Shown piece after piece: positions 1-64,000 of a stretch of 64,000 nt of DNA. Positions within the stretch are counted from its first letter, which is position 1. Every line of letters begins with the position of its first letter. A model generated the notes under the pieces. The model had not been told where the DNA came from. It made no database searches and saw nothing but the letters and a program-made list of their open reading frames with translations. The stretch covers positions 16,977,095 to 17,041,094 of the forward strand of contig NC_037260.1 in NCBI RefSeq assembly GCF_000002425.4, read 5' to 3'. The stretch is from Physcomitrium patens. Taxonomy: Eukaryota > Streptophyta > Bryopsida > Funariales > Funariaceae. A program made the position numbers and the translations under genes.

Positions 1-840
1 TAAAAAAAAAAAATACATATAAAGACAAGAAAAAGACAATGCAACAAGAAGAAGAAAAAGAGCACTGGGCAAGATGAGGAGAATCACCCAAGTATAATAT
101 GGGGTACAAGAACAATGACGCTCTGGAAAGAATGAGAGAGAATCTGTCTCTCTCTTTTTCCACTACACAGCATACCTTCTCAGCAACAACGCACACACCC
201 AAGAGCACACACACCACCCAACAGTGGTAGTAGTAATAGTATCAACAAAGGCACCGATTAAGATCCGAGACCTTGGGCGCCCGTGCTACGCCACCTCCAG
301 AGCACATCAATGCCACAAGACCGTAAGAACATTGAGTTATTGGGGGCACAGAGATCCAGAACTCGGGGCCGAAGGCGGGCAAACGGGATCCGGGGGGGGG
401 GGGGGGGAGACCAAGACCGCCCCACAAGGCCCAGATAGTCGAGGAAAAGGTGCGAAACTACAGCGTAAGGGGAAGCGGGGATTGATAGATTGATACGCCG
501 GTGCTCTCGCCATGCCCTGGATTTCGCAACTATGCGCGATGATGCATAATGGCCACGATCCCAGCAACCCTCGTTGAATGTCCGCCGAGGCTTCCTGCGG
601 CGGTGGCGCTGATCGTGAGCGTGTTCGCGTGGTGGTGGTGCCATGAGTCCATTCTTTCTTTCTGTGCTTCACAGGGCACGAAACTGTTTTGTGAGTGAGT
701 GAGTCCATGAATTCCTCGTTCATGGGGCTCTTTGTAATGGACTGTCTGTCTGTCTATCTGTCATCCATGGGAGGTTAAGTTTAGGGCAGAGGATTCTCTG
801 CTTCTTGCTTTGCAGTCTGCTTGTTGCCATGAACTTGGGG
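1..840. other. Unassigned mixed-composition segment
   Basis: This stretch is richer in G+C than the next 3 kb and has CT-rich and CA-rich patches, so it resembles a plant promoter or 5' leader. Short open frames exist on both strands (about 224-493 plus, 258-723 minus), but they overlap, are low in complexity and match no family I recognise. It may be the upstream region of a gene lying off the left edge. I see no supported gene. Confidence 0.3.
392..407 (+). repeat. G homopolymer (16 G)
   Basis: An uninterrupted run of 16 G. Runs this long can form quadruplex structures and are often miscalled in length by sequencers. Confidence 0.9.
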
Positions 841-1552
841 GCAACAAACAAGAGATTGTACTCTTTTTTTGTTGAGTTAATGTTTTTATAATTTGCACGA
901 AGAACATTTACAAGAGAGATTTTTACCCAATAGTGAGGATGCGTTTGGACAATCACAAAGGCCCTCATATTCAAACTCAATTTGTGGCTCCATTTATGAT
1001 TTATCAATCCACACCATATTGGTTGAAGGTATTGTATCTTCCTTTAGACTACTCTCACCTTGAATTTACCTTTCATTGGACTAATCTTGTTATCTTGCTT
1101 TCTCAAATCTTGTGAATGGTTATGTTTGTAAGATTTTGTTTGGCTATGGTGATTAAGCCATTTAGTAAAGTTTTAGGATTTTTCTTTTTTCTTTTCACAC
1201 TTGCATTCTTAGACTCTCTTTTTGTGGTGTAAAAGATAGCTTGATTAGGTCATGTTTAGATTTTACATCATTCCTTAAAAGTGCATTGCTTGTGCATTCT
1301 TATTTGATTTAGATTGCATACTTGATGTTGATTTTTGACACTCAATTTGTTGTATACAATGATCTTTATTTACACAACAACTATACTAGTCTTATATATT
1401 GAACTAAAATGGAGCTAATCATCAAAGTGGTATGTATTTTTATCCAAATATATATATATATATATATATACATTTAGAAATAATTCCATATTTATCTTAG
1501 AAAATATTAAATATTACTAGTCTAAAAAATTATTTTACTTAAAGAAAAAAGT

Positions 1553-1597
<45 letters not shown>

Positions 1598-2461
1598 ATG
1601 TGTGTCTGTGTGTAAATATAAAAAATATCATTAAACAAGAAAAATCATTCTAATTAATATCAATAGATTGATTTAATCTTGAAACTTCTAATATTATAAT
1701 ACATCTATTGATGACTTGTATTATAACATGTTATTTTTGTTGTTGAAAAATATATACATGTTACATTATTGCCTTTGTTTTTGTTACTTGGGCTTTCAAG
1801 ATTACAAGCAAGCACAAGACAATACCTTCTAAAATCAAACATAAGATATCCAACAATCAAAAAAATAAGTTTTCATTTATTAACTTACCCAAAATTCACA
1901 TGACCTTCCGCCCAACACTATTCTACCTCATAACATTACTGGATAGATCTAACTATGCATTATGCTAATTCTTGATTGCTCCATTGTGTTTCTCTCAATC
2001 TTTAAATATTCTTCTATCTTATTGTGTCTTTGTTAATTTTGGTTTCACTATCATAACTCTTTATCTCCTTGTTTATTGTTTTGCTAATATTGTGTTGTCA
2101 CATTACTTTGGCAAGTATCATCCATAAGTGCATACAATCATATTAGGGGGATAATAGTTCTCTATTTATTAAGCATAAAATCTTATTCTTAAAGGATATG
2201 AGACAAATGTAATATTTGTTTATCCAAATATTGTCTTTAGATGATCATCTATACAATGATGTTTGTCTACTAGACACTTGATGCAAGCCCAAAAAAAGTC
2301 TTATTAAACTAGTGTGATTTTAGTGTAATACAATGTATACTATATTTTAATTATAAAAATTTAAATTTAGGCAAATACATTAACTTCAAACATTTAATTG
2401 TTTTACATAGTTTTAAGCAAATAGCTAGCTAGCTAGATAGATTATTTTATTTTTATTGTTG

Positions 2462-2501
<40 letters not shown>

Positions 2502-4200
2502 AATCAAGTAAAAATGCTGCATGAAAGTTTAACTAATTAACTTTTGAATACTTTAATCTATGTTATAGCTTTTGTTTTAGAATTTAGATAACATATTTAA
2601 TTATACCATATATTTATATATTATTTTTGCTTAAATACTTAATTTAATTCCTAAAATTTTAAATGATATTTTTCAAAAATTAGGCAAAACTTTGGTCCTT
2701 CAATTTACTCTTTAATCTGTTGGAAGTTCATAAATCTGGTGTATATGTTCAACAAGTAGTTTAGAATTATCTTTATTGGTGATGTTCTAACTAGTTAAGA
2801 GGAACAGAAATTACAATTTTAAAAAATTTAAATAAATTTTAAAAGAGAAATTTTAGGATAAATGGTTGACATTTTCTCAAGTATGCTTATATGTAAATCA
2901 CAAATACATCTTATCATTTTATATAGAATCATCAAGATTAAAATTATCTCTTTTAGATTGTCATTGTTTCTATCAGACCTGACATTCAAATTAATCGTTT
3001 TTATTTCATTATTAATTAACTTATAATTAAGAACACAATGTAATTTATACATGAGGGTATAAAGTATGCCTAATACATTTACATTTTATTTTTTAAAATA
3101 TGGTGCATTATATATATATATATATATATATATATAAGAGATTTTTAATTATAAAAATATTCATTGTTCAAATGCATACATGATTTTATGTAGTGTAAAG
3201 ACACATATAACCATGTGTGTTTTTAATGAACAAAACACGATCATACTCTTTACATTTTTGTTACAATTTAATTGTACAATCTAGACATCCATTAAAATTC
3301 AACAAAAGTTCAAAATTCAATCCATTTTAATCCAAGAGTGTTTTTATTGTTGTGTGATCTTGAACCATAAGCTGCCAGTTAAATGTTACCTGTAGTACAA
3401 GATGACATCAAATAATATTGAAGAAGTACCTCTTGTTGTATTGAAAAGTAAAAATAAGACTAATTTAATTTAACATTCCTTTTGGAATACTGCTGCAGGT
3501 TTCGACATGTCATGTACCACAACAAATGAAAAAAGACAAAAAGAAAAAACACTACTACAATGCACACAATACTAATTACAGTTCTTTGCATTGCACAATG
3601 TGCACAAAATTGTAGAAAACTACTTGTAGGATGTAAAATTGCAATGCAATTGAACAGGTCATTCCATTCATAATCTTTCGGCACTACATTTACCTCTTCT
3701 ATAGTAACTGTTGATTTTAACACTTTAACAGTATCTTCTACCGCACTGCATCCATGACTCAAATAAGATTACTTTTAATAAGACCAATTTATTATTATTT
3801 GAGCATCATGATTCCTTCTTCTACCATATACATGGAAATGTTTTTAAAGAAGCTAAGATGATGAAAAAACACACACACACACATATATATAACAAAACAA
3901 CAACAACAACAAGAGAGAAAGAGGAGGAAAACAAGATGGATCAAAGATGGCAATTAAAGGTTATATTATTAGGGGTTTTGTTTTATAACGTCAAAGATCA
4001 AAGAAATAAAAAATTAAAAAATATACGTGCAATGTGCACAACAATCAAAATTCAAGATCATGGCCTTGTTCACCACCATATAAAACCCACATTTTATTTT
4101 TTTTATTTTTTTATTTTTTATTTTGTAAAACAATCACTTTTCCAACTTCTAAAACCCTTTTTGTAAAGAGAAAAATAAGAAAAATAATGAAAAAATAAAT
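841..4200. other. AT-rich intergenic DNA, no gene seen
   Basis: Strongly AT-rich sequence with stop codons in all frames and several TA or TG microsatellites. Some stretches may be decayed repeats, but I could not pair them with anything else in the window. Confidence 0.6.
1552..1613. repeat. Compound (TA)n(TG)n microsatellite
   Basis: About 12 TA units run straight into about 19 TG units with two interruptions. Further pure TA arrays lie at about 1448-1470, 2465-2499 and 3109-3136. Confidence 0.9.
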
Positions 4201-4356
4201 AAAAAATAATTAAAAAACTTCACACACGTGGACTCCATCGAGCCCTCGTGGCAGCAAATCCCCACGTCGTGAAATGAGATGGGTCGGCGAGGGGGTCCGT
4301 TATCCACCCATGGACGGACGTTGTTGGTCCTCGTCAACTTCTGTCGCTTACATGGG

Positions 4357-4408
4357 ATCGTCGTCGTCGTCGTCGTCGTCCTCATCATCGACGTCGTCGT
4401 TGTCGTCG
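4357..4408 (+). repeat. (GTC)n trinucleotide repeat in the leader of the ycf33 gene
   Basis: About eight perfect GTC/CGT units followed by imperfect ones, about 100 bases upstream of the chosen ycf33 start. It sits where base composition shifts from AT-rich intergenic DNA to the gene, so it is probably transcribed as 5' UTR. CpG-rich triplet arrays in leaders vary in length between individuals. Confidence 0.75.
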
Positions 4409-4505
4409 GCTTGCTTCTTCACCACCGCGAGGCACACTCGGTGTTTGCAAGGGGAGCTCGCAATTGAGCAGAGGAGGATATTTGTGGCGCTCTGCATTGC
4501 AAGCT

Positions 4506-5162
4506 ATGGCGACTCTGCAAGCTTCAACCTCGATTTCGACTCTGTTTTGTGGGCCTCGGACGTCGGTGTCGCGATTGGCAGCGCCGGGGACGACGTCGAG
4601 ATTACCTGTAACTCGTCGCTCGAAGCAGGTGAAATTGGCTCCACTAACCCTAGCTCCATCAACCCCCGAGGTTCTGGTTCGTGGCTTAGTTGATTCACAG
4701 GCGGATATATTGCCACGGATGGAGGAATTGGCCACTTGTAAATATAATGAGGATGAGATTAATGAGCGAGTGAGTAGCTTGGATTGTGTTTCGGTTAGTG
4801 AGTTCTTAGGGTCCGCTAATGGCACCCTGGAGAGATTTGTGAGGGAAAATGCTCGGGAGTTAGCTATAGGTAGTCTCGCGCTTGCTCTGTTTTGTCTTCC
4901 TGACGAGCGTGCGCTGGCATTGGGGCCCGAAGGACCACTGTTGGAGGAGTTTTGGGATAATGTTCGGCGGTATGGTTTTTACTTCTTCACTGTGGTGTCC
5001 GGAGGATTGTACAGCTTGACGAAGCCGCTGTTGGATCTTTTGAAAGACCCGTCGACGCAAATCTTGGTTGCTATAGCGGTATTCGGCACTCTGTATCTCG
5101 TGTACCTGACTGTTAGTACGATGCTTGGCTTAAATGATTTCTCTTATGAGTATGCTCAATAA
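4506..5162 (+). CDS. ycf33: Nucleus-encoded plastid Ycf33 (DUF751) protein, intronless
   Basis: A single open frame of 218 codons. I chose the ATG at 4506 because the protein then starts MATLQAS and continues with a Ser/Thr/Arg-rich, acid-poor stretch typical of a chloroplast transit peptide; an in-frame ATG at 4464 is less likely. Residues about 147-209 carry the Ycf33 signature: the FWDN-RRY motif, then two membrane-spanning stretches (about 157-175 and 186-206) separated by a K-P-LLDLLKDP loop. A further hydrophobic stretch ending in ALALG lies at about 118-140. Ycf33 is a small membrane protein encoded in cyanobacteria and in some algal plastids; its function is poorly known. Here it is a nuclear gene with no intron, unlike its neighbours. 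Family assignment is fairly sure; exact cleavage sites are inferred. Confidence 0.82.
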   Translation: MATLQASTSISTLFCGPRTSVSRLAAPGTTSRLPVTRRSKQVKLAPLTLAPSTPEVLVRGLVDSQADILPRMEELATCKYNEDEINERVSSLDCVSVSEFLGSANGTLERFVRENARELAIGSLALALFCLPDERALALGPEGPLLEEFWDNVRRYGFYFFTVVSGGLYSLTKPLLDLLKDPSTQILVAIAVFGTLYLVYLTVSTMLGLNDFSYEYAQ

Positions 5163-5509
5163 ATGAAGAAATGGCTTTGTCCTTACTCTTTTGATTGGCA
5201 TACTCGCTCTATTTGCACCTGTCGTGTGTGCTTCGTTGCATAATTTTGTTTGTCACTCTTCGTAGCGTTTGGCGGTGTGTTGCGACGGTCTTTAATTGCA
5301 GTTGTATTCAGTATCTCTCATGGGTTTATCCAATGGTGCCAGCATTTATTCCTTTTTCAATTGGGATTCTCTCTCTTCCATTCCACCCGTCTGCTTGGAT
5401 TAAGCTATGTCAATCTTGCTGAACGGAAGTAATTTCGAAGTTCTCCAGTAATTGCCCATGAAACTTTAAAGAGTGGAACTATCATAACGTGCAATTTTCT
5501 GCGTCCTGG

Positions 5510-5539
<30 letters not shown>
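5510..5539 (+). repeat. A homopolymer (30 A) downstream of ycf33
   Basis: Thirty consecutive A begin about 350 bases after the ycf33 stop codon, with an AATAAA hexamer shortly beyond the run (about 5562). It may be a slippage-prone tract inside the 3' UTR, or the fossil poly(A) tail of a retrocopy. A comparable run of about 24 T lies at 6001-6024. Confidence 0.85.
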
Positions 5540-5542
<3 letters not shown>

Positions 5543-8272
5543 GACAGTTTTCATTGCTGAATAAAAGTCTTGTATGTCTTACGTACTGCATGCCTTTGTA
5601 ATTTTCAGGGTTTAGGCTATAGGTAATCAAGTCCTTGCAGGCCCTAGCACAGTTGCAGTGATTTCAATATCAGGGCTTTGTGGATTGCCTTTTAAATTGC
5701 TGTCGTGTGGCGTTCTTTGAGGTCGTGCAGTCATCCTGTTGTAGAATTTTTACCCGTGCCTGAAAAACGTGCGAAGCGAAGATGACCATGTTCTTGCCAG
5801 TTGAATGATTTTAAAATTGGTGTATGTGATGATGATTACCCACCAGACTTGTGAATGGCTGCCGGTGTAGCCAGCCAAATTGGTCAGGCATCTCAGAATC
5901 AGCTCTAAGTCAATTCATTGCTGACCATTCCATTGGAGTGTGGCGTAAACCTAAAATTCACGACACCAGTGAGCTTGCGAACAGTTCTGTAATTTTTGCA
6001 TTTTTTTTTTTTTTTTTTTTTTTTGAGGTAGTCGTTCAACCTAATCTTTCAGCTGTCAATGCTGATGTGCTAGCGAATAATGCTGGGCAGTCCAGAAGGA
6101 ATAAGTGAGTTCAAGTCAACTAATTTTCTTTTTGAACAACACTTCACTGGACTCAATTCGCTGTCTTTCAACAAGTCGTACACAAGAACAAGTGTCCCCG
6201 AAGCACCACTATCTTTACACCTGGTGTGGATTGAGTGGCCCCATGTAAAGATAATTGCGATGCCAGAATCTTGAAGCATGGGGATTCCTTCTGGTTTGCT
6301 CAATTTTGTTGCTCCGGCTCCCGATCTTTGCAAGTTATGCAGCCTAGTGTAAAAAGCATGTTGAGAAGACAGCTGGCAAGCAACTGGAAATGCGACAAGC
6401 GTGAGTCATGTAGTATGCGATTCCAACACTCCAATCAATGTATAGACTGGTGTGCACTAATAAATGTAAAGCTTCTGCTTCCAAATGATGTTATCCCAAT
6501 CCAGAGAAGAAATTACTCCAACTTGGCCGATTTAGAGTCATGCTTATCGCCGCAGAATACGAGAGGCGCACACCGCATCGACAGAAATTACGAATTTAAT
6601 GTGGTCCTGGTAAGAATTAGTTGCTGAGTCGTGCCCGAGAGAGTAGGCCGAATTCAATGCAACCGTATCTGCCGCTGTGCTTAACGGGAGGTCGTCTTCT
6701 CCCCGCCCTAATTCTACCCTGATAAATTTGAGTTCGGTGTTTTCCGAGTTACCGTTCACTATAGGCTCCGTTTTCATGTGACACCAAGTGTTATTCTCTG
6801 ACGGTGTTCTTACCAGACACTACGTCAGACTTTTGTTGCCTTGCAGAACCAGAGGTGGGTTTCGACTTTGAAGCTTGTGTGAGCTTAGTTCATAGTTTCG
6901 GTGTTTCCAATCGGTTTGGAGTGTTCGGGCTTGTGGGAGTCACTCTGGATTCTTTTGTCGGGGTGAGTTATCTCGCCGGATTTCTTGTGGTGGGAAGGAT
7001 TCAGAGGGCAGCTGGTGTTCGAGGTGGAAAGGTCCTGCAATTGCTGGAACTGTGGATTCTGGGCTGGTGGCGGGAATTTCTCGTGGCTTTTCTCGTAGTT
7101 TTGGTGGATTAAGCGCCGTGACTGTTGTTTCTTCGACTTTTGGACCGATTGTCTCCAGAGTGTGTGGCGAACGATACATACTTGTCTCTTTTCTTGGTTC
7201 TTTAATTGCCGTGAGTTGAATTTAGCTGCCGATGTACGTTGGTGATGACAAGGTAGAACTGCGGTGAATTATATTCATAACTTCAGAGCTGTCAGCGATT
7301 TGGAATCTTCGCGAATAGATTAGCAAAATGCACATCTTCGGACGCATCTTACGCTTTTCATGTGCTAGTAATTGATTGTTGAGCTGCAGCGGATCTTTTC
7401 CGAGTGATTGTACCTTGAGCGCTAATTGCTGTTTCTTGCCCCTGTCTTCGAGAAGAGCTTTCTTGACACATTGAAAGTTTAAAGGATAGTCACCATGCTC
7501 TTTGAATTAATATGAAGGTTTTAGGCATTGATCTTTCTCCAATCCTGTCTTGACCTATCCTAGGGATTAGGGGAGCAAATATTTTTCCCTTGGTTTGCGG
7601 TCTTAAGAGGATGCGATTCTACTACTGCATTCATGTCACAGGATCCTTTCGCTTTCTGATTGTGGGTTATGGACGAAACGAACGCGATTAAGTGCATCAA
7701 CCGTTATTATTCGTTCTTTAGAACTCGAAAGATTTGAGAATTTTCATTGAACATTTCTTTTCTCGTTGAATGTGAGCTTTAAAGCATTGATTCGAGTTGT
7801 GGGTAGAGGCGAATGAGTGCAATTTGATAAATGCGTTGGACACCGACCAATCCTTCGGTATATTGAACCTTCAGTCGAACTTGACCTTTTGAAGTGAACT
7901 GCTTTACATTCCTCACTGCCTTATTCAATTCTTGTATGTCTTGACACTCTCCAGTTGCATTTTGCAAGATATGTTTGCTTGTAGCTCAGCTGGAGTGTGC
8001 CTTAATATATGTGAAGAGGTTATTCAACAGCTGGTTGTGTATTCTGTGGTACAGGTACAGATGACCGGCAAAGAATTGGCGTAAATAACAGCTATTATAA
8101 CCTCGTGTCGATATTGTTTTACGGTTGCCGGCGAACTCAACAGTTTGGTTTCTATATTTGATTTTGAAGCATCGAATCAGAGGGTGGGTGGAGGACCGAA
8201 TTTGGCACAACTTGGAGAATCGTAGGGTGATTAGAGTTTGATTGTGGTGGATAACTTATTTAGGATTCGCTG
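5540..8272. other. Non-coding stretch between ycf33 and the next gene
   Basis: Base composition is gene-like (unlike the AT-rich blocks), but no open frame here resembles a known protein. It probably contains the 3' end of the ycf33 transcript and the promoter, leader or upstream exons of the gene starting near 8273. A candidate upstream exon ends at a good donor (gtgagt) near 6400, but I could not connect it with confidence. Confidence 0.4.
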
Positions 8273-9197
8273 ATGGTAATATGTGAAGCAGTTGAAAGAA
8301 CTGGTCGTTCTGCTGAAGGGCGGATGGGAGGGCGCAGTTTGCAGCGGCGTGAACTCACACCCTCGTCTTTTAGGAAGAAGTTAACCCAAGAAGTCCAGCG
8401 CAAGTTGCAGAAGGTACTGGGGAAAGCATAAATGCTACTGAGTGGAGAAGAAAATATCTTTTAGAAAGATTTATGTTCCAATCAAGCAGAGTTATTTTCA
8501 CAACACGTAGTTTTACATTTTTGACTATGGACACCAAATTTAAACTATTTTCATATTTCTCCAATTTTATGACTATACGTCGATTGCAGGCACTTGATTA
8601 TCCCGCTCAAAGAGGAGAATTATTGCGGCAACTTTTTACTGACGTTGCCTTAGAAGTGGACAAGCGTGCTCTAGGTAAGAAAAAGCTTCCGTTTTAAAGT
8701 TCACAACTAATTCATCTGATCACGATTAGCCATAACATTCTTGTAATGGTCAGGTGATCTTGTTGTGCGAATAGGTTACATCGTGGAATATTGTTTATGT
8801 AGTATAAGTTTGGCGTTTGCACTCTAGCTTCAGAGTATATTTCATCTCAGTGTGAAGGCTGGCTATGGATTTGCAATTCATTACCAACCTGAGGTGTAAT
8901 GGGAATGTCGTTTTCGCAGAGAGACTTTATGGTTCTTCACAAGCTGCCGACGGTGTTGAGAATGGTGGTTCTGTGAATGCAAACGGCACATACCCACGCC
9001 CATGCTTCTATGAAATTTTCGCACAACACTATACCCAAGTTCCGGAGGATGGAAAGGAAATCCTTCCTCTGTTTCTACAATTATGGAGTCAATCATTTGT
9101 TTCTCAAATATTTGCGCTGCTCTTCCATCGCTGGGTAATTTATTCTATGAAACCAATTTAATTTTGTAGTCAGGTTTCATCTTTGGTCTTAGTTGAA

Positions 9198-9256
<59 letters not shown>

Positions 9257-11170
9257 CAACTCATTTTGAGGCTCATTTAATTATTTGAACCAGCTTGAAC
9301 GACAGAATCTACTTCTGACAGAATCTTACTGGATTTGACAGTTGTTTGAGATTCCCAGAGAAGAGTCAGAGGGGTTTTTGCGATACTCAACAGCGTTTGT
9401 AGAGGGCGCAAGCAATATATTTTGGATTGATTTGCAAAGTAATGTGCGGCGATTTTACTCCATGTTTAATGTAAGGTGTTTTTGCTTTTCTTTGTCTGAC
9501 TTAATTTCATTCTATTGTCTTTGGCCTCTCATTCCTCATTGTTAAGCTCCTTGCAGAACTTCGGATATATAGCTATGCTCGTTTTGTAACTGGATTGTTT
9601 TGTGCATTTCATATGCTGTAATGTGCTCCAGAAAATCTTCGTTCTCTGTATGAGTTCTGATGAGTCAATGTGTTGGTCTTATTCTATATCCTCATCTTGA
9701 CTGGTGTTCTGATTGTAGTATACATTTGAGGAGGTTGTCTTAGACTCTGAGCGTCTCACAAGGGTTCCCATTCAGGTGCAGCTTTCTAACTTTTCGGGTT
9801 ATTATGGCGTACTCCGGTCCTAGCTAGCATGATTGGTTTTCTGGATTGTTTTAAGTCAGCGCCCAAGTTCTGCTGTGTAGTTCTCAGACTTCTGTAGAAA
9901 TAGGATTATAGATTCTCGATCGCTGATGTAGTGCAATTATTTTTCTATTGTTGAATGGGCAGGCTCGACAAGATCTTCTTTTATTGGTTTCTCGGTACCT
10001 GTTATACTATGAACCAGGTACTAGTGACTTATTTGAATCTAATGTATACTGGATGTACCTGTACTATGCTTTCTGAAGGTTTTGCTACGTCTCTCAAAGG
10101 CAAAGGAAGAAGTCAGTGTATGTCAAAACGTCAGTTGCAATCATTGTTTTAGATAACAGACCAAGAAAGTTTCTCTTTTGAGACTTGTGTAGCCGACAGA
10201 TTGGGGTACTATTTGAAGAATGTACCGAAGTCATCCAACGTTGTCCTTGAACCAGCTGATATGTTTGTCACGGAGCTTACAGATCAGGTGCATGTCTTCT
10301 TTAAATTCTTTTTTAATGCTTGCAGATGATATATCTGTTTGGAGTGTTTTCTTTTCTAACACAAGATATTTCATGATTATTTATTTATTTATTTATATTG
10401 AGTTTATATTCTGATCTGTTTCCAGCATTTTTCTTTGTTTGATGAGACTTTCAGTTACAGAAGGTCAAGGTGGAGCCTGTGCTTCTACATTATTTGTCAA
10501 GCATGAAGGCACTGAAAGGTGATGAGATAATTCTTTATTAATCTTTTTCTTGCACGTACAGACGGATCTCACGTCAGAAAGTCTTGTTGGATCATTTTGT
10601 GATTGTATCAACTCACACCAAAATACCTGATAGTGAATGTGTCATGATATTGTTTGAAGGTGTGGAGTTGCGGGCAACCACGAGTACACGGTTAAAAACT
10701 GCTTTGTACTCCTTCACAGCTCCTGGAGGACCCATGTACCCAACTCGGCCAGTCCGACATGCTGCTTGGGAAACCTTGGATGTCCTCTTTCCAGTGAGTT
10801 CGTATATCCTAGAGTTCTAATTGGACAAATCGTATTAATAACATGAGACTTTGGAAAGAATCACAAGGGCTACTAATCGTCGCATTCACCATTTGCTGCA
10901 CTGAGAAATTGCATTTGCACGACCTGAAATTGATGGTTCAATAATTTACTTATTTTGGTATCGTAGATTGGACGGCATTCAAGACACCTTATCAGCCTTT
11001 TTTTCCGATTACTGCACCCATACTACTGGCCAGTGTCAGCCTGGAACTTCACAATTACAACAATCAAGGCCTTGTATGCGAAGATCCTAAACACGGTGTT
11101 TGAGATCTTCGCAATTATACTGATGGGTTTTGAGAGGATACTGGGTGTCCGCCGCGTGGTGCATGATTAA
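8273..11170 (+). CDS. Ten-exon gene for a conserved plant protein of unknown function, probably organelle-targeted
   Basis: Exons read as 8273-8413, 8590-8674, 8920-9134, 9342-9470, 9719-9775, 9963-10017, 10160-10287, 10455-10495 (or to 10518), 10562-10793 and 10967-11170. All introns start GT and end AG and keep frame, giving about 428 residues. Visible blocks are YPAQRGELLRQLFTD near residues 50-65, LWSQSFVSQIFALLFHRW near 130-147, a FWIDLQSNVRRFY stretch near 170, and a hydrophobic C-terminus (LMGFERILGV) ending at the stop. I recall similar plant proteins annotated as 'MAR-binding filament-like' or 'seed maturation-like', mostly predicted plastid proteins, but I cannot confirm this. The ATG at 8273 follows an in-frame stop and the N-terminus does not look like a transit peptide, so upstream exons may be missing. 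The boundary after exon 8 is uncertain. It faces the eL27 gene tail to tail. Confidence 0.72.
9202..9255. repeat. Compound (CA)n(TA)n microsatellite in an intron
   Basis: About 16 CA units followed by about 11 TA units inside the third intron of the gene at 8273-11170. Confidence 0.9.
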
Positions 11171-12380
11171 CATGTTTACATATTCTATATATTTGTTGAT
11201 CTTTAAGTATAATCTGCAAGTATGATTTGCAGGGGCTATAGTCCTTGAATTGCAAACTTAGGCGTGTTGAGTTTTTTCGAAATGCTCTTGAATGAGTCCT
11301 TTTAGAGCATCCATTTTTGTGAATTTATTGAGCAATTGTTGTTAATTAAATTAGCAAATTGTTGTTAAACAAATTAGACGTTGATGAAAGATTTTAACGT
11401 GAAACACATCAAAAGGATTCAAACCTGGTCATTGAACCACTTCAATTGGATTATTTATAGCATCCAATTTTTCCCATGAAACGAAGTAACTAATTGATTT
11501 TTCAGTACTGCTACTTCACTACACTTACGACAGGATTTGGCGCATTTGTTTGTAAACCAATGTTACATACACAACGTTTGGAACCATTGCAACAGTGTCG
11601 TTTTCTTTAATTCTTCTTTATTTTATGCGTGTTTCTACAACGGGTGTAAGTATTATGATTCCAATGAGTACGTTCAAACAATTAATTGTAGGGGTAGGAG
11701 ACGACCGGTTCATAGTGATAAATATAATTTTACTTCCAAAGCCAGTTCGCAAAATGTCACATGATGTGACAGATTTATATTCTCTTTCAATAGGTCATGA
11801 CGATATGCCGCCAAACATTACTAAAGGCCAGGTTCAGATTCAGAGCAGTTGTTGTTCATTGCAAGACGCAGGTGTAAATTACTACGGCATCCCTTGTCCA
11901 ATGGACCGACACTCATAAGGTTGGTTTGCCCAGTGTTGTTCATTATGTACTTATCTAGTGAATAAATTAAAATTCAAAAAATGTTTGCAAACCAGACTGA
12001 AAGAGAAATTGTAAGCTGAAGTCATGGCATAGCTAAAATGCCGTATATGACAAGCCAAGCTATTGGACATAACAAGTAACCATCAAGTAGTAAGGGAAGC
12101 TGGCAATTAACTGTGTTTGAGAGATGACTAAGTTTAATAACTTAAACAAGTACAAAAATATGTGGAGTTTTCTATAAAGGATGACGTACCATCAATGTTC
12201 ATCAAATAGAGACAACCATATCATGCAGTGAAAATGAAACGAAGTATTCAAAGGAAAGTGAACCGAGAAAATATGACTTCCAGTAGTGAATGAAGAACAT
12301 CATCCAGTCTTTCCAGAAAAAGTTTCAGGAACAGAACGAGATTCTCTCATCTCAAACTGCAGAAAATCTTGAAAATTTTC
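11171..12380. other. Convergent intergenic region
   Basis: About 1.2 kb between the stop codons of two genes that face each other. It should hold both 3' UTRs. I see no further gene; the open frames near 11537-11918 match no known family. Confidence 0.5.
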
Positions 12381-14136
12381 TCAGAACCTAAGCTTGGAGA
12401 AAAACCACCTGTTCTTGCCAGTCTTGAACCTCTCTTCCAAAACAGCTTTGGCCGCCTGTTGATATCAATCGCGAATCTCTTCGTATCAGATTACCAAAAC
12501 TCTATTTATGATATATAACACATGAATTCAATTTACCCATTTCTGAACGAAACAACAGCGACTAGTTCTAACTGCATTTCTACACATCATAACAAATACC
12601 CAACAACAAGATCAGTAATCGATATTAATACAAGTTCTCAGCGGCTGTAAAACTGAGGACTACTAACTAATGGTTGAGACCCCGAAACGTTAGCAAGTGA
12701 TACCTTTCTGGATTCTACACGACTAGCTGTAGACTCCAACTTGTCGGCAGTTACGGTGTTCTTCAAATCCACGTCCAAGGAATACCTGCCACAATTCACA
12801 TTTGTAAGTCCCGTCAAATATTGCTACTTTAAGTCCAAACGCGCTAGACGTAATCGAAGTCCCCTATATATGTCATATTATCGACAAACACCAAGCAGGA
12901 AGATTCTGACCATATGCCTCCTGATATAAGAGAAAACGTAAGAAGTACGACTGAATGCTTGCCCTACTGCCGAGTTGTACCTTTTAAGGGACAGGAATCA
13001 CAATTCTTTGCATGAGCACAAGAGATTATAATCGAAGAATGTATGAAATGCTACTATCGGATTGCGCCCAGCAATACGGATGTTGCCAGCGAAACTTCCA
13101 GGATTCTTTTGGCCTCCCATGAATCAAACGAACAAATAACGTGAGGCTGGGATTTAACAGAGGCGCAACTGTGAAGTAGACTGCAGTGATTTCGAATGCT
13201 GCATCGACTACCAGTTCTAACACCGTATCAAGTCTTACACGACCCCCTGAGCGAGATTAAGTGAACGAACAATGTGAGTACCTGGTGGGCATTATGTGGT
13301 TGTAGTTGACCACTTTAGTAAAAGCTTTGAGTCTTGAGCGCTTGGCAATGGTCTTCTGTGAAGCCTTCTTGATAACCTGCATGCGTGAATAGAAGAGAGA
13401 CTTAGAAGAAAGCACGAGTTCGTGCACCTTAACTCCCCTAGCCCAATCATCCTTTAAATACTACGGGTGCGGAGTTTGTTCCAGAGCAGCACAAGCTCCG
13501 TGAGGAAACACCGAAAAAAATTAATAAATAAATATGTAAATAAACAAAAAAATCACAAGAGTGAAATGCTTCGTTACAAACCGCCTATTTAAGCCAAAGC
13601 TAAAATCAAACTTAAGACCCTACAGCTTCACATGCAATGCATTCTACTCTAAGCGCCTACACCCAGGATGTAAAACCCTCGGAATCTGCTGTAAACAAAC
13701 TTTACAGAAAAAATAAACTAATATCCACACAAATTTCTGAAGAGGCGATACAAACCTTCTCGTCCAGAACTCTCCCCTAACTAACCCGGAAAAACATGTA
13801 AAGCTAAACCAAAATAACAAATCGACTACTGTTCCCAGTAACAAACGATACTTGAAACTAAGCATCCCATCAGGCTAACTCACAACATAACCCTTCAAAG
13901 GCACGTAGACCTAAAAATCAGAAGCTGTTATAAAAAGCCTGGCGATGCGGGTAACAAACGGGGGGCGCGAAATTACAAACCTTGCGAGGGTACTTGGCGA
14001 TGCCGCAGACGATAGCGTGGCCGTAAGGACGCTCCTTGGTGCCATCGTCGAAGTTCTTCACGATGACAGCCTTGCGGCCGGCATAGCGGCCTTGCAAGAG
14101 CACGACCACTTTGTTGGGCTTCAGGAACTTCACCAT
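12381..14136 (-). CDS. RPL27: Cytosolic 60S ribosomal protein eL27
   Basis: Four coding exons on the minus strand: 14136-13981, 13376-13282, 12785-12704 and 12455-12381, with introns of 604, 496 and 248 bases, all GT-AG and in frame. The product is 135 residues, the normal length of eL27. It starts MVKFLKPNK, followed by the KOW-type segment [22 protein letters not shown], then [26 protein letters not shown] and the family's C-terminus [15 protein letters not shown]. eL27 is a structural component of the large cytosolic ribosomal subunit. The ATG at 14136 gives the conserved family start. Just upstream (14161-14200 on the other strand) there is a pyrimidine-rich tract ending in TAG/CAG, which suggests a 5' UTR intron as is common in plant ribosomal protein genes. 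Confidence 0.96.
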
Positions 14137-14420
14137 CGTGTCGCCGCGCGGTTGACGAGAGGCCTGCAGACCTACGGAGAATGCAGAGATGGGGAAAGGA
14201 AAGACTCTGCGCTGCGCTTCGCATATCTACAACCCCCCTGCCGCAAACCCCCTTTGCCCTAATTTCCTTTTGCGCCTTCGTTCCGTGTGAACGCGACAAT
14301 GTTGATACCAGGATGAAACCCGGGAGTTGCTCGCGGGTATGTGCTTGTGAATCTGACTTTCACATTGTTGGTGTTTGTGTATCTGGACAGTTGCAAATAT
14401 TTGCACACATTACAAATCAA
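14137..14420 (-). promoter_or_regulatory. Leader and probable promoter of the eL27 gene
   Basis: A G+C-richer stretch directly upstream of the eL27 start, containing a candidate 3' splice site and a purine/pyrimidine-rich tract. Beyond about 14400 composition drops to AT-rich intergenic DNA. I see no exact telo-box, only a related CCCTAATT stretch at about 14254-14265. Confidence 0.4.
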
Positions 14421-15149
14421 AATGTATTTTTAGTACAAATCTATAACAATATAATTATATTGCGTTTTGAATTATCACCAAAGTTATCTTGATTTCTAAA
14501 ATAGAGTCATGCATGAATAAATCATTTTCAACAAGTAGAATTTCATTTTTTTATTTTTATTTTAATGGTAGTGCTTTTGTGTTTGAAAGAATCATGAGCC
14601 TAAGGATCGTTTTTGGTTTCTTATTTTCGTAGTGAACAAGAAGAGTTATGTTGGGTCTTATTGAATTTGATCTAAAAATGCAGTAATTACTACAAAGTTC
14701 TTCAAAAAATGTTCTCAATTTTGGAGAGGTTTTAATTTTATGTTATTAATAAATCTTAATGAGAATTTGAAATATGAAATAAAAAATAAAAAAATAAAAT
14801 AAAAAATAAAATTTAAGATATAAAAATTTGAAAATGGTGTTTTTAAATCTATGGATTATACATTAATTAATTGCAAATAAATAAAACAGAGAAAAAAAAC
14901 TAATTGAAAGAAATATTTAGGAATGGATTTTCATTCTTTTAAAAAATTAAACTTTTATAGTTGAAAAAATATAGAGTTGAAACATTAATTACACTTTACA
15001 AAATAACAACAACAACAATGATAATAACAAATCTACTCAACTACTCTATATATAATCAACAAGTTTTTTGGTCTCAAGAGCTTGACCAAAACAAGGGCTG
15101 ATTGTATGTGTATATATATTATATTAAAAAAAATTTAGAAATAAGAGGG

Positions 15150-15180
<31 letters not shown>

Positions 15181-16474
15181 ATATTTTTGCAAAAACAATT
15201 TTTATCACTTATGTAGCACAATGTAATTCAAATAGTAATCCAAAAAGATTGTTTTGTGTTAATAATATTCATGTGGTATCATTAACCGTATCACAATGTT
15301 GAAATTTGGTATTAAGTAGAAAAATATTGCACTTGTGAACCAATTTTTTGATATAATATAATACAAAATGAAAAAAAGTTGATAAAGTATATAATTTTTG
15401 AAACTTGATTTGAGCTATTGATTTGAGCTATAAAAGTTATGTTTTTTATCTTTTTTAATTGATCACTTTAATGACATAATATATACTTCAAAAAATATTA
15501 AATATGTACACTTAATATTAGAATGTATGGCTAATTATGTAATTCAATTTAGATTATTGAAATTAATAAAAAAGAATATTTAAATTTTACTTTTAAAATT
15601 TTAAAAAATAATCCATATTCATAACAATTATCTATAAATGCAACAACTTTTATGTTTCACAACCAACACAAATACAAAAATATTGCAACACATCAAATAA
15701 AAACTAGAAGATCATGTTTCAAATATAACTTTATTTTAAAAAAATTATTAGAATGATATTATTTAGATTTATAATGTCTTTAAATTAGATAACCAAAAGA
15801 TTAAAGGGATTTTTTTTGTTAGATACAAAACACCAATAATGTAGAAAATACAGAAATATTTTATTAAACAACTATAAAAACTACAAAAAAATGTATAAGG
15901 TTTGATTTTAAAAACTACAAAGTATTGGAATAGATATCAAATTTTAAAATTTTGTATTCTATTGATTTTCTATATCATTTAAAAATAAAATAATTTAAAT
16001 ATATATATATATTTTTATAAATTTATATTTTTATGTCTATTTTTTAAAATAATAATTAAATATTTATTATATAATATTTATATGTATAAAATAAATTAAA
16101 GAAAAGATTCATATGAATAAAGTCTTTAAATAAAGTTATAAGTTTTTACAAAAATAATAATTATTAAATTAAAAATTTATGATTCAATAATAAATGAATA
16201 ACTAATTATCTATTTATTTTTAATTTTTTTAAAAATTAAAAATTAAAATTAATATATTTTAATATTTATAATTATATTTATTTAAAAATACTTAAAATTT
16301 ATTATAATAAAAAATTAAACATATTATTTTTTTAATAATAAATAATTTTAATTTTAAAAAATTTACAATGTAGTTTTTCATGTAATTAAATTAGAATACT
16401 TTTTATGGAATAATAGTATAGATATAGAAATATTATATAATATCATAAATCATAATTTTTTTTATCCAACCTAT
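14421..16474. other. AT-rich spacer, no gene seen
   Basis: Very AT-rich with a 27-base T run at 15150-15176. It looks like decayed repeat DNA, but I could not match it to an element elsewhere in the window. Confidence 0.5.
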
Positions 16475-17005
16475 TGTTAAAAATATAAATTTCAAATGAC
16501 TAAAAGATCAATATACTCTTGTATCATTCAAAAAGACTAAAAAATTATTTATAGATGGTATAATATTAAACTAAAATGGCTATTATCAAAGACAAAAAGA
16601 CTAAAGTTTTGAAACAAGACTAAAGACTAAAAAGGCATTGACAAGAATGAAGAAGACTTCACTCTTATCTCCATATATATTATTTAACTAAGAGCTACAT
16701 GATACCATTCTATAGGATCTTCGATACATGTCCAACTTATAAGACACATGTCTTAACTTACAAGGCAAATTTTCTATATGTATGCTATAAAGTTAGCTTA
16801 TACTACAAGCTACCAATACATGCTACATATGGCTAATTTTTTGGCTAAGTTTCTAATCTATCAATTAATTTCAAATACATATAAAGTCAAAGTCACATCT
16901 AATAAGCTTCTCTATAAGATATTATTAAATTTATTTATATTAGTTTACTTCTATTTATTCATATTATTTAGATAATTATTGGAGTAATTATATTTTTCCA
17001 TGATA
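16475..17005 (-). repeat. 3' LTR of L0
   Basis: About 530 bp. It matches the reverse complement of the I-family LTR along its length, with heavy decay. It pairs with 52336-52864. Confidence 0.82.
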
Positions 17006-17357
17006 TTATTCCCTCTTTTGGGGACAAGTTCCACAAGAAGTGATAATTACATATTGACAAAGTCTAAGATACAACAAATTATATTTGCTAAATATTCTGA
17101 TCTTTGTTTCCTTTGAAGGCAGTTGATAGGTCCTCTTAGCTTTCAATAATATTTCATTCTAAGGTAGAAAGACAACCTTCTTATTTGATTGTTATTGAGG
17201 TCTTCATAACTTCTTTTAAATAAAATATTTATAATACTATTAAGAATCATTTCTACATCTAATAAAATCACCAAATATTAAAAAAGACTCCAAATAGATA
17301 TCAAATGCATTGTCAAAAAGAAAGAGTTTGCTTTAGGAAAATACAAAGTTTTTGGTT

Positions 17358-17832
17358 ACAACTAGATATAATCAAATACTATCTTTCATTTAAATAAATT
17401 ATATTACTTCATACCATCTTCAAATAAAACATATAATAAGTTTTTTAAAAAACTACTTTATATATTATATATATATATATTAAATCTTATTCTCAAAAAT
17501 ACTATTTATATTCTACAAGCATTCAAAATTACTACGTATAGAATTCATGGTAGTTGATCTAATTTTGGTATGAATAAACACTACAATCTTATACTATCTT
17601 AGAATAGAGCACGTCATATTTCTTTAGTAAACTACTTATCTATGCTATATGCATATCAAAGCTTATTCTTTAAAACATTGTATAAAAACCTCATAAGTAA
17701 CCAAAGTTATTGTATATAGTAGCTCTTAATAATACATGGCAATTGATACCTTTTTTCATTCAATTAGGCACCATAGCTTCACAATTTGTTAGATTTGAAC
17801 ATGTAATGGCTCTTTAAAAACCTACTTAGTTT

Positions 17833-17865
<33 letters not shown>

Positions 17866-17990
17866 TAAATATATATATACCAAGTCTCACTTCCTAAATT
17901 TTTTTATAACATACTTTATGAGCAAAGAAAGCCATAGATTATATTAATACAAGGTAGCTAACTCTTCTTTATTCAAAAGGCAATACATCT
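17358..17990. repeat. Three diverged tandem units of about 200 bp
   Basis: Three successive, imperfect copies of a roughly 190-215 bp unit, each with a 'cttattct / ctactta' type core and a degenerate TA- or CA-rich centre (the third copy contains a CA array at about 17830-17866). They lie in the 3' region of L0, just inside the third-ORF remnant, and have no counterpart in the young I element. Confidence 0.5.
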
Positions 17991-20900
17991 TCAAACTAAT
18001 TCTTATTAAAGAAAATAAAATTCTAAATTTAAAAGATTTTTAGAATTCTTATAAAAATAAGAATATTTTTTTAAAATTTCAAATCTAAATTCTAAACATA
18101 TTATGAAAAAACCTTAAAAGAGTGACTAGCTACATCTAAAGGAAGAAAGCTCGAATGAAGGAGAAGAAAAGATGGATCAAAAAGTCAACACAAGCCTATA
18201 TTGCTCTACCTCAGTTCATATCTCTTTACTTCGACACCATATCACTCCATCTCAAGCTTATATCAACCTATTTTGACTTATTTTTAGAAATAAACTATCA
18301 ATATCTATAACTATCTTTTTATTTTCTTTATTTTTACTTTTTTAATATAACTTCTTCATCTAAACTATCTAAGAATAAATTTATAGATTCATATAAGAAA
18401 GGTAAAAAAAAATAATAAAAATTAGGATTGAAGTTCAATAAATTTTAAAGAAAGTAAAAGCCTCATGTATATAACATCAAATACCAAGTCATGAACTTGG
18501 TTGGTTGGTTAAATTCATACTCTTCAAGCTAGTTTGGATATGATTTTTGTCAAATTTGTTGATTGATACAAGAAATGTATAGCTTGGAACTACTAGTGTG
18601 AATAGCAGGTAAGAAAATATAATCAACTGACTTCCTATTCTTTGAATTGTGATAAGATGCAATCTATTCAAAATTTAAGGTTCTAACTATAATCTTTTTT
18701 TTCACCACTTCATTCCTTTGATCTTTCATTTTTTTTCCTATATTTTAATTTTATTTTGGTTTTTTTTATTTTTTATTTTTTTAAAATTCTTTATATTAAA
18801 CTAAATTTTTATAATATTTTATAATATTTTTACATATTATGCCACTTTTCAACATAACAACATTGCATCTTGCCATCTATTTGAAATGAAACATGTCTTT
18901 TTTTAAAGATCTTCATCTCTATTGCGTTGTCTTGAATTGTGTGACAATCATAATGTCTTATTTGATAAGTTAGCAAAAAATAGCTTTTCAGTTGAATTTG
19001 TTGGTTGTTAGTTTTTTATCTTGTTAATTCTATAAATATATAAAAATTATAATCAAATATAGAAATTAGAATATAATCTTTCTTGAACTATATTTTTTTT
19101 ATAACAAAGATTTGTTATTTTTCATCTTAATTTTAATAGATGATATTGATGAAAAGTATCAATCTTATTTTTTGTATTTGCTAGATTCTTGATAAGCTCT
19201 CATGTACATTTACTAATATTATATCTATATCAATGAATAAGATTTTTCAACCTATTTTTGCATTGTTTTAAATCTTAGAATTTGTACACCTTGAATTTTT
19301 TATTATTTTTTAACTTTTATAGAATGAAGTGGCATTTGTCTTCTTCTCAAGATATTTATTGTTTTATATGGCTCAAGAAGAGATACGTAGAATATGAGAT
19401 GGATCTTCATAGATTTTTGTGGATGTAATCATTAAGACACTACATTGATTTGTTTACAAATAAGAAATGGTCCGAGTCTATAGTAATTCTATTTATCACA
19501 AAAGCAACTAGTCTTAATATTGTAACAAAGTAACTGTATATTATTGCTAATATGGAATTAATATTGCTTCTTTCTATAGGCATTTTTATTGATCTTTTGT
19601 TATTTTTGAGATTCTTTTTATTATACCATCATTGTTGTATGTAGCTCAAATAAATGACTTATTAAATCTTCATTGTAGGATTATTAATTTGTAAAATATC
19701 AAAAGCATTAAATTAAAGATAATAATTATATTTGATAAAAAAGGTATTTTTTATATAGAAAAATATATCATATAATTAGAAGCAAATTCTATCAATAGTA
19801 AAAAAATTATTTAATCATCTTTTTGGTAGTTGATGGTATACCTCAATATTACTTTAAAACTTAATATATGCACTTTATTTGTCCATTAGTTTGAGGATGA
19901 AAAGTCAAAGATAGTTTTTTTTCCACTTTTAGAATCTTAACAAGATTTTTTAAAAATCTTGATATAAATTGAATTGTCTTATTTGATATAATATCTTAGG
20001 ATAATTTATAATAATAATAGATGTTATTAATGAAAAGCTTAGTTGTTCTTTCACTTGTGATAGATTTTGTATATGATACAAAATTTATCATCTTGATTAA
20101 ATGATCTATTATCACAAATATAGAATCATAAGAATATGAAATTAGAAGATCCATGATAACATAGAAACAAAAGACCATGGTTTTTTTGAAATAGAAAATG
20201 GCTAAAAAAATCCATTAGTTTGATACAAGGAGTTTTTGACTTTGAACAATTATCACATGATTGTACAAAATCTTTAAATTATCCTCCATATTTGAAGCTA
20301 TTAAAAATCTCCAGATACTAGCTTCAAAGTCTTATTGTATTCAAAATGTCCAACTCTTGGAAAATCATGACAAGTTTGAAGAATACATAATTATATTTTA
20401 TCTTTTAGAATATATTATTATTCTTTAAAGTAAAATATATTATTTTAAAATTTAAACTTAGAAATATCATTAAATTTTTAAAAACTATTTTTAATGTTAT
20501 GAATAAGTGGATCAAAGGACATACTTGATTGAACTTGCTTAAAAAAAATTGAATCAATAGTCGTGTTAATTTCATCTCTTAAAGTTAAAAATACTTTAGA
20601 TTCAAAAAAATCATTCTTTATTGATCAAAAGTTGTATATTTTTCTTTGGATGTTAGATAAAAATATCTAGAAAAGACATCTTATAAACCTTGTTGTTTTT
20701 TGAATCAATAATTAATTTTGAAATCAAATCTTAATGAAGATATACTCCAACAAGCTTGAAAACGATTCAAAATAAGTATTGGTGTGAAATATTTGAAGTT
20801 TTTATAATCTATATACATTGTGATTAGATTAGATGCGCATTCTAGATAATGAAGTTATTTTTAAAACAAATACATGATTGCAAGAAGCTCTTTATTGTGG

Positions 20901-21716
20901 ATCTCATAGTTGATTTTGGTTGCTAAAAGGTTTTTAGAATGAAAAGCTATGAAGTAGAATTTATTTTTTATTCCCATTTGTAAGAACACTACATTCATAG
21001 CAAAATTTGATGTATCTATTTTTATAAAGAATGCCTTGAAAAAATTGGTGTAATACAAGATTAGTGCAAAAATAAATACTATCTTCAAGGCTTAAAAAAT
21101 TTACTTCAACTTCTTTGTTCCACTCAAATTTGTCTTTAATTGTCAAATGTATAAAAAGAACTGCAACTTAAAAAAAGTTTTTGATAAAGATGTAGTAATA
21201 ATTGGTAAATCAAAAAAAAAATTCTACATCTTTAATTATTTTTGAAAACTTTTAATCCATGATAATTTGTACCTTCTTAAGATCTATCATAAAACCATCA
21301 TTTGAAATGATATATACTAAAAATTTAACTTAAATAATGTAAAATATACTCTTTTTGATATTAACATATAGTCTTATATCTTTCAATTTTTGTAACATAT
21401 AACAAATATAATTTTTTACTCTTTTATATTCTTAAAGTAGATTAAAATATTGTCTAGATAATAGCTGATAAAATCATCATGAAATTCATAAAAGATATCA
21501 TTCATTAGATATTGAAAAACACCTAGTTCATTTGTAAGTCCAAAAAGTATGATATTAAATTTTAAATTTCTATATTTGATTTAAAATATAGAAAATTTTT
21601 ATTTATTCTTTTAATATGTATTAAGTTATATAATTTTTATAGATCTATTTTTGTAAAGATCTTTATTTAATTGAGTTGATAAAAAAGTCCTAAAATCAAA
21701 GATAAATGATACTTAT

Positions 21717-22297
21717 TGAAATAAGGCTTGTCTATTTCAAAGGTCTAAGAACATTCTAATCCATAGCAATATAAAACCTCATCACAAAATAAGAAAAAAT
21801 GGACCAAAATAAAATTAAAAAAAACTAAATAGAATTAGACACAAAAAATAAAATTGAGCAAATAGAAATAAAATAGAACAAAATTAAACATAAAGATGCA
21901 AAACCAATTTTTACTAAGAAAAAAGATTTGAATCTATACTTAATCAAATACCCCAAAGGCCCTAATTAGTCCTATTTATACTTAGTTCTATCACCTTAGA
22001 CTTTCTAGAATGTTCCTAGATGATGGATCCCACTTAGATAATTGTCCTAAATTCTTTTTAGAAGATTCTATGATGGATCCTACCTAGATAACTATCAAAA
22101 GTTCTTTTTAGAAGGTTCCATGGTAGATCCTATCTAAATAATTACCTTAAGCTCTTTTTAGAATGTTCTACAATGGATCCTACATAATTCACTAACCTAG
22201 CTCCAATTCTAGAAACTTCCATAACTTTTCAAATATGGTTCCAACTATCTATCCCTATATATCAACAATATAAATATCTTATCTGTATCCTGTTACA
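21717..22297 (-). repeat. 3' LTR of L1
   Basis: About 580 bp, TG...CA ends. It contains three tandem units of about 57 bp (about 22020-22190), each with a GGATCCTA-like core and one heat-shock motif. It pairs with 48039-48570. Confidence 0.75.
21973..22219 (-). promoter_or_regulatory. TATA box with an upstream heat-shock-element cluster in the L1 LTR
   Basis: On the minus strand a TATAAATA lies at 21980-21973. Just upstream of it are a three-unit TTC-nn-GAA-nn-TTC motif at 22003-22015, three two-unit GAA-nn-TTC motifs in the 57-bp repeats, and another three-unit motif at 22207-22219. This matches the known plant heat-shock factor site (alternating nGAAn units). The corresponding cluster in the other L1 LTR, about 48.32-48.45 kb, is more decayed. 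Confidence 0.6.
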
Positions 22298-22838
22298 GTT
22301 AATTTTTTTCAACTAATGCAGAACATCCTCGTTTTGCTCCTGATGGTGTGTCCAAATTATCTCTTAGCAATGAGTGAGGTTTTGTTCAGGTTTCCATATT
22401 GCATTGTAGATAGAATAACCTTTTCAAAGAATTTTTTACTAAAGTTATAGACGTTCATTGCCATGGCAAAGGTAGTGATGCTCCAAAATACTATGTACTT
22501 CACATTTTTCTTAGTCATCAACTACAATTGATGGTAGTGGTGGTTAATGTCGATCCAAAAAATACTTTGGCTTAATATAAAATTTCTTTAGTTGTAAAAC
22601 ATGAAAGACTAAATGGATTCAAATATGTGGCAGAAGCTCAAGGCGGTATGCAATATCAAAAATCATTGTAAAAATGTGAAAAGGTCCTAGCATATCAGGT
22701 GCTAGTTTATAGATTTGAGTTGATGTAGTAAGTAGTAAATTGGGATTGGAGAGTAATACCTAATCATCTTCCTAGAAGGTCTTGTATTCTTAGTAGTTAT
22801 TTGCTGTCATATTATTAATACTTATAATATGTAAAAAT

Positions 22839-24957
22839 TGATTAAAATATATTTTATATTTATAAGTCTTGATGTATATTAAAATGGTTAATAAATTAAA
22901 TTAAAAAAATTAGATATAAGAAACTTTATTTTAAATTTTATCTATTCTTATTATAATATTTAAATGATATAAGATTTAAATATTTAGTATAGAGCTTTAA
23001 GAGAAGGTGAAAGACTAAAGATAAAAATCTAAATTATTAGGAGACTTATAAAGAAGAATGAAATGAAGGCACAGTGAGATCAAGGCAAAAGATAAAGATC
23101 TTTATTTCTATTAATTGAAGGCTACAAAATTGTAGAATAGATATTAATTCGTTTTTGAAAGATATTAGTAAAATATATTAATAGTCCATATAATAGGAAA
23201 TTTAGGAGGATAGATGAGTGATTTAATTCTTAAAAGTGGTTAATTACAGAATTACGGTTAAAATCTGGAGAATCAGGGGAAAGTACATAGGAGTTGTAGA
23301 AGTTAATTAGGGTGCCAAACTATGATAGTCATGAGTCGAGGGCCATCGCTGTGATAGTGTGAGCTAAGGTAAGCTTGGTGCTACCTCTTTTCTTTTGTTT
23401 GTTATTTTCTTTGAATAAAAAGATTGAGAGTTTCTGAATATTGTGAAGTGAATTATGGAATAGAAATGTGATTGATATTATTTGAGAAGAAGAAAGATTG
23501 AATGCTGAAATCTGATTGTAGTTCAGCAGAGAGAATGAGTCTATGTTTGTGTGAAACACCATAATGTGAATGGCAATTTTGTATGAAGAATTCTAGTGAT
23601 TGGAATGAGGGTAATTGTGTGCTGAAAGCTGTGAGGGCGCAGTATTACAGTTGGAGATTATGATGGTGAATATATTGGTGGAAATAGCAGTTATTGGTAT
23701 GACTAAATTGATGTAAAGAAGAGATCGATAAGGTGAAGGAAGAGATTATAGTTTCCTTATGTGTTCAGATATTGAAAATAGAGATGATACATTTAGGAGG
23801 TAATTGATTGTGTGATCCTAACGTGAACGCTTAAGCAACTAGTCATTCCTCGTATTCAAATCCGACTATACGGATTTATTCTCATTAGATTAATTTAGAA
23901 TAAGTAAAACGAACAATCACAAAAATATATTTTAATCAATTTTTAGGCCCAATGGATATTTAGCAAGCTGTTTGCAATCATAAGAAGGAATTTGAAAACT
24001 TCAAAACAATAATTTGAGAATTAAAAGCAAGGATTCTAAGGTTTAAGATTTGAACTACAATTTTTGTACAAATTTTAGAGGATTTGCATTTAGGATGATG
24101 AAGTTATAGCCATTTAAAATTGAGGTGTCTTTTTAAAATATATTGTTGCTATTTTGAAGATACAAGGAATTTTATGATAGATTTTGGAGATCAAAAGATG
24201 CGGACACTAAGGTGATTTTAAGATCTATATCTTTTGTGAAGGAATTTTTATATTTAAAATTTGTACAAAGAAGTTATAGAGTGTTGAAGATAGAACATGT
24301 AATTTATAGGTAGTAAATGAGTTGTTTTATTAATAGTAATGGTTGGAGCAATATCTTGAGTTTTTAGATGAATTTTTGGCTAAAAATTTCCAAACGTATG
24401 TATTATTGAGTTAAAAAGCTATATTATAAGATTTTATGGTATTTAAATACTGAATTTATGAAATATGAAGAAATTTGCACATAAGTATATGTAAGTAAGG
24501 ATTTGAAGCTATTTTTAGAATTTTGAAGATATCTCAAGATTCATAATGAATTTATGGTTGAATTTTTTTGTGATAGTTGTTAAAAATACATCAATGCTTT
24601 ATGTAAAATTTGGATTTGTTTGGACAGTTGAATCGTGAGATATAAGCTATCAAAATTTGAAAAGAATTTATCTTAAGGATATACAAGTTTTTTATAATAT
24701 TTTCATAACATTTTTGGTGATCTTTGGTACTTAAGGCTCATGTACTGATGTAATTGCTCCTATAGAAATAAATTTATATGTAGACTTAATATTTTTTTTA
24801 TCTAAAATCTTGGTTTAGCATTTAGTAATAACGAGAAGCCCATTGCTTTCTTAAGGCAAATTCTCTCTACCACAATATGGCATATTGCTTCTATTGATTT
24901 TATGTAGTAAAGAGGCAATGTTGTACTTCTTCTAAGGCTGTTCTAAGTAGTTGTATA
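22839..24957. mobile_element. X1: LTR-like unit of family X inside L1
   Basis: It begins with a TG-starting sequence that matches the start of X2 at 45565, and much of the following 2 kb matches X2 in patches. L1 integrase sequence resumes on its right. It is longer than X2, so one copy carries extra sequence or the other a deletion. No coding part seen; strongly decayed. The right boundary is approximate. Confidence 0.5.
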
Positions 24958-25522
24958 AACTCTTTTGCTCTTAGATTATTAATGTCAATGGAAAAATTGA
25001 GAGTTGTTAGTGTAATTGGATGTTGACTAATATTAAAGGAAAATGGTGAATAATTCCAATGGTATCATTGTAAGCAAACTCTAAGATCATCAAATATTCA
25101 TTCCAATCATTATGATGAATTATCACAAATGCCTACAATATATCTTTTAAGATTCAATTTGTATGCTTTCTTTATCTATTTGATTGGGGATAAAAAGTTG
25201 TAGATATGACAAGTCATGTGCCTAGTAGCTTCAACAAGGCTTATCAAAAACTTCCATAAAAGCATGGATCTTAATCTAAAATGATGATACAAAGTAATCC
25301 ATAGTGGTGAAAGATAGTATCAAAGAAGACTTACGTAAGTGCTAGGGCATCAATATTTGAACGTATTATAGCCAAATGAAGTTGCTTTGAGAGTTGATCC
25401 ACAAAGATAGCAATTGTAGTGTGATTGTAAGGTAACTGCAGTGAATATGTAATAAGATCTATAGTCATCTACTCCCAATGTGCCGTAGGTAGTGAAAATG
25501 GCTGTAATAATCTAAGAGACAT

Positions 25523-27131
25523 TATTATATTACGTGGCATTTGACTTGAGAATGCATCCAGCACCTGATTATAGAAGATAAAAAAAATTACAACAACAAG
25601 TCTTAACAACTCAAATAGATTTTAAATTAAATTATAATTAAAGATTAGTAAATACAATCAAACATCAATCAAATTCAATTAAAATTTCAAAGGAATTACA
25701 TAAGAAATACAAAGAATTCTTAGAGATCCTTTTAAGAAATCATAAAGAAATAACATAGAAATTGATAAACCTAGTTAAATCTTGGTCAAACCCTAATCAA
25801 ACCTTAATCAAATCTTAATCAAATACTAAATAGCCCTAATCAAATTCTAAAAATTTTTTAATCAAACTCCAAACAAATCTTAACCAAATCCTAATCAAAT
25901 CCTAAATAAACCCTAGTCAAATCCTAAATAAGTCCTAATCAAACCTTAGACAAACTCTAGACAAATCCTAAGTAAATCCTAATCAAATCCTAAATAAACT
26001 CTATATAAATCCTATTCAAATCCTAAATCCTAACCAAACCTTAAATCAAATCCAAAATCGGAATCCTAATTCTAACAAAATCCAAATCGATCCCAAGTAA
26101 TTCCTATAATAGATTTAAATCTCAATAACTAATGAATGAATCATTGATTTGAACTCAAATTTTATACACCTCTTAATAATTAAATTTATAATGAATATAA
26201 AAATTTGAAAAAGATCAGAATTACCTAATAGACGATAACTTCAAAAATGTGCTCAAGTGTCACTCGACTTCCTTCTCTGACCTTGATGCCAATCTTTTAA
26301 AACCAATTACTCCTGATTGAACTATTACTTTGCTTCCAAACTTTATATATTTGTTAAAAATCAAGCAGACTATCTTTGTGAAAAAAAATTTACTTCAATC
26401 TAAGTGGCAGATTTACAGATATCTAAGAAAACCTCATTGGTCCTCAAAATCCTAAATTTTGAAACCATAACCCACAAGAACTTTTATGCCTTTCAATCTA
26501 ATCATTTAATCAAATCCAAATTCACAGCACACACGAAGCACAACTATATCGACAAACCTAATTTTTTGTACCTATAGATCTATTGCCAAACTTACAAAAT
26601 TCTCCAAAAAATATCACCCATTTTATTTCACAAATCTAGAGACATCCAAAACAAATCCCAACTTTGCAAAGCTCTTACAAAGTCAATACACACTCAAATC
26701 TCTCCAAATAAATGCTCAAAGAAATTTCATCAAATCAACTATTAGATCTTATTTTTTAATTTCTAAAAGAACCCTGGAATCATCATCAAGGCTTGGAATC
26801 TAATTTTGATCCTAATTAGTAAGTGGTCCTCTTTGAGTACGAATTTTTGAATTTCTAAGGTAATTTTTGCTATATACTACACTTAACTTCTTTTCAAAGG
26901 TGCCTATATTATTTATTTTTCTAAAATATCTTATTTTACTCTATTTATGGTCCTATAAAATAAATAGAAGCCTATTTTGTAAAAAGCAGTATTAGAATCT
27001 TTAATTTTTTTTATTCTTTGATTATTACCTATTTTTCCAAGATAATTTGTTATAATATATTTGAAATAAGATCTTCAAAAATATGATATTTTCTTCATCA
27101 TTTCACTTATTAGCCATTTTACATCACAACA
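25523..27131. mobile_element. A: solo-LTR-like unit inside the L1 integrase
   Basis: A 1.6-kb unit flanked by the 4-bp duplication acat (25519-25522 and 27132-27135). It interrupts the integrase of L1, whose zinc-binding part lies to the right and core to the left. It is homologous along its length to B and C, has no coding part, and contains an array of CCTAATCAAA-like units. It is best read as a solo LTR. Decayed. Confidence 0.68.
25770..26100. repeat. Imperfect array of 11-12 bp CCTAA-containing units in A
   Basis: Some 25 to 30 degenerate copies of a unit like aaatcctaatc. Matching arrays lie in B (about 28130-28460) and, shorter, in C (about 49855-49990). The less decayed units read CCCTAA, which resembles a plant telomere motif, but the period is 11-12 rather than 7. 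Confidence 0.65.
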
Positions 27132-28870
27132 ACATTATGTTGCATTCTTTATTATATTGATATGATTCACATGAAAGCACAAAAGCTCAAATATTAAGAT
27201 TCAAATCTATCTAAAATTATGTTTTTGAGATCCATTTTAGAGTCTTCTCTTGCCTTAGATGTCCAAATATTAGGATGTCATGTCTTTCTTGAAGTATACA
27301 CATTTGGAGTTTAACATTTTTAGGTATATAAATCTGCTTCTTGAAATAGAGCAAGCCATGACTAAGGCTGTAATCTTGATATTACATATTTTCCATCTTC
27401 ACCCTATTACTAACCATCTTGAAATAAGCATCCCAATGCATAGCTTCCTTCCATTCTACTTCTTCAGTTAGATTTGAAATAATACTACTAATAGTAGCAA
27501 CTTTTGTCTTATCTCCAAATTTAGTCTTTAAGTCTAGTCTTCATAATAAGCTGTCTAACATAGCATATTGTCACCCTTGCTTACATTCAAGCTAAATATT
27601 AAAAAGTTACAATTGTTCTTTTCAATGATGATGTTGTGATTTTATATTTTCCAAATACAAATTTTGTAGCAAGAATCCATGATTAGTCCAAATAACCACT
27701 GGCTTCCTCAATAGATAGTATTGCTATATCTTTGTGGCATATATAATTGATAATTATTTTCAATCACGTACAGAGTAATTACACTTTATCTTTCTAAGCT
27801 TCCATGATTTATATGCTACAGGTTGAAGGCTTCTACCAAAGTCTTATTAGAAGAGCGTTGTCGTATTACGTGGCATTTGACTTGAAAATGCATTAGGCAC
27901 CTAGCTATAGAAGATAAAAAGAAAATTGCAACAAGTCCTAACAACTCTAATAGATTCTTAAACAAATTATAATTAATGATTAACAAATATAATCAAACAT
28001 CAATAAAATTCAATCAAAATTTCAGAAAAGTTATATAAGAAACACAAAGTATTCCTAAAGATCTTTTAAAGAAATCATAAAGAAATAACATAGAATTCAA
28101 AAATATACTAAAATAGAAATCTTAATAAAATATTAAAATATAAATTTTAATTAAATTCTAATAAAAATCTAATCAAGTTCTAATCAAATTCTAATCAAAT
28201 CCTAATCAAATTCTAAACAAATCCTAATTAAATCCTAAACAAACCTTAATCAAATCCTAATCAAATCCTAAATAAATTCTAAATAAATTCTAACCAAATT
28301 TTAAATAAAATCTAAACAAAATCTAAAAGAATCTTAAATAAATCATAAAAAAATCCAAACAAATCTTAAACAAATCCTAACCAAATCCTAAATAAATCCT
28401 AAATAAAACTCTAAACAAAATCTAACAAAATTCTAGTCAAATCCTAACCGAATCCTAAATAAACCTTAGTAATTCATACAGCAAATTTAAACCTCAATAA
28501 CTAATGAATGAACCATTGATTTTAACTCAAATTTTGCACACCTCTTAACAATTAAGTTGAAAACAAGTACAAAGTTTTTGAAGAAGATCAAACTCACCAA
28601 AAAGATTGATCCTAATATTTGCTTCAATGTTGGCCACCTTCCTTCTCTAATTTGAATGTGGAATTTTCAATGCCAATATCTCCTTATTGAATTGTTTAAT
28701 TGATTTCAAATTTTTTACATACGTACAAAAATAAGTCTATAATCTACATACATAATTTTTACTCTAATTCAACTAATAGATTGCAAGAAATCTCAGAAAC
28801 TCTCACTAGACCTAAAACTCTACTTTTTGAGACCCCAACCCACTTAAACCTCAATAATCCTTGATCTAAG

Positions 28871-29291
28871 TGTCATGGACACAGAATACAGACTTGATAT
28901 CTACCAAGAAGTTTAAGAAGAACTGGCAAGAACTAGATTAATCAGATGAATACAAGAACAACACCAGAGAGGTGAGCTAGAGCTCTAAGAGATGTGTTGT
29001 CGAGACTGAAGAATTCTTCAGCCTCGATTCCAATATATACTCCTATTTAGGAAGCTTCTCAAGCAACTTCTACCAACTAGGAAGCTTCTAGAAGGTTCTA
29101 GAGACTTGCTTCTAGAAGGTTCTAGAAACTTATCTCTAGAAGGTTCTAAGGACTATGTCCCTAATATCTTCTATCAACTAAGAAGCTTCTAGAAGATTCC
29201 AGAGACTTGCTTCTAGAAGGTTCTAGAAGCTTGTCTCTAGAAGGTTCTAGAAACTTGTCTCTAGAAGGTTCTAAGGACTATGTTCCTAACA
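28871..29291 (-). repeat. 3' LTR of O
   Basis: 421 bp, pairs with 42303-42723. More than half its length is made of heat-shock-type GAA/TTC units. Confidence 0.92.
29032..29271 (-). promoter_or_regulatory. TATA box plus array of 23 heat-shock units in the O 3' LTR
   Basis: On the minus strand a TATATATT at about 29040-29032 is preceded by an array (29271-29081) of GAA and TTC trimers. The trimers form seven groups of 4, 4, 2, 4, 4, 3 and 2 units, each spaced exactly 5 bases as required for heat-shock factor binding; examples are 29081-29098 and 29110-29127. The array begins about 40 bases upstream of the TATA box. The site definition is established; heat inducibility here is an inference. 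Confidence 0.72.
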
Positions 29292-29341
29292 TCACCCCCT
29301 CCTTTAGCTTCGAGGTCTCTGAGAAGCAATGTTGTTGTCAA

Positions 29342-29790
29342 TCAGTACCAATGCAAGAAAATGAAGATCTGTCGCATAACGTCTGCTATGAACTCTAACT
29401 GTTGTTCACGAGGTAAGTGGTTCATCGACCCTTGAAGCCAACGGTAGTGGCCCACTCCTTCAACTTCTGACCAAGCATGAACTTCCGTGTCTTTATTGTG
29501 AAATTGTCCTGCAAATAAGCCTTCTGGTTGACCATTAAGCAGGCTCGGACTCAAATACAATCATCAGTGATCGATTACTTGGTATCCTCCGTCGTCGTCA
29601 TGGTACAGGTGGTTCTTCATCTTGGGGTCACCTTCGTGAGTTAGTTGGTTGAGATAATCTAACTGGCATAGTATCTATCTCTTGGCTATCCATATCAAAA
29701 GACCAAACTATGGTTGCTGAAAAAATTCTATTTTATCTTGGAGAAAATAACTACATCAACTACGAATTTTAGTGGTGCTCTCCTCCTTTC
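29342..29790 (-). other. Third-ORF remnant of O, downstream of pol
   Basis: Its C-terminal part (an open frame at 29560-29342) shares the block GHYRWL-G and the following amphipathic stretch with the third ORF of I at 36140-36562, roughly 40% identical by eye over about 60 residues. It lies after the chromodomain and before the 3' LTR, the same place as in I. Function unknown. Confidence 0.65.
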
Positions 29791-31099
29791 TTATATTCTT
29801 GGATGAGTAAGCTTCAGAAGGAAGCTATCGTCGAATCGGCTTAGGTTTATGAGGATGTTGTTGATGAAACTCCTATACCTTTTGCGGCGCATTGGCGAGA
29901 TTTTCAGCTGGCTCCCACGTTCGCTCATTAATGTCGTAGCCGCACCAATGAACAAGATACTCCAACTTGCCCCACCTTCGCCGTGAATCCAGTACCTTTT
30001 CAACCTCGTATTCCTCATGGTTCTCGATCTCAATACTAGGTGGCGAACATTGCACTCTTCCAAGAAAAGTCGACTCTCGATAAGGCTCCAACAGAGAAAC
30101 ATGAAAGACTGGATGTACCTTCATAGAAGCCATTAATTCCAGACGGTACGCCACTGGATTGATTTGCTTCTGGATGATAAATGGTCCCAATCTTCGATAG
30201 TCCAACTTATCACATGGTCGCTTGGTCTTGATATTCCGTCGAAGAAGCCATGCTTTATCTCCAATTTTTAAAGTAGGTGCTTGATTCCGAAATCTATCTG
30301 CACACGCCTTGTAGGATTCTTGAGCGGATTGTAATTGAAGCTTCAACGTATTTTGAAGCTCTGATAGTTGTTTCGTAAATCCTTCAGCTGCTGGATTGTT
30401 ATTGGTTGATGGATTCAATAAATCAAGCTTCGGATGATACCCATAGTTGGAAAAGAATGGTGTGTATTGAGTCGATGCATGGAGGGTGTTGTTATATGCA
30501 AACTCAGCTAGCGGCAGATATGTCGTCCAATCGTCTTACTGATAGTTGATGCTGCATCGTAAGTATTGTTCCAAGATTTGGTTCACCTGTTCCGTTTGGC
30601 CGTCAGTTTGAAGATGAAAAGCTGAAGAAAGCTTGATATCCACCTTCAGTATCTCAAAGAGAGATTTCCAAAACTTTGATACAAACTGGGTTCCTCGATC
30701 TGATATGATATCATCTGGTAGTCCATGATAACGATACACATTATCGAGAAAGAGCCTTGCTGTGACTTCACTGGACGATGTCTTCTTGCAAGGGACAAAG
30801 TGTCACGGACATACATATAATTACCTATATGAATAGATAAAAGTATGTAAAAGTAGGTTAATTGTATAATATCTTCTAGAAAAGCTTCTTAGAAGCTTCA
30901 TAGACGCTGCTTTGACTTTATAGGAGTCTATAGTTGACTTTTAGGTTAGAAACTTGGTCAACAAGTTAGCCATGTGCCACGCATGTTGGAAGCTTAAAGA
31001 ACAAGCTAACTACGTGGTCCATCCATAGAAAACTTGCCTTGCAAGCAAAGGCATGTGGCCTAGAAAGTCAACATATACTGGAGGTCTTATAGAACATCG

Positions 31100-31130
31100 C
31101 CACGTGGCTTCTAGTTAGATAGTATATATA
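31100..31130 (+). promoter_or_regulatory. G-box and TATA box of the I promoter
   Basis: CCACGTGG at 31100-31107 contains the CACGTG core bound by plant bZIP and bHLH factors. TATATATAG starts at 31123. Transcription would be expected to start about 30 bases on, near 31154, which is where the self-primer sequence starts. Confidence 0.6.
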
Positions 31131-31153
31131 GAGGCAAGAGTGAAGCCCTCTTC

Positions 31154-31164
31154 ACTCTTGTCAA
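31154..31164 (+). promoter_or_regulatory. Self-primer sequence at the predicted 5' end of I RNA
   Basis: The 11 bases actcttgtcaa begin 31 bases after the first T of the TATA box, i.e. at the expected RNA start. They are exactly complementary to 31333-31343, just past the LTR. In the yeast element Tf1 and its relatives the first 11 bases of the RNA anneal to such a site and prime reverse transcription. Confidence 0.75.
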
Positions 31165-31332
31165 CTCCTTTCTTGCTTCTAGTCTAGTTTCAAGGGTCTC
31201 TAGTTTTCTTGTATTTTGGCAATAGCCATTCCAGTTTCTTTCTTAATATACATATTTCTATTTTGTCCTATTTCTTTTTGAGAAAAGTCTCACTTACTCT
31301 TTAGCTTTCATCGAGTTCTTGTCCTTGACAGA

Positions 31333-31343
31333 TTGACAAGAGT
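31333..31343 (+). promoter_or_regulatory. Primer-binding site of I (self-primed type)
   Basis: ttgacaagagt lies 2 bases downstream of the 5' LTR and is the perfect complement of 31154-31164. A tRNA-Met-type motif (atatcagagc) is also present, but further down at 31353-31362, too far from the LTR to be a normal primer site. Confidence 0.75.
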
Positions 31344-31542
31344 ACACTTACAATATCAGAGCTTTGTCTTTTCTTGATTAAGAGTGGATTACCCCTTTTT
31401 CTTGATAAGACATAAGCGCATTAGAAGTTGCGGATTACCCTCTTTTAAACTGATATTGTTCTTAGTATTTTCTTTGTTATCAATTCCTCTCTTCTATTTG
31501 TTTTGAGCGTTATTAGACATCTTCTCTTTTCTAAGTGCTACT

Positions 31543-32550
31543 ATGGCAGAGCTTGTTGAAATAAAGAGTGCAATGGCACAGATGCAAGAACAATTGAGGG
31601 AGTTAATGCTTGCGATGCATCAACTCAATTTACCACCACAAGGAGCAACAAGAATGGTAGGAAGTGAAGATATAGAGATGATTGGGGCTGCTTCAACATC
31701 TGCACCAAACCATGTCCCTTCTCCCAGAATGGAACACCCTTCGAGTGTTAGAGAACCGAGAGTTGCCTTGCCCGAGAAGTTTGATGGTACCAGATCCAAG
31801 TTTCGAGGATTCATCAATCAGGTCCAACTAGTGATTGAACTTCAACCCCAGAGCTATCCAACTCCAGGGTCACAAGTAAGATTCATTGGTACACTTCTTT
31901 CAGGTTCAGCATTGTCATGGTTTTCATCTTTTCTTGAACGACGAGATCCAATATTGGATAATCTGGAGGCTTTTTTGGCGGAGTTTCGATCCATGTTTGG
32001 AGAACATGATGCAATTCGTGTTGCAACCAACAAGATCCGTATTTTGCGACAAGGCAATCGATCAGTAACATTATATGCTTCGCAATTTCGACAACTTGCA
32101 ACTGATATCAAGTGGGATGATGCCGCAATTGTGAGTCAATTTCTCTACGGATTACAATATGAGGTAAAGAAATTGATGCTTAATTTACCTGATCCTCAAA
32201 CATTGAGTCAAGCAATTGACTTTGCTGTGAAGTGCGACAATCGACTTTTTAAATTTCGATCCGAGAGTCGCATAAGTGGGCCTCAACGTTACTACAATTC
32301 AATGGCAATACCGACGTCTCCTCAACACATACCTTCAGAAGTAGAGGATATGCAAATTGATGCGGTACGTTTCAAACCTCTTACTGAGCAAGAAAAGTCT
32401 CGTCGTCGACAAGAAGGATTGTGCTTATATTGTGGAGAACCTAAGCACACTGCTCAACATTGTCCAAAGAAGCGACGTAACTACAAAATGAGGAGTACGG
32501 CTGTCAAAGAAGACAGTATGTCGGAAAACGAGTACGTCCAGCTACAATAG
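31543..32550 (+). CDS. Gag protein of element I
   Basis: 335 residues. The N-terminus (about 1-30) is a heptad-like helical stretch rich in Met, Leu, Glu and Gln. The central part carries the retrotransposon Gag core, with LSGSALSWF around residue 120 and a FGEHDA block. A CCHC zinc knuckle (C-x2-C-x4-H-x4-C) lies at about residues 294-307. Gag packages the RNA into virus-like particles. The ATG at 31543 is the first after the primer site with a matching start in the copy at 63591. The pol frame follows within a few bases in a different frame; Ty3/gypsy elements commonly handle this by recoding. Confidence 0.94.
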   Translation: MAELVEIKSAMAQMQEQLRELMLAMHQLNLPPQGATRMVGSEDIEMIGAASTSAPNHVPSPRMEHPSSVREPRVALPEKFDGTRSKFRGFINQVQLVIELQPQSYPTPGSQVRFIGTLLSGSALSWFSSFLERRDPILDNLEAFLAEFRSMFGEHDAIRVATNKIRILRQGNRSVTLYASQFRQLATDIKWDDAAIVSQFLYGLQYEVKKLMLNLPDPQTLSQAIDFAVKCDNRLFKFRSESRISGPQRYYNSMAIPTSPQHIPSEVEDMQIDAVRFKPLTEQEKSRRRQEGLCLYCGEPKHTAQHCPKKRRNYKMRSTAVKEDSMSENEYVQLQ

Positions 32551-32555
32551 GGACC

Positions 32556-35500
32556 GTGCGGCTGGAATCTTGTACAACTTCTAATAAAGGTCCTATCCTC
32601 TCCTCAGAACCATCTCCTTGTTTTATAATAGATGTGCGTTTAGGACCTAATAATTACAAAGCCTCTTCCTTGGTAGATTCAGGAGCCTCATCTTGTTTTT
32701 TAGATGAAGAATTTGCTAGATGTCATAGAATATCATTAATACAAAAAACTAAACCTGTACACGTAGAAGTCATAGATGGTCGTCCGTTGTCTTCTGGAGA
32801 TGTAACTCACGAAATACTTCCTGTAGATGTAGTAATAAATGGTCATAGTAGTTGCGTAATTTTTAATATAATTAGATCTCCCTCTAATCCAGTAATTTTA
32901 GGCTTATCATGGTTAGAAAAGTATAATCCTCGAATAGATTGGATTTCTCGTAAACTTGATTTTCCTCGGAGCATTAGTAACAGTTCTATTAATCAAGTAA
33001 AAAACCATGAGTCCAGTATAGTAAAACCCGCACTTATAGGTGCAAAAGCATTTATACACGCAGCAAAAGAAGGATCAACTTTTGCTATTTATGCTGCACC
33101 TATTTCTGAAAGCGTAAAGACTTCAAGTGGCATTCCAAGTCAATATCAAGATTATCAAGACATTTTTGAGAAAAAGAATGCAGATATTCTTCCTGAGCAT
33201 CGCCCATACGATTGTTCAATCGATCTCAAGGAAGGAACTCAGCCACCATTTGGACCAATTTACAGTTTATCGCAAGATGAGTTGGCTGAACTCAAGACAT
33301 ATATTGACGAGAATTTAGCGAAGAATTTCATACGCCATTCAAAATCTCCAGCAGGAGCTCCAATTTTATTCGTAAAGAAAAAAGATGGATCTTTACGAAT
33401 GTGTGTTGACTATCGAGGACTCAACAAGATCACAATCAAGAACAGGTATCCATTACCTTTGATATCAGGACTCCTTGACCAGTTAAATCAAGCTAAGATC
33501 TATACAAAAATAGATCTAAGAGGAGCATATAATCTAGTACGGATCAAAGAAGGAGATGAATGGAAGACTGCGTTTCGAACCAGGTACGGGCATTTTGAAT
33601 ATAATGTCATGCCTTTTGGACTCACGAATGCACCAGCTGCTTTTCAACATCTCATGAATGATGTATTTCGTGAATTCTTAGACAATTTTGTCGTCTACTA
33701 CCTAGACGATATCCTGATTTATTCTAAGAATGTTGAAGAACATGAAATACATGTTCGTCAAGTATTACAAAAACTCAGAGATGCAGGATTGTACGCCAAG
33801 ATGGAAAAGTGTGTATTTCACACTACTCAAGTTGACTTTTTAGGATACATCATTTCAAATGATGGTCTTATGATGGATTCTAAGAAAGTCCAAACAATCA
33901 TGGATTGGAAGATTCCAAAGACTGTAAGAGATGTTCAATGTTTCTTGGGATTTGCCAATTACTATCGGATCTTCATCAAAGACTTCTCACGAGTTGCAGC
34001 TCCACTTACACGCTTGACTAGTAAAGATAAATTCCAATGGAATCAACAAGCGGAAGCAGCATTTGAAGCCTTGAAGACATCGTTTGTCTCTGCACCAGTC
34101 TTATATCGTGTTGACTTTTCCAAGGCATTTTTTATGGAAACAGACGCATCGGATTTTGCCTTGGGTGCAGTTTTATCACAAATGGGAACAGATGACAAAC
34201 TTCATCCGATAGCTTTTCATTCAAGAAAATTCTCAGCAGCCGAGATCAATTATGAGATCCACGATAAAGAACTTCTTGCAATCGTGGATTCTTTTCAAGA
34301 ATGGCGTCATTATCTAAAAGGTGCTTCTAGTCCAGTCATTGTGTATACAGATCACAAGAACCTCGAGTATTTCATGTCAGCACGCGTGTTGAATCGTCGT
34401 CAAGCTCGTTGGAGTATGTCTTTGTCAAGATTCGACTTCATTATCACTTATCGACCAGGAAAACAACAAGGTTTGTCCGATGCCCTGTCTAGACGTTCTT
34501 ATTTTGCACCAAAAGAAGGAGATGCAGCTTTTGAGCAACAAAGAACGGTCCTCTTGAAACCGGAGCAATTTCATCTCCGAGCAGTGAAATCAACATTGAC
34601 TGTTGATTCAACTTTTCTCAAGCAAAACCAGTCCAGTATGTCCTCAGACCCTCTTGTTCATGATATCGAGAATAATTCTTCCAAGTCTCATGATTCTTCT
34701 CAGTTCGAGTTCAAGAATAATCTATTATATTTTGAAGGACGCCTATATGTTCCAGAAGGAAAAGCACGTTTGCGTGTTCTTCAAGCACGTCATGACTTTC
34801 CAGCAGCAGGGCACTTTGGATATAATAAGACTTTGGAACTCATATCAAGAGATTTTTGGTGGCCACAAATGTGGAAGTCAGTCAAAGACTTTGTACAATC
34901 ATGTGATATTTGTTCAAGATCAAAAATTCCTCGACATCGACCTTACGGACTTCTTCAGCCATTACCTATACCAGAACAACCATGGTCTTCTGTTTCTATG
35001 GATTTCATCACAGATCTTCCAAACTCAAGATCTTATGATTCTATATTTGTGATAGTAGATCGTTTCACCAAGATGGCACATTTTATGCCATGTACAAAAT
35101 CTATCACAGGTGAAGAAACAGCTAAGCTTTTCATTGATAATATCTATCGCTATCATGGATTGCCTAAAGATATCATATCGGATAGGGGAACTCAATTTGT
35201 GTCGAGATTCTGGAGGACTCTTTTCAAGATTTTAAAAGTGGACATAAAGCTATCTTCAGCTTTCCATCCTCAAACTGATGGACAAACAGAGCGCGTAAAC
35301 CAAGTCTTGGAACAGTATTTAAGGTGTACCATCAACTACCAACAAGATGATTGGACAAACCTTCTGCCATTGGCAGAGTTTGCTTATAATAATACGGTAC
35401 ATTCCTCCACGCAACAAACACCTTTCTTTGCCAATTATGGCTATCATCCACGACTTGATACTTTTGATTTTTCAAAAGTTGATAATCCTGCAGCAGAAGA

Positions 35501-36044
35501 TATGGCAAATCGGTTGTCAGAGTTACATACAATAATGAAGGCGCAGTTGAAGAAAGCTCAAGAACGACAAAAGATAAATGTAGATGTATATCGTAAAGAG
35601 CAACCACAACTCAACGTGGGTGATAAGGTATGGCTACTTCATCGCAATATCAAGACCACTCGACCTTGTGACAAATTGGACTATCGTAGGCTTGGCCCCT
35701 TTTCTGTTTCTGAACAGATCAACCCAGTTGCATATCGGTTACATCTACCAGAGTCAATGAAGATCCATCCTGTATTCCACGTGTCTCTTCTTGAACCATA
35801 TAAGACAGTGGATATACAAGGAAGAAGACAAATGCCACCGCCTCCTATAGAAGTAGATAATAATGAAGAATTTGAGGTGGAAGAGATATTAGACTCAAGG
35901 CGGCGCCGAAATAAGCTGGAATATCTTGTTCATTGGTGCGGATATGATATTAGTGAGCGCACATGGGAGCCATCCAGGAATCTAGCAAATGCATCAGCTA
36001 AAGTCAAAGTTTTTCATCAACGACATCCATCAAAACCAAGATGA
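32556..36044 (+). CDS. Pol polyprotein of element I with C-terminal chromodomain
   Basis: An open frame of 1,162 codons. Order of parts: aspartic protease with DSGAS at residue 41; reverse transcriptase with the YLDD active-site box near 381; RNase H beginning with TDASDFALGAVL; integrase zinc-binding H-H-C-C region at about 745-790 (HDFPAAGHFG and CDIC); integrase core with [15 protein letters not shown] and the HPQTDGQTERVN box at about 815-920; GPF/Y module (RRLGPF); chromodomain at about 1106-1160 with [15 protein letters not shown]. Chromodomains of this class direct integration to chromatin carrying specific histone marks. How translation starts is not visible; the frame has no obvious own ATG at its beginning. 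Confidence 0.95.
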   Translation: MRLESCTTSNKGPILSSEPSPCFIIDVRLGPNNYKASSLVDSGASSCFLDEEFARCHRISLIQKTKPVHVEVIDGRPLSSGDVTHEILPVDVVINGHSSCVIFNIIRSPSNPVILGLSWLEKYNPRIDWISRKLDFPRSISNSSINQVKNHESSIVKPALIGAKAFIHAAKEGSTFAIYAAPISESVKTSSGIPSQYQDYQDIFEKKNADILPEHRPYDCSIDLKEGTQPPFGPIYSLSQDELAELKTYIDENLAKNFIRHSKSPAGAPILFVKKKDGSLRMCVDYRGLNKITIKNRYPLPLISGLLDQLNQAKIYTKIDLRGAYNLVRIKEGDEWKTAFRTRYGHFEYNVMPFGLTNAPAAFQHLMNDVFREFLDNFVVYYLDDILIYSKNVEEHEIHVRQVLQKLRDAGLYAKMEKCVFHTTQVDFLGYIISNDGLMMDSKKVQTIMDWKIPKTVRDVQCFLGFANYYRIFIKDFSRVAAPLTRLTSKDKFQWNQQAEAAFEALKTSFVSAPVLYRVDFSKAFFMETDASDFALGAVLSQMGTDDKLHPIAFHSRKFSAAEINYEIHDKELLAIVDSFQEWRHYLKGASSPVIVYTDHKNLEYFMSARVLNRRQARWSMSLSRFDFIITYRPGKQQGLSDALSRRSYFAPKEGDAAFEQQRTVLLKPEQFHLRAVKSTLTVDSTFLKQNQSSMSSDPLVHDIENNSSKSHDSSQFEFKNNLLYFEGRLYVPEGKARLRVLQARHDFPAAGHFGYNKTLELISRDFWWPQMWKSVKDFVQSCDICSRSKIPRHRPYGLLQPLPIPEQPWSSVSMDFITDLPNSRSYDSIFVIVDRFTKMAHFMPCTKSITGEETAKLFIDNIYRYHGLPKDIISDRGTQFVSRFWRTLFKILKVDIKLSSAFHPQTDGQTERVNQVLEQYLRCTINYQQDDWTNLLPLAEFAYNNTVHSSTQQTPFFANYGYHPRLDTFDFSKVDNPAAEDMANRLSELHTIMKAQLKKAQERQKINVDVYRKEQPQLNVGDKVWLLHRNIKTTRPCDKLDYRRLGPFSVSEQINPVAYRLHLPESMKIHPVFHVSLLEPYKTVDIQGRRQMPPPPIEVDNNEEFEVEEILDSRRRRNKLEYLVHWCGYDISERTWEPSRNLANASAKVKVFHQRHPSKPR

Positions 36045-36139
36045 AAACCTCTCTTATAAAAGAGACAAGATTGAGGCAAGATAACATTCAATTTCCTATC
36101 CTTGTTTGTAACTTCTTTGCATTTTGTGACGCTAATTAG

Positions 36140-36562
36140 ATGGAGAGCCAACAACCAGCGGATTCAACTCAAGAACCTTCGTTTGCTGACTTACCGGATG
36201 AGACATTGCGATTGTCACAACCTTCAAGACGACGCAACCGAGATGAAGACCCTCAAGAACGACATGTTCTTCCTCGAATAGATGGTGAAATACAACGCGT
36301 TTGGTATCACGACCTTGGAAGAGATTCTCGATGTTTGGTGATATTATTGGAGATAGGAACGACTACTGATGGTGTTTCAAATGTATTATTTGAAGGAAGT
36401 TATGAAGGCCTCAACAGTGATCAAATAACAGGGTGGTCTTCTCGCCCTGGAATGGGACACTATCGATGGCTAAGAGGACCCATCAACTATCTTCGAAGAG
36501 AACAAAGATCAGAGTATGTAGCAAATACAATTCGCCGCATATTAGATTTTCTCAATATATAA
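36140..36562 (+). CDS. Third ORF of element I, 140 residues, unknown function
   Basis: It lies between pol and the polypurine tract, separated from pol by about 95 bases, and starts with its own ATG. The N-terminal 45 residues are polar, rich in Ser, Pro, Arg and Asp, and look disordered. The rest is more ordered, with RVWYHDLGRD, a hydrophobic VILLEIG stretch, GMGHYRWLRGPINYL and an amphipathic C-terminal helix ending IRRILDFLNI. I recognise no domain. The C-terminal half is also present in element O (29342-29560) and in traces in L0, always in the same place, so it is probably a real accessory protein. It could also be a short envelope-like or RNA-handling protein, but there is no membrane segment. 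Confidence 0.75.
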   Translation: MESQQPADSTQEPSFADLPDETLRLSQPSRRRNRDEDPQERHVLPRIDGEIQRVWYHDLGRDSRCLVILLEIGTTTDGVSNVLFEGSYEGLNSDQITGWSSRPGMGHYRWLRGPINYLRREQRSEYVANTIRRILDFLNI

Positions 36563-36603
36563 TCACCGCTCCTCGTGGAACTCGTCCCTAGAAGGGGGGG
36601 TAA

Positions 36604-37133
36604 TGTCACGGACATACATATAATTACCTATATGAATAGATAAAAGTATGTAAAAGTAGGTTAATTGTGTAATATCTTCTAGAAAAGCTTCTTAGAAGCT
36701 TCATAGACGCTGCTTTGACTTTATAGGAGTCTATAGTTGACTTTTAGGTTAGAAACTTGGTCAACAAGTTAGCCATGTGCCACGCATGTTGGAAGCTTAA
36801 AGAACAAGCTAACTACGTGGTCCATCCATAGAAAACTTGCCTTGCAAGCAAAGGCATGTGGCCTAGAAAGTCAACATATACTGGAGGTCTTATAGAACAT
36901 CGCCACGTGGCTTCTAGTTAGATAGTATATATAGAGGCAAGAGTGAAGCCCTCTTCACTCTTGTCAACTCCTTTCTTGCTTCTAGTCTAGTTTCAAGGGT
37001 CTCTAGTTTTCTTGTATTTTGACAATAGCCATTCCAGTTTCTTTCTTAATATACATATTTCTATTTTGTCCTATTTCTTTTTGAGAAAAGTCTCACTTAC
37101 TCTTTAGCTTTCATCGAGTTCTTGTCCTTGACA
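36604..37133 (+). repeat. 3' LTR of I
   Basis: 530 bp, nearly identical to the 5' LTR. A purine tract (agaaggggggg, 36590-36600) sits 3 bases before it and is the likely plus-strand primer. Confidence 0.96.
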
Positions 37134-39634
37134 CAAAGTGCGCCATTTTTGTAAGCCGATCTACCACAACAAAGATGCTGTCAAATGAGTTCGATGATGG
37201 CAGGTCCGTGATGAAGTCCATGGAAATTGAAGACTATGGTCGCTGTGGAATCGGCAATGGCTGTAGGAGTCCATAAGGGCGATGCCGAGGATTCTTAGAT
37301 CTTGAACAGATGTCACAGGAGAGGACAAAATCTTTCACATCCTTCCACATTTTGGGCCACCAAAAATCTCGAGAAATAAGCTCCAAGGTCTTGTTGAATC
37401 CAAAATGTCCCGCAGCTGGAAAATCGTGGCGAGATTGAAGAACTCAGAGTTGTGCTGGTCCTTTTGGGATATATAACCGCTCCTCAAAGTATAAAAGATC
37501 TCCCTCCACCTTGAACTTGTTGTCATTGGCACGCTGCTTAATATCAATGGCTACTGAATCTTCAATGGTCACGGCATGTACCTGATTCAAGAAGTCAGCA
37601 TCAATTGGTACAATAGTAGCGCAAAGCTGAAATTGCTCTAGCTTCAACAATGTCATATATTGTTGATCAAACGTTGCTTCTCCAGCCTTTGGTACAAGAT
37701 ACGATCTCCTCGATAAAGCATCAGATAGTCCTTATTGCTTTCTAGGTCGATAAGTGATAACAAAATCGAACCTAGATAGCAACATACTCCACCGAGCTTG
37801 ACGTCGATTTAGAACTCGAGCCGACATGAAATACTCCAAATTCTTGTGATCTGTGTATACGATCACTGGATGTGCAGCTCCTTCAAGAAAGTGACGCCAT
37901 TCTTGGAAAGAATCCACTATAGCAAGAAGTTCCTTATCGTAGATCTCATAATTGATTTCAGCAGTAGAGAACTTTCGAAAATAGAATGCAACCAGATAGA
38001 GCTTCTTGTCTTCTCCCATTTGTGAAAGTACAGCTCTTAAAGCAAAATCCGAAGCATCAATTTCTAAATAAAAGGCCTTTGTAAAGTCTGGATGTACTAA
38101 GATTGGAGCCGTAGTAAATGCGGTCTTCAAGTCTTGAAACGCCTTCTCTGCTAGAGGTCCTCATTCCAACTTATCCTTGCATGTTAACCGAGTAAGAGGA
38201 GCAGCAATTTGAGAGTAATTCTTGATAAAGATCCGATAGAAGTTAGCAAAACTAAGAAAGCATTGTACGTCTCTAACCGTCTTTGGAACCTCCCAGGACA
38301 CGATTGCTTCCACTTTCTTGGGGTCCATCTTCAAGCCTTCCGTAGTCGCAACAAACTCCAAAAACTCCATTTCTAGTTGGTGAAATAAACACTTCTCCAA
38401 CTTGGCATATAGTCCTCGTTCGCGTAGTTTCTCCAAGACCAAACGAACGTATTTTTCATGCTCTTCCTCATTTTTGGAGAATATCAAAATATCATCCAAA
38501 TAGATGACAACAAAATCATCAAGGTGCTCTCGAAAAATGTCATTCATCATATGTTGAAAGACCGCTGGAGCATTGATAAGACCAAAGGGCATGACATTAT
38601 ACTCAAAATGGCCATACCTTGTACGGAACGATGTCTTCCACTCATCTCCTTCCTTGATTCGTACGAGGTTGTAAGCTCCCTTTAGATCAATTTTTGTAAA
38701 GATCCTTGTATGTCCAAGTTGTTCTAAGAGACCAGAAATCAAGGGTAACGGATAATGATTCTTCTTTGTTACCTTGTTGAGGCCTCGATAGTCCATGCAC
38801 ATCCACAATGAGCCATCTTTCTTCTTCACAAATAAGATGGGTGCTCCAGCTGACGATTTTGAATAGCGGATGAAGTTCTTGGCTAGATTCTCGTCGATGT
38901 ACTTCCGCAATTCCGCCAACTCTGTCTGCGATAGATTGTAGATTGGGCCAAAAGGCAGTTGTGCTCCTTCCTGTTAGTCTATGGTGCAATCATATGGTCT
39001 GTGGTCCGGTAGCATGTCGGTATTTTTCTTTTGAAACACGTCTTTAAAATCCTTATATTGCTCCGGTATACTTGCTGTCGAGATCTTCTCCTTGGTAGTT
39101 GGAGTCGCATAAATGACAAACGGTGTGCCTTCCTTGGACGATCTTATAAATGCTCTTGCTCCAATAAATAAGGAATTCTCTATTTGGGGTTTTCTACTAG
39201 GCTTGCTCTTGGGTGGTTTTGTGAGAAAGGTCATCTTCCACAACTTCCAATCTATGGATGGGTTATGCTTTTCCAACTAGGAAAGACCAAGAATAACAAG
39301 ATTTGATGGGGTTTTAATAATATTGAAAATAATATGAATACTATGGCCCTTAAACATCACTTCTATAGGTTTTGATTCATGGGTGACACTACCGGACAAT
39401 AAAGATCGTCCATCTATGACCTCAACGTGAACAGGTTTGGATTTTTGTACTAAAGGGATCTTATGATGCTTCGCAAATTCTTTGTCTAAGAAACAAGCAG
39501 ATGCTCTTGAATCTAATAATGCTAAGGTTCTCAGTTTCTGAGGGCCAATAAGCAAAGGAATTGTAAAACAAAGGGCAGGTTGAGCGGAAAGAAAGGAACC
39601 TGGTTGTTGTTGCGATATTTTAGTGTCCAGCCGC

Positions 39635-40986
39635 TGTCGTGTTGTAACACGAGTATACAGTGAAAATAAAAAGAAAGGGGAATTTTATTAATATTCAGTT
39701 ACCTCGAATATTGGGAGCATCGACCAACTCCAGTACAAATACTCAGTGGTCAGGTTCAGTCACCCCGTTACAGTCAGCCGGGGCATACTGAAATGCTCCG
39801 TTCGATTCTAATAACGGGAGTTAGGAGGATGAAAAGGACCAATTCACACGACGGGTTTGAAGAGCCAATTGGATCCAATTTCGAGAATCCAATCCGGGTC
39901 CTCTTATCCAATATGAGACCTATATTGGTGGGGCAACCCAATGCAGTCTAGTTATGGGAAAATCCAGGTCTTACTACGGGCCTCAGCCAGTCTGACGCGA
40001 AGACCAATTTGACCCAATTACGTGAGCATCCAGGTTACTACGGGCATCTTACCCAATATGGGACCTGAATTGGTCGGGCGACTCAATGTGGTCCCGATTA
40101 CGGGGTTTCGATTCTGTTTCGGTCTGTCCTGTTCTCTGTGCCGTTTCAATGAACGTTGTTTACGGTAAATGGATCTCTTAAAGGTAAAAACAGAGGAGAA
40201 GGCCTTGATGACGTGAGCCAATTTCGGATCTAAGCTCTGACGGCGGGAGCCAATTTTGGATCTAAGATGGAAGATTGAAGAAGTTCAGAGGATAAGGTTA
40301 GGGGAGAATATAGTTTTAGGGAGGGGAGGTTTTTTTTTCTTTCGGGGAATCGAGGGGGGAGCTAGTTTTCAAGCTTTTGCAAGGTTACCAGTTCGGTTTC
40401 ATTGGAGGTTTTTGAAGATCAAGGGAATTAGAGAGAGGGGCTTCATGCTTCGGGTCGGGGAAGGAAAGACATAGAATTTGGATTTTTCTTCTTCGTAGAG
40501 TTTTGAGAAGACTGAGGCAATCGCGGCTGAAGTCAGTGTTGTAATTGTGAATCGGGATTTTTAAATAAAGTGGGTTTGAATACTCTTGACTGTTTTGTAA
40601 AATCGAGTTACGTTTGTGATTGAAGGATTAAAGGGGTGTCTATAGGATTGAGTATGCGGAGTGAATGAAATTTATTGGGTTAATCTAACAGGACAGTCAG
40701 TGGATACAAGATCGTAAGTACAAAGGGGTATTGAAGATTAACAGTTTGGGTTGTTCGGGATTCTCTGTAACGTCTAGAGACCTATCGGTTGGGAAAAAAA
40801 AAAAAAAAAAAAGACTTCGACAAGCAGTCGAAGAGCATCCGTATAGATTTACGGTACATTGTTGCAGTCGTTTATATTCCAGCAGTCAAAAACTGATAGA
40901 CTGCTTGACTATCGGCGAATCTCCATACTACCTTCTACAGCCAGACGTCCGGCGCGTTCTCGAGTAGGAAAGCACGTAATACGACA
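39635..40986. mobile_element. S1: 1.35-kb solo-LTR-like unit inside O
   Basis: It starts TGTCGTGTTG, ends AATACGACA (short inverted ends TGTCGT/ACGACA) and has the 4-bp flanking duplication ccgc (39631-39634, 40987-40990). It lies between gag and protease of O. It has no coding part and contains internal direct repeats (for example around 39899-39957 and 40044-40103, each with a CCAATATG-GACCT core) and a 17-base A run near 40796-40812. Its higher G+C than S2 suggests a recent insertion. It is best read as a solo LTR. Confidence 0.72.
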
Positions 40987-42289
40987 CCGCATGATTCCTA
41001 TTGTAGCTTGGCATCCTCGTTTTCCTGAATAAATGTGCCCGTAGTCTTGATAATACGTCGATTTTGCTTCTTGGGGCAGTTTCCAACTTTGTGGCCTTCT
41101 TCACCGCAATACAAGCATAGACCTTCTTCCATACGCTATTTTTTTTCTTCTAGAGTAAGAGATTTGACAAGTACCGCAACAATTTGCATGTCTTCTACCT
41201 CTGAATGTGAATTCACGCTGCTTGCCGACATAGTTGGGATGTGGCGAATCATATGTTGTCTTGAACGTTGGTCTTGGCGACGTTGGAATAGGCGGTTATC
41301 GCACTTCACAGCTTGGCTAATAGCTTCGTTGAGCGTTTGCGGATCAGGAAGAGTTAACAGCAAATCCTTCACATCGTCCCTAAAATCCCAATAGAATTGA
41401 CTCATCAACGCTTCTTCGTCCCAATTGATGTCGCATGCTAATTGCCTGAAGTCTGATGCAAAGATTGATGTAGAACGCATCCCTTATCGTAGTGACCGGA
41501 TCTTTGTTGTAGCCCATTGAACCTTGTCGTGTTCACCAAATGCTTCCGCAAATGCCTCCAAAAAGGTTTCAAAGTTATTTAATATGGACGATCGTTTCTC
41601 AAACAAAGGAACAAACCATGATAGAGCTTGTCCTGTAAGTAAGGTTCCAACAAGCCCAACACGTGACTCCTTTGTTGGATAGCGTTCGGGTTTTAAAACT
41701 GTTATCAACCTGATTTGGTTGACAAATCCTCGAAACTTGGAACGCGTACCATCGAACTTGTCCGGAAGGCTAACTCGGGGCTCCTTATGTTGTAGAACCA
41801 GCGGTGCTTGTCGAACCTGAGGCAAAGTTACTTCTCCAAGTGCAGAAGTTTGAGGCTAGTGCAACCTAGATTGTGCCATCCCAGATGTTCCATCATTATG
41901 AAGCCTTGCCACGACTCCTTTAATCTCTGTAGTTCTTTGCGATAACGTAGCGAGGGCATTCATGATAGCATCTAACTTGGACTCTGAACTTTCCGTCATA
42001 CTAATGTCTTGATCCCCGGCCATTCTAAGAGAAGGACAGAAATGACTCTACAAGAAGACAATATTGGTTTAGAGGAGGGTACTCCGTAACCTCTAAAATG
42101 CCTTAAGAGCTTCAAGAAAAGGGGTAATCCACTCTCTCCAAGAAGAATAAGACTCCAATATTGTAACAAAAGAAGTATCAGTTTAGAGGGAGGTAATCCG
42201 CAACCTCTAAAATACTAGTACACTTCCAAGCAGAGGAGTAATCCACACTCTAACAAAGAAGAACTAGCTCTGATATCTGAGTTGAGTGA

Positions 42290-42300
42290 AGTCTCGACAA
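42290..42300 (-). promoter_or_regulatory. Primer-binding site of O (self-primed type)
   Basis: On the minus strand TTGTCGAGACT begins 2 bases past the 5' LTR and is the perfect complement of the predicted RNA 5' end at 42439-42429. A tRNA-Met-like ATATCAGAGC follows at 42276-42267, again displaced. Confidence 0.72.
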
Positions 42301-42302
42301 AC

Positions 42303-42723
42303 TGTTATGGACACAGAATACAGACTTGATATCTACCAAGAAGTTCAAGAAGAACTGGCAAGAACTAGATTAATCAAATGAATACAAGAACAACACCAGA
42401 GAGGTGAGCTAGAGCTCTAAGAGATGTGTTGTCGAGACTGAAGAACTCTTCAACCTCGATTCCAATATATACTCCTATTTAGGAAGCTTCTCAAGCAACT
42501 TCTACCAACTAGGAAGCTTCTAAAAGATTCCAGAGACTTGCTTCTAGAAGGTTCTAGAAACTTATCTCTAAAAGGTTCTAAGGACTATGTCTCTAACATC
42601 TTCTATCAACTAAGAAGCTTCTAGAAGATTCCAGAGACTTGCTTCTAGAAGGTTCTAGAAGCTTGTCTCTAGAAGGTTCTAGAAACTTGTCTCTAGAAGG
42701 TTCTAAGGACTATGTCCCTAACA
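42303..42723 (-). repeat. 5' LTR of O
   Basis: 421 bp. On the minus strand a TATATATT starts at 42471, with the heat-shock array upstream (about 42703-42512). It pairs with 28871-29291. Confidence 0.92.
42429..42439 (-). promoter_or_regulatory. Self-primer sequence at the predicted 5' end of O RNA
   Basis: On the minus strand the 11 bases AGTCTCGACAA start 32 bases after the first T of the TATA box. They are exactly complementary to the site at 42290-42300 just past the LTR. The layout is the same as in I, with a different sequence. Confidence 0.72.
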
Positions 42724-43821
42724 CTAAGTCTTGGATCAAGCTTTGACTCACAACATATATTAAACACATATATATCTAAAAAACTTCAAAATTTTATTTA
42801 TGGAGCTACTATCAAACTTACGAAATTTTCCAAAAAGTATCTCTTCTTTTATCTCACAAATCTAGTATCACCGAAAACAAACCTTAACTTTGCAAACCTC
42901 TTACCAAGTCAATAAAAATTTAAATCACCTCAAATTAATGCTTATTGAGATCTTATCAAGTTTGCTTTCTAATTGTACTCTTTGATTTACCAAAAAATAC
43001 CTATTTTATCATTGAGGCTTAAATTTGTGCCTTAAGATCTGATTTTGACTCTGGTTCATAATCAACCTTCTCTGGGTATCAATATCTAATTTTTCTTAGT
43101 AATTTTTACTATAATTTATTCTTAACTACTTTTTAAAGATGCTTATAGTATTTTTTTTCCAATCTACTTTGTTTAGCCTTATTTATGGTCCTATAAAGTA
43201 AATAGAAGTTACTTTTCTAAAAAGGTAGCATTACTATTAAAAGTTTTATTACCTTCCTATCTTTTATTCATATTTTTTTACTTTATCTCTTAACTTGGCT
43301 CTTTTAGAATAATATCCATATTATCATCTTTCACCATATATTTATGTTATAACATAATATAGTTTCAATAATAAAGTCAGAAGCATCAATGTTAAGTGCA
43401 TAAAAAAGGTTATCATACTCCATGCTTATGCCTTTAGAGGACACCACATGTCCTAACTTTTAAAGTTCACATTTTGATTACTTACAATAGAAGCGACTAT
43501 CATGTAGTCAACCTAATGCTTTTCATAGGTATTGCTTATGCTCCTCATGCATTTTACTATATATAAGAATATCATCAATGAAAACAACTGCATACTTGTC
43601 CAAAAGATCTCAAACCAATTTGTTCATATGATCCATGAAAGCAGCTAGAGTATTGGTGAGGCCAAAAAATAAAATAAGCCATTCAAAATATCCATAGCAC
43701 GTATAAAATGATGTCTTTTTTATATCCTCTTTTGTAATAAGTGTCTATCAATAGCCACTCCAAAGATCTAATTTGCTAAAGATGGTTGTACCTTGAAGTT
43801 GATGTAGAAAATTATCCACAT

Positions 43822-45132
43822 TGTCATGATGTAATATGACTATATAATAAAATTATAATCAAAATTGAATTTCTAATTAATATCTAATTATCTTAGTTCA
43901 ATTATAATTTGAGATATCTAAACATGGCTTTAATAAAAACCTTTTAGGTTATTTTCTTATCTTAAAAGTTAGTAGGTTGAAGATTAATTAGTAATTTTAC
44001 CTTCTAGGTTATAGTGACTCTTCTACTACCTTAGAAAGACCATAAATTGATAAAATCAGATTAGAAGAAATAAATAATTAGTATAGTTGGTACTAGAATT
44101 AATTTGAGAGTAGGATTGGGCTAAAAAATCCTTAGGATAGGATAGATTGATACTTGGAGGCTGACCATTTGTGAGATAAGATTGAAATCAGACCTCTTGC
44201 CTTTAAAATGATGGCATAGGATAAAATAAGATTTTATTCAAAGACCGGAGGTTAGGATTTGAGAGCTAGCTTGAAGCTCTTTATAGAGGCATAAGGGTGG
44301 TTTTTTAGAAGGTTTTTGAAGACTTAGCAATAGTTGTTCAAAGTCAAGGTTATATTGGTGATTTGGGTTTTATATAATATAATTAGGGCTAGCAATTTTG
44401 GCTAGTTCATACAGTTGGTGTAGCATCTACAATTCAAAATTTGATATTATTTGGATTATTGGATATACTAAGTATATAAAAAATTTTGTGATAATATAAT
44501 AGATATCTAGTTTTAGCATAAGAGGATTTTGGAAGTTAGTAATTTGAGGTTGGATAGGATTTCTATGATATCTAGAGATCTACCTATTGAATCAAGTTGA
44601 AATTTGGCGTGGTCTTGAAAGACTTAAAGATCAAGCTCCATACCAATTTTGAATCAAAGTTAACTATTAAAGAAGGAAAAATCACTGCTTGGATTTTTGC
44701 TTCACTTTTCATATTGGCGGCCGAGTGACATCAATGAAATTTTTAGAGGTTTCTTTATAATCTATAAGTTGGATTGAGCTAAAAATTCTCAAGCATATAG
44801 AAGACTTATATTGATATTTGCATGTAAAATTTTGCATCAAGTGGATAGTCAAATTAGATGTTACAGCTTGTTAAAATTCACTGATTAGAATATGGGCTTA
44901 TAAGAAAAATCTAAATTGCTTAAATATGAAAGTAATAAGGTAATTGGGATTTATGTATGATTAAGACTACTGAGAAGAGTTTTTTTTAGCACTTTTGGAT
45001 TAAAATTTAAATTATATTCTTCTCATATGGATGAAACCTATTAGGATTTCTTGAATACTTGTGAAAGACAACCTCACTTTCCATAGCTAGATGCCCGATG
45101 CATTCTTAAATAAGACAAAACGTAATATGACA
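43822..45132. mobile_element. S2: decayed copy of the S1-type unit inside the L1 reverse transcriptase
   Basis: 1.31 kb, flanked by the 4-bp duplication acat (43818-43821, 45133-45136). Its ends match those of S1 (TGTCATGATG...AATATGACA), as do internal blocks such as the one near 44270-44330. It interrupts the L1 reverse transcriptase, which continues on both sides. Strongly AT-shifted compared with S1, so much older. Confidence 0.68.
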
Positions 45133-45564
45133 ACATGTAGAAGAGAATATGTATTTTTAATAGTCTACTTATTGAGGCCTTGATAGTCAATGCAAAGCCA
45201 AAGTCTACGATCTTTCTTGAGTGTAAAGTATACAAATGCTTTTCATAGTGATGTGCTTTTTCAAATGAGGCTCTTTTCCAAGAGTTTGTCTAATATCTTT
45301 GGCAGCCCTTTAAGTTCATTTGGTGCTTGGTAATAAATTGGCCAACTTAGTGTTTGGCTCTAAGTAATAGTTATATTTATAAGGGTGCACTTCAATCAAG
45401 AAGCACACCATTAGGTAGGTCAATTAGGAAGACATCTCAATATTCTCATATGAATTGATCTACCCATTTTACTCCTTTGATTGTCTTTCCTATCTTTGAT
45501 ACATGATTTGAAACCACCATATATAACAGTGTTGTATTGTAATTACTTATAGTATGAAAAAATT

Positions 45565-46491
45565 TGTTAGGACATATAATATGTTCATAAGTCTTGATGT
45601 ATGTTAGAATGATTAATAAATTAATTTAAAGAGAGTGGATATAAAAAAATTATTTTAAATTTTATCTATTTTGATTATAGCATTTAAAAAAATTATAAGA
45701 CCTAAATGTATAGTATGAAGCCTTGAGAGGAGATTAGAGCCTAAAGAAAAAAATCTTAACTAGTAGGAGGCTTATTGGGAGGAATGAAAGCAAGGCATGA
45801 TTGGATGAAGGTAAGGAATGGGGATCTTCATTCCTAATAGTCGAAGGCCATGTTGAATGGACATTAAGGAGGCTGCCGAGGCCTTATTAGAAATTAGGTT
45901 TTTTTTTCAAAGTCATTCGAACTTTAGAGGCTAGAATCATCAAGTTTAGGTTTTTGGATATGAATTGGGTGTAAATTTTGTTTGATTTGGAGTTTTTATG
46001 AAGGAGTTATTGGTGCTCAAAGTTAAGGTGTCTATTTTGTACCTATTGTCACTCTTTGGGGCATAACATGCATTTACAGAGAGTAACAAAAGATCGATGA
46101 CTAGGATTGGAGAGAGCACTTTTTTAAATATACTTTTCATAGATTGTTTAATGAATTTGGAGTTCACATGAAGAAGTTATAGAGGGTTGAAGTCAGTGCA
46201 TCCAAATCAAAGGCAGTAAATAAGTGATTTTATTCATAATAATGGTTGGAGCCATATCTTGAATTTCTAGACGAATTTTTGGCTCAAACCTTTTAGAGAA
46301 GGTAGATTATTGTGCTAAAAAGCTATATATACAAACTTAGTCTTTCTTATCTCAAGACTTGATTGAGCAATTAGTGGCAACTAGGAATCCAAAGCTTTCT
46401 TGAGGTAAACTTTCTCCACCCTGATCTCAGTTGTTTATGTTATATTTGCTTATTCATAAAAGTCATTCCTATAAGTAAGTATTTAGTTACA
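45565..46491. mobile_element. X2: LTR-like unit of family X inside L1
   Basis: About 0.93 kb, starting TGTTAGGACATA and ending GTTACA, with a possible 4-bp duplication aatt on each side (45561-45564, 46492-46495). It matches X1 in long patches. It lies between protease and RT of L1. No coding part. Confidence 0.52.
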
Positions 46492-48025
46492 AATTATTTT
46501 TTTTCCTCACTCAATGCAAAGATACAAAGAGTCACCTTACGTCTACTATCTTTGAAGGAGATTGTCCTTGTTAGGCATTAACTTGCTTATTTTTTACCTT
46601 TAGCTATAGCATATCAAGGATAACATCATATTAGCTTTATTATCTTGAATCTCTCTCTTATGATGTAGGTGTCAATCAAGCTCAAGGTTTTTTATTCATA
46701 TGTCTCAGTCAATATATTTTCTTAGTCATCTGCAAGGTATATGCTCTCTCCTTTAATTATCTTAGTTTCAATTCCAAGTTGGTCAATAATTTCAATCAAG
46801 ATGTAATTTTTTGTAGAGCTATAATCCATAAGCACTTAATATAGTTGTCTTCTTAATAGTCTTATTAGATGCACCAGTTGACTCTTTTTATGATTGTTTA
46901 AAGCCATGTCATTTGTTTGTGAGAAACAATAGCTATCTCTAGTACTGGCCCTCGACGCCTTTAATAGGGAGCCTTATTGCTTTGTCTTATTATCGACTTG
47001 GTGAGTCTCAAGACTTTGAATCTATCTTGTTTTGTTGGTGTTTTAATTTTGATATTTTGAATAATTTTTAATCTAATGGCCTTGCTCTTGATAATAGAAA
47101 TATAATCCTTTTTTCACTAATATTTGTCATTTTTGGAGTGTCAGCAATCCTTATAGGGCATAAATCTCCATTGGCATTGATTGTTGTGCTATAGTATTAG
47201 ATAATAGCATAGGACTTCAAGCTGTAGGTTGTGCTCTACAATTTTTGAAATCTATAGCATTGATTCTCTCTGCAATCCTAATTGCTTCTTCAAATGTTTG
47301 TCAATCTCTTAGTTCTACCTCTCACTAGACTCCAAGTTTCAAACCTTGTAGAAATTGATCTATCATCTTTGCCTCTGAAATATTATCAATTTGAAGACAT
47401 AGAGACTTGAATCGAAAGACATAATTTTGCATTGTCCTAGATTGTATAAGATATGTCAAATAATTGCATGCTATTTTTTCCGCATTAATGGACCAAAATC
47501 AATTCCTAAACTTGATGTCAAACTCCTTTCAATGACAAAATCTACCTTAAGCTCTATGGCTTTGAACTTGATGTCACTACCAAATGGCTCTTGCATCTCA
47601 TAAATAACTAGTTGCATATATAATTCTTTCAATGGTATTTGTCCCAAATAATTGAAGGTATTGTTGTATATTAAAAATCCATCGATATACACCTTGCTTT
47701 GAAGTCTCAGAGTATGTATTAAGCTTATTCAATTTTAGCCTAATAGATCTTGACTTTCATATCTTAAAAGATTTTATTTGTCCTTGTAAAGTAGCTATTT
47801 CACCTAAGAGGTGTTGTGTTTAAGCTTCCATTTGGAATGCTCCGCCATATCTCCCATGTTGTAATTTCCTCCATGATTCTACTACTATAATACCTTCTCA
47901 CCTTTTAATTGATTTTTTAAGTTTAACTTGTGGGAGCCCCAACATAGTACCTAGTGAAATCATAACAACTGACCTAGAACTAGATATTGGTTGTCAACAC
48001 ACTACCAAAGAATAGTCTAGTACTT

Positions 48026-48038
48026 GCTCTAATATCAA
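48026..48038 (-). promoter_or_regulatory. tRNA-type primer-binding site of L1
   Basis: On the minus strand TTGATATTAGAGC abuts the 5' LTR directly. It resembles TGGTATCAGAGC, the site complementary to the 3' end of plant initiator tRNA-Met, after C-to-T decay. So L1, unlike I and O, looks tRNA-primed. Confidence 0.6.
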
Positions 48039-48570
48039 TAAAATAAGACTAATCTAGCTCAAGAATCTAAGACCTTTCTAATCCTCAGCAATATAAAACT
48101 TCATTACAAAGTAGGACAAAATAGACCAAAAAAAAATTGAATAGAATTAAACAAAATAAGACATGAAAGAAAAAATATAAAAAATAAAAATAGAATAAAA
48201 TAAAATTAAATATAAAGATATAAAATAAGTTTTTACAAAGAAAAAAGGTCTGAAGCTATATCTGATCACATGCCCAAAAGGCCCTAGCTAGTCATATTTA
48301 TATTTTTTTTCTATTACCTTAAACTTTCTAGAATGTTCGTAGTTAATGGATCCCACTTAGATAACTGATCTAGACTCTTTCTAGAAGATTCAATAGTGGA
48401 TCCTATCTAGATAACCATCCTAAGCTTTTTTTAGAATTTTTCATGATAGATCCTACATAATCCACTAATCTAGCCTCAATTCAAGGAACTTCTATAACTT
48501 TTCAAACATGGTTCCAATTATCTATCCCTATTTGTCAACAATACAAATTTCTTATCTATATCCTATTACA
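48039..48570 (-). repeat. 5' LTR of L1
   Basis: About 530 bp, homologous to 21717-22297 along its length and ending at the target duplication cttat. Confidence 0.72.
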
Positions 48571-49453
48571 CTTATTATTAATGGTGATCTTGTTGAGTTC
48601 ATAATAGTTCATATACATCTGCAAAGATCTCTCTATTTATTTTTATAAATAAGATAGAAGCTCTTACTAGAAATTTAGAATGATTTATGAAGTTTTTATC
48701 AATGTATTTTTTCAATGGAGCCAACTTATTTTGTGATAAGCCATAGATTGGTTCGAATGGTAGTTAAACTCTTTTTTAAAAATCAATGAAATAATTATAA
48801 GGATGATGCTTTGGAAGAATATTTATATTTTTTTTTAAAAAAAATATCTTGATAATCTTAGTACTAGCTTAAAATACCACTTGAAGTCTTTTTTTCTATC
48901 AAAAATAGGTGTGGCATATATAATAATAATTGATCTTTTTTTATAGCATGCATGAAAGTTATTGCTTCTATTAATAAAAACTTTATTATATTAGACTTAT
49001 TGATTTGTATTTGACTAGCAAAATCTTAGACTAAACTATGAAAAAAAATTAAGGTTAAGAAAAATCTAGTCTATTTGAAGGTTATACATCTATAGTCATG
49101 ATATTCCTAAAATGACAAGATTGGAGGGAGATTTAATAACATTAAATATTACTAAACTGTGATGATCTTTAGTTGCTACATCTAAAAGAACTATTTTATG
49201 GATAATATTTTTAGAGGATAATAGATGACCATTTATGACTTCTACATGCACATATTTTTTTTTTTAACTAAAGATATTTCTATTTTTTTAACAAAGGCTT
49301 TATCTACAAAAGAAGTTGATGCTTTTAAATCTAGCAAGGCAAAGACTTTGTAACTTTTTGGTCCTAAGCAAACTTCTATTATAAAACAAGGTGAAGGATT
49401 TAAGCAAAAAATAAGACCTTTATTAGATATTATGTAAGATTCTAGCTATGCGA

Positions 49454-49697
49454 TGTCGTATAATGATAATTCTTATTTGAAAATATTTTATTTATCTAAA
49501 AATAGAAAGAAAATAGAAAATATAACAATAAGATTCTATTAAGTCTAATAGAATCTCAAATAAAATTTAATTAATCTTTAATAATCTTAATCTAAATTTA
49601 ATAAACTCAAAAAATATTTAAAAGAAACATAAAGAAGTCATAAATTAATTTCAAAAAAAATAATAATAAATTCTAAAAATATATAAAAACAAAATTT

Positions 49698-49747
<50 letters not shown>

Positions 49748-50969
49748 CTTAAAAAATAATTTTAAAAAATAATTTTAAAAAAATATCTTCAAAAAATAAA
49801 GAATCCTAAAAAATATTAAAATTAAAATTCTTAAAGAAATAAAAAAATATAAAATCTTAATGTAGCCTTAATCAAATCTTAATGAAATCTTAATCATACT
49901 TTAGACCAAATTCTAATCAAATCCTAAATCCTAATCAGATTCTAAAAAAATCCTAAACTTCAAAAAAATTCTAAGTAAATCTTAATAAATTATTATAGTT
50001 ATTTTAAAATACTAATAAATATTAATTGATCTATTGATAATAACTAAATTTTTTCTCACATATTAATCTACAAGTGATTAATAAATACACAAATTTTGTA
50101 AAAAATTGATTCACCAATTTGAAAGAAAAAGCTCTTAAACCGCTTGGATTTTAGCAACCATCTTTTTTTAATTTGGATTTTGATATTTCAATAGTAATTT
50201 CTCCTTCTTGAACTATTAAATTTCTTCTAAAATTGGCTGATGTGTAGAATTTTAATTCCAAATAGTTGTCACTAATTTTTGCTTCAATTGAACTAACAAA
50301 TATTTCAAGATTGCATAAAACCTCACTAATCCTAAATTCCAATTATCTAAGACAATAATCCACAAAAACTCAATTATCAATTTAACTTTTCAATTAATAT
50401 CAAATTTTATAAAAATATTCTATACAAATACAATGACAAATTCACAAAACTTTACTTATAAATATGCTACACAATCATAAAATCTTCAAAATTATAAATT
50501 TTATTTTATTTTTCAAAATCCAAATCCATTGAATACATATTTTATTATGAAAAGCCTTTAAAATCTTAATAGGTCTTTAGATCACATGAAATCAATTCTT
50601 AAATATTTTTTATAAGTATTCTATCAAATTCCATTCTTTAATCAACCAAAGAATTCCAAAATCACATAGGTACATGGAATTGTGCCTTGGGATTTGATTT
50701 TGACTTTAGTTCACAACCAATTCTTTTACAGTATCAATTCTTGATATTTTGAGGTAGTTTTTATTAAAACATATTTTTAATTTTTTTAAAGATATTTATA
50801 TTAATTATTTATCTGATTTATTTTCATTTGATTTATTTATACTCCTATAAAGTAAATAGAAGTTTCTTCTATAAGAAGACAATATTAGAACTTATTAATT
50901 TTTATTACTTCATTGTCAATTATTTATATTTTAAATATAATTTGCAAAAATATTTTTATTTAAGCTCTT

Positions 50970-51001
<32 letters not shown>

Positions 51002-51024
51002 CCTAATAGTTGTATTATTATACA
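49454..51024. mobile_element. C: solo-LTR-like unit inside L0
   Basis: About 1.57 kb, homologous to A and B, starting TGTCGTATAATG. It lies between the gag and protease regions of L0. It contains an (AAT)n array at 49701-49747 and a TA array at 50973-51001. The right edge is approximate and no target duplication is clear. Strongly decayed. Confidence 0.55.
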
Positions 51025-52335
51025 ATAATAGATCCTATTGTAATTAAAAAAACTTATTTTTTAACATATCATCTTCTTTGATAACTATATTTTTTATTGT
51101 ATGATTATATAAATTCTTTGGATAATTGAGTAGTGTGATTAGATTTTCCATAATATAAGCACAATCCTTCTTGATGACGTTGAGTCTTTTCTTACTCAGT
51201 AAGAGTTTTAAAACATATTGTATCAATTTGTATAGGTTCCAACCTTGATTAATAAGCTTCTGAAAACTTAGAAGTTGTTGCTTTGACTTGACTTGTACTC
51301 CTTCAACCAAACCTTTGTCCTTGACGTCTTTCAAGAATTGATTATTGTATATAATATTTTAAAAAATAAATTATTTCAACGAATCTACTTTCAAAATTAT
51401 TAACAATAAATTTTTGATATTGTCTTTTAATTTATATCAAAATTGATTGATAAAGACGATGTCATTTCAATCTATATCACAAGTAAGATTTTGGAATTTT
51501 CCAATATATATGGTGGTTGAATGTAATCCTTGTTGTAAAGAAAGAGATTGATTTTTGCTATTTTTTCTTGATTTCTTTCTCTAATTATAGTCATAAAGAC
51601 TTTTAAGAATAAATTTAGATCATAAAAGAGTTGTGAATTCTTTTCTAACAAAGATATAAACCAAGAGAAAGTACTCTTGGATAGAAGTGCATTTATAAAT
51701 CTAACTTGAGTAAATCTATGAAGATATTAGAAAGAATATAAATTTAGATAGTATTTCATTTATTATAAAAATCCTTAAAAATTTGATCTGATTTCATCAA
51801 ACTTCTTCAACATACTTATTCTTATTTCTTTTATACTTGTAGAAACAAGACTTCTTGCATTTAATTAAAAATTTGATCTACTTGCTTCTTTCAATTGTAC
51901 AACTTCTTAGTATAAAATTTGAACCTTATTATTGACTTCTTCCAAAGGTGTAGGAATAATATCTCCATGGTTCATGTTAGAAATACGTAAGATTTTGATT
52001 CTAAGAATATTGACAAGCTCATAAAGATCTTCAATAGTTACAAATTTATTTTTATTTTTATTAAAAATAAAATCTATAATTTAGTCTTCTATAGATAATT
52101 CAAATAAACTTACAAGTTAAATTAAAAGATGATAATTTCTAACTTCTAATATCAAATAAAAATTTCTACAAAAAGTGGTAGCTTACTTTTTTAAGGTAAA
52201 AATCACTGTTAAAAAACTAAATTATTAATTTAAAGGTGGATACTCTACAACTTTTAAAATAAAATAATAGAAGTGAGATAATTTATTTATTTTTAAAAAC
52301 AAAATAAGAATAATGAATCAACACTCTTCTCAAAT

Positions 52336-52864
52336 TGTTAAAGATATTAATTTTAAAAGACTAAAAGATCAATACACTTTTATGTCATTTAAAAAGACTA
52401 AAAAATCATTCAAAGATGATGTAATATTAAATTAGAATAGCTATTATCAAATACAAGAAGACTAAAAAGTCTTGAAACAAGATTAAAGACTAGAAAAGAT
52501 TTGATAAGAGTAAAAAAAGATAATATTCTTCATTTCACATATACTATCTAAATAAGAGCTATATGGCAACCTTCTATAAGTCTTTTAATAGGTATTCAAC
52601 TTACAAAATATGTGTCCTAACTTGTAAAATAAGTTTTTTATATGAATGCCATATAATTAGCTTGTACCACAAGCTACTAACACATATGACACATGACTAA
52701 TTTGTTGGTCAAATTTCCAACCTACCAATCAACTACAAAAACATGTCTATAAAGATTCTAAGAAGTTTTTTTATAAAATATTATCAAATTTATCTACATT
52801 AATATATTTTTATCTATTCCTATTATTTAAATAATTATTAGAATAAATATACATATTCGTGATA
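52336..52864 (-). repeat. 5' LTR of L0
   Basis: About 529 bp, homologous to the reverse complement of the I-family LTR. It marks the right edge of the whole nest. Confidence 0.82.
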
Positions 52865-52869
52865 TCTAT

Positions 52870-54550
52870 GCTAGAATTCATAAATTATATTTTTATAAAA
52901 GTTTTATAATATAATAATATATTCTTCAAAAAAATATAAAAATAATATAATTTTAAAAATCTTTAATTTTCTTTAAAATATTTTATTTGAAATATCTCAT
53001 TTATATTTTTATATAAATTTTTTTTATTAATTTCATAGCAAAAAAAGCATCATGTAGTCAAGTAGATTCTAACAAGTTCATTCAGAAGATAATAAATTAT
53101 ATTTTTTTAAAAGTTACAAATGTTGCATAAAATTTATGTCAAAAATATAACAAAAAGGTATTTTATTATATTATAATAAATTATCTTGGTTTATTGATTC
53201 ACTTATTTTATAAAAAAATATTTATTTTGTATTCTCTAAGAATCTATATAATTATATTAATTAAATTAATTTATATTATTATCTTTAATTTAGGTGGTTT
53301 TATTATTATTATTATTATTATTATTATAACATCATATATTATCTCTAATTAATCAAAAGTTAAATTATTTTTTATTTTTAATTACAAAAATAAAATATGT
53401 AACCAATTAGAGATGGTTTTTGTCTCCTCTTATTTATCATGTTGGTTTACTTCTTGAGCAGTTTTATACAAGAGAAAAAGGTGTTTATTGGTTGCAATAG
53501 TATTTTATTTGATTTATTGATTTTTTAATTTTTTAATTGATTGTATGTATTTTCTATATTTTTAAATTTTAAAAGAGTTTAGATGTCATGTTGTTCTCGT
53601 TGCGTTCAAGCTTCAGTAGACCAAAGCAATTGAACTAATAGAGGTGGGTTGGAACACGGGGAAATACTGGTTATATGAATTGGGTCTGTTAGTGTCACAA
53701 TTGACTGTATTTTGGTTATCTAAAATTAAGTATCAAACTACAAAACACTGGGGCTTACTACTTCCATCTTAATTCAACCCATAATCCATTCTATGATTAT
53801 CAATTCAACAATACTTCTCTCAATCATAATTCTTCATAAGCAAATAATAAAGAAAACAAAGAGGTAACATCAAGCTTATCTTAGCTTACGACTCTCACAA
53901 TCTGGCCCTGATCGCTCTTTGTTCAACCTATTTATCCTACCAAAAGATGATCCGTCGGCTAGCGGATTCCAAAGATTATGACTCTTTGAATTCTTAACCA
54001 TTTATTCTACTAACAACCTACTGTTACCAACTAAAATGCCTAACCATAAGTCTAATTCTCAAGATTGTCAATAACCAACCAATAACTTACCACAAAGTTT
54101 ATTTACCTATTCTACATGTCGTTTTAAATTACACATGCATGTATATGTGCACACATTGCTTAAGCCATTGAATGCATTGCTAAGAATAAGTACCAATTTG
54201 TGTTTTATGGTAGAATAAAAAATCATTATTCTTTCATACAATAAAGACTTCAGGCACAAATTTGCAGCTCTTTTGTATAAGCAGAAAAGAAAAATAATAA
54301 TAATATTGTTTAAAAAAAATCATAGATATAACATGAGGTTTTTGAATGCGCTTTCTACATACTATATATACTATTAATTTTCAATTTGCTACTATAAAAG
54401 TTTCTAAAGAGTTTCTTTTATTTTAAAATTGTTTTGTTTTTGGTTCCTTTTTACTGTTTTCAAATAACTATGAAAAATATATACTTCTCAAACAATCAAG
54501 CAATCAATCATGTGTTGCTTCATATGTGACATACAAGTTTAAAACATATC
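52870..54550. other. AT-rich spacer, no gene seen
   Basis: Low-complexity AT-rich DNA with a (TTA)n array at 53300-53327. Nothing coding is recognised; composition rises towards the right. Confidence 0.5.
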
Positions 54551-57500
54551 AGCATGCAAAATTCAGCAAACCCTAAACCAGGTTGCACTAATGAAGAACA
54601 TGGAACACATACAAGCAACATCTGTTAATGTAAGAAGTAACATATCCAATGGTCATGAAAATTTCACAATTTCTTTTTCTTTTCTTGTTGTCTTTTACAC
54701 ATACTATTTTTAGTTTCATTCAGTAATAATTTATAAATGGGTGTAAGTGTGGGATTGTAATACTTTGAACATATTGAATTAATGAAAGGATAAAATTGGC
54801 ATAGTATAGGGCAATAATAATTGTGGTAATTGGAGAATGGGTGCAGCAATAATAAGTGTGATGTGTACTGGGATGCAATGAATTGAATGGTGGTGGTGTT
54901 GTGGTGGCCAGGCATGCCACTTCCCCTGAAACCACGTCTCCTCCTGCTGCTGCTGCTTGCTTAGAAGGGTTTAGAGGCAGGCCCCACTCCCTTTCCCTTC
55001 CCACCCCCCCCCCCACCCCCCCAATAATAATGCCCTAGTGCCAAGTTCCTTCAGAAGGAAGGGGGGATGGAGAAGTGGAGGAAAGCCCTTCTGCCTTGTA
55101 ATGGCAGCCAGCAGGAGTGGGGGTAGGGAAGGGGAAGGTGGGCCACACCATGTGAGTGTGAGAGGGAGAGGTGGGCCACCCAGTTACTAACTACATTTCA
55201 GCCCATTTCTCCTTCTCTTCCATTTCCAGTCCCTTTCCTTTCTCTCATCTCAATGCCTCCTTTCCCCCCTTTGACTTGTGGCCTCTGCCTCCAGCCCTTC
55301 ATTTTGGGGGTGGGGGGGGGTGTTTTGTGTCAATGACTGGGAGGGAATGAGGGTTGATTAATTCATGGATGTAGTGATTCATTGACTGATTGCTTGATTG
55401 TTTGAGAACTTAGCTGGCCAGATCATTTCAACTTGTAGGTCACATTAAAAAAAAAACAAAAAAACAAAAATGGATCTGTTGATTTTGACATTTGAGGTGA
55501 CTAAACATTGCAAGAACAATACATAAAATGATGTAAATTCAAGTGCAGTATATCATTGGTGATGGAGGGGAGCCCTGGTGTCTGTCCCATTCACTGCAGG
55601 ATTATTTTTATTACTTTATTGTTTATTTTTACCTTTGCATGTGAGGCATGAGACAGGAGTTATATTGATGGCATGAGAATGAATGTATCATTAAATATGT
55701 GGCCAAAGGAGGATTGCTCTGTGGCGTTATCTTGTACAAAATAGCTGGATGACTCCAAGGGACAATGCAGTTTGACTATAGTTTGATGAAATTGATCTCT
55801 GATTTGGTTGGTGTGGTGCTTTCATGGTCAAGATTGGAGCCCATTCCTTTTGGTTACTTCACAATCTTGAGAAACACACACTTGAGATAAACAAACTGTC
55901 CTAGCAACATGGTCATAAAACTAGCCCTCTTTTCATCATCATCACCATCATCATTAAAGTCTATATGCAGGTATGTGTAGATAAAATAAGACTATATATT
56001 GTAAAATATGTACTCCAGCTTGTTGTGTACCTGTAACCTCTGAGAGACCAAGTTCTGAAAGATTTCTCCTTCTCCACCTCACCTTTCAAGGTCAAGGAAA
56101 AAAGGAAAGAATATATATATATATATATATATAAATACATTATACAAATGGTCTGGAGAACAAGGCAAAAGAGCAGCACTTTTGCTCTGTTCCACAACTC
56201 AATCTCACAATGGGGGGAAGGGAGAAGGATCAACTTTGGCTCTAGTGTCCAAACAATCTTGGTGTTTTGTTTTCTTATCTGCTAGTACAACTTAACTTTG
56301 GGAAGAAAGAAAGTATTTGAGAATAAAAAATCCAATGGGTACCATGACAATATTATAAAAATGCTAGAAGATGGCAAAAATAGTTGTTTGAAATAGTGGG
56401 AATGAATCCACCACAAGCAAAGACTCTGAAGCCACATGTTCTGTTGTTGCAAACTGAAGGGATCAAATGCTATCCACGTTTGAAGCAATCTATGCCCTAA
56501 ACAAGAAAGAAGGAACAAGATGAACGAGAGAGAGAAAGGGGGGGGGAGGTATTGTGGGATGGATGGATGAATTGTATGTTCGCCTTTTGTGACCGAATGC
56601 GCACGTGAGTGGAGACGTTGATGGATGAAGTTCATCCTCCACTTGCGGGGCTTACGTAACTGACAACAACACAGCAAAGTTCACAGGAGTGAAAGTAACC
56701 TAGTGTCGTGGCAGTCGTGTCCGCTGATGTGGCACGTCTCGACAGCCAACTCGGCATTATTCCAGGGCCCACGTTGACCTCGCTTTCTTAGGAATGTGCA
56801 ACAAACGCACAGGACTTCTCCACTCCCCCAATTCATTATAGGCTTGTCTGTATATAAATTGAATTTTATCTGAGGGAATTTTTTTGTTCGTATGATCGGC
56901 CTTCTCTGGCGCGGAGAAATGGGAAACTTCTCCCACCATGTCTTAATATTTTCCATGACCAAGCATTAGCTTATTATTTGTTTAAGTAGATGAAAATTTA
57001 AAATAGGTGTTAACCGGTCACAATTTACGTCCAACGCGAGTATTTCTACGAGTGTATCTTGTGCTCCGTGGTATGTGTGTGTGTTTTGCAACCTGTATTT
57101 CACGCCTTCAATGGTGGAAATGTTGAATCGGAATTACGAGGGAGACGGCCCATCGTAGGTTGTCCAACAACGGAGAAGGTGTGAAGAAAGTATACGGTAG
57201 AACAGAGTCATGACGAGTGCATGTGGCCGTAGCACAGGAACATTCAAACACTTGCGCAGTTGGCACGAAGAACGGGTTCAACGAGCGATGGAGTGAAAGT
57301 CGTCGTTCTCAGCCGAATGCAAATTTCCAGGAGAGACCGCAGCATCTAGCAGCGATAATTAAGAAACTCTCTCAAATTGCCGGTTCAGAACGACGATGGA
57401 ACCTCCACCCTCCGAAACGGAACTAGTTGCAGTCGGGAGCCGAGTTTGGCGCAAGGCATGGCCACGGGCAGACGACGACCATGGTCGAAACTCTGATTGC

Positions 57501-57871
57501 CTTGACCACACGGCTCTGCCCATGGAGTGTGACGAAGAGTGAAAGATTTACCATGTCCCGACTATTTATGCTAAATTTAGCGAAAGTAAAAAGAAACTAC
57601 TAAACTGATACTCACGCAGGAAGCTAAAGCCCCAAACCCGAAGAGAAAAATCGTGTGCTGTTTGTTTGTGTGGGCGGGTGTAGCATAAAGACTCTCTCTC
57701 TCGAGCGAGTTTGCTGTGTCTGCTGAATGAAGATCGTTGTTGTCGTAGGAGCGGAGTTGAGGGAAGAAGAATAAAAGTTGGTGGAAGGGATCTGTCCGTT
57801 GATAAAATTTTCGAGGGGAATTTTGTTGCAGGTTAAGTTTGGTAGTTGAGTCGGCGGCCAGGAGTGTTCTA
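54551..57871. other. Mixed-composition region upstream of the epimerase gene, no supported gene
   Basis: Contains pyrimidine-rich and purine-rich patches, a C-rich tract at 55001-55022, G runs at 55306-55320 and a TA array at 56110-56132. Several open frames of 60-130 codons occur, mostly on the minus strand (for example 56282-56962), but none matches a family I know. The last 600 bases are gene-like and should hold the promoter and leader of the epimerase gene; a good 3' splice site (ttgttgcag) at about 57823-57831 suggests a leader intron. The rest could be a non-coding transcript. Confidence 0.4.
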
Positions 57872-60800
57872 ATGGGGTCGAACCATTGGCTGGAGGTCGA
57901 GTCCATGGAGTCCAATGGGAAGGCGCAAGAACGCAAGCAGCGTTGGATTTTGGTGACGGGAGGCGCTGGCTACATCGGTGCTCATACTGTCTTGCAATTG
58001 CTGGTAGAGGGATACTCTGTGTTGATTATTGACAATTTGGATAACTCGTGTGAAGAGGCTGTGCATCGTGTGCGCAAGCTAGCAGGCGAATGTGGGGAGA
58101 ATTTGAAGTTCTTCGAGGTTTGTTCACTTGCGCTTCGACCTCGCTTGGTTGTGCGTTTGTATAATTTTCTTTAAAGAATTCTTTTCATTTTTGAGAGAAA
58201 ATTAACACGAATTAGTATTTTTCATGAGAAAGCCACTGTGATCAGGATGCTGTCGGGTTTTTTCTTGTCCACCGGCATGCACAGAGCCAACGTATACGGG
58301 AGATTTACGGTTGCAGGGAAGTCTGTAGGAGGGGCGTTCTTGTCATTGTCAGCAGAAAAGTTTGCTTGAAAGGTGTTGCTCAGTTACTGCTTTCATGTGA
58401 GCATGCGTCGCGCGCTTTGGACACTTACCTGCTACGCTGTGCTGTTTTTGGTTTTTGGTGTCTTGTATTTTTTTTAAAATTAGGAAAATGTATGCTTCGT
58501 GACGCGTCTCTATCCACGTTTGGTAGTGAGAAATTATTTAAAAAGCTTGGGTGTTGGACGTATTCATCTGAAGTTTCTGCTCTACATTACTAAAAATTTG
58601 CTAGCCCCGCGGAGAGGACGTTCTTGTTGTTATTTGCCCAAGTCTTTGTCTGGTAAACACTCCTCGTGGCTCTACGACATCTATCTGTCGTCTCTTCTGT
58701 TCATGTTTCTTGATATTATTGAGCTGCTGTTCAGTGTTGGCTCTGTGCTTTGGCTAGTACTGATGACTGTTACACTATGAACCACACCTGCTCTGCTTTG
58801 ATTAACGAAGACTCACAATAACTATGGAGAGTAACGGAGTTGTAAGTTCTGATCAGCAGCAATAATATCAATAATGATTATGCTCAGAATGATAATAGCA
58901 ACATCTGCACGCAACGTTTCGAATCGTGTGCAAGTTCATGTACTGTTTACGACACGTTTTTGAAGTCTTCTTCGTCAGTTTTATTTATTTTATCTATGTT
59001 TTAAAATAAATTATTTTTGTTACCGTTCTTCCAACGATTTCTCAAAGACCAATGCTGACGTAGCTACTCGCCTTTGATTATGCAGGGGGACCTGTGCAAG
59101 GTGGACGACATACAGAAGGTGTTCAAGCTTTACAGGTTTGGCTTGCGAAAAAACTCCCGTTTTTCTACTAATGTGTCCAGCGTGATTGTTTGGCATGGGT
59201 GCAATGCATGAGTAGTTTAGAGCGATGGATATAATGAAACCGTGTTGCCATTACAGTTCTTTTTGTTACAGCAGAGTTTAGCGCTTCATGATCTGCTTTG
59301 AGGTTTGTCATGAACGTGAAATGTTCTCACAACTCATAATTGGCAGGTTTGAGGCTGTCATTCACTTCGCGGGTCTGAAGGCTGTGGGAGAAAGTGTGTC
59401 TAAGCCTTTACGTTACTACAGCAACAATTTAGTTAGCACCATAAATCTTATGGAAGTTATGTCTAAGAATAACTGCAAAAACGTGAGCAAACTTTTCCTC
59501 GTTTTCTGGGAGGCTTCAGTGGATAGGCACTGTATCACATTCCTGCTCAGGTGTAGTTGGTCTTTAAAAAGATGAATAGAGCGACGCATCTGAACCCTTA
59601 AAATTCGTCTTATGAGGTTTTAACACAAGTGGACCATTGCGTACAGCTTGTATTCTCATCCTCAGCAACAGTGTACGGACAACCAGAGAGCGTGCCTTGC
59701 ACAGAGGACTATCCACTTCATGTCACGAATCCCTATGGTCGCACTAAGGTAAGCATAAGGAACAGAAATTTGTATGCGAGGTGAGACGCAGTCACATAGA
59801 TAGCTCCTGATGATTGATCGACATCGTCTTTTTTACATTACGGCCACAATTTAGATGGACGGAACTAGTGGAGTCCTTACGTGACCATAAGTTCAAAACC
59901 TGGGCGTGGCAGAGAAACATGCGATCGGGAGATTGACATTTTGCCTTCAAACTTGTGCAGCTTATTAATGAAGACATTATGCGTGATGTTCATCATGCGG
60001 ACCCAGAATGGAAGATTGTGCTGTTACGGTACTTCAATCCTGTAGGATCCCATCCGAGTGGTGAAATTGGTGAAGATCCTATGGATTATCCGAACAACTT
60101 AATGCCTTTCGTACAGCAGGTCGCAGTGGGTCGTAAAGAAGTACTTACTGTGTTTGGCCAAGACTACCCAACCCGTGATGGAACTGGGGTGAGTTTCCTG
60201 AACATCAAGTCCTGTTTTATGTTACAGAATTGGATTATTGTCTCCAAAAAACTGCACACCTGTAAAGTGTTATTTCGTATTGCAAATTGCAACCTCTTCT
60301 GTTGTGTGTGTTTGAAGGAGAAACTGTGATGTATGCAGATTCGAGATTACATTCATGTCATGGATCTGGCTAGCGGCCATACCAAGGCTTTGGACAAACT
60401 CTTTACCACTCCTGACATAGGATGTGCAGTTTACAATTTGGGAACAGGGAAAGGCACTACTGTGCTTGAGATGGTGGCAGCGTTTGTAAAAGCTTCTGGA
60501 AAGGTAGCCGATTATTATCTTTCTCTTGCATGTGCCATGAAAGTGTGCTGTTTACTGCAAACTCGAAATCACCAAGGCTGGTATTAACATTCTTGTTTTC
60601 TTAACTCCGGTGCAGGAAATTCCATTGAAATATGCTGGTCGTCGTCCTGGTGATTGTAGGGAGGTTTATGCTGCCACCGAGAAAGCCGAAAAGGAGCTTG
60701 GTTGGAGGTAATTCAATTTCTCTTCATTTTTTGCGTTATACGCTGCTTTTGACTAGAATTCATTTGGTTTCTCTAGCAACTGCACATGATCATGGTAATA

Positions 60801-61047
60801 TCACCATGTGCTTTTCTTTCGTAGTCGTGTTTGGCAGTTTTGTTCGTGACATAGATGTAGTTTTTAATATACGCACAAATTGTTTTGTGTTTGTAGAGCT
60901 AAGTTTGGCATTGCGGATATGTGCCGTGATCAATGGAATTGGGCAAAAAAGAATCCGTATGGATACCGAGGCCATCAAGAACTCGAGGTCCACGCACAGA
61001 AATTTATAAAGTCGGAACCCTTAAGTAATCGACACTGGGCACTGTAA
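57872..61047 (+). CDS. UGE: UDP-glucose 4-epimerase (UDP-galactose 4-epimerase)
   Basis: Eight exons: 57872-58117, 59086-59135, 59347-59482, 59647-59748, 59961-60188, 60339-60503, 60616-60707 and 60897-61047. All introns are GT-AG and phases join, giving 389 residues. It interconverts UDP-glucose and UDP-galactose using bound NAD, supplying galactose for cell-wall polymers and glycolipids, normally in the cytosol. Visible family features: NAD-binding TGGAGYIG at 29-36, [19 protein letters not shown] at 148-155, the catalytic Tyr174 and Lys178 in [19 protein letters not shown], and the [11 protein letters not shown] and GW segments of the C-terminal substrate domain. The N-terminus is about 20 residues longer than usual; the ATG at 57905 (residue 12) is an alternative start. 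The first intron is long (968 bases), the others 112-212. Confidence 0.95.
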
Positions 61048-62834
61048 CGATGGCCACCTGTGTGCAAAGAGTCGCACGGTGACATGAAGACACATCTTTA
61101 ATGCATATATTAAAAAGCTGCGATTCAATTATTACATCTTTTCATTCTTTTCCATTAAACACACAGATGCCTTCGTTATAGTTTGATAGCCAAAGAATAC
61201 ACAGGATTCATACCTAAGTTTGAGGGCAAATTATGAATACATTGAACCTTGGTTCTATAGAACGAAGATACCTAGTCTCAGATTTCATTGGTGTAGTAAT
61301 TGAACTTGTGAATGCATATAATTATATGCTTCAGAGGAGTTTTAGTCAGGGGTTTACCATTCTACTCTAACTAGGAGATACTGGTTAGGACGACACCTCA
61401 TATGTTCAGCATCAAGCATTCCTTTCTTTGTACATAAAAAGATCATCTGGATCGGGATGGCAGCTTTGTGGATTCCAGTATGATCATAATAATTCATGTG
61501 CAACTCGATACTCTTACTGTGCTGGTTCCATCTTCTCTTTTCGCATGCACATGTATATAACTTTTATCATGTTCTGTCGGGTTCGAAGTAAATAACGGTT
61601 CTTTGGTGTTGTCTCAACTTGTGACCCTCCACACATTGGAGCATGTTGCTTTGGAAGCATGCCTTCATCACCATAATTATAAACAAAGCATATTTTATAA
61701 TTTGTTATTATTATTATTATTATTGTAAATGTTATTGGATATAAAAGCACCATACATCTATTATCTACATACTAATTTATGTTTTTCATCATTATTTCTA
61801 TACAATTTATTTTAATAAGTGTCAAGAACATACTTTATTAACAAATCTTTTTGATGGTTCTATATTCATGTTCCACATTTTTGTGCACTTATACTCCAAC
61901 TCTTAGATCCATATCTTGTAATTGATCATCCATTCTAATATTCCCCCCTCTATTTATTTTTGGCAATGATTGGTGAATCAATACATCCAAAATAATTTTG
62001 ACTTCTTCTAAAACGTTATTTTCATTGTTAGTCCATATTTGCAAGGCTCTTTCTTTTAACATGCCTTGGAGGCATATATCACTACCAAATAAATAACATA
62101 TGTTTAAAAATATGTTCTTTTTTTCATCTTTGAAATCATCAAAGCTTTAGTCTTAAAGTCATAGGTGCAACATTTAGTCTTAAAATAGTTGCTATTGCAA
62201 CATTATAAATCAAATTTGTAATTGTTCCATTTTAAAATCAATACAAAAGAAGAAATTCACATGCACTGTTTTTGCAAATTTTTTTGATCAATGCCCTACA
62301 ATGAAAGTAGTACAAATAGTAGAAGAACAAATAGAAGAGGGTTTATGGAAAACCAATAGATTTTAATACCACTAGCCATAATTACTCAACATCCAAATAG
62401 TTTAGTAAAATAAATATGCCAATATTAGACCATCATCAACAAACATTCTAAAAAGAACAATAGGCTATGATACAATACAGATCCATAAGAAATTTTGAAT
62501 TGCACCTGATATCACCTTAGATAAGTTAGAGCCAATAGCATGACAAATTATACTTATTCTCATCAAAGAAATACTTAATCTTTGATTCAAAAGTATAATA
62601 CGATCCTATAATGGCATAAACTGTCATCTTTGCAATACATTTATCAAATACACCAATGGCACAATAAATTGGACTTCAACTAGTATAAAAATATACATAA
62701 TCAACACATCAATGTCAATACTTTAAACTTAAATCAACAATCAACATAGTACCAAGAACACACTATGGAAGAAGAAAGATACTATATACATCCAATAATC
62801 AAATTATACTAGAAAAGTAACCAAAATGGACTAG
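61048..62834. other. 3' flank of the epimerase gene and AT-rich spacer
   Basis: The first few hundred bases are probably the 3' UTR of the epimerase gene. The rest is AT-rich with a (TTA)n array at about 61704-61725, and I see no gene or element with clear ends. Confidence 0.5.
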
Positions 62835-64000
62835 TATCATGAACATATACATGTAAATGAATAATTACCTATATGATTTAGATAATAGTAGGTAAAAGTA
62901 GATTAATTCCATAATACTTTCTATAGAAGCTTTCTAGAAGCTTCATAGATGCTACTTTGACTTTATAGGTGTCTTTAATTAACTTTTAGGTTAGAGAAAT
63001 GGTCAATAAGTTGTCCATGTATCACATATGTTGGTAGCTTGAAGAACAAGCTAACTATGTGGCCCATACGTAGAAAACTTGCCTTGTAAGCTAAGGCATG
63101 TGTCTTGCAAAGTCAACACATATTAGAGGTTCTATAGAACATCGCCATGTAGCTCCTAATTAGATTGTATATATAGAAGCAAGAATGAATCCTTCTTCAC
63201 TCTTGTCAAATCCTTTCTTGCTTCTAGTCTAGATTTTAGAGTCTCTAATTTCTTTGTCATTTGGCAATAGCCATTCTAGTTTTTTTTTAATATACATACA
63301 ACTTTATTTCTATTTTTTCACTTTTCTTTTAACACAGATTTTCCAAGTTTATGCATCTTCTTTCAATTCATGTCATTGATAGATTGACAAGAGTATATTT
63401 ACAATATTAGAGCTTTATATTTTCTTAATTAAGAATGAATTATTATTTTTTCTTGATAAGACATAAGCATATTAGAAGTTGCGGATTATCCTCTTCTGAA
63501 CTAATATTGTTCTTAGTATCTTCTTTGTTCTCAAGTTCCCTCTTTTACTTGTCTTGAGCAATATTATACATTTATTTTGTAAGTATTATCATGATAGAGC
63601 TTCTTGAAATGAAGAGTGTAATGGCACAAATGCAAGAGCAATTGAGAGAGTTAATGCTTGCGATGCACCAATTCAGTTTACTACCACAAGGAGAAACAAG
63701 AATGGCAAAAAGTAAAGATAAAGATATGATTGGAGTTGCTTCAATATCTGCATTCAATCATGTCCTTTCTCCTATGGTTGAACATCCTTCCGGTACTAGA
63801 GAACCAAGAGTTGTTTTGCCTAAGAAGTTTCATGGCATAAGAACTAAGTTTTGAGGATTTATCAATCAAGTAAAATTTGTGATTGAACTTTAACCCCAAA
63901 GCTATCCAACTCCAAGATCACAAGTTAGATTCATTAGTATACTTCTTTCAAGTTCAGCATTATCATAGTTTTCATCTTTTCTTGAATGATAAGATCCAAT
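62835..64000 (+). mobile_element. Second I-family element, 5' part only (runs off the window)
   Basis: The LTR is about 62835-63381 (547 bp), followed by the same leader as I and the start of gag at 63591 (start of protein MIELLEMKSVMAQMQEQLREL, very close to the I Gag). The TATA box starts at 63168, a self-primer sequence actcttgtcaa lies at 63199-63209, and its exact complement is at 63384-63394, 2 bases past the LTR. A three-unit heat-shock motif lies at 62932-62944. It is diverged from I and moderately decayed, with several breaks, so clearly older than I. Confidence 0.85.

Follow-up and report, generated by a model that had tools for sequence, protein, structure and literature searches.

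Sequence layout and co-variation point to Tf1-type self-priming in a high-copy chromodomain gypsy lineage of a probable moss genome

In the fission-yeast retrotransposon Tf1, reverse transcription relies on an 11-nt primer that is released by a cut between nucleotides 11 and 12 of the RNA (PMC7175516, PMC10085805). Elements of the Tcn1 clade are kin of the fungal and vertebrate Tf1/sushi elements, and for most of those in moss and clubmoss, which have no tRNA sites, self-priming has been predicted (Neumann 2019, PMC6317226); in SM-Tcn1 of Selaginella, no site for either tRNA priming or self-priming was found (PMC2864245). Among plant copia elements, the TAR lineage (Houba, Osr-1) is also predicted to be self-primed (PMC6317226). 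With 5092 complete copies, the chromodomain family RLG1 is the most abundant element of Physcomitrium patens, and its transcription has been seen in protonema (PMC7466625). Self-priming in this clade is already predicted, and its kind is known. A preliminary description of the locus considered here had called a young plant element with a Tf1-like layout notable; the layout is upheld below, but its novelty is reduced by the prediction for moss and clubmoss Tcn1 elements already in print (PMC6317226).

The locus lies in a window of 64 000 nt, the whole stretch of DNA analysed, in which nested insertions occupy 16503-52823: a degenerate element III encloses element II, and element II encloses element I (Table 1). 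Element I is a young chromovirus whose LTRs, 530 bp each, differ at two positions. Comparison of the two LTRs and the flanking CAAAG duplication define where its 5' LTR begins and ends, and these bounds in turn give the 2-nt spacer before the self-primer binding site (PBS). Its gag translation contains a CX2CX4HX4C stretch, read from the ORF translation, and its chromodomain carries the aromatic cage of the Tcn1 clade: F, W, and Y align with Y/F, W, and Y of CDY-type chromodomains, the first cage residue being F (reference residues Y24, W45, and Y48 of HP1). The extra ORF between pol and the 3' LTR gave no Pfam match at E 0.01, and its relatives immediately precede the 3' LTRs of element II (29351-29518, minus strand; 42% identity over 57 residues) and element III (17050-17274, minus strand; 52% over 75 residues).

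Table 1. Coordinates of elements I, II, and III, of the partial relative copy2, and of their priming features in the window
Feature	Position	Strand	Remarks
Element I	30801-37133	+	chromodomain gypsy element, nested inside element II
Target-site duplication CAAAG, left copy	30796-30800	.	flanks element I
Target-site duplication CAAAG, right copy	37134-37138	.	flanks element I
Element I 5' LTR, TGTCAC...TGACA	30801-31330	+	530 bp; 99.6% vs 3' LTR
TATA box TATATAT	31123-31129	+	31 nt upstream of 31154
Hairpin U3 arm GGCAAGAGTGAAG	31133-31145	+	element I; 13 bp, -19.7 kcal/mol, z -5.8
Hairpin second arm	31150-31162	+	element I; last 4 nt of U3 and primer bases 1-9 (31154-31162)
Self-primer ACTCTTGTCAA	31154-31164	+	predicted first 11 nt of RNA (R1-R11); perfect complement of PBS
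Spacer GA, LTR end to PBS	31331-31332	+	2 nt
Self-primer binding site TTGACAAGAGT	31333-31343	+	perfect complement of primer
Leader stem arm 1 ACAATATCAG	31350-31359	+	overlaps tRNA-iMet-like 9/12 match at 31351-31362
Leader stem arm 2 CTGATATTGT	31450-31459	+	pairs with arm 1 over 10 bp; compensated changes in copy2
gag ORF	31543-32550	+	335 aa; Retrotrans_gag, Ty3_capsid
pol ORF	32556-36044	+	1162 aa; protease, RT, RNase H, integrase, Tf2-1-type SH3, chromodomain; -1 frame relative to gag
Extra 3' ORF	36140-36562	+	140 aa; between pol and 3' LTR; relatives in elements II, III
Polypurine tract AGAAGGGGGGG	36590-36600	+	element I
Element I 3' LTR	36604-37133	+	hairpin arms 36936-36948 and 36953-36965; second primer copy 36957-36967
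Element II 5' LTR	42303-42723	-	target-site duplication CTTAG
Element II 3' LTR	28871-29291	-	LTR pair alike at 411/424 aligned positions
Element II self-primer AGTCTCGACAA	42429-42439	-	perfect pairing with own PBS
Element II PBS TTGTCGAGACT	42290-42300	-	2 nt beyond LTR
Element III self-primer ACTCTTATCAA	52501-52511	-	degenerate element; 1 mismatch vs own PBS
Element III PBS TTGAGAAGAGT	52323-52333	-	degenerate element; 1 mismatch vs own primer
copy2 self-primer	63199-63209	+	11-mer identical to element I
copy2 PBS	63384-63394	+	11-mer identical to element I

Compared with the Tcn1 clade and RLG1 as described in the available text (PMC6317226, PMC2864245, PMC7466625), element I shares the aromatic-cage chromodomain, gag and pol as two ORFs, a 5-bp duplication, predicted self-priming, many copies, and the lack of a tRNA site abutting the LTR. 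With S. pombe Tf1 it shares an LTR that ends in CA and an RNA whose first 11 nt would be complementary to the PBS beside the 5' LTR, the RNA start being placed from the TATA box (PMC7175516, PMC10085805). It departs from Tf1, as far as those sources describe it, in having gag and pol as two overlapping ORFs, the latter in the -1 frame, where Tf1 has a single ORF, and in the CX2CX4HX4C stretch of gag, which is not present in the fission-yeast elements. The TAR elements Houba and Osr-1 resemble it in being plant elements with predicted self-priming, but belong to the copia superfamily (PMC6317226).

Both positional claims of the preliminary description hold: the 11-mer begins exactly 31 nt after the start of the TATA box, and its perfect complement lies 2 nt beyond the LTR. 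The pair is the only exact complementary run of at least 9 nt between 30801-31332 and 31329-31400. We scanned the window for a TATA followed after 27-37 nt by an 11-mer with at least four G/C whose exact complement lies 80-420 nt further on. Three places were returned (31154/31333, 63199/63384, and, on the minus strand, 42439/42300), all of them 5' ends of related elements, and 20 shuffled windows gave two matches in total (mean 0.1). When the LTR was shuffled downstream of the TATA box, the match was regained in 0 of 20 000 trials for element I and in 2 of 20 000 for element II. Looser matches are abundant in AT-rich flanks, as would be expected if the complementarity were a chance product of AT-rich DNA; an unfiltered scan, which dropped the G/C requirement and tolerated one mismatch, returned AT-rich matches by the hundred and was set aside. 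Against chance stand the shuffles of element I, the three places per window against 0.1 expected, and the co-variation in relatives, which refutes it. Chance is excluded as the source of the primer/PBS match, and its remaining probability is negligible.

Co-variation is visible within the window and beyond it. The primer and PBS of element II differ in their letters from those of element I and retain full pairing; copy2, a partial, older relative of element I, starts near 62846. Searching bacterial and archaeal assemblies with an alignment of pol yielded 19 contigs (L001-L019), presumably of eukaryote origin, and scans of viral contigs found no relatives. We assume that L001-L004, which sit in a Trichormus bin, may derive from the fern Azolla. 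In L001, L003, L004, and L005 a TATA is followed after 31-33 nt by a primer and later by TGACA, 2 nt, and a perfect complement, the fully paired primers being AAGGCGAACAA (L001 and L003), ACTCTTGATCAA (L004), and CAGTCTCGACAA (L005). L018 shows a 14-nt run, AACAACAGGAGTAG, once the contig ends are joined, with a 3-nt spacer and no TATA box, and a 12-nt run is present in L100, a further family of the element II group from the genome that contains the window. The distance from TATA to primer is 31-33 nt in seven elements, and the site lies 2 nt beyond the final CA of the LTR in elements I and II, L001, L003, L004, L005, and L100. When five distinct 11-nt primers were compared, that of element I included and those of L004 and L018 cut from longer runs, each matched its own site at 11/11 positions and the sites of the others at 2-8/11, with more than one pair type at 10 of the 11 positions.

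The layout was not found in L002, L008, L010, and L017, whose contigs begin too near pol to contain the LTR, nor in L006, L007, L009, L011-L016, and L019, whose LTRs were not located and which thus give no clear negative. The search returned no such layout in L101, where damage at primer bases 1-4 can be seen by eye. In three other chromovirus contigs (L102-L104) no TATA lay 27-37 nt ahead of a complementary run, the LTR not being located in L102 and L104; L103 has a tRNA-iMet-type site.

Copies of the elements were read in the window's own genome (470.4 Mb, 101 contigs). The element I LTR gave 2647 first-look candidates, and the 40 places listed were all 99-100% alike. Conservation of the two 11-mers in other copies of family I, proposed earlier as a check, was borne out in 20/20 copies read of the 40 listed (element I counted), which say little because they are so alike. 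In family II, both 11-mers were kept exactly in 24 of 30 copies read from 44 listed matches (element II counted), five had one mismatch, and one had two. The older set comprised 30 of 42 listed matches, namely copy2 itself and 29 copies at 87-88% to it; a gap-free PBS was present in 24 of the 30, with 0, 1, 2, and 3 mismatches in 4, 10, 7, and 3 copies, respectively. Old copies decay without retaining the pairing, as expected of dead copies under neutral decay, and the evidence for selection comes from the comparison between families. Compensated changes in the old copies L055, L056, L065, and L066 were left uncounted and may be chance products of transition-type decay.

Three further observations concern these sequences. 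Two family-I LTR-plus-leader matches on the same strand, G000:C16:13061270 and 13066753, are 5.5 kb apart and may represent a tandem element with a common LTR. Both LTRs of element II contain repeats of the TTCTAGAAGCTTCTAGAA kind, which we take to resemble heat-shock elements. RLG2 of P. patens has been reported to be heat-induced (PMC7466625). Elsewhere in the window, 13037-13153 (minus strand) matches the snoRNA family snoR83 at 47.8 bits.

A reverse transcriptase tree of 45 rows places elements I and II in a group with 16 metagenome or bin sequences (99/99), the nearest outside group being six frog rows (85/82). Both are split (100/100) from six angiosperm and three Closterium rows plus L019, and one named fungus on a long branch falls, with bin contigs, more loosely beside them. 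By this tree their reverse transcriptases belong with those of fungal and vertebrate elements, not with plant chromoviruses. Within the gypsy elements, element I thus falls on the Tf1/sushi side and most likely belongs to the moss Tcn1 clade. Genome size, chromodomain, and copy number suggest that it may be RLG1. The self-priming reading of the preliminary description is well supported by the exact layout, by the co-varying letters in relatives, and by this position beside frog elements and away from angiosperm and Closterium chromoviruses.

Folding predictions agree with pairing of the two 11-mers in the leader. Primer and PBS pair in the minimum-energy fold of six of seven leaders (10-11 of 11 nt), the exception being element II, and their ensemble probability is 0.87-0.95 in seven of eight leaders, with 0.00 in L018. 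An upstream duplex beside the PBS, counted without a shuffle control, has 8-10 bp in I, L001, L003, and L004 and 6-7 bp in II, L005, and copy2; in the former four it may correspond to one flanking duplex of the Tf1 'pretzel', the downstream duplex being unclear. Pairing by itself is no proof of priming, and the 11-mers might pair for leader folding, packaging, or RNA circularisation while priming takes another route. The placement of the two sequences, 31-33 nt after the TATA and 2 nt beyond the final CA of the LTR, as in Tf1-type elements in the accounts available, argues against this reading, and we give it very little credence.

The claim that no tRNA-type site abuts the LTR, where tRNA-primed gypsy elements have theirs, stands in that only the self-site is found there, but it needs qualification: at 31351-31362, 20 nt beyond the LTR end, CAATATCAGAGC agrees at 9/12 positions with a string that we take to be the tRNA-iMet complement. 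Similar matches occur in element II (AGATATCAGAGC, 10/12) and L100 (TGGTATCAGAGC, 12/12), beginning 7-11 nt beyond the 11-nt PBS in the three elements (7 nt in I). The letters recur in 18 of 20 family-I and 24 of 30 family-II copies read, and matches of at least 9/12 arose in 198 of 20 000 shuffled 45-mers; such a match would not easily appear by chance. Priming of element I by tRNA-iMet at this site, with the 11-mer pairing merely shaping the leader, would fit these counts. In element I, however, the three letters opposite the terminal CCA of the tRNA mismatch, so that the tRNA could hardly be extended; the site is 20 nt from the LTR end against 2 nt for the self-site; and the best match is 6/12 in L001, L003, L004, and L005.

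The conservation of these letters can also be accounted for by a leader stem. They pair with CTGATAT about 90 nt further on (10 bp in I, 8 bp in L100, and 6 bp in II), and the 10-bp stem of copy2 has compensated changes (ACAATATTAG with CTAATATTGT). We favour this explanation, in which the tRNA-like letters would form one side of a leader stem that co-varies; they could also be what is left of an ancestral tRNA site, and priming by tRNA-iMet appears improbable. The module at 31350-31459, closed by the co-varying stem CAATATCAG/CTGATATTG or, by eye, CAATATTGG/CCAATATTG, is also present in II, copy2, L100, and L005 and has repeated GAGTGGATTACCCC and TTAGAGGTTGCGGA...CCTCTAA motifs. There are apparently two modules in II and L100 and one in I and L005; as a guess, the module is possibly a packaging or dimerisation signal.

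The primer is also part of a hairpin that spans the U3/R boundary. The U3 arm of this hairpin, 12-13 nt long and situated close to the end of U3, pairs with the final bases of U3 and, next to them, with primer bases 1-9 (I, L001, L003, and L005) or 1-8 (II). The z value is -7.9 in L001, -5.6 in L003, and -6.6 in L005, and in element II -3.1 (5' LTR) and -6.1 (3' LTR); the hairpin is weak in copy2 (z -2.7) and absent from L004 (z +1.4). Without z values, that of L100 folds at -22.5 and L018 has a 7-bp version. The hairpin co-varies with the primer in several families, L004 excepted, and U3 is paired to seven or more of primer bases 1-9 in 30/30 family-II and 28/30 copy2-like copies. G-U pairs are retained at R8 in I and at R3 in II and L005, which points to action as RNA rather than DNA. 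A DNA cruciform or a transcription-factor palindrome at the start site is unlikely, as the letters differ among families and the G-U pairs are kept.

With an RNA start at 31154, the U3 arm would be missing at the 5' end of the RNA and would therefore occur only in the 3' LTR, where the predicted pairing probability of the hairpin is 0.92 (I) and 0.81 (II). In two-strand folds with a PBS piece but no U3, each of the eight elements shows predicted primer:PBS pairing of 0.91-0.98. With U3 included it drops from 0.94-0.98 to 0.00 in I and L100, 0.02 in L005, and 0.10 in L001, and stands at 0.40 in II, 0.85 in L003, and 0.91 in L004; in copy2 it is 0.05, through other pairing and not the U3 arm. 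Predicted blocking is strong in four of the eight elements and partial or absent in the rest. When a leader of 110 nt was folded with the PBS left off, the 5' primer was itself mostly paired (mean unpaired fraction 0.17-0.50, in I barely above the 3'-end value). This, the missing hairpin of L004, the slight or partial blocking in L003 and II, and the different pairing in copy2 speak against a simple masking of the 3' primer copy.

We tentatively suggest, at slightly less than even odds, that these folds reflect a second co-varying RNA device, which would lock the primer copy of the 3' LTR, and that in read-through RNAs begun upstream of the LTR, so that only a true 5' end primes. Alternatively, the hairpin could be a barrier to read-through RNAs, or strand transfer could use it as a landing site. 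We found no description of it in the literature searched for a hairpin or inverted repeat, including the available text on the Tcn1 clade and RLG1; the original Tf1 literature was only partly covered, and the hairpin may be known.

Building on the layout, the predicted pairing, the co-variation among families, and the position in the tree, we consider that element I very probably primes its own reverse transcription. Its RNA would start at or beside 31154 and loop round so that the first 11 nt anneal to the PBS at 31333-31343. After a cut by the element's own RNase H between nucleotides 11 and 12, the released 11-mer would prime minus-strand DNA, 2 nt beyond the end of the LTR. More tentatively, pairing with the end of U3 may keep the primer copy at the 3' end (36957) in the hairpin and leave the PBS to the 5' copy. 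If functional, the hairpin bears on how an RNA with two primer copies ensures that the 5' one is used. Co-variation, and not one site alone, shows the Tf1 layout in a gypsy lineage with many copies, whose genome is probably that of the model moss, and the same layout recurs in relatives from other sources.
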